From assembly GCA_022565635.1 (NCBI GenBank), contig JAIUMH010000002.1, positions 1-57,502 on the forward strand: a stretch of 57,502 bases of DNA. The letters are read 5' to 3'. The notes below the pieces were generated by a model. The model made no database searches and was not told the origin of the DNA. It saw only the letters and a list, made by a program, of their open reading frames with translations. The first letter of the stretch is position 1. Each line of letters opens with the position of its first letter. Shown one piece after another: positions 1 through 57,502 of this stretch. The position numbers were made by a program, and so were the translations under genes. This DNA comes from Flavobacteriaceae bacterium. Lineage in GTDB: Bacteria > Bacteroidota > Bacteroidia > Flavobacteriales > Flavobacteriaceae.

Positions 1-172
1 GCTTTTTAATATCGCAGAATGAAATCCAAATAACCGACTTCAAATTTCAGTTCATGAATTCCTTTCTAAAATTTTCAAAACATCTAACACCTCACATCAA
101 ATCCCCAACCTCCAACTTATCACTACACAAATTCATAAAATAAAAATTTAGCAATTATTTTTATATTATTCA

Positions 173-203
173 TTTGGTCAAGAAAATCTAAAGCCTAAAT
201 TTG
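173..203 (+). promoter_or_regulatory. Putative Bacteroidetes-type promoter of the trp operon (TTTG-N19-TAAATTTG)
   Basis: TTTG at 173-176 and TAAATTTG at 196-203 with a 19-nt spacer, matching the Bacteroidetes primary-sigma consensus (TTTG / TAnnTTTG). Confidence 0.7.
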
Positions 204-208
204 TAACC

Positions 209-271
209 ATGAAAAGAATTGAATTAAAATTGTGGTGGTGGAATAAATTTACGTCAACAGTCGTGAATTGA
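209..271 (+). CDS. Putative trp operon leader peptide MKRIELKLWWWNKFTSTVVN
   Basis: ATG at 209, TGG TGG TGG at 233-241, TGA at 269-271. Lies directly upstream of an intrinsic terminator and trpE. Not in the supplied ORF track because of its size. Confidence 0.85.
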   Translation: MKRIELKLWWWNKFTSTVVN

Positions 272-296
272 TTCCTCATTGCGTTTATATAAAACC

Positions 297-333
297 AAAA
301 AAGGCTTGTCAAACACGACAAGCCTTTTTTTTT
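297..333 (+). terminator. Transcription attenuator (intrinsic terminator) upstream of trpE
   Basis: GGCTTGTC (303-310), loop AAACAC, GACAAGCC (317-324) followed by T9; A-run 297-302 extends the stem against the U tract. Confidence 0.88.
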
Positions 334-351
334 GATTTAAATGAAACATTT

Positions 352-1746
352 ATGACCACTAAATTAACAACAACTTACCTCAAAATGCTGGCCGATACGC
401 ACACGCCGGTGAGTATGTATTTAAAAATAAGAGACGCTTATCCCAACTCTATTTTGTTAGAGAGTAGCGATTATCATGCAAACGATAAAAGCTTCTCCTA
501 TCTATGTTGCAATCCCATAGCCGAATTTAAAGTTGAAAACCATCAACTCAGCATAGAAAAATTTGGTAAAACATCAACTCAAGAAATAGGAAAACAAAAA
601 GGTGAAGTCATCAGTCATCTTCAAGGTTTTATAGAAAGTTTTGACGTTGAAAAACAAGATTTTCCCTTTTTAACCAGCGGTTTATTTGGCTTTACAGGTT
701 TTGATGCCATACAGTATTTTGACAAAATTCAAGTTAATCAAAACCAAGAGCTCCAACTTTCGCAGTTGCATTATAAAGTGTATCAAAACATTATTGTAGT
801 AGATCACTTTCACAATGAGCTCTATATTTTTGATCACAGCCCAAACAATAATTCAAATTTAAAAGCTGTGCAACAAATCATTCAGCAACAAAGTTTTCAT
901 CAATTTCCATTTACATTAAAAGGAGAAATTAAATCTACTATTTCTGATCAATATTTCAAAGATATGGTCACTAAAGCTAAAAAACATTGCCAACAAGGAG
1001 ATGTTTTTCAAATGGTAGTTTCAAGGCGATTTGCACAGGAGTTTCAGGGTGATGAATTTAATGTATATCGTGCTTTACGAAGCATTAACCCCAGCCCCTA
1101 TCTCTTTTATTTTGACTATGGAAATTACAAGATTTTTGGAAGCTCGCCTGAGGCTCAATTGGTGGTTCAAGGAGATCAAGCAGAAATTCACCCCATTGCT
1201 GGCACGTTTAAGCGCACCGGAAATGATTTAGAGGATGCAGAAATTGCCCAATCTTTAGCCCAAGATCCTAAAGAAAATGCAGAACATGTGATGTTGGTAG
1301 ATTTGGCTAGAAACGACTTGAGTCAAAATGCCAATGATGTCAATGTAGTTAAATACAAAGAAATTCAGTATTTTTCGCACGTCATTCATTTGGTAAGTAA
1401 AGTGGTAGGAAAAATCAAAAACAAAACGCAAAAGTTACCCATTACCGCCTCTACTTTTCCTGCGGGAACACTTTCTGGCGCCCCAAAATACAAGGCCTTG
1501 CAATTAATTAACAAGTATGAACCACACGCCAGAGAAGCTTACGGAGGAGCCATTGGCGCAATAGATTTTGAACAGAATTACAACCATGCCATCATCATCA
1601 GAAGTTTTGTAAGCAAATCTCAACAACTTCACTTTCAGGCAGGTGCAGGCGTAGTTGTAGACTCTAAAGAAGAAAATGAACTCGCTGAAGTCAATCACAA
1701 ATTAGGTGCTTTAACTAAAGCTTTAAAAAATGCTATTCATGTATAA
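352..1746 (+). CDS. trpE: Anthranilate synthase component I
   Basis: Chorismate-binding motifs (IHPIAGTFKRTG, FPAGTLSGAPK, EAYGGAIG). ATG at 352 is preferred because the ORF-track start (TTG 268) overlaps the leader stop and runs through the attenuator. Confidence 0.95.
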   Translation: MTTKLTTTYLKMLADTHTPVSMYLKIRDAYPNSILLESSDYHANDKSFSYLCCNPIAEFKVENHQLSIEKFGKTSTQEIGKQKGEVISHLQGFIESFDVEKQDFPFLTSGLFGFTGFDAIQYFDKIQVNQNQELQLSQLHYKVYQNIIVVDHFHNELYIFDHSPNNNSNLKAVQQIIQQQSFHQFPFTLKGEIKSTISDQYFKDMVTKAKKHCQQGDVFQMVVSRRFAQEFQGDEFNVYRALRSINPSPYLFYFDYGNYKIFGSSPEAQLVVQGDQAEIHPIAGTFKRTGNDLEDAEIAQSLAQDPKENAEHVMLVDLARNDLSQNANDVNVVKYKEIQYFSHVIHLVSKVVGKIKNKTQKLPITASTFPAGTLSGAPKYKALQLINKYEPHAREAYGGAIGAIDFEQNYNHAIIIRSFVSKSQQLHFQAGAGVVVDSKEENELAEVNHKLGALTKALKNAIHV

Positions 1747-1791
1747 GTTTAATTTCCTATCATTTTGGGCATTTCCCTTCAAAATTTCAGC

Positions 1792-1905
1792 AATTTTAAA
1801 GGATCGGGCTTTCCGTTTTACCTACCGGCAAGCAGGCAGGTCTTTTTTTGCCACTTATCAAAGTAAAAAAAGGATGCCACTGCAATCCCTAATGCAAATT
1901 TAGTT
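1792..1905. repeat. Possible repeated intergenic element inside the trp operon, with an imperfect palindromic core
   Basis: 227-nt noncoding gap between trpE and trpG containing ACCTACCGGCAAGCAGGCAGGT (near palindrome) and an adjacent GGATGCCACTGCAATCCC segment. Confidence 0.45.
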
Positions 1906-1973
1906 TCCAATTTAATAAGTAGAAAAAATCATATGTCTTTTAGAAAATCATAACAAACAATACAGATAAACCA

Positions 1974-2576
1974 ATGAAAATACTAGTTATAGATAATTAC
2001 GATTCCTTTGTTTTTAACCTTGTACACTACTTAGAAGAATTTTCTAACCAAGTAACTGTAGTTAGAAATGATGAAGTTGATTTAGAAAGTATACAGGCTT
2101 TTGATGCTATTTTACTTTCACCCGGACCTGGAATTCCAGAAGAAGCAGGTTTACTCAAAAAAATTATTGCTGAATATGCGGGTCAACTTCCTATACTTGG
2201 CGTATGCTTAGGTCAACAAGCCATTACCGAAGTTTTTGGAGGTTCGCTTCATAATCTTTCAAAAGTTTATCACGGAGTAGCTACTTCAATAAAAATTATA
2301 GATGCAGAAGAGGTGCTGTTTCAAGGCTTAGCTTCCAACCTAGAAATTGGACGCTATCATTCTTGGGTAGTTCATCAAAATTTACCCGATTGCCTCTTGG
2401 CTACTTCGGTAGATGATGAAGGACAAATCATGTCTTTAAGACATAAAGAATACGATGTAAGAGCAGTTCAGTTTCATCCTGAATCAGTATTGACACCTAC
2501 TGGAAAAAAAATGATTGAAAAATGGGTGAATCATTTAAAAACAAATCAACCTAAAGTTGAAGTTCAAGCTAAATAA
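1974..2576 (+). CDS. trpG: Anthranilate synthase component II (glutamine amidotransferase)
   Basis: LLSPGPGIPEEAG, GVCLGQQAI, VQFHPES motifs; operon context. Confidence 0.95.
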   Translation: MKILVIDNYDSFVFNLVHYLEEFSNQVTVVRNDEVDLESIQAFDAILLSPGPGIPEEAGLLKKIIAEYAGQLPILGVCLGQQAITEVFGGSLHNLSKVYHGVATSIKIIDAEEVLFQGLASNLEIGRYHSWVVHQNLPDCLLATSVDDEGQIMSLRHKEYDVRAVQFHPESVLTPTGKKMIEKWVNHLKTNQPKVEVQAK

Positions 2577-2582
2577 ATTTCC

Positions 2583-3572
2583 ATGAAAAAAACCTTAGAA
2601 CGCTTAATCCAATTTGAAGAGTTGAGTCAGCAAGAAGCTAAAGCTATATTAATAGACCTTACTCAATCTGATTATTCTGAAGCTGAAATGGCTTCATTCC
2701 TCACGGTGTATATGATGCGAAAAATCAGTTTAGCCGAGTTGAAAGGGTTTAGAGATGCTTTATTAGAATTATGTCGGCCAATAGATTTATCCGATTTTAA
2801 TCACATTGATTTATGTGGTACGGGTGGAGATGGAAAAAACACCTTTAACATTTCAACTTTAGCCTCTTTTGTTTCTGCCGGAGCTGGAGTTCAAGTAGCT
2901 AAACACGGTAATTATGGAGTATCTTCAGTGAGTGGAAGTTCTAATGTGTTGGAACATTTAGGCATACATTTCAGTAATGATCAAGATTTTCAAAAAAAAT
3001 GCATGGAAAAAGCGGGGATTTGTATTTTACATGCACCCTTATTTCATCCAGCTATGAAACATGTAGGACCGGTAAGAAAAAAATTAGGTTTAAAAACCTT
3101 TTTCAACATGCTTGGCCCAATGGTCAATCCAAGTTTTCCTAAAAAACAAGTGGTAGGAGTTTTCAGTTTAGAGCTGTTAAGAATGTATGCGTATCTGTTT
3201 CAGCAAGAAGAAAAAGAATTCACCATCATTCACGATTTAAATGGCTATGATGAAGTTTCGCTTACTGGCGATACGAAAGTTTACTCTACAAATGAAGAGA
3301 AAATTTTAAGCCCATTAGATTTTGGTAGTTCTGTTTTAGAAGCAAGTCAGCTTTTTGGAGGAAATACAGTAAAAGAAGCCGGACAAATTTTTTGGAATAT
3401 TCTTTCAGGAAAAGGCACACAAGCACAAAATGAAGTAGTGATTGCAAATGCCTCTTTAGCCATTGCTTTAGCTAAAGAAATAAGTATAGAAGAAGCGCGC
3501 TTATATGCAGAAGAATCACTTTTAAGCCAACGCGCTTTAGCATGTTTTAATCAATTAAAATCCATTCAATAA
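2583..3572 (+). CDS. trpD: Anthranilate phosphoribosyltransferase
   Basis: CGTGGDGKNTFNIST motif, KHGNYGVSS; operon context. Confidence 0.95.
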   Translation: MKKTLERLIQFEELSQQEAKAILIDLTQSDYSEAEMASFLTVYMMRKISLAELKGFRDALLELCRPIDLSDFNHIDLCGTGGDGKNTFNISTLASFVSAGAGVQVAKHGNYGVSSVSGSSNVLEHLGIHFSNDQDFQKKCMEKAGICILHAPLFHPAMKHVGPVRKKLGLKTFFNMLGPMVNPSFPKKQVVGVFSLELLRMYAYLFQQEEKEFTIIHDLNGYDEVSLTGDTKVYSTNEEKILSPLDFGSSVLEASQLFGGNTVKEAGQIFWNILSGKGTQAQNEVVIANASLAIALAKEISIEEARLYAEESLLSQRALACFNQLKSIQ

Positions 3573-4360
3573 TGCATATTTTAGATCAAATTGTAAGGTA
3601 CAAGAAAAAAGAAATTGAACAACGAAAAAAACAGACTTCCGTTGCTGATTTACAACAAATGAAGTTCTATACAAAAGACTGTTTATCGGTCGTAGATCAA
3701 TTTGAAAAACGACCCAAAAACATCATTGCCGAGTTCAAACGAAAATCACCAAGCAAACCGGATATTAATTTAAAAGCCGATTTGAAAGAAAAACTCATCA
3801 GCTACCAAGAAGCAGGAGCTTCAGCAGTTTCTGTACTCACAGATCATCATTTTTTTGGTGGAAATTTAAGCGACTTACAAATTGCTAAACAAGAACTTTC
3901 TATTCCCATTTTACAAAAAGATTTTATTATTGACGAATATCAGGTACATGAAGCGAAAGCTTATGGCGCCGATTTCATTTTACTTATTGCGCGTTTGCTT
4001 ACTATAGCCGAGGTGCAACATTTATCTACTTTAGCGCAAGATTTGGGCTTGGAGGTCTTGGTAGAAGTGCATCATGAAGATGAATTAGTGAAAACCAATT
4101 TTACTAGCATTAACCTTATTGGGGTGAATAATAGAAACTTAGAAAATTTTGAAATTTCAATAGCAAATAGCTTAAATTTAGCTGGCAAGATTCCACCTGA
4201 ATTTGTAAAAGTAAGCGAAAGTGGAATTCAAAATCGCGCACAAATTGACGAATTGTATCAAGCTGGATTTGAAGGTTTCTTGATTGGTGAAGAGCTAATG
4301 AAATCAACAAGTGTAGCAGAAAAAATCAGTCAGCTCATCGGTCAAAAATTCAGTTTATAA
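3572..4360 (+). CDS. trpC: Indole-3-glycerol-phosphate synthase
   Basis: IIAEFKRKSPS, VLTDHHFFGG, LIGVNNRNLENF, SESGI motifs. Confidence 0.95.
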   Translation: MHILDQIVRYKKKEIEQRKKQTSVADLQQMKFYTKDCLSVVDQFEKRPKNIIAEFKRKSPSKPDINLKADLKEKLISYQEAGASAVSVLTDHHFFGGNLSDLQIAKQELSIPILQKDFIIDEYQVHEAKAYGADFILLIARLLTIAEVQHLSTLAQDLGLEVLVEVHHEDELVKTNFTSINLIGVNNRNLENFEISIANSLNLAGKIPPEFVKVSESGIQNRAQIDELYQAGFEGFLIGEELMKSTSVAEKISQLIGQKFSL

Positions 4361-4998
4361 TGAATACAGTAAAACTTAAAGTATGTGGGTTAAAATACCC
4401 AAAAAATCAGGAATTAATTAGTCAATTACCCATTGATTATGCTGGGTTTATCTTCTATAAAAATTCAAAGAGAAATACAATAAATGTAAGTGAAAAGCTC
4501 CCTGATCATATTAAAAAAGTGGGGGTATTTGTAAATGAAAAAATAGAAACCTTATTAAAGAAATTGAAAGATTACCACTTAGATGTAATTCAGTTACATG
4601 GTTCAGAAGACATCAATTACATTTTGAAGTTAAAAGAAGAATTGGTGAAAAAAGATTTGTATTTTATTCAGCTCTGGAAGGCGCTTCCAATTCAAGAAAT
4701 CACCGATTTAAATTTAATCAAAACGTATGAAAACCATGTAGATGTAATTCTTTTAGATGCCAAAGGTCCAAAACCTGGTGGAAATGGAATTAAATTTAAC
4801 TGGGATTTTCTTCAGCAAATAAACTCTAAAGTGCCAATTATGTTAAGTGGTGGAATTAAAATTGATGATGTTGAAGCCTTACTAAAAATTAAAGGACAGA
4901 ATCTAATTTGGGGAGTAGATATTAACAGCGGATTTGAAATTAATCCTGGTTTAAAAGACGCCGGACGCATCCAACATTTTATGAACCGATTAAATTAA
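4360..4998 (+). CDS. trpF: Phosphoribosylanthranilate isomerase
   Basis: KVCGLK, YAGFIFY, VIQLHG, MLSGGI motifs; operon position. Confidence 0.93.
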   Translation: MNTVKLKVCGLKYPKNQELISQLPIDYAGFIFYKNSKRNTINVSEKLPDHIKKVGVFVNEKIETLLKKLKDYHLDVIQLHGSEDINYILKLKEELVKKDLYFIQLWKALPIQEITDLNLIKTYENHVDVILLDAKGPKPGGNGIKFNWDFLQQINSKVPIMLSGGIKIDDVEALLKIKGQNLIWGVDINSGFEINPGLKDAGRIQHFMNRLN

Positions 4999-5004
4999 AA
5001 AGCA

Positions 5005-6183
5005 ATGATTAAAAACGGATATTATGGAGAATTTGGTGGAGCCTACATTCCAGAAATGCTCTACCCAGCAGTAGAAGAGCTGAGAGCAAACTATGAAGAA
5101 ATTTTAGCTTCACCAAACTTTCAAAAAGAATTTCAAGAACTATTAGAAGTGTATGTGGGTCGACCTACTCCACTTTATTTTGCTAAGAATTTAAGCCAAA
5201 AAGCGGGGTGTAAAGTTTACTTAAAACGCGAGGATTTATGCCATACAGGAGCGCATAAAATCAACAACACCATTGGTCAAATTTTATTAGCCAAACATTT
5301 AGGCAAGAAAAGAATCATTGCTGAAACGGGTGCTGGACAACATGGGGTGGCCACAGCTACAGCATGTGCTTTAATGGGTTTAGAATGTATCGTGTATATG
5401 GGAGCTAAAGACATTTTACGTCAAGCGCCCAATGTTTCAAGGATGAAAATGTTAGGCGCCAAAGTAGTCGCTGCAGAATCAGGAAGTAAAACTTTAAAAG
5501 ATGCCACAAATGAAGCTATTAGAGATTGGATTAATCATCCGGAAAGCACGCATTACATCATAGGCTCGGTAGTGGGTCCTCACCCTTATCCAGATTTAGT
5601 AGCGCGGCTTCAATCGGTAATTTCTAAAGAAGTCAAAAAACAATTGCTTAAGTATGAAGGAAGAGATTATCCCGATTATTTGGTAGCCTGCGTGGGAGGT
5701 GGTAGCAATGCCGCTGGTTTGTATTATGACTATTTAGAAGATGAACGCACGCAAATTATAGCTGTTGAAGCTGCAGGAAAAGGTTTGCTTTCTAAGGAAA
5801 CAGCCGCTACCACTCAATTAGGAAAAGTGGGCATTATACATGGAAGTAAAACCTTGTTGATGCAGAATACAGACGGACAAATTACAGAACCCTATTCTAT
5901 TTCAGCAGGTTTAGATTACCCAGGCATTGGCCCCATGCACGCCCATTTATTTACGAGTAAAAGAGCTACTTTTATGAGCATTGATGATAGTGAGGCTATG
6001 CAAGCAGGATTGATGTTAAGTCAAACTGAAGGCATTATTCCCGCTATTGAAACTTCGCATGCCTTCGCTATTTTTAATCATAAGAAGTTTGAACCAGATG
6101 ATGTAGTAGTTTTTAATTTATCTGGAAGAGGCGACAAAGATTTAGCTACTTATATTGATTACTTTAAATTAGACCAACAATGA
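5005..6183 (+). CDS. trpB: Tryptophan synthase beta chain
   Basis: YYGEFGGAYIPE, LKREDLCHTGAHKINNTIGQ, ETGAGQHGVATA, CVGGGSNA. Confidence 0.97.
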   Translation: MIKNGYYGEFGGAYIPEMLYPAVEELRANYEEILASPNFQKEFQELLEVYVGRPTPLYFAKNLSQKAGCKVYLKREDLCHTGAHKINNTIGQILLAKHLGKKRIIAETGAGQHGVATATACALMGLECIVYMGAKDILRQAPNVSRMKMLGAKVVAAESGSKTLKDATNEAIRDWINHPESTHYIIGSVVGPHPYPDLVARLQSVISKEVKKQLLKYEGRDYPDYLVACVGGGSNAAGLYYDYLEDERTQIIAVEAAGKGLLSKETAATTQLGKVGIIHGSKTLLMQNTDGQITEPYSISAGLDYPGIGPMHAHLFTSKRATFMSIDDSEAMQAGLMLSQTEGIIPAIETSHAFAIFNHKKFEPDDVVVFNLSGRGDKDLATYIDYFKLDQQ

Positions 6184-6968
6184 AATCAACACTAATAAAA
6201 AACAGAATTCAAGAGAAAATCAGCACCAAAGATAACCTATTAAGTATTTATTTTACAGCAGGTTTTCCTCAATTGCAAGACACCAGAAAAGTCATTTCAA
6301 ATCTTGCAGAAGCTGGTGTAGATATGATTGAAATTGGATTGCCCAATAGTGATCCCATTGCCGATGGTGAAGTAATTCAAAAAAGTTCTACCCAAGCTTT
6401 ACAGAACGGAATGAGCACCTCACTCCTGTTTCAACAGTTAAAAGGAATTAGAGAAGAAATTGAAATTCCATTAATTATTATGGGTTATTTTAATACAATG
6501 CTTCAATTTGGAGTGGAAAAATTTTGTAGAACCTGTGCTGATTTAGGAATTGATGGTATTATTATGCCAGATTTGCCCGTTGAAGTCTATGAAAAAGACT
6601 ATAAAGACATCTTTGAAAAGTATGAATTAAACTTTATTTGTCTAATTACCCCTCAAACTTCAGAAGAGCGAATTAGAAAAATAGACCAGGTAAGTACGGG
6701 ATTTATATATATGGTAAGTACGGCTTCAACTACAGGAAAAACTTCAGGCTTTGGACCACAAGAAATTGATTATTTTAAGCGAATTAGAAACATGAATTTG
6801 AAAAACAAATGCATTGTTGGTTTCGGTATAAAAGATCAAAAAAGCTTTTCTCAAGTCTGTCAGTATGCCAAAGGAGGAATAATTGGAAGTGCATTTATTC
6901 AGTCTTTAAAGGAAAATGGAATAGATAAAATTGGTGAGTTTGTAAAACAAATAAGAACCTCTCATTGA
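6180..6968 (+). CDS. trpA: Tryptophan synthase alpha chain
   Basis: YFTAGFP, MIEIGLPNSDPIADG, MPDLP; 4-nt overlap with trpB. Confidence 0.95.
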   Translation: MKSTLIKNRIQEKISTKDNLLSIYFTAGFPQLQDTRKVISNLAEAGVDMIEIGLPNSDPIADGEVIQKSSTQALQNGMSTSLLFQQLKGIREEIEIPLIIMGYFNTMLQFGVEKFCRTCADLGIDGIIMPDLPVEVYEKDYKDIFEKYELNFICLITPQTSEERIRKIDQVSTGFIYMVSTASTTGKTSGFGPQEIDYFKRIRNMNLKNKCIVGFGIKDQKSFSQVCQYAKGGIIGSAFIQSLKENGIDKIGEFVKQIRTSH

Positions 6969-7168
6969 GTTTATAGAAGAATAGCATATTTTTTTTTCAC
7001 ATACAAAAGTTAAAACTAGAAGATATAAGAAACCAGGTTTTTAAACTCCATTGTTTATAATATCCTGAATTTAAAATAAATTCATTTTGAAAAAAAACTA
7101 AATTCTTTAGAGATTTCATTTTTTTTGTTAATTTTAAACAAAATTTAAATCTCCTAAAAAAATTCAAA

Positions 7169-10100
7169 ATGAAAGCAAACTTTTATCTTCTCATCTTCTT
7201 TTTTTTCGCATTAATTAGTAACGGTCAAGATTTTAATTGGTTAGAAGATTTTGACGACATTGACGAGATTAATTCTTGTAACGCACAGCTTAGTATTAAC
7301 AATAATAATAATAATTTAAGTAATCATAGTAAAACATTGGTTATCTGTCCAGATGAATCAAATCCTGAATCGGATGCAACTGAAATTCAATTTTTAAATT
7401 GGAGTTTAAACACCAGTTTTGTTTCATTTACAATTTATGACGGTGATGATTCAACCGCTCCAATTTTGTATAATTTTACAGACAATACTATTTTACCAGA
7501 TTTTTATATCACCTCTTCCTTAGAAAATTCATCGGGATGTTTAACCATTCAAATAGAAACAGACCCTATTCCTAATATCATTAATATTGGTTTTGATATG
7601 ACCATTAGTTGTAGAGATGAATGTGCTGATTTTGATGTTTCTTTTTCGTATGATGGCATAGGTTTGTGTGACCAGGAATCAGAAAATATTTTTGAAGCTG
7701 GAACAGACTTTACAGTGTTTTCAAATGTAACTCAACTTACAGGAACTACTGTTGATGACTTAACTTATGAGTGGTATATTGATGATGAATTACAAGATTC
7801 TGAAACTACTTTTGTTACAGCCAATATTAATGAAGTAGGTTCCTATAATGGAGAATTACGTCTCATAAGTAATTTTGGCTTTTGTGAATCCATTCATGAA
7901 TTTGAATTTACTATTGGGGGTGACTTGATCAATACAAGTGATGCTGACGAGGATTTCACGTTAGAAGAATTAATTTCTGATGTATTAATCTCTGGTAATT
8001 GCGCCAATGTAAACAATATAGAATTACTAAATGGTTTATCATTCCATACCAACGAACATAGTATTGGCTATTTTGAAGCTGGTTGTAGCGATTTTCCTTT
8101 TACTGAAGGTATTGTTCTTGGTTCAGGTAGTATCAGTAATGTTACTGATGGAAATCAAAATGGTTCTAATCCTCCTTTTGGTTCAATATGGCAAGGTGAC
8201 CCAGATTTAGATAGTTTCGGACAATCTGCCAGCGGTAATTCAAACGCCACATCAAATGATGCCACAGCAGTAGAATTCTTCTTCAGCTCTTTTGAAGAAG
8301 AAATTGAATTCAATTACATCTTTGGTTCTTATGAATACCCTGGAATATTTGTTTGTAATTTTGCAGATATTTTTGCTTTTATTATTAGTGGACCTTATGA
8401 TGAAGATGGAAACTTAATCTCTGATACTTTTCCAGAAGGAACCCCTGGAGTGTTTCAAGACGAGTACTTATACAATCATGATGGTAATCCAAATAATGAT
8501 TTATTAAGCATTGATTTAGGAGGTCTAAATATTGCTACTTTTGAAGATGAAAATGGCAATTTAGTTCCAACAACTATTTCCAACATTCATGATTTCAGTG
8601 ACATAAACGGAGATTCATGTTTTGAAGGCTCATTGGGTGAATTCTATTTTCCTGAACTTTACAATTCAAATGAATTTAATTACCATACTTTAAATGGTGA
8701 GACAGTTCCTTTGACTGCTTCTGCTGAAGTAATTCCTTGTGAGCGATATAAACTAAAAATAGTGGTTGCTGATTGGCAAGATTCATTCTTTAATTCATTT
8801 GTATTCCTAGAAGGAGGTAGTTTTGAATTGGGGGCTAACTTAGGAGATGATGTGCTTTTTTCAGATCAAGATCCCGCTTTTGAAGGAGATGTAGTTACAC
8901 TATCGCCTTTTCAAAACGAATTAGACGACAATTGTGATTTGAATATTGAATGGTACAAAGACGGTGAACTATTAGAAGGATTTACTGAAACAACACTAGA
9001 TGTTACGGAAACAGGAACCTATGAAATTTTTATAGACGCAGGAGATTCTAATCTTTCTGGTTGTAACGACAATGATTCTGTTTTTGTTGAATTTATACCT
9101 GTTCCTAATCCAGATAATATTGAAAATTTAACTAATATTTTTATCTGTGATCCTGAAACACCAACTGTAAGTTTTGATTTTACAGTGAATGAAATTATTG
9201 CTACTCAAAATCAAAACCCGAATAATTTTAATGTCTCTTTTCACCTTTCAGAAACAGAAGCTGTAAATAATCTTAATCCTATTGAAGATATTTCGGATTA
9301 TCAAGTCAATGCTTCAGAATTAATTAATGAAAACGTAGAAATTTGGATTAGAGTAGAAGAAGCACTTACAGGAAATGCACAAACTTCAACTACCGCAAAT
9401 TTTGAAATAGGTATTATTGAAATTGATTTAGAAGAAGTTGATTTACCAGTAATTGCTTTGTGTAGTGAAGATGATACTGCAGTGGTTGCAGAATTTAACT
9501 TAACAGATAACGAAGAATTAATTTCAACTATCATTGGAACAACCACAGTAAATTACAGTTATTATACTTCGCTGGCGGATGCTACAAATGCTTCCAATAG
9601 CATTAGTGACCCTGAAACATATACCTCAAATGAAACTTCCGAAACTTTATTTATTCGTGTAGAAAGTGGATTTGACAATGATTGTTTTGATATTACCTCT
9701 TTTGATCTTGGTGTATTTGAAAATCCCACTCCAACTTCAGTTCAAGACTTAGAGGCTTGTGTTGAAAATGATGAAGCATTTATAGATTTAACTCAAAATA
9801 ATGAAACTTCAATTGGTCTTCCTAATCCTTCAATTGTTGAACTAGGCTACTACTTAACACAAGCTGAAGCTGAAAATCAAGTTGATGCTATTGAAGAAAT
9901 AGAAAACTTCTTAATTCCTCAAGGAATTGAAGAACTAGAAGTTTTTGTTCGCATTGAAAATAACGAAGAAAATGGGAATTGTACCGTAATTGAAAGCTTC
10001 TTAGTATCAACTGTTTCAATTGACACTAACGAAATTGAAAACCTTGAGGAGTGTGAATTAAATGAAGTAGAAGTATCATTTAATTTGAACCTGGTTCTCA

Positions 10101-11731
10101 ATGGGCTTTTTACTGATGAGGATAATGCCATTAATTATTCTACTTCATTTTATACTTCATTAAATGATGCAAATAATGAAGTAAACCAAATTGACAACCT
10201 AGATAATTATTCAAGTGTAGGAGAAGAAACTATTTATTTAAAGATAACAGATGATGCATCGACTAATGCTTGTTCAAAAATCTTAGATTTTGAATTGATA
10301 ATTGTACCAAAACCAATCATTGACTTTGAAGCTGTAAATCCTTCTGCCTGTTCAGAAGATGGGTTTTTTAGCAATTTTGATTTTAGCACCTTAGGAGAAA
10401 TAATGAGTATTGAAAGTGATTCTGACTACTCCTTTTCCTATCACCTTTCAGAAAGTGATGCCTCTAACAATGTAAATGCAATAAGTTTTCCTTTTGAAAA
10501 TACCAACGCATTTAATCAAACCATATACGTAAGAGTTTTTGATAATACAACGGGTTGCTTAGAGTTTGGTAGTTTTGAAATAGATGTAAACACAACTTTA
10601 AATATTGAAAATCCTGCAAATCTTGAAGCCTGTGCCAATAATGAAGAGATTTATGAGTATGATTTAACTACCATTGAAAATGAAGTCTTAGGAGGAATTT
10701 CAGCCTCAGAATTCAGCTTTTCATACTATCTAACTCAAGAAGATTTAGATAATCAGGTAAATCAAATTACAACTCCAACCAATTTCGAAACCAATGAAAT
10801 TAATCAACAGATATTTTTTGAAGTTACTAATGTTAGTGGTGAATGCAATTCTAACGGTGATTTCTTTTTAATCGAAAAAGAATTCCCAACAGTTAATTTA
10901 GATTTACCAATTATTAGTAATTGTGGTGAAGGAGGCTTTGCTGTGTTTAACTTTGAAAATTTAATTCCGCTGATCAACATTGAAGAAAATGTAGATTTAG
11001 AAATCAGTTTTCACGCTACCCAAACAGATGCTCAAGAAAACATTAATCCAATAATTGGAGATTACATCAATGAAGAACCTACCGAACAAATGGTATTTGT
11101 AAGAATTGAATTACTTGAAACAGAATGTACAAGTATTACAAATTTCACCATTCAAGTAAGTGATGATTTTGAAGTAAGCACCCCTAACCCACTTATAGGT
11201 TGCGACCCAGTTGGTTTTACTGAATTTGACTTAACCGAAGTAGAACCAGAATTATTCACTGGATTAAATTCGGAAAATTATCAAGTAAATTATTTTACAT
11301 CAGAACAAGACGCAGTAAATTCAGAAAACCCTATTGAAACACCTGAGGCTTTTGTGAATACAGTTGAAAACGGACAAACTGTATTTTTTAGAGTAGACGC
11401 CTTAGAGGGAGAGTGTTTTACCACAGGAAACTTTGATTTAATTTTTGACCCAGAAAGCGAAGAATGTGAAGATTTTAGTGTAGAAGAGTTTTTGTCTGCA
11501 CTTTATGTTTATCCTAATCCAGTAAAAAACATAGTAAATATTGACAATCAAAACCTTAATCAGATTGAATTATTGGAGATAGTTGATATGAATGGTAAGA
11601 AAATAATGAAGCAAAAAAACTTATCTAATTTTACCCAAATTGATTTAGGAATGTTAAGCAGTGGTTTGTATTTCTTACAAATACAAACAAAAGACGGTAT
11701 AAACACGTCTTTAAAGTTGATTAAAGAATAA
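7169..11731 (+). CDS. Secreted choice-of-anchor L / T9SS type A sorting domain protein with about 8 tandem modules
   Basis: Signal peptide, choice-of-anchor L-like segment (LISGNCANVNNIELL...), repeated 'Y/F-H/Y-x-(S/T)...A..N.(N/Q)xI ... I(Y/F)(V/I)R(V/I)' modules, C-terminal YVYPNPVKNIVNI...LIKE sorting domain. Confidence 0.85.
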   Translation: MKANFYLLIFFFFALISNGQDFNWLEDFDDIDEINSCNAQLSINNNNNNLSNHSKTLVICPDESNPESDATEIQFLNWSLNTSFVSFTIYDGDDSTAPILYNFTDNTILPDFYITSSLENSSGCLTIQIETDPIPNIINIGFDMTISCRDECADFDVSFSYDGIGLCDQESENIFEAGTDFTVFSNVTQLTGTTVDDLTYEWYIDDELQDSETTFVTANINEVGSYNGELRLISNFGFCESIHEFEFTIGGDLINTSDADEDFTLEELISDVLISGNCANVNNIELLNGLSFHTNEHSIGYFEAGCSDFPFTEGIVLGSGSISNVTDGNQNGSNPPFGSIWQGDPDLDSFGQSASGNSNATSNDATAVEFFFSSFEEEIEFNYIFGSYEYPGIFVCNFADIFAFIISGPYDEDGNLISDTFPEGTPGVFQDEYLYNHDGNPNNDLLSIDLGGLNIATFEDENGNLVPTTISNIHDFSDINGDSCFEGSLGEFYFPELYNSNEFNYHTLNGETVPLTASAEVIPCERYKLKIVVADWQDSFFNSFVFLEGGSFELGANLGDDVLFSDQDPAFEGDVVTLSPFQNELDDNCDLNIEWYKDGELLEGFTETTLDVTETGTYEIFIDAGDSNLSGCNDNDSVFVEFIPVPNPDNIENLTNIFICDPETPTVSFDFTVNEIIATQNQNPNNFNVSFHLSETEAVNNLNPIEDISDYQVNASELINENVEIWIRVEEALTGNAQTSTTANFEIGIIEIDLEEVDLPVIALCSEDDTAVVAEFNLTDNEELISTIIGTTTVNYSYYTSLADATNASNSISDPETYTSNETSETLFIRVESGFDNDCFDITSFDLGVFENPTPTSVQDLEACVENDEAFIDLTQNNETSIGLPNPSIVELGYYLTQAEAENQVDAIEEIENFLIPQGIEELEVFVRIENNEENGNCTVIESFLVSTVSIDTNEIENLEECELNEVEVSFNLNLVLNGLFTDEDNAINYSTSFYTSLNDANNEVNQIDNLDNYSSVGEETIYLKITDDASTNACSKILDFELIIVPKPIIDFEAVNPSACSEDGFFSNFDFSTLGEIMSIESDSDYSFSYHLSESDASNNVNAISFPFENTNAFNQTIYVRVFDNTTGCLEFGSFEIDVNTTLNIENPANLEACANNEEIYEYDLTTIENEVLGGISASEFSFSYYLTQEDLDNQVNQITTPTNFETNEINQQIFFEVTNVSGECNSNGDFFLIEKEFPTVNLDLPIISNCGEGGFAVFNFENLIPLINIEENVDLEISFHATQTDAQENINPIIGDYINEEPTEQMVFVRIELLETECTSITNFTIQVSDDFEVSTPNPLIGCDPVGFTEFDLTEVEPELFTGLNSENYQVNYFTSEQDAVNSENPIETPEAFVNTVENGQTVFFRVDALEGECFTTGNFDLIFDPESEECEDFSVEEFLSALYVYPNPVKNIVNIDNQNLNQIELLEIVDMNGKKIMKQKNLSNFTQIDLGMLSSGLYFLQIQTKDGINTSLKLIKE

Positions 11732-11746
11732 GCAGATAAATCATCT

Positions 11747-11776
11747 AAAAAGAGGCCAAATGGCCTCTTTTTTTTA
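11747..11776 (+). terminator. Intrinsic terminator
   Basis: AGAGGCCA-AA-TGGCCTCT followed by a T tract. Confidence 0.9.
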
Positions 11777-11874
11777 TACAATAAAAAGTATTTCAAAATA
11801 AATTTATTTTTTTTGTGTAGTAAAATTCAAGTTACTATATTTCAACTTTAATATGAACCTTAACATTGAAAGAT

Positions 11875-13902
11875 ATGTCTGAACAAGAAAAGAACGCAAA
11901 AAGCAACGAACAAGAAGCTCAACAAGTTCATCAAGAAGAAGCCTCTAAGTCTGAAGAAACTACTGCTTCAACAGAAGACGCACAACCCAAAAAGGAAATC
12001 TCTGCTGAAGAAGAAACTTCTAAAACTTCTAAAACTTCGGAAGATGCTTCAAAAGAAGTTACTTCGGAAGAAAAAGATACTTCATCAAGCACTTCTACAA
12101 AAGAAGAAGAAGATGATGTACAGAAAGAACTTGATGATGCCAATGCGGAAGATAGTGAAGATCAGGATGTAGGAAGAAGGCATGAAATTGCTAAAAAAGA
12201 CTACGAATCCATGTCGCTTGACGAATTGGTGATTGAACTTGAAAATTTGCTAAAAAATGAAAAAGTTCAGGCAATACGTGAGCATGTAAGTGAAATCAAA
12301 GCTAATTTTGATAAGCAATTTAATGAAATTGTTGAAGAAAAAAAAGAGACTTTTATTGCTGAAGGGGGAAATATTATAGATTTTCACTACTCCTCACCAA
12401 TCAAGAAAAAATTCAATTCCATATATTTTGAATACCGCGAAAAAAGAGATGCGCATTATTCACAGCTGAAGAAAAATCTCAATCAAAATTTACAAGCAAG
12501 ACTTTCTATTATAGAAGAGTTAAAAAATATGATTGGGAGTGGGGAAAGTATGGGAACTACTTTCAAGCAGTTTAAAGAATTGCAAGAGCGCTGGAAAAAC
12601 GCAGGCCCTGTTCCAAAAAACGAATACAATAATGTGTGGAAAAATTATCATCACCATGTTGAACGTTTTTATGACTTCCTGCATTTAGATAGAGAATTTA
12701 GGGACTTAGATTTCAAATATAACTTAGACCAAAAGTTGAAAATTATAGAGCGTGCTGAAGAATTGGCTGAGGAAACAGATATCAACCGTGCATTTAGAGA
12801 GCTTCAACTACTTCACAAAATGTGGAAAGAAGAATTAGGTCCTGTAGCTAAGGAGTTTAGAGATGATATCTGGGACAAGTTTAGTGAAGCAACCAAAAAA
12901 ATTCATCAAAAAAGACAAGCCTATTTTGATGAATTAGACCAAGAGCGTGAGAAGAACTACGAAGTGAAAAAGGAAGTTATAGAAGAAATTAAAAAACTTG
13001 CTGATAAAGATATAAAATCTCACAATGAAGCTCAACAACGTATTAAACATATAGAGAAATTAAGAGAGATTTTCTTTAGTGCTGGAAAAGCTCCAAGAAG
13101 AGTTAACGACCAAGTTTGGGATGAATTTAAAACTGGTGTTCGTGATTTCAACCGTAAGAAAAATGCTTTTTATAAAGAGTTGAAAAAGGAGCAATTTGAG
13201 AACTTAAAGAAAAAAGAAGAATTACTTAAAATTGCTGAAGATAATAAAGACAGCGTTGATTATGATACCGTAACTCCAGTTATGAAGCGAATACAGTTGG
13301 AGTGGAAAAAAATTGGTCACGTGCCCAGAAAAGACAGCGATAAAATATGGAAACGCTTCAAAAAAGCTTGTAACACCTATTTCGATCGTCTTCATAAAGA
13401 AAAAAACAAAAGTAATGACGAAGAGTTTAATAACTTCATTACCAAGAAAGATTTTATTGGTACAATTAAAAAAACCGAATTACCTTCTAACCAAGAAGAA
13501 GCGCTAAAAACAATTAAATCCTACATAGAAAAATGGGGGGAAATGGGTAATGTTCCCAACAGTAAGCGCTATATTGAGGGTAAATTTAATAAGGTTTTAG
13601 ACCAATTGTTTAATCGAATTGATATTGACAAAAAGGACGCAGAATTAATTAAATATGACAATAGACTGCATAATTTGGAAGAAACTAGTGATCATTTTAA
13701 AATCAATAAAGAAGCAAGTTTTCTAAGAAAGAAAATTGATGAAACTAAAGATAATATTAATCAATTTGAGAATAATTTACAGTTTTTCTCAACTCAAGAT
13801 GAAAGCAACCCCTTAGTTAAAGAGGTAATTGATAACATTAATAAGCTTAAAGACGAGCTTGAAATGTGGAAAGAAAAACTAAGTAAGTTAAGAGATTTAT
13901 AA
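11875..13902 (+). CDS. DUF349 domain-containing protein
   Basis: Acidic/low-complexity N-terminus, then repeated helical units (F..L..RWK..GPVPK, WDEFK...F.RKKNAFYKELKKEQ). ATG at 11875 preferred over TTG 11866. Confidence 0.85.
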   Translation: MSEQEKNAKSNEQEAQQVHQEEASKSEETTASTEDAQPKKEISAEEETSKTSKTSEDASKEVTSEEKDTSSSTSTKEEEDDVQKELDDANAEDSEDQDVGRRHEIAKKDYESMSLDELVIELENLLKNEKVQAIREHVSEIKANFDKQFNEIVEEKKETFIAEGGNIIDFHYSSPIKKKFNSIYFEYREKRDAHYSQLKKNLNQNLQARLSIIEELKNMIGSGESMGTTFKQFKELQERWKNAGPVPKNEYNNVWKNYHHHVERFYDFLHLDREFRDLDFKYNLDQKLKIIERAEELAEETDINRAFRELQLLHKMWKEELGPVAKEFRDDIWDKFSEATKKIHQKRQAYFDELDQEREKNYEVKKEVIEEIKKLADKDIKSHNEAQQRIKHIEKLREIFFSAGKAPRRVNDQVWDEFKTGVRDFNRKKNAFYKELKKEQFENLKKKEELLKIAEDNKDSVDYDTVTPVMKRIQLEWKKIGHVPRKDSDKIWKRFKKACNTYFDRLHKEKNKSNDEEFNNFITKKDFIGTIKKTELPSNQEEALKTIKSYIEKWGEMGNVPNSKRYIEGKFNKVLDQLFNRIDIDKKDAELIKYDNRLHNLEETSDHFKINKEASFLRKKIDETKDNINQFENNLQFFSTQDESNPLVKEVIDNINKLKDELEMWKEKLSKLRDL

Positions 13903-14020
13903 GCATTAGGTTAAAAATTCATTAGTGCTATTTTAATCAAAATACCATGGTGTATTTGCTAGATTTCTTTTCTATCAAAAATAAAGGTTAGTATAAAATA
14001 GCATTTGTTAGCAAATAAAA

Positions 14021-14053
14021 AACTCGGTAGATAAAAATCTACCGAGTTTTTTT
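14021..14053. terminator. Intrinsic terminator between convergent genes
   Basis: AACTCGGTAGAT-AAAA-ATCTACCGAGTT followed by T tract; A tract on the other side. Confidence 0.9.
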
Positions 14054-14087
14054 AATATAACTGAGATGGTTAACAGATTATACCTAT

Positions 14088-16241
14088 TTAACCTTTTAAA
14101 TCATCATCATAACTATCTATATCTAAACCTCTTTTCTTTAGTAAAGGCTCTATACTAGGCTCAGAACCTCTAAAGCGTTTATATAATTCCATGGGTTCTT
14201 CAGTCCCTCCAGTTTCTAAAATATTTTCTCTAAAAGACCTAGCTTTTTCTTGGTTAAATAACTCGGTCTGTTTAAACTGGTCAAAGGCATCTGTATCTAA
14301 AACACCCGACCAAATATAAGAATAATACCCTGCTGAATAACCTCCTGCAAAAACGTGAGCAAAATGTGTACTGCTATGCCTTGCTGTAATAGAAGAAGGC
14401 ATACCTAGATTAGCTAAAGTTTCAACTTCAAATTCTACAACATTAGCATCTAATGGTTCTTCTATGGTATGGTATTTCATATCTAATAGAGATGATGCCA
14501 AATACTCTGTAGTTGCAAAACCCTGTCCAAAAGTACCTAATTCTTCAAGCTTATTAATCAGTTCATCAGGAATAACTTCTCCTGTATCATAATGAAAAGC
14601 ATACATTTTCAAAACTTCAGGATCGGTTGCCCAATTTTCCATAACTTGAGATGGTAACTCTACAAAATCTCTCGAAACATTTGTCCCTGCAAGGCTTTCA
14701 TATTCAACATTAGAAAGTAAACCGTGTAATGCATGACCAAATTCATGAAAGAAAGTAGTCACTTCATCAAAAGTAAGCAATGAAGGTTTAGTAGATGTTG
14801 CATCGGTAAAATTACAATTAATAGAAATTACAGGAGCATATCTTTCTCCGTCTTTCATAGTTTGAGGTCTAAAGCTAGTCATCCAAGCCCCACTTCTTTT
14901 AGAACTTCTTGGGTGCATATCCATATATAAAACACCTACATGAGTTCCATCTTTTTCAGAAACTTCCCAAACAGTAACATCTTCATGATAAACGGGTACA
15001 TCTTCTAATTCCTTAAACTGAAGTCCAAAAAGTTGATCTGTAACGGTGAAAATACCTTCTCTTACTTGATCTAAACTAAAATACTCAGCTACTTCCTGAT
15101 TGTTTATATCAAATTTATCTTTTTTAATTTTCTCTAGATAATATTTGTAGTCCCAAGGTTGTACTTGATCCTTAATTCCATCTTCTGCCAACAAAATAGC
15201 AATGTCTTCTATTTCGCGTTCAGCCACTATTAAAGCTGGCTTCCAAAGTTTAAGTAAAAACTCTTCAACCGTAGATCTATCTTTAGCCATAGTAGTTTCT
15301 AAAGCATAGTCTGCATAAGTATCATATCCTAGTAAATTGGCTTTCTCAAGACGTAAGTTAGCCAGTTTTAATGCTATTTCTGTATTATTAAACTCATTGT
15401 TATTGTTTCCTCTACGCTTGTAAGCTTCATATATTTCTCTTCTCAATTCTCTATCTTCAGCATATTCTAAAATTGGCATAACATTAGAGTTCTGGATAGT
15501 AAATAGCCATTTTCCTTCTTCGTCTTTTTCTTTCGCTTTTTTGAAAGCTGACTCAAGGAGAGAGTTTGGAATTCCCTCCAACCTTGTTTCGTCCTCAATT
15601 AAAAGTTCAAAAGCATTGGTATCAGACAAAATATTTTGTCCAAATTGCGTAGTTAATTCTGCTATTTGAGCATTTATACTAGCCAATTCTTCTTGGTCTT
15701 CTTTATTGAGTTTAGCACCACTTCTTACAAAACGTTTATAGGTTTTCTCGAGTACTTTATGTTGTTGAGGGCTTAAATTAGTGTCTTCCTTATTTGTTTC
15801 CCAAATCTTAGCCACACGATTAAACAAATCCATATTCATATAGATAAAATCTGAATGAGCAGCTGATTTAGCAGACATTTTTCTTGCTATTTCTTGAATT
15901 TCATCATTGGTATGAGAAGAGTTTAGATTATAAAAAATCCGACTAGCTCTTGCGTACGTTTCACCAGACGTTTCCATAGCAAGTAGGGTGTTATCCCATG
16001 TAGGTTCATCTTCATTATCAATAATAATCTGAATTTTTCTTTTTTGTTCTTCCATACCAATAATCATTGCCTCTTCAAAGTGAACAGACTGTAATAGATC
16101 AAAAGGAGGTACTTCATATGGAGTTGAAAATTCTTTTACTAATAATGGGTTATCAGATTTCATTTCAGTACTTTTTTCAGGTTCTTCATTACAACTAATT
16201 AATGAAGCACCTATAATTAGGCTTAATACTATTTTTTTCAT
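14088..16241 (-). CDS. M3 family zinc metallopeptidase (oligopeptidase A / peptidyl-dipeptidase Dcp-like), lipoprotein
   Basis: HEFGHALHGLLS motif; LIGASLISC lipobox. Confidence 0.93.
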   Translation of the reverse strand: MKKIVLSLIIGASLISCNEEPEKSTEMKSDNPLLVKEFSTPYEVPPFDLLQSVHFEEAMIIGMEEQKRKIQIIIDNEDEPTWDNTLLAMETSGETYARASRIFYNLNSSHTNDEIQEIARKMSAKSAAHSDFIYMNMDLFNRVAKIWETNKEDTNLSPQQHKVLEKTYKRFVRSGAKLNKEDQEELASINAQIAELTTQFGQNILSDTNAFELLIEDETRLEGIPNSLLESAFKKAKEKDEEGKWLFTIQNSNVMPILEYAEDRELRREIYEAYKRRGNNNNEFNNTEIALKLANLRLEKANLLGYDTYADYALETTMAKDRSTVEEFLLKLWKPALIVAEREIEDIAILLAEDGIKDQVQPWDYKYYLEKIKKDKFDINNQEVAEYFSLDQVREGIFTVTDQLFGLQFKELEDVPVYHEDVTVWEVSEKDGTHVGVLYMDMHPRSSKRSGAWMTSFRPQTMKDGERYAPVISINCNFTDATSTKPSLLTFDEVTTFFHEFGHALHGLLSNVEYESLAGTNVSRDFVELPSQVMENWATDPEVLKMYAFHYDTGEVIPDELINKLEELGTFGQGFATTEYLASSLLDMKYHTIEEPLDANVVEFEVETLANLGMPSSITARHSSTHFAHVFAGGYSAGYYSYIWSGVLDTDAFDQFKQTELFNQEKARSFRENILETGGTEEPMELYKRFRGSEPSIEPLLKKRGLDIDSYDDDLKG

Positions 16242-16407
16242 GTTTAATATTTTTTCAAAACTTGTTGCTAAAATATAGAAAAGATTCTATTCTATACTGA
16301 AAATTAGTTTTTGCTTAATATCTTTTTCAATTTTAGATACGAAATAGAATTCAACTAACCGAAATGAACTTAATTTAATACATTTGCAAAAAATCACTCC
16401 ATAAAGA

Positions 16408-17640
16408 ATGAAGCGTTTAATTGGGTTGAGTTTGTTTTTTCTTGTAGTATTAACAAGTTCTAGGCTGGATGCTCAAATTGAGATGGATTCGCTTTCAAAT
16501 GATTTACGGCTTTCTTCATTACCTTACTATAATTATGGAAGAGGCTTAGGTGTCACTTCAAAAGACAGCTTATTTCAAATGAATTTGCGTTTCAGAATGC
16601 AAAATCGTGCTTCCTATCATCATTTACCAGAAGAAGACGCAGATGAAATGGAGGCTAAAGTAAGACGCTTACGCTTAAGGTTTGATGGATATTTAGGTAA
16701 TCCTAAATTTCTCTACGCCATACAACTTTCTTTTGCAACGGACGATTTGGGTGAGTTACAAGAAAACGAAGAACGTTTTAATGTAATTAGAGATGCTGTT
16801 TTTATGTACCGTCCAAATCAACATTGGAATTTTATTTTTGGACAAACAAAACTTCCAGGAAACAGACAACGTGTTAACTCTTCTGGTGCACTTCAATTAA
16901 CAGACAGAACTATCAACAACGCAACCTTTAATATAGATCGTGATTTTGGCCTTCAGTTACACTATATAAAAGATTATGAAAATCAATTTTCATACAATTT
17001 TAAAACAGCACTTTCTACTGGGCGTGGAAGAAATTTTCCTAATCGCTTTGAAGCTGGTGGTGCGGTAACAGCTAAAGCTGAACTATTTCCTTTTGGTGTT
17101 TTTAAAAAAGATGGAAGGTATTTTGAAGGAGATTTGTTGAGAGAAGAACAATTTAAAATGATGATTTCTGGAGCTTATCATTACAATAATAATGCGCTTA
17201 GAAATCGCGGGCAATTAGGCTTAGATTTATTTGAAGCTGCAACTATCTACTCTAGTTTTGTGGATGTTATGTTTAAATACCAAGGTTTTGCTGGTATGTT
17301 TGCGTATATGAATAGAAGTGCACCAGAGGTGTTTAGTCTTCATCCTGAAAACCAGGAAAACCCGAGGTTTATTGTGGTAGGTGAAGGATATGATGCGCAA
17401 TTAAGCTATGTTTTTCCAAGTAATTATGAGTTCATTGCAAGATTTTCTCAGCAACGAATGGAAAGTCAAATTAAAAATTTAAGACCATCTTCTAATGAAA
17501 TGGCAATTGGTCTGACCCGATATTTCTGGGAACATGCCTTTAAACTGCAGATGGAGTTGAGTAGAAGAGAGTTTCAACCAGCAAACAAAAACTCTTTTGA
17601 AGAATATTATATTCGATTTCAAGTGGAAATAGGAATATAA
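16408..17640 (+). CDS. Porin (OprP/OprO phosphate-selective-porin-like outer membrane protein)
   Basis: Signal peptide, LRFRMQNRASY, RRLRLRFDGYLGNPKFLYAIQLSF, FGQTKLPGNRQR, C-terminal aromatic strand pattern. Confidence 0.78.
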   Translation: MKRLIGLSLFFLVVLTSSRLDAQIEMDSLSNDLRLSSLPYYNYGRGLGVTSKDSLFQMNLRFRMQNRASYHHLPEEDADEMEAKVRRLRLRFDGYLGNPKFLYAIQLSFATDDLGELQENEERFNVIRDAVFMYRPNQHWNFIFGQTKLPGNRQRVNSSGALQLTDRTINNATFNIDRDFGLQLHYIKDYENQFSYNFKTALSTGRGRNFPNRFEAGGAVTAKAELFPFGVFKKDGRYFEGDLLREEQFKMMISGAYHYNNNALRNRGQLGLDLFEAATIYSSFVDVMFKYQGFAGMFAYMNRSAPEVFSLHPENQENPRFIVVGEGYDAQLSYVFPSNYEFIARFSQQRMESQIKNLRPSSNEMAIGLTRYFWEHAFKLQMELSRREFQPANKNSFEEYYIRFQVEIGI

Positions 17641-17642
17641 AA

Positions 17643-17677
17643 AAAGTCTGAGTTAATTATTGATCAACTCAGACTTT
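17643..17677. terminator. Bidirectional intrinsic terminator
   Basis: AAAGTCTGAGTT ... AACTCAGACTTT inverted repeat between convergent genes. Confidence 0.85.
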
Positions 17678-17706
17678 CAAAAAATTTAGACTTACCAAAA
17701 AGGTAA

Positions 17707-18141
17707 TTAATTTTTTCTTCTAAAAACTCTTACAGTAGAATTACCTGCAGAAGATAATCTAAAAATATTAGAACCTTCAAATTCAATGGTAAAAGATTGT
17801 GTAGGATTACTTCCTAAAGGGTTTAATATCAAAATATTATTTTGAATATCTTCCCAATTCCCTCTAGAAGTAGCTGCCTCTGCACAGTTTTCAGGATCAT
17901 CTCCTGCAAAATCCTTTCTTGTATACTCTAGGTTATTTTGGAAGTCATATTCTATTTGCTGGCTACATGGAACAAGCAATACGTTTGAGCCTCCTTCAAC
18001 TTCTAAAATATCTAAATACCACTCTCCTACTAAATCTCTACTTTCTTGAGATAAACTTGGTCCACTGTCGTCATCACTTGAACAGGAGACAAAAAGAACC
18101 ATTAAACTCAAGAACAAAACTTTTACTAATCTATCTTTCAT
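17707..18141 (-). CDS. Lipocalin-like lipoprotein
   Basis: Lipobox LMVLFVSCSS; LVGEWYLDILE pattern typical of lipocalin-like domains. Confidence 0.65.
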   Translation of the reverse strand: MKDRLVKVLFLSLMVLFVSCSSDDDSGPSLSQESRDLVGEWYLDILEVEGGSNVLLVPCSQQIEYDFQNNLEYTRKDFAGDDPENCAEAATSRGNWEDIQNNILILNPLGSNPTQSFTIEFEGSNIFRLSSAGNSTVRVFRRKN

Positions 18142-18199
18142 TATTTTTAATTTTAAAATTATTACTTATCAATCCTAAATGGCAAATTTACGTTTTATT

Positions 18200-20713
18200 T
18201 TAAAAAGGTAGTCTGTATCCTATAGAAAAATGATTGTTATCAAATGTATTTCTAGCCGTATAATCAATAAACACTCTGCCTCTACCCCAGTTAATATAAG
18301 TACCCACAATAAGGTTGTAATTTAATCCTGTTGAATCATCCATACGCAATACACCACCCCCAGTTCCAACATAGGCTTTTAAACCGTCATTTTTACTAAT
18401 GGTAAAAGGCAAAATTGCATTCATTTGTAAACCAAAAGCAGTATCGCTACCAAAACCAACAAAAGCTTCAGGAACGGCTTCAAAAACCGAATCTCCCAAG
18501 CCATAATATCCTCTAACTCCTAAATTATATGAAGTCTGTTCTCCAGCATTCACCCCGGTATAAATTCCACTACCTTTATAAGTCAAAAAATCCCACATCC
18601 AAGATTCATTTTCATTTTTAATAAAGTTGTAACCAACATTATTTCTTGTTTCAGTAGTTGAAGTAAAAATCACTTTTCTAGAAGAAGACTCTTCTTTATT
18701 TTGATTGTCAGCTGTCTTTGCTTCACTACCTTCGTCTCCTTCCTCTTCTTTTACGCGTTGCTTATCATTTTGTATGGTTTCATCTTCCTTGGCAGGTTTC
18801 TTTAATTCCTTCTCAAAGCGTTGAATTCGAAGTTCTAAATCTTTCATTTGTTGTTCAAGTTTTTCTTCTCTTTTCTGAAGTTCTTTATCTTGTTGATCAA
18901 GAATTCTTTTCATTTCATCCTCAGCACGTTGATTAGCCTCAGACTTTTGCGATATAGAATCTACTTCAACTTGTTTAGAAGATTTTTCAACTGCTGAAGT
19001 TTCTTTATCAACTTTCTGCTTTTTCTCCTTATTTTGCTCTTCAAGTTGCTTTTGTTTCTCTAAAAGCTGTTGGTCCCGTTGAGCAAGTTCCTTTTCCAGT
19101 TCTGCCAAACGTTTTTCAACACGAAGCACATTTTCAGTGGGTTGGTTATTTGTTTTGGTTTGGTCATCAACGTATTTTTCATCAATTCCTTGAAGAATTC
19201 GATTTATTAAAGACTCAAATTCATCTGGAGTCATTTTTAAGTATTCTCCACTATCTGTATCTTTACCATAAGTACCCTGCATTTTTTCTGTACGCTCTAT
19301 ATCTCTAAGCGCCGCTTCAACTTGCTTTTTACGTTCTAGTAATTGTACTGCACGAGTAACATTATTTTGTTGGTAAGCACGCTCAAGTTTTTCGTCTATT
19401 TCTTGAAGTTCTTCTTTGTACTCACGCTTCATACGTTGAAGTTTACGGTAATTCTCTCTATCTTTAATTGGGTCATAACGCATTTCTTCTAACTCTTCTT
19501 CTTCAACATATTCTTCAGAAGGCATTTTATGTTTTTTCCCTAGTTGAAGTTTTACTCCAGCATTATACATTAAATGAGTTTGTAAAGCTTCAGGAGCAAA
19601 CAAATTATTAGCACTTCTTTCTGAAGAAGCCATTGCTCTAACTCCACCAGTAATCAAAAAGTTTCTTCCTAAAGGAATATCTAAACCTAAACCAGCATTA
19701 GCAAAAGTGCTGTTGGGTGCAGAAACAGAAATAATTGAAGGCTGATAATTAGATTGTGTAAGTAATTGCCCACCTCCTAAAATTAAATAAGGAGTAACAC
19801 CTTTACCGTCGTTTAACTTAGCTCTAAACTCTAAACCATACATATTAAGTCGGTCAAAATCTAAAGAAATGCTTTTATCTTCCATAGATTGAAAGAAGTA
19901 TGCCCTAACTCCAACATATTCGTTAAAATCAACACCAAAATATCCACCTGCTAAGTAAGTATCTCTATATAAGGAATTAGAATCAAAATCTAAATAGCCT
20001 AAACTTGGTTCAATCACCCAAGACCAGCCTTTAAATCCGTTTTTATAAGCATTCAAATACGCTTTGTCTAAACTAGACAATTCACCCGGTTTTCTTCCTC
20101 CTAAATAAATTTGAAGTGCCGCAATTGCACTAAAATTCAATAAGTCTTCCCTATCGTAATTACTTGCTTGAATTCCCAAATCACTTCGGTCTTGGGTGGT
20201 TAACAAATTAGAAACTGAATTATTTTGAAAACCTAAAGCTCTTCCTTCAATTAAAAAATTAATACGATTAGTTAGAGCTAACCGCATCCCTAAACCAAAA
20301 CTTGCATAAATCTGTTCATTTTTATCTTGATTTTCTAATTGAAGACGCTGAATTCCAGTTCCCAAAGTAAAATAAGGAGAAAAAGCACTTGTTGAAAGAT
20401 TAATTTTCAATTCACCTCCGTAACGGTCAATTCTTACATCTCTTTGAGGAATTAAATTGGCGTCAATTCCATTTCCAAAAGAACTGAAATCTGTACTCAT
20501 ATTCCTGTTAGTAGTATATAACCCACTTAGTTCAAGATATTCTCCAAACCCAAATCCAACTTTTCCACCGTACAAAAAATCATCATTTAATCCAGATTGA
20601 TTATCCCACCACGAGTATTCAGCCATAGGCGAAAAGGTAAAACTGATATCTTTCATTTGAGAAAAACCAAAAGTTGAAAGTAGTAAAAATGTGTAGAGTA
20701 ATGTTTTTTTCAT
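18200..20713 (-). CDS. Outer-membrane beta-barrel protein with long central coiled coil
   Basis: Signal peptide, beta-barrel-like N- and C-terminal segments, Glu/Lys/Gln-rich coiled coil between. Confidence 0.65.
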   Translation of the reverse strand: MKKTLLYTFLLLSTFGFSQMKDISFTFSPMAEYSWWDNQSGLNDDFLYGGKVGFGFGEYLELSGLYTTNRNMSTDFSSFGNGIDANLIPQRDVRIDRYGGELKINLSTSAFSPYFTLGTGIQRLQLENQDKNEQIYASFGLGMRLALTNRINFLIEGRALGFQNNSVSNLLTTQDRSDLGIQASNYDREDLLNFSAIAALQIYLGGRKPGELSSLDKAYLNAYKNGFKGWSWVIEPSLGYLDFDSNSLYRDTYLAGGYFGVDFNEYVGVRAYFFQSMEDKSISLDFDRLNMYGLEFRAKLNDGKGVTPYLILGGGQLLTQSNYQPSIISVSAPNSTFANAGLGLDIPLGRNFLITGGVRAMASSERSANNLFAPEALQTHLMYNAGVKLQLGKKHKMPSEEYVEEEELEEMRYDPIKDRENYRKLQRMKREYKEELQEIDEKLERAYQQNNVTRAVQLLERKKQVEAALRDIERTEKMQGTYGKDTDSGEYLKMTPDEFESLINRILQGIDEKYVDDQTKTNNQPTENVLRVEKRLAELEKELAQRDQQLLEKQKQLEEQNKEKKQKVDKETSAVEKSSKQVEVDSISQKSEANQRAEDEMKRILDQQDKELQKREEKLEQQMKDLELRIQRFEKELKKPAKEDETIQNDKQRVKEEEGDEGSEAKTADNQNKEESSSRKVIFTSTTETRNNVGYNFIKNENESWMWDFLTYKGSGIYTGVNAGEQTSYNLGVRGYYGLGDSVFEAVPEAFVGFGSDTAFGLQMNAILPFTISKNDGLKAYVGTGGGVLRMDDSTGLNYNLIVGTYINWGRGRVFIDYTARNTFDNNHFSIGYRLPF

Positions 20714-20819
20714 GTTTAAGTATTATTTAGAGTACAATATGCAAAATAAATTTAAATAATTATACAAGTTTATCTCAAAATCAATCAAATCTTAATACTT
20801 TAGCAGTAAATATTTTTCA

Positions 20820-22007
20820 ATGAAACTAAACTTAGCCTTTATATTTACTCTATATTGCTTTTTGGTCTGCTCAAACAATCAACTATTTGCGCAGGATGAA
20901 GCTGAAATTGTGATTTCTGAAGAGCGACTTCAAGAATTGGCAATAAAATTATATGAATTAAAGAAATCTAGGTTAGCTACACAGCAAACAAAAATTAAAC
21001 AAGACCAGAAGCAAGCAAAAAAGCTTAATGTAGGTGATGCAAATCACTCTACTGAAAGTAAAGAATTGAGTGAAACTGACAAAACACTAAACACACAAAA
21101 TCGCTCATTAAGTCAAACTTTAAATCAAGAGGTTCAAATATCCGAAATTAATCAATTCACTCAATTTTTAGATAGTTCTATAAAAGTTCAGAATAATCAG
21201 AACCAAAAATTATTAGAAGAATTAGCTGCATTGAGATCAGAAATAAAAGATCTTAAAAATCAACCGCCAGAGGTTAGTATTGTAGATGAAAGAAATGACG
21301 ATGTTGTTGTTCGTGTAAACCAAAGAAATCTCAGCTCTTCGCCTAATACTGTCATGCAAAAAAAACAAGTAGATACATTGCATCAAAATGAAGTAATTAA
21401 GCGACTTGAAAGTTTACAGTTAGCAGTACAACAAAGAGATTCTGTACTACAAACTCCCTCTTCTAATCAACAATTAGAAGACGAAATTGTTCGTGTTAAA
21501 AACCAAGTTTATTTATTACAAGCCAAAATTGATCAGTTAATAGCAACTACAACTAATGACAGTCTTCCTAAGGCTAGTCAAGAATTGGTTAAACAACAAG
21601 ATACACTAACTAATGTTTTAACTGTTCAAGAGCAGATTGAAAATGAAAGAGATTTGATTTATAATCAATTAGCAGAAAAGTATAGTAATTATAAAGAATT
21701 GGTATATTTTGAAAACAACTCCACCCAGTTAGGCAATTCATATGACAAAATAGTTAATGAAGTTGCAGCACTTTTAGCTGAGGAAAAGCAAATAGACGTT
21801 TTAATTTCTGGTTTTGCAAGTAAAACAGGAGCCGAAGATTACAATCAAATGATTTCAATGAAGCGAGCTCATGAGTTGAAAAAGCAACTTATGAACAAAG
21901 GAGTTTCTCCTAATCGGATTCTTACTGATTATAAAGGTATTGATTATGATGCACGAGATATGGCTGAAGCTAGACGGGTAGAAGTTGAATTAATTATTAG
22001 GCGGTAA
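20820..22007 (+). CDS. OmpA family protein
   Basis: C-terminal OmpA-like segment (VYFENNSTQL...ISGFASKTGAEDYNQMISMKRAHELKKQLMNKGVSPNRI...EARRVEVELI). Confidence 0.8.
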   Translation: MKLNLAFIFTLYCFLVCSNNQLFAQDEAEIVISEERLQELAIKLYELKKSRLATQQTKIKQDQKQAKKLNVGDANHSTESKELSETDKTLNTQNRSLSQTLNQEVQISEINQFTQFLDSSIKVQNNQNQKLLEELAALRSEIKDLKNQPPEVSIVDERNDDVVVRVNQRNLSSSPNTVMQKKQVDTLHQNEVIKRLESLQLAVQQRDSVLQTPSSNQQLEDEIVRVKNQVYLLQAKIDQLIATTTNDSLPKASQELVKQQDTLTNVLTVQEQIENERDLIYNQLAEKYSNYKELVYFENNSTQLGNSYDKIVNEVAALLAEEKQIDVLISGFASKTGAEDYNQMISMKRAHELKKQLMNKGVSPNRILTDYKGIDYDARDMAEARRVEVELIIRR

Positions 22008-22033
22008 GCAACAAAACAATCAATTAATCCAAC

Positions 22034-22066
22034 AAAAAAAGTTGAGTAAAAACTCAACTTTTTTTA
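22034..22066. terminator. Bidirectional intrinsic terminator
   Basis: AAAAAAAGTTGAGT-AAAA-ACTCAACTTTTTTT. Confidence 0.9.
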
Positions 22067-22083
22067 TTGAACAAGAAAAACTA

Positions 22084-23283
22084 TTATTCTCTTATATGAC
22101 CATCACCAAAAACATAATATTTATTGGTAACTAATTGTTTTAAACCTAAAGGACCACGGTGATGTAATTTATCTGTAGAAATAGCCAATTCTGCACCTAC
22201 TCCCATTTGTCCGCCATCGGTAAATCTTGTGGTAGCGTTATGGTACACTGCGGCAGAATCAATTTCTTCCATAAATCGTTTTGCTTCAGATTGATCTTCA
22301 GTTAAAATTACAGATGAGTGTTTTCCTGAATAAGTATTTATGATTTCATGTGCTTCACCTTGATTTTTTACCGAAGAAACTAGGATTTTCATAGCTAGAA
22401 ACTCTTCAGACCAAATACTTTCATCTGCAACTTTCTCATTTTGACTTAATATAGTAGCAACTTTTCCATCTACTATGGTTTCTACACCTGCCTTTTCAAG
22501 TGTTTTCGCTAAATCTTTAACTTTGTTTTCAAAATCAGGTAAGTTTTCATCAATAAGCACTTTATCTAATGCATTACAACCTGAAATTTTATCTGTTTTA
22601 GCATTAATTAAAACTTTTAGTGTTTTAGGCCAATCAGCATTTTTAGAAATATACATAAAGTTATTTCCTCTACCGCTAATCAAAACAGCACATTTAGCAT
22701 ATTGCTTTACAAAATCAATTAAACGTTCACCACCACGAGGCACAATTAAATCTAATTTTTCAGTTGGATTCATTAAAAATGATTGAGTTTCTTGGCGATT
22801 CATCACCAACATTTTTATCCAATCTTTAGCCAAACCGTTTTTCTCTAAAGCCAAATGCCAGCATTTCACCAACTCTTCATTAGAGTGGAAAGCCTCTTTC
22901 CCTCCTTTTAAGAGGATTTTATTGTTCGCTTTAAAAGCTAAAACAGCAGCTTCAATGGTAACATCTGGTCTCGATTCATAAATAATAAGAATTGTACCGA
23001 AGGGATCTGTTTTATTGATTATATTTAAACCCGAATCTAGGGTTAGGTTTGAAATCTCATTACCCACAGGATCATCTTGGTCTCTAACTTCTTGAACGGC
23101 ACGCTTCATGTCGTCAACTTTGGCATCATTGACTACCAATCGATCATATAATGCTTGATCATCACGATCAAAAGCGTCTAAATCTTTTTTATTGGCTTCA
23201 ATAATTTGCTTGCGTCTTTCTTCCATGAGACTTATCATGGTTTCTAAAACGGCATTTTTTTTATCTGTACTTAATAATTGCAT
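22084..23283 (-). CDS. proA: Glutamate-5-semialdehyde dehydrogenase
   Basis: DPFGTILIIYESRPDVTIEAA, LKGGKEA, IVPRGGERLIDF. Confidence 0.95.
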   Translation of the reverse strand: MQLLSTDKKNAVLETMISLMEERRKQIIEANKKDLDAFDRDDQALYDRLVVNDAKVDDMKRAVQEVRDQDDPVGNEISNLTLDSGLNIINKTDPFGTILIIYESRPDVTIEAAVLAFKANNKILLKGGKEAFHSNEELVKCWHLALEKNGLAKDWIKMLVMNRQETQSFLMNPTEKLDLIVPRGGERLIDFVKQYAKCAVLISGRGNNFMYISKNADWPKTLKVLINAKTDKISGCNALDKVLIDENLPDFENKVKDLAKTLEKAGVETIVDGKVATILSQNEKVADESIWSEEFLAMKILVSSVKNQGEAHEIINTYSGKHSSVILTEDQSEAKRFMEEIDSAAVYHNATTRFTDGGQMGVGAELAISTDKLHHRGPLGLKQLVTNKYYVFGDGHIRE

Positions 23284-23296
23284 TACTAATTAATTT

Positions 23297-24082
23297 TTAA
23301 AGTTTAAATTCTGTTCCTTTTCTCTTTCCTTCTAAAATATCGATAATGATATTTTCATCTTTTCCGTTAGCTATGTAGGTTGGAATATGCTTAGAAGCAG
23401 TAAGTTTAGCTATTTTTAGCTTAGACTCCATTCCACCTCTACCTTCACCTTCTGCTTTTTCATTTTCTTGAACATACTTTTCTACTTTGTCATGCACTTT
23501 TACCTCGTGCAATAATTTAGATTTATCATCGTCAGGGTGACCTGTGTAAAGTCCGTCAATATCTGTAAGCATAATCAATTTGTCAGCTCCTACTAGTTCA
23601 GCTACCAAACTTGCTAATTCGTCGTTGTCTGAAAACATAGACATAGATAATGAAACAGCATCATCTTCATTAGCAATTGGAATAATGCCTTCATTAAGCA
23701 AGCCTTCGTAGCAATTAATCATATTCTCACGGTACTTACCCGGTGCAAAATCACGTTTAGTAGCAAGAACTTGAGCACAACGCATTCCAAAATCGTGAAA
23801 CATCGTATAATAATGACGCATCATTCTTGGTTGACCTACAGAAGAGTAGATTTGTCTTCTTGTGGTTTTATCCTCAGCTAAGCATTCACCTAAAACTTCT
23901 TTACCAGCAATAGCTGATCCTGAAGATACGAGAATAGTAATAATGTCTCGCTCGTAGAGATAGGCAATTTGGCGTACTAAATTTTTTAAAATGGGACCTA
24001 CAATTCTATTATTTCTGTTGGTCATCACATTCGTCCCAACTTTAACTACAACTCGTTGTTTAAATTTTCCTTTAACTGTCAT
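23297..24082 (-). CDS. proB: Glutamate 5-kinase (short form, no room for a PUA domain)
   Basis: VVKVGTNVMT, LVSSGSAIAGKE, NDELASLVAELVGADKLIMLTDIDGLY, GRGGMESKLKIAK; 261 aa. Confidence 0.93.
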   Translation of the reverse strand: MTVKGKFKQRVVVKVGTNVMTNRNNRIVGPILKNLVRQIAYLYERDIITILVSSGSAIAGKEVLGECLAEDKTTRRQIYSSVGQPRMMRHYYTMFHDFGMRCAQVLATKRDFAPGKYRENMINCYEGLLNEGIIPIANEDDAVSLSMSMFSDNDELASLVAELVGADKLIMLTDIDGLYTGHPDDDKSKLLHEVKVHDKVEKYVQENEKAEGEGRGGMESKLKIAKLTASKHIPTYIANGKDENIIIDILEGKRKGTEFKL

Positions 24083-24091
24083 TTTATAATT

Positions 24092-24895
24092 TTATTCGTT
24101 ACCTAATTCTACAGCCCTATTAAACGCGGCATAAGCTGCTTCTTTAATTAATTCCTCTACATTATTGTCGTCCATAGAATCTAAAGCAGCCTGCGTTGTA
24201 CCGCCCTTAGAAGCAACTTTACTCATCCAAGTTTTTGGAGTTAAATCAGATTGATTAAATAACTCTACTGCGCCTTCAAATGTGGTGCTTACAAGAACTT
24301 TTGAATCATTATCAGAGAATCCCATTTTTTTGGCAGCTTCTAACATAGATTGCATAAAGTAGAACACGTATGCAGGTCCACTACCCGAAATTCCTGTTGA
24401 TTTATTGATGAATTCTTCATTTTTCACACGAATTGACTCCCCTGTAGTATCTAAAAGTCCGCGTATAGTTAATAATTCTACACGAGAAACTTCTTTCGAT
24501 TCAGTATAAGAAGTAACCCCCTTACCAACTTTTGCGGGTAAGTTAGGCATGGTTCTTACCACTTTTTTTACACCTAATCCATCTTGAATCTGCTGTATAG
24601 TTATTCCAGCCATTAAAGAAACAAAAATCTGGTCTGGATGAATGTAGGGTAACATAGATTTGAATAAATCTTCAGAATGGTATGGTTTTACACCAATAAA
24701 AACAATATCTGCTTTTGGCAAACAATCTTCTAATTGACCATAAACATCAAATTCTTCTCTTTCGTTAAGCAAGGAAATTAAGTCGGCAGATAAATCATGT
24801 ATCATTAATTTTTTTCTTCCAAGTAATGGAGATTTAGCCATTCCTTCAGAATAGGTTAATCCCATGTTTCCAGCTCCAATAACAAGTATTTTCAT
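24092..24895 (-). CDS. proC: Pyrroline-5-carboxylate reductase
   Basis: GAGNMG, GVKPYH, RTMPNLPAKVGKGVT, GISGSGPAYVFY. Confidence 0.95.
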   Translation of the reverse strand: MKILVIGAGNMGLTYSEGMAKSPLLGRKKLMIHDLSADLISLLNEREEFDVYGQLEDCLPKADIVFIGVKPYHSEDLFKSMLPYIHPDQIFVSLMAGITIQQIQDGLGVKKVVRTMPNLPAKVGKGVTSYTESKEVSRVELLTIRGLLDTTGESIRVKNEEFINKSTGISGSGPAYVFYFMQSMLEAAKKMGFSDNDSKVLVSTTFEGAVELFNQSDLTPKTWMSKVASKGGTTQAALDSMDDNNVEELIKEAAYAAFNRAVELGNE

Positions 24896-25180
24896 TCTAT
24901 ATAATTTATTTTAAATTAATATCTGCTTTAAAATATGCAAGATTAATGCAAAAAGCAAGTTTTTTTGAATTAATTTCAATAATATCACATAAAAACACGA
25001 TTTTAAGCTAATCACATCCAACTATAAGCTTTTAGTAATATAATTACGATTTGTAAAAACCAAATCACGCAAGATTGTCAGTGACAGAATGTAAAAAAGC
25101 GGAAGGAATAGCAGAATTAGATCAGAAATCAGTCATTAATTTTGAAATAAAACTTAAAAAAAAACAGTGCAGAAAAAAAA

Positions 25181-25215
25181 AGACTCAAAACTTGAATTAT
25201 TATAGTTTTGAGTCT
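25181..25215 (-). terminator. Intrinsic terminator downstream of the 25241-26386 gene
   Basis: AGACTCAAAAC ... GTTTTGAGTCT with A9 at 25173-25181 (T tract on minus strand). Confidence 0.88.
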
Positions 25216-25240
25216 TTGAATATTTTATACCTATAAAGTG

Positions 25241-26386
25241 TTAAGGACTTACAAAGTTCAATCCTACATTAAAATAAAATGGATTCTCTAAGCTATTTAC
25301 CATACCAAAGTCTTGGTTACCAAAGAAGCCTCTAAAGAAATCTCGACTGCCATCTAGTTCATCTGCGTCATAAGACCAATCCCAACGATAACCGGCTTGA
25401 ATACTTGCCCAAATATAGCCTGTTAGCTTAGTTTGAAATTCAATTTTTGGCCTAACTTCACCACGTCTAATTTCGTAAGAATTTCCATTAATCGAATATT
25501 CATCAATATGATAGCTTTGTCCTTCTAAATCAAATCCAGCTAAAAGCAACGAGTTTTTACTGAAGTTATACCTTACGTAGGCTCTTGCAGGAAATAAAAT
25601 TTCCGTTCCCCATTTTCTGTTTTTTGAGGTCCAATCATACATAATTACAGGAACATAATTCATATTCCCTACGCGATAGGTTCTAGAAACTCCAATTCCC
25701 CATCTAAAGTAATCATTTACTCTTCTACCATAAACTGCAGCTGCACTATAACGCAGTGTGTTTAATGGCTGAAAACTATCCAAAGCAAAGTTTCCACTCA
25801 TATCTACTTGGCCTTGAAAAACAATGAATTCAGTTTCATTCATAGGAAAAAACAAGGTGTTGGTCCAATTAATATTACGCAAACCATCCTCGTTTAAAAT
25901 TTGTCCAAGGCCTCTTGCCTCTTGTCCGTTTGGAAGATTAAATCTGCTTTCACCAAAATCAGCATCAGGGCTAATTGAATACCTGGTATCCATGAAATTA
26001 ATCCCTGATTGCCACACAAAACTACTTTTTGAAATGATTGGGATATTGGTATTAATACGAAGTCCACCAGTAAAATTTGCTCTTCCAGATTCTCTTACTC
26101 CAGGATTACTTTCATCTACATCAAAACCTGAACCATTAGATTGTGGAAATCTTACTTCAGAAAATTCATAATTATAAGGTAATTGACCATCAAAGCTTAC
26201 GCTGATAAAACGCTGTGGACTCATTCCAGAAAGAGTTGGTGCCGCATATCTTTTAACTGGGGTATCATCTTCTAATTCAAAATTATCGTACATATCCCAA
26301 TCTTCTTCATCTTCTTGGGCAACTACAATAAACCCAAAAAGAAGTAACAGAAGAAAATAAAACTTTTTTAAGTAAGTGTGTTTCAT
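25241..26386 (-). CDS. Hypothetical outer-membrane beta-barrel protein
   Basis: Signal peptide; alternating aromatic/hydrophobic strands throughout. Confidence 0.65.
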   Translation of the reverse strand: MKHTYLKKFYFLLLLLFGFIVVAQEDEEDWDMYDNFELEDDTPVKRYAAPTLSGMSPQRFISVSFDGQLPYNYEFSEVRFPQSNGSGFDVDESNPGVRESGRANFTGGLRINTNIPIISKSSFVWQSGINFMDTRYSISPDADFGESRFNLPNGQEARGLGQILNEDGLRNINWTNTLFFPMNETEFIVFQGQVDMSGNFALDSFQPLNTLRYSAAAVYGRRVNDYFRWGIGVSRTYRVGNMNYVPVIMYDWTSKNRKWGTEILFPARAYVRYNFSKNSLLLAGFDLEGQSYHIDEYSINGNSYEIRRGEVRPKIEFQTKLTGYIWASIQAGYRWDWSYDADELDGSRDFFRGFFGNQDFGMVNSLENPFYFNVGLNFVSP

Positions 26387-26400
26387 AGCTTTTATTATAA

Positions 26401-26436
26401 AAAAAGCTGCTGAGTAAAAAAACTCAACAGCTCTTT
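26401..26436 (-). terminator. Intrinsic terminator of the DUF2147 gene
   Basis: AGCTGCTGAGT...ACTCAACAGCT (one mismatch), A tract at left edge. Confidence 0.75.
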
Positions 26437-26448
26437 GAATGAATTAAT

Positions 26449-26898
26449 TTATTTCTTTTTCATTTTTAATCTTCTCCATGTGTCTGAACGCCCAAAAGTT
26501 TTTACACCTATGTACCCTCTAATATCAAGAGTATTTTCGTCTTTCATAGTAATTACACAATCGTAGGTCTCCCCTTTTTCAGGATCGTAGATAGTTCCTT
26601 CTTCCCAAACACCATCTCCTTGATATTCAAAATCCTTTAAAATACGATAACCGCGAAGTGGCACGTCTCTCATACTCTTATCTGGATTATTTTTATCCAA
26701 TTTAGGTTCACCGGTATCGGGATCATTAGGTTCTTTTAACCATACAATTTTACCATAAAATTTATCATCAATTTTATCAATTTTTACTTTTGCTTTTCCA
26801 TGTCCAGGTTCCCATATACCTACTAAAGCATCTGCATCTTGCGCAAAACCAGTTAGACTCAAAACAAATACTGCTGCTAATACAATTGTTTTTTTCAT
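26449..26898 (-). CDS. DUF2147 domain-containing secreted protein
   Basis: LVGIWEPGHGKAKVKI...FYGKIVWLKEPNDPDTGEPKLDKNNPD...LDIRGYIGVKTFGRSDTWRR; start adjusted to MKKTIVLAAVF. Confidence 0.88.
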   Translation of the reverse strand: MKKTIVLAAVFVLSLTGFAQDADALVGIWEPGHGKAKVKIDKIDDKFYGKIVWLKEPNDPDTGEPKLDKNNPDKSMRDVPLRGYRILKDFEYQGDGVWEEGTIYDPEKGETYDCVITMKDENTLDIRGYIGVKTFGRSDTWRRLKMKKK

Positions 26899-26948
26899 TT
26901 TATTATAATTTAGTTTGTTGTTTAATATCAATTCTAATGCCGAAAAAT

Positions 26949-27467
26949 TTATTTTTTAACCATTACCTCTATAACCACCTGTAAATCAAATGATATATCT
27001 TCATAAAATTCTTCTTCCAATAAATCAAAATCACCTACAAAAGTGATTTTTTCATCATTTAATGCTTTCAAAACCTCTTCTTGCTTATCAGCTACTTTTA
27101 AATTATAAGAGGTATTGTGTTTAATATTTTTCTCTAAGAGACCTATTCTATTCATGCTTGTATATTTTGATTTCATCTCCATAACCAGCTTATTAATTTT
27201 AGGAAAATCTTCGTTTTCTGGTATGCTTATTTTAATTTCATGAATTCTTGCATCTTTAAAATCTTCAGAAGAAAATTCTTCAGCAAGCAGTTTGTTTACA
27301 TCAAATTCCCAAGAGGCTGTAGCGGTGTTAGATCCTTCAAACATTGGCCCAACTGCATTGAGTTTTAAGGTTGGTGTTTCCACAAAATGAGATTCTGTTT
27401 CTACACTACAAGACCCTAACAATAGTAACATGATTACTAATACTGCGTAATTTTGTATTCTTTTCAT
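26949..27467 (-). CDS. Hypothetical lipoprotein
   Basis: Lipobox LLLLGSCSVE; no family recognised. Confidence 0.6.
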   Translation of the reverse strand: MKRIQNYAVLVIMLLLLGSCSVETESHFVETPTLKLNAVGPMFEGSNTATASWEFDVNKLLAEEFSSEDFKDARIHEIKISIPENEDFPKINKLVMEMKSKYTSMNRIGLLEKNIKHNTSYNLKVADKQEEVLKALNDEKITFVGDFDLLEEEFYEDISFDLQVVIEVMVKK

Positions 27468-27708
27468 ATTTTGTTAATTATTTTGAACAAATCTATATAT
27501 TTTTCCATTAAAAAAACATTATATTTAAAATGGTTTTCTGATAAAATAAAGCAATCAACTTTAATTTTCAGATAAACAGATAGTTAAACACATTAAAGAA
27601 TAAACGGAATATCCATCAAGTCCTCATAATCTAACCCTACATTTATATAATAATTGAACAAATAAAACAATAAATTTCTAATAATGAAATTTTCACATAA
27701 TTTTTAAC

Positions 27709-27734
27709 TTTTTATTATGCGCGCATAATAAAAA
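27709..27734. promoter_or_regulatory. Perfect 26-bp palindrome, putative MarR operator
   Basis: TTTTTATTATGCG|CGCATAATAAAAA; a TACATTTG -7 candidate lies at 27740-27747, just upstream of the MarR-family gene. Confidence 0.8.
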
Positions 27735-27764
27735 ATCATTACATTTGACGAACAGAAATATAGA

Positions 27765-28196
27765 ATGAGAGAAAAGACAATAGATTATGTTTTACGAGCC
27801 ACCTGGATGGCTGTTGCAAAAATGTATAATGAAGAAGCTGGGAAACAAGGAAGTACAATGGCTACTGGCTTTGTTTTATTAAATATAGACCCAGAAGAAG
27901 GAACTCCATCTACTTCATTGGGTCCTAAAATGGGAATGGAAGCCACAAGTCTTTCTCGCACTTTAAAAACAATGGAGACTAAGGGTTTGGTTTCACGTGA
28001 ACGAAACCCCGAAGATGGGAGAAGTGTTCTCATCAAATTAACAGATTTTGGAAAAGAAATGAGAGAATATTCGAAAGGTGTTGTTCTCAAGTTTGATGAA
28101 AAAGTAAAAGAAAATATAAGCGATAAGGATTTGAAAACTTTTATAGAAGTGGCTAACACAATTATAGATTTAATTTCAAATAGAAAAATTTATTAA
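27765..28196 (+). CDS. MarR family transcriptional regulator
   Basis: Winged-helix pattern LGPKMGMEATSLSRTLKTMETKGLVSRERNPEDGRSVLIKLTDFGK. Confidence 0.92.
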   Translation: MREKTIDYVLRATWMAVAKMYNEEAGKQGSTMATGFVLLNIDPEEGTPSTSLGPKMGMEATSLSRTLKTMETKGLVSRERNPEDGRSVLIKLTDFGKEMREYSKGVVLKFDEKVKENISDKDLKTFIEVANTIIDLISNRKIY

Positions 28197-28217
28197 TCAT
28201 ACTTTAATTAATTGTAT

Positions 28218-30623
28218 ATGAAACGAAGAATAAATAAAGTTGCAGTCATCGGATCAGGTATTATGGGTAGCGGTATAGCTTGTCATTTTGCCAACATTGG
28301 TGTCGAGGTATTGTTGCTGGATATTGTTCCTAGAGAACTCAACGAAAAAGAAAAAAAACAAGGATTGAGCCTTGAAGACAAACCCGTTAGAAACAGGATT
28401 GTGAATGAGGCGCTTCAATCTTCTTTAAAATCGAATCCTTCACCAATTTATCATCAAGATTTTGCTAAGCGAATTACCACTGGTAATTTGGAAGATGACA
28501 TTTCAAAAGTGAAAGATGCCGATTGGATTATTGAGGTTGTTGTTGAACGCCTAGATATCAAAAAACAGGTTTTTGATAACCTAGAAAAACACCGAAAGCC
28601 GGGCACTTTAATTACTTCCAATACTTCTGGAATTCCGATTAAATTTATGAATGAAGGAAGAAGTGACGATTTCAAAAAGCATTTCTGCGGAACGCATTTT
28701 TTTAATCCGCCTCGTTACTTAAAGCTTTTCGAAGTTATTCCTGGACCTGATACTTCTAACGAAGTTATTAAATTTTTAGAAGAATATGGTGAAAAATTCT
28801 TAGGTAAAACTTCTGTTGTAGCTAAAGACACTCCTGCTTTTATTGGAAACCGCGTCGGAATTTTCTCTATTATGTCTTTATTTCACCAAGTGAAAGACTT
28901 GGACATGACTATTGAAGAAATTGATAAACTTACCGGTCCCTTAATTGGAAGACCAAAATCAGCTACTTTTAGAACGGTAGACGTGGTTGGTTTAGATACC
29001 TTAGTTCACGTTGCCAATGGATTGCATGAAAATTGCCCAAAAGATGAACGTAACGACCTGTTTAAACTTCCTGATTTTATTGAGAAAATGAAGGAAAACG
29101 AGTGGTTAGGTAGCAAGTCTGGTCAAGGTTTTTATAAAAAAGTAAAAAACAAAGACGGTTCTAGCGAAATCAAATCATTGGATTTAAATAGCATGGAATA
29201 CCGCGATAAGGAAAGCCCGCGTTTTGAATTGATGAATAAAACAAAATCGATTGATAATGTTGCTGAGCGTTTTCCTATTTTAATTGAAGACGACAGTAAA
29301 GCAGGAAAATTCTTCAGAAAGAACTTCGCCGCTTTATTTGCTTACGTGCAAAATAGGATTCCAGAAATTTCAGACGAATTATACAAAATTGATGATGCCA
29401 TGAAAGCAGGCTTCGGCTGGCAACATGGACCGTTTCAAATTTGGGATGCGGTAGGTCTTGAAAAAGGAATCGAACTAATGAAGGAAGAAGGTTATGAAGT
29501 AGCCCAATGGATTCAAGATATATCGGCTTCTTCGCAGAAATCTTTTTATTCAGTAAAAGACGGGAACACCTATTATTATGATATTCCTAAGAAAGAGCAA
29601 ACCAAAATACCAGGTCAGGACGCATTCATCATTCTAGACAACATTCGCGAAAGCAAAAAAGTTTTTGAAAACAAAGGAGTTTCGGTACAAGACTTAGGAG
29701 ATGGAATTCTAAATGTAGAATTCAGAAGTAAAATGAATTCTATTGATGGAGATGTTTTAAACGGATTAAATCACGCCATTGATTTAGCTGAAAAAGAATA
29801 CAACGGATTGGTTGTTTCTAATAACGGTCAGAATTTTTCTGTAGGTGCAAACATAGGTATGATTTTCATGTTTGCTGTTGAACAAGAATATGAAGAATTA
29901 AATGGAGCCATCAAATATTTTCAAGATACCATGATGCGCATGCGTTATTCTTCTATTCCAACTGTAGCAGCACCACATCAAATGGCTTTAGGTGGTGGAT
30001 GTGAATTGAGTTTACATGCCGACAAAGTAGTTGCTTCTGCAGAAACCTATATTGGGTTAGTAGAATTTGGGGTTGGTGTAATTCCTGGTGGTGGAGGTTC
30101 TAAAGAAATGACCTTAAGAGCTGCGCAAACTTTCCAAAAAGATGATGTAGAATTGAACCGTTTACGTGAACATTTCTTAACCATTGGAATGGCTAAAGTA
30201 GCTAAATCAGCTCACGAAGCATACGATTTAAATATTCTTCAAAAAGGAAAAGATATTGTTGTTGTAAATGACAACAGAAGAATTGCAACCGCTAAAAAAC
30301 ATGCTTTATTAATGGCTGAACAAGGTTACACAAAACCGGTAAAAACCAATAACGTAAAGGTATTAGGAAGACAAGCCTTGGGAGCATTTTTGGTAGGAAC
30401 AGACCAAATGATGGCTGGTAAATACATCAGCGAACACGATAAGAAAATTGCCAATAAGTTAGCTTATGTCATGTCGGGTGGCGATTTATCAGCCCCAACC
30501 ATGGTAAGCGAGCAATATTTATTAGACCTAGAACGCGAAGCATTTTTATCGCTTTGTGGAGAACGAAAAACGCTAGAGCGTATTCAGCATATGATTAAGA
30601 AAGGAAAACCCTTACGTAATTAG
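28218..30623 (+). CDS. 3-hydroxyacyl-CoA dehydrogenase / enoyl-CoA hydratase (FadB/FadJ-like)
   Basis: AVIGSGIMGSGIACHFANIG Rossmann motif, FNPPRYLKLFEVIPG; C-terminal crotonase segment with HQMALGGGCELSLHAD. Confidence 0.93.
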   Translation: MKRRINKVAVIGSGIMGSGIACHFANIGVEVLLLDIVPRELNEKEKKQGLSLEDKPVRNRIVNEALQSSLKSNPSPIYHQDFAKRITTGNLEDDISKVKDADWIIEVVVERLDIKKQVFDNLEKHRKPGTLITSNTSGIPIKFMNEGRSDDFKKHFCGTHFFNPPRYLKLFEVIPGPDTSNEVIKFLEEYGEKFLGKTSVVAKDTPAFIGNRVGIFSIMSLFHQVKDLDMTIEEIDKLTGPLIGRPKSATFRTVDVVGLDTLVHVANGLHENCPKDERNDLFKLPDFIEKMKENEWLGSKSGQGFYKKVKNKDGSSEIKSLDLNSMEYRDKESPRFELMNKTKSIDNVAERFPILIEDDSKAGKFFRKNFAALFAYVQNRIPEISDELYKIDDAMKAGFGWQHGPFQIWDAVGLEKGIELMKEEGYEVAQWIQDISASSQKSFYSVKDGNTYYYDIPKKEQTKIPGQDAFIILDNIRESKKVFENKGVSVQDLGDGILNVEFRSKMNSIDGDVLNGLNHAIDLAEKEYNGLVVSNNGQNFSVGANIGMIFMFAVEQEYEELNGAIKYFQDTMMRMRYSSIPTVAAPHQMALGGGCELSLHADKVVASAETYIGLVEFGVGVIPGGGGSKEMTLRAAQTFQKDDVELNRLREHFLTIGMAKVAKSAHEAYDLNILQKGKDIVVVNDNRRIATAKKHALLMAEQGYTKPVKTNNVKVLGRQALGAFLVGTDQMMAGKYISEHDKKIANKLAYVMSGGDLSAPTMVSEQYLLDLEREAFLSLCGERKTLERIQHMIKKGKPLRN

Positions 30624-30682
30624 ATTTAAGAACAAAGTACTGAGAATATAAGTAAGAGACTAATCTTTTAAAATTAGAAATT

Positions 30683-31033
30683 ATGCACAAATTTGAAGAT
30701 TTAAAAATATGGAAAAAAGCAATAGATGTAGCTGAAAAAAGCTATAGACTAACGGCAGACTTTCCAAATGATGAAAAGTACAATCTTACTTCTCAAATTA
30801 GAAAAAGTGCAGTTTCAATTCCTTCAAATATTGCAGAAGGAGCTGGAAGAAATACTAATGGAGAATTCAAACAATTCTTAGGTATAGCTAATGGATCATC
30901 ATTTGAATTGATTACTCAACTTTTCCTTTCAGAAAGGCTGAATCTATTACAAAAAGAAATAGCACAACCCGTAATTAAGGAAATTGTAGAAGTTTGTAAA
31001 ATGAATTATTCACTACAAAAATCTATATCCTAA
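30683..31033 (+). CDS. Four helix bundle protein (23S rRNA intervening-sequence family)
   Basis: FEDLKIWKKAIDVAEKSYRLT..FP..EKYNLTSQIRKSAVSIPSNIAEGAGRNTNGEFKQFLGIANGS. Confidence 0.92.
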   Translation: MHKFEDLKIWKKAIDVAEKSYRLTADFPNDEKYNLTSQIRKSAVSIPSNIAEGAGRNTNGEFKQFLGIANGSSFELITQLFLSERLNLLQKEIAQPVIKEIVEVCKMNYSLQKSIS

Positions 31034-31087
31034 ATACTTAATTCTCAATACTAACTACTTAATACTAAATACTAAATACTAGAAAAA

Positions 31088-32275
31088 ATGAAAACAGCAT
31101 ATATAGTAAAAGGATACAGAACCGCAGTAGGAAAAGCCAATAAAGGTGTATTCCGATTTAAGCGACCAGATGATTTAGCCGCAGAAACCATTCAATACAT
31201 GATGGAACAACTGCCAGATTTTGACAAAACAAAAATTGACGATGTGATTGTAGGTAACGCTATGCCGGAAGCTGAACAAGGTTTAAACGTTGGTCGGTTA
31301 ATCTCCTTAATGGGATTAAAAACCGAAGAAGTACCTGGAGTAACCGTGAATCGTTACTGCGCATCAGGAATTGAAACCATTGCCATGGCAAGTGCAAAAA
31401 TTTCCAGTGGAATGGCCGATTGTATCATAGCCGGAGGAGCAGAAAGCATGAGTTATATTCCTATGGGTGGTTACAAACCCGTTCCCAACTACCAAATTGG
31501 TAAAGAAGGAAACGAAAGCTACTATTGGGGAATGGGATTAACTGCGGAAGCGGTTGCTGAAAAATACAAAGTGAGTCGTGAAGACCAAGATCAATTTGCT
31601 TACAACTCGCACATGAAAGCCTTAAAGGCGCAAGAAGAAAACCGATTTAAAAATCAAATTGCCCCGATTAATGTAGAAGAAGTCTATTTGGACGCTAACA
31701 ACAAAAAAGCAACAAAAAGCTACACCGTAACACAAGATGAAGGGCCTAGAAAAGGAACAAGTATTGAAGCTTTAAATAAACTTCGACCTGTTTTTGCTGA
31801 AGGTGGAAGCGTAACCGCAGGAAATTCATCGCAAACTAGTGATGGTGCGGCTTTTGTAATGGTAGTAAGTGAGCAATTTATGAAAGAGCATAACTTAGAG
31901 CCAATAGCTCGTCTAGTAAGCTATGCTACCGTAGGTGTTGAGCCAAAAATCATGGGAATTGGTCCAGTAAAAGCTATTCCAAAAGCCTTAAAGCAAGCAG
32001 GATTGAAAAAAGAAGACATCGAATTGATTGAACTTAACGAAGCTTTTGCTTCACAATCTTTAGCTGTTGTTCGCGAGTTAGACCTCAATCAAGACATTGT
32101 AAATGTAAATGGTGGTGCTATTTCACTCGGACACCCTCTAGGTTGTACAGGAGGAAAACTTTCTGTTCAATTATTTGATGAAATGAAACAACGAAGCCTT
32201 AAAAACAAATACGGAATGGTAACCATGTGTGTAGGAACTGGACAAGGAGCCGCTGGAATTTATGAGGTTTTTTAG
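31088..32275 (+). CDS. Acetyl-CoA C-acyltransferase (thiolase)
   Basis: VNRYCASGIETIAMA, NVNGGAISLGHPLGCTG, MCVGTGQGAAGIYE. Confidence 0.95.
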   Translation: MKTAYIVKGYRTAVGKANKGVFRFKRPDDLAAETIQYMMEQLPDFDKTKIDDVIVGNAMPEAEQGLNVGRLISLMGLKTEEVPGVTVNRYCASGIETIAMASAKISSGMADCIIAGGAESMSYIPMGGYKPVPNYQIGKEGNESYYWGMGLTAEAVAEKYKVSREDQDQFAYNSHMKALKAQEENRFKNQIAPINVEEVYLDANNKKATKSYTVTQDEGPRKGTSIEALNKLRPVFAEGGSVTAGNSSQTSDGAAFVMVVSEQFMKEHNLEPIARLVSYATVGVEPKIMGIGPVKAIPKALKQAGLKKEDIELIELNEAFASQSLAVVRELDLNQDIVNVNGGAISLGHPLGCTGGKLSVQLFDEMKQRSLKNKYGMVTMCVGTGQGAAGIYEVF

Positions 32276-32530
32276 TGGTTAGAGGTTAGAGGTTAGTATT
32301 AAGTACAAAGTATTAAGAAGTGAGAAATTTTGAATTTTAACCTGCCCGACTAAGCTGGTCAGGCGGGATTATGAATTATGAATTTTAAATTAAGCTGAAG
32401 CTCTGTGAATTTTGTGACTTTATGGTAAAAAAAGAAGTGAGAATTAAGTACAAAGTAGTGAGAAATTGTGAATTTTAAATTACATTAAATCTTTGCGCCT
32501 TAGCGACTTTGCGAGATAATAAACAAAAAT
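32276..32530. repeat. Intergenic tract of short degenerate repeats with an imperfect hairpin
   Basis: Repeated words (ggttagaggttag, aagtacaaagta, gaattttaaatta) plus CCTGCCCGAC-taagctg-GTCAGGCGGG (32341-32367). Confidence 0.6.
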
Positions 32531-32546
32531 TAGAAAAAAAGAAAAA

Positions 32547-34349
32547 ATGGAAACAAAAGAAAAAAATGTAATAAGAGGCGGGCAGTTTCTGGTTAAAGAA
32601 GCCAAAGCCCAAGATATCTTCACGCCAGAAGATTTTACTGACGAACAAAAAATGATGCGCGACTCTGTGAAAGAATTTGTAGATCGTGAAATTTGGCCTC
32701 ACAAAGAAGAATTTGAAAAGAAAAACTATGCGCTTACTGAAGAAGTGATGCGCAAAGCAGGAGAACTCGGTTTTCTTGGCGTTGCCGTTCCTGAAGAATA
32801 TGACGGAATGGGGATGGATTTTGTCTCAACCATGCTAGTTTGTGATTACATTTCTGGAGCTACTGGCTCTGTGGCCACTGCATTTGGAGCACATACCGGA
32901 ATTGGAACATTACCTATAACCTTGTATGGTACGGAGGAGCAAAAGAAAAAATACATTCCTAAATTAGCGACGGGCGAATGGTTTGGTGCCTATTGTTTAA
33001 CTGAACCTGGCGCTGGATCGGATGCTAATTCTGGAAAAACAAAGGCAGTGCTTTCTGAAGACGGAAAACACTACCATATTTCAGGACAGAAAATGTGGAT
33101 TTCTAATGCTGGATTTTGCGATTTGTTCATTGTATTTGCTAGAATTGAAGACGATAAATACATCACAGGATTCATTGTTGAAAAAGATCTGGAAAACGGA
33201 ATTTCATTAGGAGACGAAGAAAAGAAATTAGGTATTCACTCCTCTTCTACTCGACAGGTTTTCTTTAATGATACCAAAGTTCCTGTAAAAAACATGCTAG
33301 GCGAACGTGGTGGAGGATTCAAAATTGCCATGAACGCTTTAAATGTAGGTCGAATTAAATTAGCTGCGGCTTGTTTAGATGCACAACGAAGAGTAATTGA
33401 TACGGCTGTAAAGTATGCCAATGACCGTGTGCAATTTAAAACACCTATTGCTAAGTTTGGCGCTATTCGTGAAAAATTGGCAGAAATGGCCACGCGTGCT
33501 TTTGTAGATGAATCAGCTTCCTACCGAGCAGCTAAAGATATTGAAGACCGTATTAATGCAAGAAAAGAAGCTGGAGCAAGTCACCAAGAAGCAGAATTAA
33601 AAGGCGTTGAAGAGTATGCCATTGAATGTTCAATTCTCAAGGTAATTGTTTCAGAACATGCTCAAACTTGTACCGATGAAGGAATTCAGATTTTTGGTGG
33701 AATGGGCTTCTCTGCAGACACCCCTATGGAAGCGGCTTGGAGAGATGCGCGTATTTCAAGAATTTACGAGGGCACCAATGAAATTAACCGAATGCTTTCT
33801 GTGGGAATGATGATTAAGAAAGCTATGAAAGGCCATGTTGATTTATTAGGTCCAGCAAATGAAGTAAAAGAAGAATTGACAGGTATTCCTTCTTTTGAAA
33901 CACCCGATTATTCAAAGCCACTTTCAGAAGAAAGAGCAATGATCAAGAAACTGAAAAAAGCGTTCTTAATGGTTGCTGGAGCGGCCATGCAGAAATACGG
34001 TGAAGCAATTGAAGAACACCAACAATTATTAATGGCTTCAGCTGATATTTTAATGGAAATTTATATGGCTGAATCAGCTATTTTAAGAGCCCAGAAAAAC
34101 GTTGAAAAAACCAGCGAAGAAGAAGCAAAATACCAAGTAGCCATGGCTCAACTGTATTTATATTATGCGGTTGAACGTGTAAGTCAACGTGCTAAGCAAG
34201 GGATTATCTCATTTGCTGAAGGCGACGAACAAAAAATGATGTTAGTTGGTTTAAAACGCTATACCAAATATGACAATTATCCTAATATAATTGCATTACA
34301 AGAGCTCGTTGCTGAAAAGGTTGTCAGCGAGAACACCTATCCATTTTAA
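32547..34349 (+). CDS. Acyl-CoA dehydrogenase
   Basis: YCLTEPGAGSDANSGKTKA, KMWISNAGF, GGGFKIAMNALNVGRI, QIFGGMGFSADTPMEAAWRDARISRIYEGTNEI. Confidence 0.95.
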   Translation: METKEKNVIRGGQFLVKEAKAQDIFTPEDFTDEQKMMRDSVKEFVDREIWPHKEEFEKKNYALTEEVMRKAGELGFLGVAVPEEYDGMGMDFVSTMLVCDYISGATGSVATAFGAHTGIGTLPITLYGTEEQKKKYIPKLATGEWFGAYCLTEPGAGSDANSGKTKAVLSEDGKHYHISGQKMWISNAGFCDLFIVFARIEDDKYITGFIVEKDLENGISLGDEEKKLGIHSSSTRQVFFNDTKVPVKNMLGERGGGFKIAMNALNVGRIKLAAACLDAQRRVIDTAVKYANDRVQFKTPIAKFGAIREKLAEMATRAFVDESASYRAAKDIEDRINARKEAGASHQEAELKGVEEYAIECSILKVIVSEHAQTCTDEGIQIFGGMGFSADTPMEAAWRDARISRIYEGTNEINRMLSVGMMIKKAMKGHVDLLGPANEVKEELTGIPSFETPDYSKPLSEERAMIKKLKKAFLMVAGAAMQKYGEAIEEHQQLLMASADILMEIYMAESAILRAQKNVEKTSEEEAKYQVAMAQLYLYYAVERVSQRAKQGIISFAEGDEQKMMLVGLKRYTKYDNYPNIIALQELVAEKVVSENTYPF

Positions 34350-34395
34350 GATTGTGCCAAATTTGAAGGTATAGGTATTTATTCAATTAGGGTTG

Positions 34396-34431
34396 CAACC
34401 GTCTATAGATTTTATAGGCGGTTGTTTTTTT
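34396..34431 (+). terminator. Intrinsic terminator of the beta-oxidation operon
   Basis: CAACCGTCTATA ... TATAGGCGGTTG (one G:U) followed by T tract. Confidence 0.88.
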
Positions 34432-34442
34432 ATGGGCATTGA

Positions 34443-35222
34443 CTATTCCTCTAAGACAACTTGATTTAAAATTAACCCAGAAGCAGGTGCAATATGCTCG
34501 AGTTTAATTTTGTTTTTCCCATCCAAAGTATCTTCAAAAAAATCAACTGATTTCTCACCAGATCCTAAATCAATCAGCATGCCCATCATTAAGCGAATTT
34601 GATTGCGTTTAAACCCCTTCCCTACCACTTTTAAAACCTGCACTTTTTCAGGAAAAAAACTGGCTTGAAAATAGGTGTTTTCTACAATTTCACAAGTCTT
34701 AATTTCACCTTCGGTGATAGTATGTGGTGTTGGTCGAAAGGTATACGAATAAAAATCTTTCTCCCCTTCAAACTTTTGAGCAGATTCTTTCATTAAATCC
34801 AAGTTCAATTTTTTTGTGATATTCGCCATAAAAGGAGCCGCAAAAGGATGAATTTTTTCAGGAAAACTAAAAAAATACAAGTATTCTTTCCATTTTGGAT
34901 GTTGAATAATATTGAATTTGATTTCTTTTTCTTTTATATTTAATGCTCTTAAATCGGGCGGTAAGTTTTTATTAAATAAAGATAAAAAATCATTTTCAAG
35001 CTCATGATACGTAAAAAGCTGAATATAAGTTTGTTCAACAGAAACCATAGCATCCGTCCTGCCGGCTGAAATCACATTAAACTTCTTGCCTTCAAAAATA
35101 AATTTCAACGTCTTTCTCACCCTTCCTTCTAAGGTTTTAACATCGGGCTGTTGTTGCCAACCATGGTAACGAAACCCAAGGTATTGAAATTTGATTAAGT
35201 AAGTGTAGCGTTGGGGTTTCAT
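34443..35222 (-). CDS. tRNA pseudouridine synthase TruA-like protein (divergent active-site motif)
   Basis: YLIKFQYLGFRYHGWQQQPDVKTLEG; AGRTDAMVSVEQ; start adjusted to MKPQRYTY. Confidence 0.82.
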   Translation of the reverse strand: MKPQRYTYLIKFQYLGFRYHGWQQQPDVKTLEGRVRKTLKFIFEGKKFNVISAGRTDAMVSVEQTYIQLFTYHELENDFLSLFNKNLPPDLRALNIKEKEIKFNIIQHPKWKEYLYFFSFPEKIHPFAAPFMANITKKLNLDLMKESAQKFEGEKDFYSYTFRPTPHTITEGEIKTCEIVENTYFQASFFPEKVQVLKVVGKGFKRNQIRLMMGMLIDLGSGEKSVDFFEDTLDGKNKIKLEHIAPASGLILNQVVLEE

Positions 35223-35323
35223 TTTTATATTAAATTTAAAAAGGCGAAAATAAGATTTACAAATTAAAAAAACTCCTTCCAACGTACATTAGATAGAGTT
35301 TTTAGTTGTTGTTGTTTCGTTTC

Positions 35324-35626
35324 TTAATTTGAATTCTGTTGGATGATTTGCAACAAGTCGTCTTTAGAAAGAACACCGCTTTGTCGCCATTTCTGTTCTC
35401 CTTGCTGAAACAAAATCATAGTCGGAACTCCCCTAACCTGATATTGTGCCGTTAAATTTTGATTTTTATCAACATCTATTTTTACAATTTTCACTTGTTC
35501 ACCTAATTCACTTTTCACCTCTTGAAGAATGGGTGCTAACATTTTACACGGACCACACCAATCAGCAAAAAAATCGACTAGAACAGGAACATCGGAAGCT
35601 ATAATTTCATTAAATTTTGTTTTCAT
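35324..35626 (-). CDS. trxA: Thioredoxin
   Basis: VDFFADWCGPCKMLAPIL; VRGVPTMILF. Confidence 0.93.
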   Translation of the reverse strand: MKTKFNEIIASDVPVLVDFFADWCGPCKMLAPILQEVKSELGEQVKIVKIDVDKNQNLTAQYQVRGVPTMILFQQGEQKWRQSGVLSKDDLLQIIQQNSN

Positions 35627-35755
35627 AAGTACTAATTTTAGACAAAAATACAATAGTTGTTAGAGTTTGTTGGTAACTTGAGTTACAAGTCAAAAAATAA
35701 AGTTCAAAAATCATTTACTAAGTTTTTTCGCTGTAATGAAGTAGGGAACGTAAAA

Positions 35756-36123
35756 AGCAAGACGTGATTAGCAGGATGAGATGTCTCACTATTGTTACTG
35801 ATGACGTTTTCATGTAAATTTTTGATTATTAGTTTTTGTTTTAAGTTCGAGCGGAGTCGAGAACCATCTACATCTCGACTTTAGTTTATCCTGAGCATTT
35901 GTTGAAGAGCTCTATGCTAAAACATAGTATAAACGTCACAAACTATTAAATAAAATTTGCTGAAATTTTCAAAGGCTCGATATGACATTTCATTTCCAAT
36001 TTGTCATTCCGATTCCGAATTACTCGGGAGAGGAATCGCACTTGAGTAAGCACGAAACCCATTTCACGCAACCCACAAACGTAATCAGCAAGACGTGATT
36101 AGCAAGGTAAGATGTCTCACTAT
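35756..36123. repeat. Pair of about 37-nt imperfect direct repeats (35756-35792; 36087-36123)
   Basis: agcaagacgtgattagcaggatgagatgtctcactat versus agcaagacgtgattagcaaggtaagatgtctcactat. Confidence 0.85.
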
Positions 36124-36155
36124 CGGTAGACATGACACACTGGAATCCTGTTTTA

Positions 36156-36236
36156 TATTGTAGAGGCGTTTGACTCAAACGTCTCTACAATAAAAAAAAC
36201 GCCTCTACAATAAAAACAAACGTTCTACAATAAAAA
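36156..36236. repeat. Hairpin (17-bp arms) followed by tandem partial copies of its right arm
   Basis: TATTGTAGAGGCGTTTG-ACT-CAAACGTCTCTACAATA (one G:U), then cgcctctacaataaaa and cgttctacaataaaa at about 20-21-nt spacing. Confidence 0.8.
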
Positions 36237-36327
36237 CAATCAAAAAACAAAATTATCGTTCAGCTTTATTATCATTACTTCAAAAAAATGAATAAAAATT
36301 CCGTAATTTTGACGAAAATCAAAATAA

Positions 36328-37146
36328 ATGGACATAAATCAAATTCCAAATCTAAAACATACGGCTTCCAATAACTTCTTTTTGCTTTCTGGTCCTTGCT
36401 CTATAGAGGGTAGAGATATGGCTTTTAGAATTGCTGAAGAAATGGTGAAAATTTCGGATGAACTGAAAATACCTTATGTATTTAAAGGTTCATTTAAAAA
36501 AGCTAACCGAAGTAGAATTGATTCTTATACAGGAATTGGCGATGAAAAAGCTTTAAAAATTCTACAAGAAATTGGTCAGCATTTTGAAATTCCTACGGTT
36601 ACTGATATTCACGAAGTAAGCGATGCAGCAATGGCGGCTAATTATGTAGATGTTTTGCAAATTCCTGCATTTTTAGTGAGGCAAACCGATTTAGTAGTAG
36701 CGGCTGCAGCAACAGGGAAAACGGTTAATCTAAAAAAAGGACAATTTATGAGTCCAGAGAGTATGCAACATGCAGTTACCAAAGTGACCGATTCTAAGAA
36801 TGATTTAGTGATGGTAACAGACCGAGGTACCATGTTTGGCTATCAGGATTTAATTGTAGATTTTAGAGGAATTCCGAGCATGAAGAAATTTGCCACTACG
36901 GTTTTAGATGTAACCCATTCCTTGCAACAACCCAACCAAAGTTCAGGTGTTACTGGAGGAAGACCAGATATGATTGAAACCATTGCCCGGGCTGGAGTAG
37001 TGAATCAAGTAGATGGATTATTTATTGAAACTCATTTTAATCCTTCAGAAGCGAAAAGTGACGGCGCTAACATGTTAGACTTAAAACATATGAAAGGATT
37101 GATGAGCCGCCTTGTTGAAATTCGCCAAACCATTAATTCATTTTAA
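36328..37146 (+). CDS. kdsA: 3-deoxy-8-phosphooctulonate synthase
   Basis: LLSGPCSIEGRD, FKGSFKKANRSR, VTDIHE, FGYQDLIVDFRGIP, DVTHSLQQP. Confidence 0.95.
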   Translation: MDINQIPNLKHTASNNFFLLSGPCSIEGRDMAFRIAEEMVKISDELKIPYVFKGSFKKANRSRIDSYTGIGDEKALKILQEIGQHFEIPTVTDIHEVSDAAMAANYVDVLQIPAFLVRQTDLVVAAAATGKTVNLKKGQFMSPESMQHAVTKVTDSKNDLVMVTDRGTMFGYQDLIVDFRGIPSMKKFATTVLDVTHSLQQPNQSSGVTGGRPDMIETIARAGVVNQVDGLFIETHFNPSEAKSDGANMLDLKHMKGLMSRLVEIRQTINSF

Positions 37147-37165
37147 ACCACCAAACCTAACTAAA

Positions 37166-38071
37166 ATGAGTAAACGCAAAGAGTTAATTGAAAAGATTGT
37201 AGAAAAATACGAAGCTTTAGGAGAAAATCCTGACAACTATTTGGAGGGCTTATTGCATCAACGCCCTATTGAATATTGGGATTATATTCAAGTTGAATCA
37301 CTTTTATCCTTACAAAAACCTGTTACAAACTTTAAAGATGAAGTGGTATTTATCGGTTATCATCAAATTACTGAGTTAACCTTAAAGCTAATGATTCATG
37401 AAATTAAGCAGTTGGTTTTTGAAGCGTTTGATGAAGCTGTATTTACTGATAAATTAGGGAGGTTAACAAGGTATACCGATTTACTCATCACTTCTTTTTC
37501 GGTCATGAAAAACGGAATGAGCTATGAAGACTACAACACCTTTAGAATGAGTTTAACTCCGGCAAGTGGCTTTCAAAGCGCTCAATTTCGGTTTTTAGAA
37601 ATTTATTGTACGCCTATAAAGAACTTGATTAATCAAAAAGGAAAAGAGCGCTTATCTAAAAATCCAAGTTTAGATGAACTTTTTGAAAATATTTATTGGC
37701 GTGATGCAGGATATAACCGAAAAACTGGAAAATCCAATCAAACATTATCGGTTTTTGAAGAGAAGTACCTCAAAGATTTCAAGGAATTAGCCAAAGCAGT
37801 TGAAGGCAAAACACTCAATGAAAAATTAATGCAGATTGAGCAACCTTCAAAAAAATTAATTCAATCAGTAAAAGATTTTGATTACAATTACAATGTCAAA
37901 TGGCCTCTCACCCATTTAGCTACAGCCTCTAAGTATTTAAATTCAAAAGGAGAAAACAAGGCGGCCACAGGTGGAAGTGAATGGCAAAAATATCTTCATC
38001 CCAAATACCAACAAAGAAAGTTTTTTCCTGAAATGTGGCATGAAAATAGTATCTTAGATTGGAAAAAGTAA
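37166..38071 (+). CDS. Tryptophan 2,3-dioxygenase family protein
   Basis: FIGYHQITELTLKLMIHEIKQL, SFSVMKNGMSYEDYNTFRMSLTPASGFQSAQFRFLEI; start adjusted to MSKRKEL. Confidence 0.9.
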   Translation: MSKRKELIEKIVEKYEALGENPDNYLEGLLHQRPIEYWDYIQVESLLSLQKPVTNFKDEVVFIGYHQITELTLKLMIHEIKQLVFEAFDEAVFTDKLGRLTRYTDLLITSFSVMKNGMSYEDYNTFRMSLTPASGFQSAQFRFLEIYCTPIKNLINQKGKERLSKNPSLDELFENIYWRDAGYNRKTGKSNQTLSVFEEKYLKDFKELAKAVEGKTLNEKLMQIEQPSKKLIQSVKDFDYNYNVKWPLTHLATASKYLNSKGENKAATGGSEWQKYLHPKYQQRKFFPEMWHENSILDWKK

Positions 38072-38075
38072 AATT

Positions 38076-38603
38076 TTGAAAAAAAGGGTTTTTATCATAT
38101 TAATAGGTGTTTTACACTTTGTGAATTTGGGATATACTCAAGATTTAGGAAGTGAACGCGCTTTTGATATTTATAAAAAACCTATACTCTCTACTTTTTT
38201 TGAAGAACCTTATTATCCAGCTCCAAGAGAAGAATTGGTTTCTACTCAAAACATGTATGAACGTAAGAAGGTAAGTCAAGAGATTGATATGCTTTATGAA
38301 ATTCAGCGGAAAGAGCAATACCGGCAACAACAAGCGGCAAAATATGAAAATAGTGTAGAGCGTTTTCGAAATAAGTTTAATGTACAATCTTCAGGAAGTG
38401 ATGGCAGGCCAAGGTTTAGAGCGCAGACCGATGTAAGACAGGTTAATCCTTTTCATGATCCTTATATGATGAATCATAGAGCACACATGAGGCATCCTTT
38501 ATACCGTTCCAGCTTTATGCGTCCAGGACTTTACATGTCCAGTTCAACACAAATAGAGACCTCTTTAAACAAAAAAGAAGAACCAAAACAAGATAAAAAT
38601 TAA
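38076..38603 (+). CDS. Hypothetical secreted protein
   Basis: Signal-peptide-like N-terminus; TTG start; no family recognised. Confidence 0.55.
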   Translation: MKKRVFIILIGVLHFVNLGYTQDLGSERAFDIYKKPILSTFFEEPYYPAPREELVSTQNMYERKKVSQEIDMLYEIQRKEQYRQQQAAKYENSVERFRNKFNVQSSGSDGRPRFRAQTDVRQVNPFHDPYMMNHRAHMRHPLYRSSFMRPGLYMSSSTQIETSLNKKEEPKQDKN

Positions 38604-39436
38604 TCCTGTTTTAGATAAATTCCATCTTGATTTTTAATTTCAATTTGGCGATCTTTATACAAAGTTCCAATAGCTTTTTTAAACGACTTTTTACTCATTT
38701 GTAAAAGTTGCTTAATCAGTTGAGGCTCAGATTTATCATGAAGAGGTAAATAACCATCTGCATCTTTTAAAACCTCTAAAACTTTTTGAGCATTCGGTTC
38801 AATGCTTCGGTAGCCAGGGCGTTCTAAAACCAAATCAATTTTATTATCCTCTCTAATCTTTTTGATAAAAGCTTTCATTCGGTCACCTACTTTAATCGGT
38901 TTATGAATGTCATTATTAAAAATCATTCCTAAATGAATCTCATTAATAATCGCTTGAAAACCTAAATCAGTTGGGTTAGAAATGATTATATTTACCTCTT
39001 CAAACGCTTCAACGGTTAACTCGGCATTATCTACAAAATGATGAACTTTACTAGAAGCCACTAAGCGGTTAGTAATTTCATCTAAGTAACAAAAAATCAG
39101 GTAAGGTTCACCAATTTGCATTTTTGTAGCCTGCTCCTTATAAGGAACAAAAAGTTGTTTTTCAAGCCCCCAGTCCATAAAAGAACCAAATTGATTGGTA
39201 TCTACGCAAGTAAGGACGGCAAATTCATCCAACTCAACATAAGGCTGCAAAGTGGTAGCTACAAGTCGCTCTTCATGATCAAGGTAAACAAAAACTTTTA
39301 GTTGATCTCCAATTTCGTATGACTCAGGAATGTATTTATTGGGCAACAAAACCTCTTCTCCAGCTTCATTGGTTAAAAACAAACCAGGAGGTGTTAGTCG
39401 TTCAATTTTCAATTCGTGTTTAACCCCAATATCCAT
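38600..39436 (-). CDS. S1-like RNA-binding protein (CvfB family)
   Basis: Repeated S1-type segments (GLFLTNEAGEEVLLP..., GSFMDWGLEKQLFVPYKEQ, IGDQLKVFVYLD); C-terminal winged-helix-like segment. Confidence 0.82.
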   Translation of the reverse strand: MDIGVKHELKIERLTPPGLFLTNEAGEEVLLPNKYIPESYEIGDQLKVFVYLDHEERLVATTLQPYVELDEFAVLTCVDTNQFGSFMDWGLEKQLFVPYKEQATKMQIGEPYLIFCYLDEITNRLVASSKVHHFVDNAELTVEAFEEVNIIISNPTDLGFQAIINEIHLGMIFNNDIHKPIKVGDRMKAFIKKIREDNKIDLVLERPGYRSIEPNAQKVLEVLKDADGYLPLHDKSEPQLIKQLLQMSKKSFKKAIGTLYKDRQIEIKNQDGIYLKQD

Positions 39437-39562
39437 AACTTAATTTTTTTTGCAAAGATAAGTAAGTCAGTGCTCATCAAGCTTAATAATTCAATCAAAT
39501 TATTCAAAGCTTGATTGTAGTGTTAGTATTTTATTTATATTTGTTTAATAAACTTTAAGATT

Positions 39563-39805
39563 ATGACAATTTTATATGCAATTATTGTAGGTGCTATTAT
39601 TGGATGGATAGCTGGAAAAATCATGAAAGGAGGAGGTTTTGGCTTCGTTGTAAACATGATTATAGGAATTATTGGTGGGGTTGTTGGTAATTTAACTTTT
39701 GACTTTTTAGGAGTTCAAATTGGTAGCGGTTTTTTTGCTGATGTAATTACTGGAGTAATTGGTGCTTTGCTATTTTTATTTGTTGTAGGTTTATTTAAAA
39801 AATAA
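39563..39805 (+). CDS. GlsB/YeaQ/YmgE family stress response membrane protein
   Basis: IIVGAIIGWIAGKIMKGGGFGFVVNMIIGIIGGVVGN. Confidence 0.92.
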   Translation: MTILYAIIVGAIIGWIAGKIMKGGGFGFVVNMIIGIIGGVVGNLTFDFLGVQIGSGFFADVITGVIGALLFLFVVGLFKK

Positions 39806-39933
39806 GCTGTAGTTAGCATATACTAACAAGAAGTTGAGGGGTTAAAGAATATTAAATCCAGCAACAAATTAAAAAATTAAACCTCTTAAAGATTAGTCTT
39901 GTTTTATTACTTTTGCTGTAAAGTAAATAAAGA

Positions 39934-40926
39934 ATGAAAAAATATTTTTTTATAGCCTCACTAGTCTTTTTATTTATCTCTTGTAATGACGGAGATGAAA
40001 TAGTTTCAAACTTTGATTTTGACCAAGAAACAAGTTTAAATTTATGCAGTTCTGGCAGTGAAAATGTGCTTCACTTCATCAACTCAGAAACCAATGAAGC
40101 TATTTCATTTAGGTTTCAGCGTGCTGGGTTTGACGGTAAGTTTTCTGGTTTATGTCCTCCTGAACCCATTGAAATTGATATTAACAGTAGCAACGAAATA
40201 GTTTACAGAAGGCTTTCTGGCTCCATCAATTCTGCTGCATATTTCTGCCAACAAGTACCACCAAGCCAACCGAGAGTTGTAGAAGAATTTAGAAGTACAT
40301 CGGGAGGAAAAGCAACCTTGTTTTTTGGTATTCAGAGCCAGGATGATAACGACGGAGTTCCAGCTCAACTTGAAGACTTAAACGGAAACGGCAATTTATT
40401 TGATGACGACAGTGATGGAGACGGTATTCCTAACTTTTTAGACACTGATGATGATAATGACAACGTACCAACAGCCGTAGAAATTATAGATGAATTTGGA
40501 AATTCACCCAACAATCCAGATAATGCTTTTGATTTTGTTGATTTTGACGGAGATGGAATTCCTAATTACTTAGATGAAGATGATGATGGTGACGGTGTAA
40601 TAAGCAGATATGAAGACCTGAATGCTTTTGATGAGTTAGACGATGATGGAAATCCTATTCTGAACCCTCAAACTGCGGTAAACGAACAAGGGGTACCACA
40701 TTATCTTAATCCAGAAATTTCAGAAGAATTAGTAATCGACTTGTATCGTCCTAATGTAATTACTAGAACTTTTAGAGTTCAAGTAGTTATTGAAAACGTA
40801 TCTTTACAACGTGCAGATGGAGAGCAAACCATTACTTTTGGAGTACTGCAATTAGGAAACTATCAAGTTACCTCTAATAATGAAGTTTTAGAAATGACTT
40901 TTGAACCTTCTCAGCCCTGTGATTAA
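39934..40926 (+). CDS. Hypothetical lipoprotein with thrombospondin type-3-like Ca-binding repeats
   Basis: Lipobox FLFISCND; DDDSDGDGIPNFLDTDDDNDN, DFDGDGIPNYLDEDDDGDGV. Confidence 0.75.
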   Translation: MKKYFFIASLVFLFISCNDGDEIVSNFDFDQETSLNLCSSGSENVLHFINSETNEAISFRFQRAGFDGKFSGLCPPEPIEIDINSSNEIVYRRLSGSINSAAYFCQQVPPSQPRVVEEFRSTSGGKATLFFGIQSQDDNDGVPAQLEDLNGNGNLFDDDSDGDGIPNFLDTDDDNDNVPTAVEIIDEFGNSPNNPDNAFDFVDFDGDGIPNYLDEDDDGDGVISRYEDLNAFDELDDDGNPILNPQTAVNEQGVPHYLNPEISEELVIDLYRPNVITRTFRVQVVIENVSLQRADGEQTITFGVLQLGNYQVTSNNEVLEMTFEPSQPCD

Positions 40927-41336
40927 TCAAATTCAATACGCTTAAATGCTTCTAAAATATAAGAAGGACATTTGATTGGTTTTCTTGTTACTGCGTCAAC
41001 AAAGACTAAAGTAGTACTTCCAGAAGTCACTAATTGATCATCTTCATTAAAAATTCTGTATACAAATTGAATTTTTACGTCAGGTAATTTTTTTAGCGAT
41101 GTGTTAACAAATATATTTTCACCAAATTTAATAGGTCTGTGGTATTTAATTTGCAAATCATACACGGGCAACATCACTCCCTCTTGTTCCATTTTATGGT
41201 AATGAATATGGAATTGATTTAACCAATCTAAGCGTCCTATTTCAAAATATTGCGCATATATGGAATGGTGAACAACACCCATTTGGTCTGTTTCTGCGTA
41301 ACGCACAGCTATTTTGCTTACTGAATTATTATTCAT
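40923..41336 (-). CDS. Acyl-CoA thioesterase (4-hydroxybenzoyl-CoA thioesterase / YbgC-like hotdog fold)
   Basis: RYAETDQMGVVHHSIYAQYFEIGRLDWL; start uncertain. Confidence 0.88.
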   Translation of the reverse strand: MNNNSVSKIAVRYAETDQMGVVHHSIYAQYFEIGRLDWLNQFHIHYHKMEQEGVMLPVYDLQIKYHRPIKFGENIFVNTSLKKLPDVKIQFVYRIFNEDDQLVTSGSTTLVFVDAVTRKPIKCPSYILEAFKRIEFD

Positions 41337-41499
41337 TTTATCGATTTTAAATTTGGTCATCTTACACGCATGTAGTATGGCGAAAAAATAATTAAAAATC
41401 AAGGGTAAATTCATTTTTTTATTAGACAATTTGTTCACATATTTGTATCTCCAAAAAAATTAGTTTACAATTTATTAACTTTAAAACAGAGAGCAAGTT

Positions 41500-42927
41500 A
41501 TGACAAAAGATGCGGTTACAGTATGGACAAATTGTCTTCAGTTTATAGAAGATAATATTACTCCGCATTTGTTTGACACTTGGTTTAAACCCATACAACC
41601 TGTCAAATTAGAGAATTCATCTTTGAGTATTCAAGTGCCTTCAAAATTCTTTTTTGAGTGGCTAGAGGAACATTATGCAGAACTTTTAAAAGTTGCTTTA
41701 AGAAAGGAATTAGGAAGGAATGCCAAATTAGTTTACAACATTAAAATGGAAAATAAGCGTGGATCTACCCCAGCTTATACAGAAAACATTCCTAGTACCA
41801 AACGAAAGAAAATTGACTTTCAGGACGTTGACAACAAAAAGGGAAACAGACCAGAGTTAAAAAATCCTTTTGTTATTCCTGGTATCAAAAACTTAAAAAT
41901 AGATTCGCAACTTAATTCTAATTATAATTTTGATAATTTTTTAGAAGGTGAATCTAACCGATTAGCGCGATCTGCAGGAAGAGCAGTTGCCAACAAACCC
42001 GGAGGTACTTCCTTTAATCCTTTACTTGTATTTGGCGGGAGTGGGCTTGGAAAAACACACCTTGCTCATGCCATTGGAGTTGATATTAAAGAGAAATATC
42101 CTGAAAAAACGGTTTTGTATATTTCATCAGAAAAATTTACTCAACAATTTATTGATTCTGTTACCAAACGCAACAACAGAAATGATTTTATTCATTTTTA
42201 CCAGTTAGTTGATGTTTTAATTGTAGATGATATTCAGTTACTTTCTGGAAAAGCTGGAACACAAGAAGCTTTCTTTCACATCTTTAATCACTTGCATCAA
42301 AACGGTAAACAGGTAATTTTGACCAGTGATAAGGCTCCTGTTGATATGCAAGAAATAGAACAGCGCTTGTTATCTAGGTTTAAGTGGGGTTTATCTGCAG
42401 AATTACAAGCCCCAGATTATGAAACTAGAGTAAGTATTATTCAATCTAAGCTGTATAGAGATGGTGTGGAAATGCCTCAAGAAATTATTGAATATTTAGC
42501 TGAAAACGTAAAGCATAACATAAGAGAATTAGAAGGCGCCATTATATCCTTAATAGCACATTCATCCTTTAGTAGAAAAGAAATTGATTTAGAGTTAGCT
42601 GAGCGTGTTGTAGGTAACTTTGTTAGAAAAACAAAAAAAGAACTTTCCATAGATCAAATACAGAAAGTAGTAAGTGAATATTTTGATATGGATGTAAGTA
42701 CGCTTCAGTCTAAAACTAGAAAAAGACATATTGTTCAGGCTAGACAAATTGCCATGTATTTCTCCAAAAAAATGACCAAATCATCACTTGCCAACATAGG
42801 CAAAGAGATTGGAAAAAGAGATCATGCAACTGTACTACATGCATGCAAAACGGTAGACAATTTAAAATCTACCGATAAAAATTTCAATAAATATGTTGAA
42901 GACTTACAAATCAAATTAAAATCTTAG
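41500..42927 (+). CDS. dnaA: Chromosomal replication initiator protein DnaA
   Basis: VFGGSGLGKTHLAHAIG Walker A, VDVLIVDDIQLLSGK, IGKEIGKRDHATVLHACKTV. Confidence 0.97.
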   Translation: MTKDAVTVWTNCLQFIEDNITPHLFDTWFKPIQPVKLENSSLSIQVPSKFFFEWLEEHYAELLKVALRKELGRNAKLVYNIKMENKRGSTPAYTENIPSTKRKKIDFQDVDNKKGNRPELKNPFVIPGIKNLKIDSQLNSNYNFDNFLEGESNRLARSAGRAVANKPGGTSFNPLLVFGGSGLGKTHLAHAIGVDIKEKYPEKTVLYISSEKFTQQFIDSVTKRNNRNDFIHFYQLVDVLIVDDIQLLSGKAGTQEAFFHIFNHLHQNGKQVILTSDKAPVDMQEIEQRLLSRFKWGLSAELQAPDYETRVSIIQSKLYRDGVEMPQEIIEYLAENVKHNIRELEGAIISLIAHSSFSRKEIDLELAERVVGNFVRKTKKELSIDQIQKVVSEYFDMDVSTLQSKTRKRHIVQARQIAMYFSKKMTKSSLANIGKEIGKRDHATVLHACKTVDNLKSTDKNFNKYVEDLQIKLKS

Positions 42928-43237
42928 GTTAGCTTGATGTTTTAAACATACAGGTTCTCACTGAAATAATTAAAATACGCAAGTCTTACTATAATTCATC
43001 AACTACTTCAAAGGATAAGGAGTTTGATTAAGCTAAGCTAATTGAGTAGTTACGCTATCATAATTGTGAAGTAAAGGAGTGTAAATCGACTTAAATTTGA
43101 TTTGAAAAATTAGTTAAAAAGAATCGATTGAAATCAAGCTAGGTGTGTATTTTTATTGGTAAAGTAGAATGTTTACGCATGTTGAAAAAACCAACTACCC
43201 TGGTAAGTCTGATTTCTATAAATTATAAATATTCAAA

Positions 43238-43693
43238 ATGAAAAAAATACTCATGGTTTGTCTTGGAAACATATGCAGGTCTCCACTTGCAGAAGGAATC
43301 TTGAAATCTAAAGTGAACAATACGAAAGTATATGTAGATTCTGCGGGGACTTCTGCAACTCATCAAGGAGAGCTTCCCGACCCGAGGTCTATTGAAGTAG
43401 CTCAAAAGCATGGCATTGACATCACCGACCAAAGAAGCAGACCTTTTTCAAAAGAAGATTTTTCAAAATTTGATTTGATTTATGTAATGGATCAATCTAA
43501 CTTAAACAATGTTTTACATCTATCCTCTACCACTGAAGACAAAAGCAAGGTTAAATTGATTATGGATGAGCTTCTTCCTAACGAAGGTCAAGAAGTACCC
43601 GACCCTTATTATGGTGGAGAACAAGGATTTGAAAATGTATATCAAATGCTAGATAAAGCATGCGAAAAAATAAGTTTAAAAATTGGTGATTAA
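43238..43693 (+). CDS. Low molecular weight protein-tyrosine-phosphatase
   Basis: VCLGNICRSPLAEG P-loop; VPDPYYGG. Confidence 0.95.
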   Translation: MKKILMVCLGNICRSPLAEGILKSKVNNTKVYVDSAGTSATHQGELPDPRSIEVAQKHGIDITDQRSRPFSKEDFSKFDLIYVMDQSNLNNVLHLSSTTEDKSKVKLIMDELLPNEGQEVPDPYYGGEQGFENVYQMLDKACEKISLKIGD

Positions 43694-43773
43694 AATCCAT
43701 TAGTAGCATTTACTAGCAGAAGATTGAATATAGATATATGTTCATTAAAGTAGTAGTTAATTAAAAGTTTACA

Positions 43774-44508
43774 ATGAAAGCACCCCATACAGCATCAACT
43801 TTTGGAAAGTTATATTTAATCCCTACCCGATTAGGAGAACAACCGCCTTTAGAAGTTCTTCCACTTTCAATTCGAAAAATAATTAACGACGTAGATACCT
43901 ATATAGTTGAAAATGAAAAAGTAGCTAGGGCATTCATTAAAAAAATTACTCCTACTAAATCTCAAGCCGACTTAGAAATATTCACATTAAATAAATTTAG
44001 TCAAGATATTGAAATACCAGAAATGTTAGCCCCCTGTTTACAAGGAGTTAACGTTGGCTTAATGTCTGATGCTGGTTGTCCAGGAATTGCTGATCCCGGA
44101 GCTAAAGCAGTGGGAGTTGCTCACCAAAAAGGCATACAAGTTGTTCCATTAGTTGGTCCTTCATCTATACTTTTGGCACTAATGTCTAGTGGTATGAATG
44201 GTCAAAACTTTGCATTTAATGGTTACTTGCCTATTGACAAAAACCAATGTAAAAGCAAGATTAAATCTTTAGAAAAAAGGTCTCAACTAGAGAATCAAAC
44301 TCAAATTATTATTGAAACGCCATACCGAAATGAATCGGTTTTAAAAACACTTTTAAGCACGCTTCACCCAACTACACATTTGACTATTGCGTGTGATATT
44401 ACATTAAATTCAGAATTTATTTTAACCCGAACAATAGCTGAGTGGAAATCTTCACAAATACCAGAAATTCATAAAAAACCATGTGTATTTGTATTTCACA
44501 ATCAGTAA
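43774..44508 (+). CDS. SAM-dependent methyltransferase, RsmI-like tetrapyrrole methylase family
   Basis: GKLYLIPTRLGE, GLMSDAGCPGIADPGAKAV, VPLVGPSSILLALMSSG, FNGYLP. Confidence 0.88.
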   Translation: MKAPHTASTFGKLYLIPTRLGEQPPLEVLPLSIRKIINDVDTYIVENEKVARAFIKKITPTKSQADLEIFTLNKFSQDIEIPEMLAPCLQGVNVGLMSDAGCPGIADPGAKAVGVAHQKGIQVVPLVGPSSILLALMSSGMNGQNFAFNGYLPIDKNQCKSKIKSLEKRSQLENQTQIIIETPYRNESVLKTLLSTLHPTTHLTIACDITLNSEFILTRTIAEWKSSQIPEIHKKPCVFVFHNQ

Positions 44509-44513
44509 ATAAG

Positions 44514-44837
44514 CTAAACTAAAACAACTTCTTTTATTAAGGATTGGTCTAAAGCTTCATTAAGATTTGTCTTAATTTTTGATTTACCGTAAGAAAGTTC
44601 TTCTCTTAAAGTTGAAGAACTTAGTTTTACAATTAGTTTTCCCCTCCTTAAATAAATGCTTTGCGTGTATTGAGCAATGGCGGGTCCCATTACAGATTCC
44701 CAAGTTTCTTTTAACCTAATCTCCTCAAAACCAGAAGACAACTTTTTTAATTGTTTAAATTTCTGAAGTACTTCTCCAATAGATTGTTCGCTTGCAAAGC
44801 GAGATTTTATTTCGTCCTTACCTCTATTCTTTTTCAT
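44514..44837 (-). CDS. DUF721 / DciA-family protein
   Basis: IGEVLQKFKQLKKL...RLKETWESVMGPAIAQYTQSIYLRRGKLIVKLSSSTLREELSYGKSKI; adjacent to recF. Confidence 0.85.
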   Translation of the reverse strand: MKKNRGKDEIKSRFASEQSIGEVLQKFKQLKKLSSGFEEIRLKETWESVMGPAIAQYTQSIYLRRGKLIVKLSSSTLREELSYGKSKIKTNLNEALDQSLIKEVVLV

Positions 44838-45246
44838 CTAAATTAATTTTTTCAAATCTGTGATATGTAAAAATCAAACCCGATTTACTTTTCACTTTCA
44901 TTTGTTGTTCTGTTAACTCAAAAACCGCTTCAGTTCTAGAATCATAAGCCGTTTCAAAATGCAAAAAAAGAGTATCTTTTGTTTCTTCAACCCTAAACAC
45001 TTCTTGGTCTTCACTCACTTTAAAAGTACCCTTTATAGTTGGCTTAGCTTTTTTTCTAATCCCTTTATTATCTGTTAATTGATAAAAATCAACCGTCTCT
45101 ACAAAATCATACTGCTTTACGGCACCTTTAGGGTTTTGAGCTTCTTTAATTTCCCAGTAGCCAGAAATTAAACTTTTGTTTCCTAGTTCATTTTGTTGGC
45201 AACTAGCAAGAATAAAAATCAATAAACTTAGTAATGTAATCCTCAT
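44824..45246 (-). CDS. Hypothetical lipoprotein (lipocalin-like)
   Basis: Lipobox IFILASCQQ; ISGYWEIKEAQNPKG. Confidence 0.6.
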   Translation of the reverse strand: MRITLLSLLIFILASCQQNELGNKSLISGYWEIKEAQNPKGAVKQYDFVETVDFYQLTDNKGIRKKAKPTIKGTFKVSEDQEVFRVEETKDTLFLHFETAYDSRTEAVFELTEQQMKVKSKSGLIFTYHRFEKINLDEKE

Positions 45247-45252
45247 TGTATT

Positions 45253-46338
45253 TTAGTTTAAATAAATCATTTTATAATTAGAAGTATTTTCTTTCACCAC
45301 TTTTTCTGTCCGTTCAGCGTGAGTATCAGAAATAAAAAGCTGTCCTAAATCATCTCTCATTATCATGGAAATTATTTGGGTGACTCTATTTTCGTCTAAC
45401 TTGTCAAAAACATCATCAAGCAACAAAATAGGTTTTATTCCTTTTAAGTTTCTTAAAAAATCAAATTGAGCAAACTTTAGAGCAATTAAAAAAGACTTTT
45501 GTTGTCCCTGAGATCCAAATTTTTTAATAGGAAAATCATTCAATTGAAAAACCAAATCATCCTTATGAATTCCAAGGGTAGAATATTGCTTTTTTAAATC
45601 GTCTTTAAGTGCCTGTTTAAGCAATTGCAAATAAGAAGTTTCATTGACCCGAGTTTTGTAGGTCAAATCAATTTTTTCAGTAGCATTCCCACTAATATCA
45701 ACATACCGCTTCTTCAATAAAGGCAAGTAATTATCAAGAAATTCGTTTCTTTTGTTCAAAATATACGTACCATACTTTGCCAGTTGTTCATCGTAAACAT
45801 CTATATTTTCTTGATTAAAGGTTCTATTAACTGCAAAAAACTTCAGTAGCGCATTTCGTTGGCTTAAAACCTTATTGTAATTGAGTAGGGATTGTAAATA
45901 TTTAGAACTAGACTGAGCTATAATACCATCTATAAATTTTCTACGAACTTCGCTTCCTTCAGTAATTAAATCACGGTCTGAAGGTGAAATAATTACTAAA
46001 GGAATATGACCTACGTGGTCAGAAATACGGTCATATACCTTACCGTTTTTTTTAATCACTTTTTTCTGACCTTTCTTTACCGAAAGGATAATTCTCTCCT
46101 CTTTTTCAGTAAAATCAAATGTTCCATCAATCACAAAAAAATCATTTCCATGCCTAATGTTCTGGCTAGTAATGGGGTTGAAATAACTTTTACCAAATGC
46201 CAAAGCGTAAATGCTATCTAAGGCATTTGTTTTACCCACACCATTTTTACCTACAAAGCAATTTACATGAGCATCAAATTTAAAATCTGCTTGTTCAATA
46301 TTTTTGAAATTAAGTAAACTTAATCGTTTTAAAATCAT
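45253..46338 (-). CDS. recF: DNA replication/repair protein RecF
   Basis: LSLLNFKNIEQADFKFDAHVNCFVGKNGVGKTNALDSIYALAFGKSYF; GSQGQQKSFLIALK; ILLLDDVFDKLDENR. Confidence 0.96.
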   Translation of the reverse strand: MILKRLSLLNFKNIEQADFKFDAHVNCFVGKNGVGKTNALDSIYALAFGKSYFNPITSQNIRHGNDFFVIDGTFDFTEKEERIILSVKKGQKKVIKKNGKVYDRISDHVGHIPLVIISPSDRDLITEGSEVRRKFIDGIIAQSSSKYLQSLLNYNKVLSQRNALLKFFAVNRTFNQENIDVYDEQLAKYGTYILNKRNEFLDNYLPLLKKRYVDISGNATEKIDLTYKTRVNETSYLQLLKQALKDDLKKQYSTLGIHKDDLVFQLNDFPIKKFGSQGQQKSFLIALKFAQFDFLRNLKGIKPILLLDDVFDKLDENRVTQIISMIMRDDLGQLFISDTHAERTEKVVKENTSNYKMIYLN

Positions 46339-46550
46339 AGGATTATAAAATCAGGTATATAGATTTCTAAAAATTTAAAATTAGTCAATATTCAAAGAAC
46401 AAAGCAAAATTTGAAGTGAAAATAATTGAAAATAACAGAAATGAAAAAAGGAATAGAACTTCATAAAAGACTTTTACTAACAATTTCTGAGTAAATTGAT
46501 TGATTTATTAATAAAAATTCTATTTTTGCGGGTCAATAAAAAAAACAAAG

Positions 46551-47324
46551 ATGGCAACATATAATAAAAGAGGTTATAAGCCGAAAAATAAAAAGGAGAG
46601 AGAAGAAAAAGTAGTTGAAGAATCTACAACTGCAGAAGTATTTGACTCACTTGATGAAAAAGCTAACAAAACCGAAGAATTTATAAGCAAATACCAAAAA
46701 TCAATTCTTGGTGGCGTTGTTGTAATTGCCGTTGTAGCTTTAGGGTATTTGGGATATCAAAACCTTGTTTTAGCTCCTAAAGAAATTGAAGCTTCTGAAG
46801 AAATTGTTCAAGCACAACGATTTTTTGATAATGCAATGGAAGCTGATACCAAGAAAATGAAAGACTCACTTTTTGGTTTAGCACTTAATGGAGGTAGAAG
46901 CAAACTTGGATTTCTAGATATAGCAGATTCATACGGAAGCACAAAGGCAGGAAAACTTGCTCATTATTATGCAGGCATGGCTTTTCTTGAATTAAAAGAT
47001 TTCAAAAACGCCATTTCTCATTTAGATCAATTTAAATCTGACGATAAAATTTTAAGCGCAATGGCACTAGGAGCCATAGGAGATGCTTTTTTAGAATTAG
47101 ATCAAAAGGCTGAAGCTGTAAGTTATTTTGAAAAAGCGGCAAAACAAAATCCAAACAACTTTGTTTCGCCTAAGTTTCATTTAAAGGCGGCTCAAACAGC
47201 TATTGCATTAAACGAAATAGACAAAGCAGAAAAGCACTTGAAGCAGATTAAAAATAAATTCCCTAATTCTGAAGAAGCAAAGAAAGTAGATATCTTCTTA
47301 GGAAAGGCTCAGGCTTTAAAATAA
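46551..47324 (+). CDS. Tetratricopeptide repeat membrane protein (YfgM/anaphase-promoting-complex-like)
   Basis: Single TM segment ILGGVVVIAVVALGYLGY; TPR-like repeats. Confidence 0.8.
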   Translation: MATYNKRGYKPKNKKEREEKVVEESTTAEVFDSLDEKANKTEEFISKYQKSILGGVVVIAVVALGYLGYQNLVLAPKEIEASEEIVQAQRFFDNAMEADTKKMKDSLFGLALNGGRSKLGFLDIADSYGSTKAGKLAHYYAGMAFLELKDFKNAISHLDQFKSDDKILSAMALGAIGDAFLELDQKAEAVSYFEKAAKQNPNNFVSPKFHLKAAQTAIALNEIDKAEKHLKQIKNKFPNSEEAKKVDIFLGKAQALK

Positions 47325-47330
47325 AACTTT

Positions 47331-47837
47331 ATGGCTACTGAAGGAAACAATTTATCTGATTTTGACAAGTCAACTTTACCAGAGGCTAAGGATTTTAAGA
47401 TTGGCGTTGTGGTATCAGAATGGAATCCCGATGTTACAGAAAACTTATTTCAAGGGGCTTTTGATGCGCTTATTGAAGTTGGTGTAATCAAGGAAAACAT
47501 AGTTCGGTGGAATGTACCCGGAAGCTTTGAGTTGATTTACGGATGTAAAAAAATGGCTGAAAGTTTTGATATGTTGGATGCTATAATTGCCGTTGGTAAT
47601 GTAATACAAGGAGAAACCAAACATTTTGATTTTGTATGTCAAGGAGTTACACAAGGAATAAGACAACTTAATGTAGAAGGAGAAATACCTGTTCTATTTT
47701 GCGTACTTACAGATAACCACAAACAACAAAGTTTAGATAGAGCTGGAGGAAAACACGGAAACAAAGGAACCGAAGCAGCAATTGCAGCTATAAAAATGGC
47801 TGCACTTAAAAAAAATTCAAAATTTTTTAAATCCTAA
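47331..47837 (+). CDS. ribH: 6,7-dimethyl-8-ribityllumazine synthase
   Basis: IGVVVSEWNPDVTENLFQGA, WNVPGSFELIYGCKKM, GNVIQGETKHFDFVCQGV. Confidence 0.95.
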   Translation: MATEGNNLSDFDKSTLPEAKDFKIGVVVSEWNPDVTENLFQGAFDALIEVGVIKENIVRWNVPGSFELIYGCKKMAESFDMLDAIIAVGNVIQGETKHFDFVCQGVTQGIRQLNVEGEIPVLFCVLTDNHKQQSLDRAGGKHGNKGTEAAIAAIKMAALKKNSKFFKS

Positions 47838-47966
47838 AATTGCAATATCTTAAAAAATTGAAATAGTTTTTTTAGTCGCTTTATAAATCCTTACTTTTAT
47901 CTTTTGAAGTCATTTAATTTTTGATTCCAAAAGATTTTTTTTTAATATCAACAGAAGATAAAGGTT

Positions 47967-48260
47967 ATGAAATTCAAAGGGTTTAAATTACCAAGAAATC
48001 AGCGGTATAACTACACACCCCGTTACTATAAAGGAAAGGAAGAAGGAAATATTTATGATTTTGATTCCAAATTCAATAAGTATAAAAACACTACCAACCA
48101 GGTTGATTTTGGTGCGCAATGGGCCGTTGATCGAAAAAACAGCAGACATCGTGGAAACCGTTCTATTAACCGAAGAGTCTTGTACATTGCTGGGATATTA
48201 ATTTTTATTTTTTTGTGGATAATTGATTTTGATTTATCTATATTTAATGGCTTGTTTTAA
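47967..48260 (+). CDS. Small C-terminally membrane-anchored protein of unknown function
   Basis: KFKGFKLPRNQRYNYTPRYY...C-terminal TM VLYIAGILIFIFLWIIDFDLSIF; between ribH and mutL. Confidence 0.7.
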   Translation: MKFKGFKLPRNQRYNYTPRYYKGKEEGNIYDFDSKFNKYKNTTNQVDFGAQWAVDRKNSRHRGNRSINRRVLYIAGILIFIFLWIIDFDLSIFNGLF

Positions 48261-48263
48261 TTT

Positions 48264-50138
48264 ATGAAAAACGCTATACAACTTTTACCCGATCATGTTG
48301 CTAATCAAATTGCTGCAGGAGAAGTGGTTCAAAGACCTGCCTCTGTGGTTAAAGAATTACTTGAAAACAGCATTGATGCAGAAGCCAAAAACATACAATT
48401 AGTGATAAAAGATGCTGGCAAAACACTTATTCAAATTGTTGATGACGGCTTAGGCATGACTATGACGGATGCAAGATTAGCATTTGAACGACATGCTACT
48501 TCTAAGATTAAAAAAGCAGAAGATTTATTTAATTTACATACCAACGGTTTTCGTGGGGAAGCATTAGCATCTATAGCGGCTGTTTCTCAAGTTGAACTAA
48601 AAACCAAGACAAAAGACTGTGAAGTTGGAACAGAAATTCAAATTGAAGGAAGCGAAATAAAAAAACAAGAACCCTGCGTTACCAAGTCAGGAAGTAGTAT
48701 TAGCGTTAAAAACCTATTCTTTAATATTCCTGCTAGAAGAAATTTTTTAAAATCAGACAATGTAGAACAAAGACACATTATAGATGAATTTCAACGAGTT
48801 GCCATGGCGCATCCTGAAGTTTCTTTTAAAATGTATCATAATGGTACAAGTTTATTTAATCTACCCGCTAGCCATTTAAGACAGCGAATTGTAGGCATCA
48901 TGGGGAACAAAGCCAATGAGAATTTGGTTCCTATTGATGAAAAAACAGAACTAGTAAATTTATCTGGATATGTAGGTAAACCCGAATTTGCTAAACGCAC
49001 TAGAGGGGAACAATTCTTTTTTGTTAATCATAGATTTATAAAAAGCAGTTATTTGCACCATGCTGTTACAAGTGCTTTTGAAGGTCTATTAAAAGAAAAG
49101 ACACATCCCTCCTATTTTTTAAATTTAGCAATCCATCCAAAAAGCATTGATATAAACATACATCCTACCAAAACAGAAATTAAATTTGAAGATGAACATG
49201 CTATTTATTCAATTTTAAGAGCTGCGGTAAAACATAGTTTAGGTCAATTTCAAATAACACCTGTTTTAGATTTTGATCATAGTAGTGATTTAGACCCGAG
49301 TTATAACCGGTATAAATCAGAAGCAAAAAATCCTACTATAGAAGTAGACCGTTCGTTTAATCCGTTTAAAACCGAAGGAGAAAGCGAAGTAAAATCTTCT
49401 CAATTTCCTTCTCATTTTAAGTCAAATCACCCAACCAAAAAATCTACTAAGAATTGGGAAGACCTATTTGAGGATACTAAAGATTTTCAGTCAGAATCTA
49501 TTGAAAGTCAAATCAACTTAGAAAGTGAAAACAATCCTCAAAACTTGATGGGTTTTGACGAAGAATCGCTTCAAAAAGAACCCACTTCATTTCAGCTTCA
49601 AAACAAATACATTGTCACCACTTTAAAATCTGGTTTGCTCATTATAGATCAACATAGGGCGCATTCTCGGATTTTATTTGAAGACTTAATCAATAAATTT
49701 AAAGATAAACCTGCCTTAAGTCAACAATTAATGTTTCCTTTAATTTTGGAAATTAACGCTTATGATTTTCAGATTTTAAGTGAACTTAAAGTCCACCTTA
49801 ATCAAGTAGGATTTGATTTCAAGAAATTTGAAAGTACAGAAATTCAGATTAGCGGTATTCCTGTATTTTTTTCAGAATCACAAATTGGTTCCTTGTTTGA
49901 CGAATTAAAATCAAATTTTAAAGAAGGGATACCAAGTAGTGAAATTAACTTAAGAGAAATACTTGCAAAATCTATTGCGAAGACATCAGCTATTAAAGCT
50001 GGAAAAAAATTGAAACAAGAAGAACAGATGGAAATTGTAAGTCAATTATTTTCTTGTGCTGAACCAACAAAAAGTCCAAGTAACAAACGTATTTTTGCAA
50101 CCATGAGCAGTGAAGATTTTGATAAAAAACTAATGTAA
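48264..50138 (+). CDS. mutL: DNA mismatch repair endonuclease MutL
   Basis: IQLLPDHVANQIAAGEVVQRPASVVKELLENSIDA; GFRGEALASIAAVS. Confidence 0.97.
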   Translation: MKNAIQLLPDHVANQIAAGEVVQRPASVVKELLENSIDAEAKNIQLVIKDAGKTLIQIVDDGLGMTMTDARLAFERHATSKIKKAEDLFNLHTNGFRGEALASIAAVSQVELKTKTKDCEVGTEIQIEGSEIKKQEPCVTKSGSSISVKNLFFNIPARRNFLKSDNVEQRHIIDEFQRVAMAHPEVSFKMYHNGTSLFNLPASHLRQRIVGIMGNKANENLVPIDEKTELVNLSGYVGKPEFAKRTRGEQFFFVNHRFIKSSYLHHAVTSAFEGLLKEKTHPSYFLNLAIHPKSIDINIHPTKTEIKFEDEHAIYSILRAAVKHSLGQFQITPVLDFDHSSDLDPSYNRYKSEAKNPTIEVDRSFNPFKTEGESEVKSSQFPSHFKSNHPTKKSTKNWEDLFEDTKDFQSESIESQINLESENNPQNLMGFDEESLQKEPTSFQLQNKYIVTTLKSGLLIIDQHRAHSRILFEDLINKFKDKPALSQQLMFPLILEINAYDFQILSELKVHLNQVGFDFKKFESTEIQISGIPVFFSESQIGSLFDELKSNFKEGIPSSEINLREILAKSIAKTSAIKAGKKLKQEEQMEIVSQLFSCAEPTKSPSNKRIFATMSSEDFDKKLM

Positions 50139-50142
50139 AACT

Positions 50143-50898
50143 ATGGGAGGAAGATTAACAGATACAGTAAAAACGCTACTCATTGCCAATGTATTGTTCT
50201 TTTTTGGAACTGCCTACATAGGTGATTATGCTTTTAAAGTTTTTGCGCTTTGGTTTCCTGAAAATGAGAATTTTGCTATTTGGCAAATTGTTACGCACAT
50301 GTTTATGCACGGTAACACTACCCATATTTTTTTCAATATGTTTATGCTTTTTATATTTGGTAGTGTTATGGAGCAAAGCATAGGCCAAAAACGCTTTATT
50401 TTTTTATATGTGTCAGCTGGTTTAGGCGCAGCAGCCCTTCAAATTTTATTTAATTACATCAATTTTACAGGCGCTTACCAAGCTTATATTGAAGCGGGCT
50501 ATAACGATGAATACATTAGAGATACGTTAGAATACACTGCACAAATGAAAGACCGAATGAAAATTAGCAGTGGAGTTCCTAAGGAAGTTACAGAAACATT
50601 AGTAACAAGCTATTTATCAAGTATGGTTGGAGCTTCAGGAGCAATCTTTGGTTTGTTAGCTGGATTTGCCATGCTCTATCCAAACTTACCCTTGTATTTA
50701 ATGTTTATTCCTATTCCTATAAAAGCAAAGTATTTAATTGGTGCTTATTTTTTAATGGATGTGTATGCTGCTGTAACTGGAGCTAGTTTACTGGGAGAAA
50801 GTAACATTGCACATTGGGCTCATATTGGTGGAGCTATTGTAGGTTTTTTCATGGTTTATTTTTGGAAAAAAAACGATATTAAAAATAGGTGGAATTAA
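50143..50898 (+). CDS. Rhomboid family intramembrane serine protease
   Basis: HIFFNMFMLFIFG, VGASGAIFGLLAGFAML, AHWAHIGGAIVGF. Confidence 0.93.
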   Translation: MGGRLTDTVKTLLIANVLFFFGTAYIGDYAFKVFALWFPENENFAIWQIVTHMFMHGNTTHIFFNMFMLFIFGSVMEQSIGQKRFIFLYVSAGLGAAALQILFNYINFTGAYQAYIEAGYNDEYIRDTLEYTAQMKDRMKISSGVPKEVTETLVTSYLSSMVGASGAIFGLLAGFAMLYPNLPLYLMFIPIPIKAKYLIGAYFLMDVYAAVTGASLLGESNIAHWAHIGGAIVGFFMVYFWKKNDIKNRWN

Positions 50899-51809
50899 TT
50901 GAAGATATTGATATGGATTGGAAAAGTCAGTTACGATATAAATATGCTATGGCATCAATGACAGAAAAATTGATTGGTGCTAATTTGGTGTTCTTTGTTT
51001 TGATCTTTGTGTTTAAAACAATAGGTTTTTTATTTAATAGCGATGGCAATTTTCTTGTTGAATGGTTAGTATTTGACAAAGAGCCTTATGAATTTATTTT
51101 TAAACCTTGGAGTATTGTAAGTTATGCATTTATGCATGCAGGTTTCTTTCATCTGCTTTTTAACATGATTGTGTTGTATTTTTCGGGGAGATTTTTCTTA
51201 GAGTTCTTTTCCCCAAAAAAAATGCTGAATTATTATTTTTTGGGAGCTATATCTGGAGCTGTAGTATTTATGTTGAGTTACAATCTGTTTCCTGCATTTC
51301 AAGGTGTTGGTAAATCCTATTTAATAGGTGCTTCTGCCTCTGTAATGGCTATTTTGGTTGGTATTGCAACTAAAGCCCCTAACCTATCTATGCGCTTTTT
51401 TTTAATAGGAAATGTTAAGTTATGGCATATTGCAGTTGTTTTTGTTGTACTTGACGTTACACGAATTCCTTTGGGTAATGCTGGCGGGCATTTAGCCCAT
51501 TTAGGCGGTGCTATGTTAGGCTATTTTTACACTAAACAATTAGATAAAGGAATTGATATTGGTTCAGGTTTTGAAAAATTTATGGATGGCTTAATTGATT
51601 ATTTTAGTTCTTTTGGGCAGAAAAAATCAAAAATGAAAACAGTATATAATAATAAAAGTTCAAAAAAGAAAACTCAAAAATCAAACCTTAAAAAAGACGA
51701 AAAACAAAAAAGAATTGATGAAATTTTAGATAAGATTTCAAAAAATGGATACGATAGTCTAAGTAAAGAAGAAAAGGACTTTCTGTTTAACGCAGGAAAA
51801 GACATGTAA
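50889..51809 (+). CDS. Rhomboid family intramembrane serine protease (second copy)
   Basis: HAGFFHLLFNMIVLYFSGR, IGASASVMAILVGIA, GGHLAHLGGAMLGY; start could be ATG 50913. Confidence 0.92.
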   Translation: MELIEDIDMDWKSQLRYKYAMASMTEKLIGANLVFFVLIFVFKTIGFLFNSDGNFLVEWLVFDKEPYEFIFKPWSIVSYAFMHAGFFHLLFNMIVLYFSGRFFLEFFSPKKMLNYYFLGAISGAVVFMLSYNLFPAFQGVGKSYLIGASASVMAILVGIATKAPNLSMRFFLIGNVKLWHIAVVFVVLDVTRIPLGNAGGHLAHLGGAMLGYFYTKQLDKGIDIGSGFEKFMDGLIDYFSSFGQKKSKMKTVYNNKSSKKKTQKSNLKKDEKQKRIDEILDKISKNGYDSLSKEEKDFLFNAGKDM

Positions 51810-51816
51810 ACTACAT

Positions 51817-52869
51817 ATGAAAACTTCAATGAATATATGTAATCAAGTAATTTACTTTATCAATTCTATTTTTGCGGCTTTATTAATCATTTCTTATTTA
51901 CTGCCCTTTATTCCAGCTGATTTTATACCCATTCTTTCTATTCTCAATTTTTCAATTCCTGTTTTTATATTGATCAATTTACTTTTTGTGGTATATTGGT
52001 TTGTTAAATTAAACAAGAGAATTCTTCTTTCTCTTGTTGCTATTGGCATCGGTTTCTCTCATTTAACTTCCTTATATGTTGTTAATGAAAAGCTCGATAA
52101 ATTAAATGCAGATTTACATTTACTAAGTTATAACGTAAGGCATTTAAACATGCATAACTGGATAGATGATGCTGAAATTACAGAAAAAATCAATCAGTTT
52201 TTATTAGCGGAAGATCCAGATATTATAGCATTGCAAGATTTTAAAGAAAAAGATGATTTTGTTTTAGAAAACAATTTTCCTTATCAGTATATCCAACATA
52301 GAGGAAGGAACAAAAACAACGCACTTGCAATTTACTCCAAACATCCAATTGTTAACACCGGTAATATTGATTTTAAAAACACTTCAAATAATTCTATTTA
52401 CGCAGATGTAGTTGTAAAGAATGATACGATTAGGGTTTATAATGTGCATTTAGAGTCCTTAAAAATAACACCAGATGTAAGTGTATTAAAAGATGAAAAT
52501 CAGCAAAAATTAATTCAACGGGTAAGTCATTCTTTTGCACAGCAGGCCAAACAAACAAAACTCATTTCTCAAAACCTTGCTTCCTGCAATTATTCAAAAA
52601 TAGTTATGGGAGATTTTAATAATACGGCTTTTTCTAATGTGTATAGAGAAATAAAGTCGTTTAATTTAAACGACAGTTTTAAAGAAAGAGGAAATGGATT
52701 TGGTAAGACCTTTAATTTTGATTTTATTCCTATAAGAATTGACTTTATCCTTACAGACCATGATTTTAAGGTATTGAATTTCAAAAATTACAATGTAGAA
52801 TACTCAGATCATTTCCCGATAAGCACTTGGATTCAATTAAATAACGAAATGAAGTCATCTTCACACTGA
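51817..52869 (+). CDS. Endonuclease/exonuclease/phosphatase family membrane protein
   Basis: N-terminal TM segments; LLSYNVRHLNMHNW, DIIALQDFKEKDD, VMGDFNNTAFS, SDHFPIST. Confidence 0.92.
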   Translation: MKTSMNICNQVIYFINSIFAALLIISYLLPFIPADFIPILSILNFSIPVFILINLLFVVYWFVKLNKRILLSLVAIGIGFSHLTSLYVVNEKLDKLNADLHLLSYNVRHLNMHNWIDDAEITEKINQFLLAEDPDIIALQDFKEKDDFVLENNFPYQYIQHRGRNKNNALAIYSKHPIVNTGNIDFKNTSNNSIYADVVVKNDTIRVYNVHLESLKITPDVSVLKDENQQKLIQRVSHSFAQQAKQTKLISQNLASCNYSKIVMGDFNNTAFSNVYREIKSFNLNDSFKERGNGFGKTFNFDFIPIRIDFILTDHDFKVLNFKNYNVEYSDHFPISTWIQLNNEMKSSSH

Positions 52870-52895
52870 AAAAATCTTTCAAATCCTTATTTTTA

Positions 52896-53041
52896 GTACA
52901 CGACTAAATTTGATTTGCTGAAAATCAGTTCTACCCTTATCTGCCTATGGCGGGAGGCTGATTTTCCTTAATTTCTTTCGCCTCAGGCAAGTGAGGGGTA
53001 AAAATCAAGGAATTCATAAGGCTAGATTTTTTGTCGTGTAC
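52896..53041. repeat. Structured intergenic element with nested inverted repeats
   Basis: GTACACGAC (52896-52904)/GTCGTGTAC (53033-53041); GAAAATCAG (52920-52928)/CTGATTTTC (52958-52966); TTCCTTAATTT (52964-52974)/AAATCAAGGAA (53002-53012); CCTCA-GGCAAG-TGAGG (52981-52996). Confidence 0.7.
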
Positions 53042-53052
53042 AAATCTCCAAA

Positions 53053-54060
53053 TTATATTCCAAAACCCATTCCTACAGAAACTGTATTAAATTCTTGAAA
53101 GCTATAATCTGCAAAGAGTTTAAATACCCCTAAAGATAAGCGGGTTCCTAAAGTAGCTCTAAAACCATCTATATTGGTTGTACCACGAATTGGGTCAACA
53201 ATAACTTCTCCAGAATTAGGTCCAGTTGTGATTTCGTATTCACCTTCTAAGGCATACCTTGAATTAGCCGTTACGTAACCTCCTCCAGCATAAAAGTTGA
53301 TTACTGGCAAGTTAGTTGATAAAATTAAATCAAATGCCCAAGTATCAAGTCTTGTATTAATACGTTGTCCTTCTCCAGTTACTAAAGGAGTTTCATCAAG
53401 TCCAAAACGACCTACAAAGTTGGAGTAATTAACAATACCTGCTATTTTAATAGGCAAAATTTCAGCTCCAGGAATCCAATTGGTAAATTCATTTTTTAAA
53501 CCAAACCCGTAAAATCTTGCTTTACTATCACTTGTAGAAAACTCTGGTAAAGCTCTTATTATAGCTTCTGTTCCAAAGATTAAACCCACATTAGCTTGAA
53601 GCATTGCAGACGGAACAAAGTTGATTCCGTTTTTAGATAAACCTTGGGGTAACTCAAACCCTACACTTTGTTGATTACCATTATCATCAGTATATACAAC
53701 CATTGCGTTAATATTAGGGTCATTTTCTCCCAGTACATTAGCCACATTTTTGATAGATGAACCATCAGAAAATTGCAGGAAATTATAATCATTAGTATTT
53801 AACTCAAAACTTTGCTGGCTACTTGAAGTAAATGATACATTACCAATAATAGCTATCTCAAAACTTCCCAAACCTTTAGCTTTTGCTGAACTGTACCAAC
53901 CATTAGACAAATTAAATGCAACTGCATTAAAACCTGGATTTAGGTAGCTGGAAGCAAATTTTTGTGCATCATCAAGACCCGATGTTAATACAGGCCCTAA
54001 GTCAATTTGAGAAAAACTAAACAAAGGAATAAAATATAAAAGAAAAGTAATTTTTTTCAT
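53053..54060 (-). CDS. DUF6588-like outer membrane protein
   Basis: Signal peptide; YLNPGFNAVAFNLSNGWYSSAKAKGLGSFEI; C-terminal beta strands. Confidence 0.7.
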   Translation of the reverse strand: MKKITFLLYFIPLFSFSQIDLGPVLTSGLDDAQKFASSYLNPGFNAVAFNLSNGWYSSAKAKGLGSFEIAIIGNVSFTSSSQQSFELNTNDYNFLQFSDGSSIKNVANVLGENDPNINAMVVYTDDNGNQQSVGFELPQGLSKNGINFVPSAMLQANVGLIFGTEAIIRALPEFSTSDSKARFYGFGLKNEFTNWIPGAEILPIKIAGIVNYSNFVGRFGLDETPLVTGEGQRINTRLDTWAFDLILSTNLPVINFYAGGGYVTANSRYALEGEYEITTGPNSGEVIVDPIRGTTNIDGFRATLGTRLSLGVFKLFADYSFQEFNTVSVGMGFGI

Positions 54061-54282
54061 GCCATTGATTTTTTTGGAAATAACATCATTTAGGTTCTAA
54101 AATAAAACTAATAAATCCTTTTTTAATTGGCTATATGTCATTTAAAATAGGCCTTAACTAAAACTATGCTTTATTTTTTGCCTAATTAAATCAAAAAAAA
54201 ATTCAATCTATTTCAGTACTATTTTTTAAGTTTAATGGGTATAAATTTACAAATATTATTTCCATTAAAAGCTACCACATAT

Positions 54283-54312
54283 AAAAAAGTCCTTCAATTG
54301 ATGAAGGACTTT
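54283..54312 (-). terminator. Intrinsic terminator of gyrB
   Basis: AAAGTCCTTCA-ATTG-ATGAAGGACTTT with A-run at 54283 (T tract on minus strand). Confidence 0.85.
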
Positions 54313-54338
54313 AAACATTTTATGTAATTAACCGACTT

Positions 54339-56282
54339 TTAAGCATCAATATTTGCATATACGGCATTCTTTTCTATAAACTCTCTACGCGGTGGAACTT
54401 CGTCTCCCATAAGCATAGAAAAGATTCGATCTGCTTCACTAGGGTTATCAATGTTTACCTTTCTTAAAATTCGATATTCAGGATTCATTGTTGTGTCCCA
54501 TAACTGCTCAGCATTCATTTCCCCTAAACCTTTATAGCGTTGAACACTAACGTTGGTTTTGTATTCACTAGCAATTTCATTTCTTTCTTTTTCAGACCAA
54601 GCATATCTTTTCTTGCTTCCTTTTTTGATCAAGTACAAAGGAGGAGTTGCAATATAGACGTGACCTGCTTCAATAAGTTCTTTCATATACCTAAAGAAGA
54701 AAGTTAATATTAAAGTTGCAATATGGCTACCATCTACATCGGCATCACACATAATTACAATTTTATGGTATCTTAATTTAGATAAGTTAAGCGCTTTTGA
54801 ATCTTCTTCTGTTCCAATAGTAACCCCCAGAGCGGTGTAAATATTTCTAATCTCTTCGTTTTCAAAAACACGGTGAGACATGGCTTTTTCAACATTTAAT
54901 ATTTTTCCTCTAAGTGGTAAGATGGCTTGAAATTTTCTATCTCTACCTTGTTTAGCAGTTCCCCCTGCAGAGTCACCCTCTACAAGAAATACTTCGCAAT
55001 TTTCAGGATCTTGGTCAGAGCAATCTGAAAGTTTCCCTGGTAACCCACCACCGCTCATTACGGTTTTACGTTGCACCATGTCTCTAGCTTTTTTAGCAGC
55101 ATGTCTTGCTTGTGCGGCTAAAATCACTTTTTGAACAATGGTTTTGGCATCGTTAGGGTTTTCTTCTAAGTAAATTTCTAACATTTCAGAAACTGCTTGA
55201 GAAACGGCAGAAGTAACCTCTCTATTTCCTAGCTTTGTTTTTGTTTGACCTTCAAATTGTGGATGTTGAACTTTTACAGAAACAATAGCGGTAAGCCCTT
55301 CTCTAAAATCGTCTCCAGTTATTTCAAATTTAAGCTTATCTAATAAACCCGAAGCATCTGCGTATTTTTTTAAGGTTGATGTTAGTCCTCTTCTAAACCC
55401 AGATAAGTGAGTACCTCCCTCATGAGTATTGATATTATTTACATAGGAATGTAAATTTTCTGCATAGGAATTATTATAAATCATAGCAACTTCAACAGGG
55501 ATTTCATTCTTTTCCCCTTCCATTGAAATAACATCTCCAATAATTGGCTCACGGTTGGAATCCATGAAGCGTATAAATTCTTTCAGCCCTTCATCAGAAT
55601 GAAACTCTTCAAACCTAAAGTTTCCATCTTCATCAGTTTCTCTTTGGTCTTCAATAGTAATTTTAATACCCTTATTTAGGAAAGCTAGTTCGCGCATCCT
55701 ATTAGCTAAAGTATCATAATTGAAATGAACTGTTTCTTCAAAAATTTCTGGATCTGGAGTAAACTCAATAACAGTACCATTTAGTTCTGTATCTCCTGTT
55801 GGTTTAACCGGGTAAAGTGCTTTTCCTCTTTCGTATTCTTGCTCCCATACTTTCCCTTTTTTATACACATAAGCATGAAGGTGATTGGAAAGTGCATTCA
55901 CAACAGAAACACCAACACCGTGAAGTCCTCCAGAAACTTTGTAAGAATCTTTATCAAACTTCCCTCCTGCTCCAATTTTTGTCATTACTACTTGAAGTGC
56001 AGAAACACCTTCTTTTTTATGAAGGTCAACTGGAATACCTCTACCGTTATCTTCTACTCTTAATGAGCCGTCTTTATTTATTCTAACTTGAATTCGGTCA
56101 CAATGACCAGCCATAGCTTCATCTATAGAGTTATCTACAACCTCGTAAACCAAATGATGCAAACCTCTCACGCCAACGTCACCAATATACATGGATGGAC
56201 GCATACGAACGTGTTCCATTCCTTCTAAGGCTTGAATACTGTCTGCCGAATAATCTTTGGGTTTATTAATCTCTTCACTCAT
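54339..56282 (-). CDS. gyrB: DNA topoisomerase (ATP-hydrolysing) subunit B / DNA gyrase subunit B
   Basis: YIGDVGVRGLHHLVYEVVDNSIDEAMAGHC, VSGGLHGVGVSVVNALS, EVFLVEGDSAGGTAKQGRDRKFQAILPLRGKILNVEK, QRYKGLGEM. Confidence 0.96.
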   Translation of the reverse strand: MSEEINKPKDYSADSIQALEGMEHVRMRPSMYIGDVGVRGLHHLVYEVVDNSIDEAMAGHCDRIQVRINKDGSLRVEDNGRGIPVDLHKKEGVSALQVVMTKIGAGGKFDKDSYKVSGGLHGVGVSVVNALSNHLHAYVYKKGKVWEQEYERGKALYPVKPTGDTELNGTVIEFTPDPEIFEETVHFNYDTLANRMRELAFLNKGIKITIEDQRETDEDGNFRFEEFHSDEGLKEFIRFMDSNREPIIGDVISMEGEKNEIPVEVAMIYNNSYAENLHSYVNNINTHEGGTHLSGFRRGLTSTLKKYADASGLLDKLKFEITGDDFREGLTAIVSVKVQHPQFEGQTKTKLGNREVTSAVSQAVSEMLEIYLEENPNDAKTIVQKVILAAQARHAAKKARDMVQRKTVMSGGGLPGKLSDCSDQDPENCEVFLVEGDSAGGTAKQGRDRKFQAILPLRGKILNVEKAMSHRVFENEEIRNIYTALGVTIGTEEDSKALNLSKLRYHKIVIMCDADVDGSHIATLILTFFFRYMKELIEAGHVYIATPPLYLIKKGSKKRYAWSEKERNEIASEYKTNVSVQRYKGLGEMNAEQLWDTTMNPEYRILRKVNIDNPSEADRIFSMLMGDEVPPRREFIEKNAVYANIDA

Positions 56283-56488
56283 ATATCTATGATTAATTTT
56301 TTTAACAACTCACAAATATAATGAATGTTATTAAATAGCCTTTATTATACGTTATTTTAATAAGCAAAGTTATTAACAATTAAGCATGATTAATTCATCA
56401 AAAAAAGTAAATTGATATAAATTAGCATCTGTAATTATTTACAAGTACAATTTCCTTAAAAAATTATCGTTAGCAAAAACAAAAACTT

Positions 56489-57067
56489 ATGCCTAAAATA
56501 ATTGCATTGATTTGTTTCTTGTCACTAATAAATATGGGTTATGCTCAACAATTTAATGAGTTAGACAAAAGTCCGATGGACGCTATTATGATTAGAGCGC
56601 AAGACAATTCAAGTTTGGTCAGGATTATTTATAGTAGACCCTATAAAAGAAATAGAAAGATTTTTGGCGAATTAGTTCAACTTGATTCGTTATGGAGAAC
56701 AGGTGCAAACGAAGCAACAGAAATTAAATTTTATCAAGATGTACTTTTTAATGGTAATGAAGTAAAAAAAGGCACTTATTCACTTTTTAGCATTCCTCAT
56801 GAAAATGATTGGACCCTTATTATCAATAAAGTCGAAAAATCTTGGGGCTTAGATTCTTACGTAGAAGAAAATGATGTGCTTAGAACGAAAGTTCCTTCTA
56901 TGTTAACAGCATCGCCAGTTGAACAGTTTAGCATTAGTGTTAGAAGAAATGGCCAAGGCTACAACTTGCTTTTGGGCTGGGATGATAGATTTGTGCAAGT
57001 ACCCATTCAGGTTCTTGATCAAAATCAGTACAAAAGTGAAATTAAAGATCAACCTGTACATTACTAG
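56489..57067 (+). CDS. DUF2911 domain-containing protein
   Basis: ARIIYSRPYKRNRKIFGELVQLDSLWRTGANEATEIKFYQDVLFNGNEVKKGTYSLFSIP-type pattern. Confidence 0.9.
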   Translation: MPKIIALICFLSLINMGYAQQFNELDKSPMDAIMIRAQDNSSLVRIIYSRPYKRNRKIFGELVQLDSLWRTGANEATEIKFYQDVLFNGNEVKKGTYSLFSIPHENDWTLIINKVEKSWGLDSYVEENDVLRTKVPSMLTASPVEQFSISVRRNGQGYNLLLGWDDRFVQVPIQVLDQNQYKSEIKDQPVHY

Positions 57068-57256
57068 TCTGGTGTCTGTTGTCTGTTGTCTGTTGTCTGT
57101 TGTCTGTTTTCTGTTGTCTGTTTTCTGTTTTCTGTTTTCGGTTTTCTGTTTTCTGTTTTCTGTTGTCTGTTATCTGTTGTCTGTTTTCGGTTTTCGGTTT
57201 TCGGTTTTCTGTTTTCGGTTTTCTGTTTTCTGTTGTCTAGTGTCTGTTGTCTGGAG
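57068..57256. repeat. Degenerate 7-bp tandem repeat TC(T/G)GTT(G/T/A), about 27 units
   Basis: Direct reading; begins at the base after the DUF2911 stop codon. Confidence 0.95.
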
Positions 57257-57443
57257 TCTTAAACTCTCATCTCACGACTCTTTGACTCTTCGACTCTTTG
57301 ACTCTCGTCTCACGACTCTTTGACTCATTACTCTTATCTCACGTTTATTCAACTATTCGTTTATTCGATTATTCGTGTATTCGATTATTCGATTATTCGA
57401 TTATTCGACTATTCGATTATTCGATTATTCGATTATTCGATTC
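57257..57443. repeat. Further simple-repeat tracts: (cgactctttgactct)-like then (gattattc)-like 8-mers
   Basis: Direct reading of period-8 attcgatt and ctctttga/cgactctt motifs. Confidence 0.88.
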
Positions 57444-57502
57444 CACCATTACACCATTACCCCCTTACTCAACAACCAACTTCCTTGTTTCTATTTCTCC
57501 AT

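Follow-up and report, generated by a model that had tools for sequence, protein, structure and literature searches.

A probable ribosome-mediated transcription attenuator upstream of trpEGDCFBA in a Flavobacteriaceae bacterium, with a proposed antiterminator directed at the terminator apex

The region upstream of trpE in the window (the whole stretch of 57,502 nt that was analysed) most probably contains a ribosome-mediated transcription attenuator of the trpEGDCFBA genes, belonging to the Bacteroid-trp family and working by the apex-capture switch proposed below; the probability of this reading is put at about 0.88. An intrinsic terminator sits between a short trp leader ORF and trpE, the first gene, and a strand of the leader is complementary to the apex of this terminator (Table 1). 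The broader proposal, that the trp attenuators of Bacteroidota use an apex-capture antiterminator 17-20 nt from the Trp codons, act kinetically, differ in this from those of Proteobacteria and, in the genus, are carried on leaderless leader mRNA, is favoured with appreciably less assurance.

Table 1. Features of the trp leader region and of the downstream genes in the window
Feature	Start	End	Strand	Basis or remark
Candidate -33 element TTTG	173	176	+	Weak motif; position fits -35 to -32 from the predicted start
RF01692 Bacteroid-trp match (Rfam)	189	310	+	Model end inside terminator 5' arm
Bacteroidota sigma-A -7 box TAAATTTG	196	203	+	Motif against shuffles
Predicted start of transcription, near-leaderless (about 1 nt of 5' UTR)	208	208	+	Predicted from the -7 box position in F. 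psychrophilum (PMC9723704)
trp leader peptide ORF MKRIELKLWWWNKFTSTVVN	209	271	+	Sequence, comparison with relatives
Trp sensor, three Trp codons TGGTGGTGG	233	241	+	Run conserved among relatives
Anti-antiterminator strand AATTTACG	246	253	+	Pairs with 262-269 (P1); window fold
Antiterminator strand GTCGTG (P2)	260	265	+	Starts 18 nt past Trp run; comparison, folding
Inner antiterminator strand TTGAT	268	272	+	Partner GTCAA 308-312 when antiterminated (predicted); folding of the window alone
Intrinsic terminator	297	333	+	Stem 297-310/317-330, loop 311-316, T run 325-333; sequence
Terminator apex CACGAC	314	319	+	Target of P2, half loop and half 3' arm; pairing, folding
trpE	352	1746	+	TrpE domains placed by Pfam/NCBIfam
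trpG (glutamine amidotransferase)	1974	2576	+	
trpD	2583	3572	+	
trpC	3572	4360	+	
trpF	4360	4998	+	
trpB	5005	6183	+	
trpA	6180	6968	+	

The leader ORF was read directly from the sequence and is exactly as the earlier note on this DNA had described it, with three adjacent Trp codons between ATG209 and TGA271. Its strong GC stem-loop 31 nt past the stop codon was likewise found, the GC part beginning at position 303 within a perfect stem of 14 pairs whose 3' end overlaps a run of nine T residues, and the trpE ATG lies 18 nt past the T run, the distance given in the note. The mechanical trpE ORF call from TTG-268 does pass through the attenuator, as it had warned. The RNA of the leader region folded 5.65 sd below shuffles. 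No model in Pfam or NCBIfam matched the 20-aa leader peptide. Between the terminator and trpE a mini-ORF (ATG AAA CAT TTA TGA, 341-355) was observed, the stop of which overlaps the trpE ATG (ATGA); it may reflect chance or coupling.

Based on the Rfam covariance models, RF01692 was the sole family that reached its gathering score in the window (55.3 bits against 49, full model 1-131). The name of this family is "Bacteroidete tryptophan peptide leader RNA", and the window has its features, namely adjacent Trp codons in a short ORF that precedes trp genes. Bacteroid-trp is one of the 104 motifs surveyed by Weinberg et al. (2010, PMC2864571) and was mentioned for the trp operon of F. psychrophilum (PMC6414381). 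Since the match exceeds the curated score and the family appears in earlier literature, the element is of an already catalogued kind; the earlier note mentioned reports of such attenuators for some Bacteroidetes operons but underrated how well known the element is. The window element and RF01692 share the family, the place before trp genes, the Trp codons and the terminator's first half. Because the model stops at GGCUUGUC, short of the loop and 3' arm of the terminator, it cannot hold the pairing between leader and apex; if it were carried on across the apex, it would include the switch and might find members that it now misses. The proteobacterial Trp_leader gave no match at its gathering score in the window. 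Matches to RsaE, Thr_leader and Atu_C9 were discarded, being far below their gathering scores and reflecting the terminator hairpin.

The distribution of the leader was investigated in a comparison sample of about 240 relatives and in wider genome sets. RF01692 was found in 28/60 relatives and in 210/301 genomes sampled from Flavobacteriaceae, the family of the window, and in just 27/395 genomes sampled across the class. Parsing recognised a terminator together with a short WW(W) ORF at 167 of 181 loci, the other 14 having failed the parsing rule. Starting from TrpE searches, 80 named trpE loci were obtained from Bacteroidota groups that include Flavobacteriaceae, Cytophagales, Marinilabiliaceae, Saprospiraceae and Weeksellaceae; a short ORF with WW preceded the gene at 78 of them, almost always together with a terminator. 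Because 27/395 class genomes stand against 78/80 named loci, RF01692 detects part of a much wider set, and leader-peptide control of trp appears near-universal in the sampled Bacteroidota loci rather than confined to the RF01692 finds. These locus counts, together with the fold and the above-threshold RF01692 score, bear out the judgement that the arrangement is beyond chance.

Within the genus, the simple pattern TGGTGG...CGTGA...CTTGTC was matched in 20 of 27 genomes. A full TrpE was found in four of the seven pattern-negative genomes, each of which has a WWW leader whose terminator differs slightly; in the other three, one of them an 80%-complete assembly, the search gave no full-length TrpE match. 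Of the genus genomes with either a pattern match or a full TrpE, 24/24 thus have the leader, so that the TGG run and terminator, on whose conservation in close relatives the note had made its reading depend, are indeed conserved there. A tandem pair of WWW leader ORFs, each with its own terminator (MQKINTIWWWQSKL, MLNNKINNWWWPVLTQYAGQSCYNII), was observed at 102-340 of locus L027 (genome G037, same order) and would make a double attenuator.

Of 164 leaders, 151 have the promoter motif TAnnTTTG in the 45 nt that precede the leader ATG, compared with 3.6% of shuffles. The gap between the end of the -7 box and the leader ATG is 5 nt in the window, 4-5 nt in 16 of 19 members of the genus and often 16-20 nt outside it. 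In the F. psychrophilum transcription start map the -7 box occupies -12 to -5, and leaderless mRNAs make up only 5.5% (PMC9723704). With the gap of 4-5 nt found in the genus, a 5' UTR of 0-1 nt is therefore predicted, and the leader peptide mRNA there is predicted to be leaderless or near-leaderless. Outside the genus the leader ATG is preceded by A-rich sequence, with A at -3 in 73% of leaders where a 5' UTR is predicted, and an A-rich context before the start is favoured in F. johnsoniae (PMC6847099). Sites resembling sigma-70 promoters were no commoner than in shuffles and represent the wrong promoter type.

A leader segment of 6-8 nt, beginning 17-20 nt after the last Trp codon, is complementary to the terminator apex. 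The box TCGT[GA]A was present in 153 of 164 distinct leaders, in 144 at 17-19 nt past the Trp run. It was read in frame 0, 1 or 2 in 122, 28 and 3 leaders, and fell before, on or after the stop codon; because the box shifts frame and stop position in this way, it is the RNA sequence and its distance from the stall site that are kept, not the peptide. For example, ACGTC..GTCGTGA is read as TSTVVN or TSNVVK in the window and in locus L012 and as RQTS elsewhere.

Using one representative per distinct apex (77 in Bacteroidota), the mean energy of the leader-apex duplex was -11.8 kcal/mol compared with -6.8 kcal/mol for dinucleotide shuffles (z -23), and z was -15 for the 48 apices remaining without the common TCACGAC type; since the representatives are related, these figures rank the signal and are not exact probabilities. 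When apices were swapped among lineages (48 apices), the observed cognate mean was reached in 0 of 10000 permutations. Statistics were weaker when complementarity was first sought throughout the region after the Trp codons, because the apex was then not the sole target. Four examples compared revealed complete sequence turnover of the pairing between lineages, the leader:apex pairs being GTCGTGA:TCACGAC in Flavobacteriaceae, TCGTAAG:CTTGCGG in locus L159, AGATGGAC:GTTCATCT in Dyadobacter and GGGATGA:TCATCCC in Spirosoma. A compensatory change was identified in Faecalibacter, with GTTGGTTC:GAACCGAC in one locus (L253) and GTTGATTC:GAATCGAC in another (L256). The parts of the attenuator, their conservation, the covariation and the spacing all come from such comparison of sequences, and the phylum-wide covariation between leader and apex provides a concrete, mutable base-pairing model.

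Folding was carried out with the RNA under the ribosome masked, assuming the front edge of the ribosome at 15 nt from the first P-site base, a general value rather than one specific to this organism. With the ribosome on the third Trp codon of the window and the RNA 3' end at 318-324, an antiterminator (260-265:314-319 plus 268-272:308-312) was predicted which encloses the terminator apex, while with the ribosome at the stop codon the terminator alone formed; without a ribosome the anti-antiterminator strand paired with the box. The local fold of the P1 region had a z of -6.5 over 77 representatives. Among the 77 apices, with 4, 6 and 8 nt of the 3' arm emerged, apex-leader pairing was obtained in 73, 68 and 46 cases with the ribosome at the last Trp codon and in 2, 0 and 0 with the ribosome at the stop codon, a contrast that is partly built in because the latter ribosome is placed over the box. 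By computation, then, an antiterminator which involves the leader ORF and is mutually exclusive with the terminator was found. In the fully transcribed RNA of the window the terminator was more stable than the antiterminator, so control would have to be kinetic.

From these predictions we infer the direction of the switch, its ribosome footprints, its kinetic character, the start of transcription and the response to Trp as follows. RNA polymerase would start at the leader ATG or about 1 nt before it, with a ribosome following. Given ample Trp-tRNA, the ribosome would reach the stop codon (269-271) and cover GTCGTG, upon which the terminator would fold and transcription would end. With scarce Trp-tRNA it would stall on the TGG codons, where its front edge would cover AATTTACG and leave GTCGTG free to bind CACGAC as the apex emerges; TTGAT may also pair with GTCAA in this antiterminated state. 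The hairpin with its apex so captured could not nucleate in time, and polymerase would read into trpE.

The same attenuator logic could operate with an antiterminator of the E. coli kind on the 5' arm of the terminator, the apex pairing being a side product. In a few lineages (L175, L176, L178 and L179) a stop-proximal leader strand (e.g. GGCAGCC) does pair with the 5' arm, so that apex-directed and 5'-arm architectures coexist within one phylum, and in the window itself the inner antiterminator pairs reach GTC 308-310 of that arm. This is nevertheless unlikely as the general explanation, as excess leader pairing was absent from the lower 5' and 3' arms over the 77 apices (lower 5' arm z +2.1, against -23 for the apex). 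The best helix was centred within 3.5 nt of the loop centre in 63 of 74 cases, with a median of +1.5 nt for Bacteroidota trp; in E. coli thr, trp, his and phe, treated identically, it was centred at -7, -7, -3.5 and -5.5 nt, in the 5' arm, leu gave a weak helix only, and the terminator rule used found no ilv terminator. The window helix, at +3 nt, is not of the classical 5'-arm type. Somewhat less likely again is the view that the leader-apex pairing is a pseudoknot which aids termination, or a stability element, instead of an antiterminator. Geometrically, P2 and the lower terminator stem could form an H-type pseudoknot, and whether the pairing helps or hinders termination does not follow from covariation by itself; against this view, the box keeps a constant spacing from the Trp codons, just past a stalled ribosome and under a terminating one, a geometry that would provide Trp sensing only if a free box means antitermination.

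That the peptide itself acts, in trans or via translational coupling like Sinorhizobium peTrpL, finds a parallel in the trans activity of a Trp leader peptide known from other bacteria (PMC7298713), and is improbable here since outside WWW the peptide is unconserved, with a frame and stop that move against a conserved RNA. A spurious short ORF next to a hairpin that serves as a constitutive terminator or as the end of a transcript is scarcely credible, in view of the WW ORF before trpE at 78/80 named and 167/181 family loci and of the A-rich start context noted above (cf. PMC6847099). Ribosome-mediated attenuation, which the earlier note had proposed, is the best supported reading, to which the predicted antiterminator and promoter position are now added.

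Like E. coli trpL, the element combines Trp codons, a terminator and an alternative pairing, the ribosome position being expected to decide between them; unlike trpL, its predicted antiterminator aims at the loop instead of the 5' arm and its start is predicted to be near-leaderless. In mycobacteria, the cys genes link leader ORFs with leaderless reading of short ORFs. The leaderless reading predicted here would be a likeness to the leaderless small ORFs of mycobacteria (PMC4633059), and the window element would connect attenuation with near-leaderless translation in bacteria whose phylum lacks Shine-Dalgarno sites. Leader-peptide ORFs of Actinobacteria likewise contain runs of the regulated amino acid, whereas in the trp operons of that other phylum classical 5'-arm antiterminators were reported (PMC1262725). 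For structured 5' regions in F. psychrophilum, of the same bacterial family, leader-peptide attenuation of amino acid operons was proposed from transcription starts, in main-text passages which offer no structure for an antiterminator and leave trp unmentioned (PMC9723704). In the literature searched, no precedent was found for an apex-directed antiterminator in attenuators; the switching of Bacteroidota attenuators is previously undescribed there, as its combination of apex-directed antiterminator and fixed distance from the Trp codons seems to be.

Other leader peptides in the same genome (G000) were sought before hisG and ilvD. A second leader, MFNYLHMHHYSTALNGDE, was identified upstream of hisG (contig C160, locus L262); it has TACATTTG 5 nt before its ATG, again predicted near-leaderless, and the terminator reads CCCGTTTGAG(caat)TTCAAACGGG. 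In contrast to trp, this his leader has an antiterminator, GCTCAA, that is directed at the 5' arm, with its helix centre at -4 nt. No ilvD gene was found in this 99% complete genome, and since the same search was positive in 14/14 control genomes, the organism is probably a branched-chain amino acid auxotroph. Within the trp genes, the 227-nt gap between trpE and trpG (1747-1973) contains a GC-rich segment, CTACCGGCAAGCAGGCAGG (1822-1840), which looks repeat-like yet occurs once in the genome. Located 200 nt past trpA, at 7169-11731, is a gene for a repetitive protein of 1520 aa that looks secreted and whose C terminus resembles a sorting signal; the gene behind trpA in F. psychrophilum encodes an elastase and is co-transcribed (PMC6414381).
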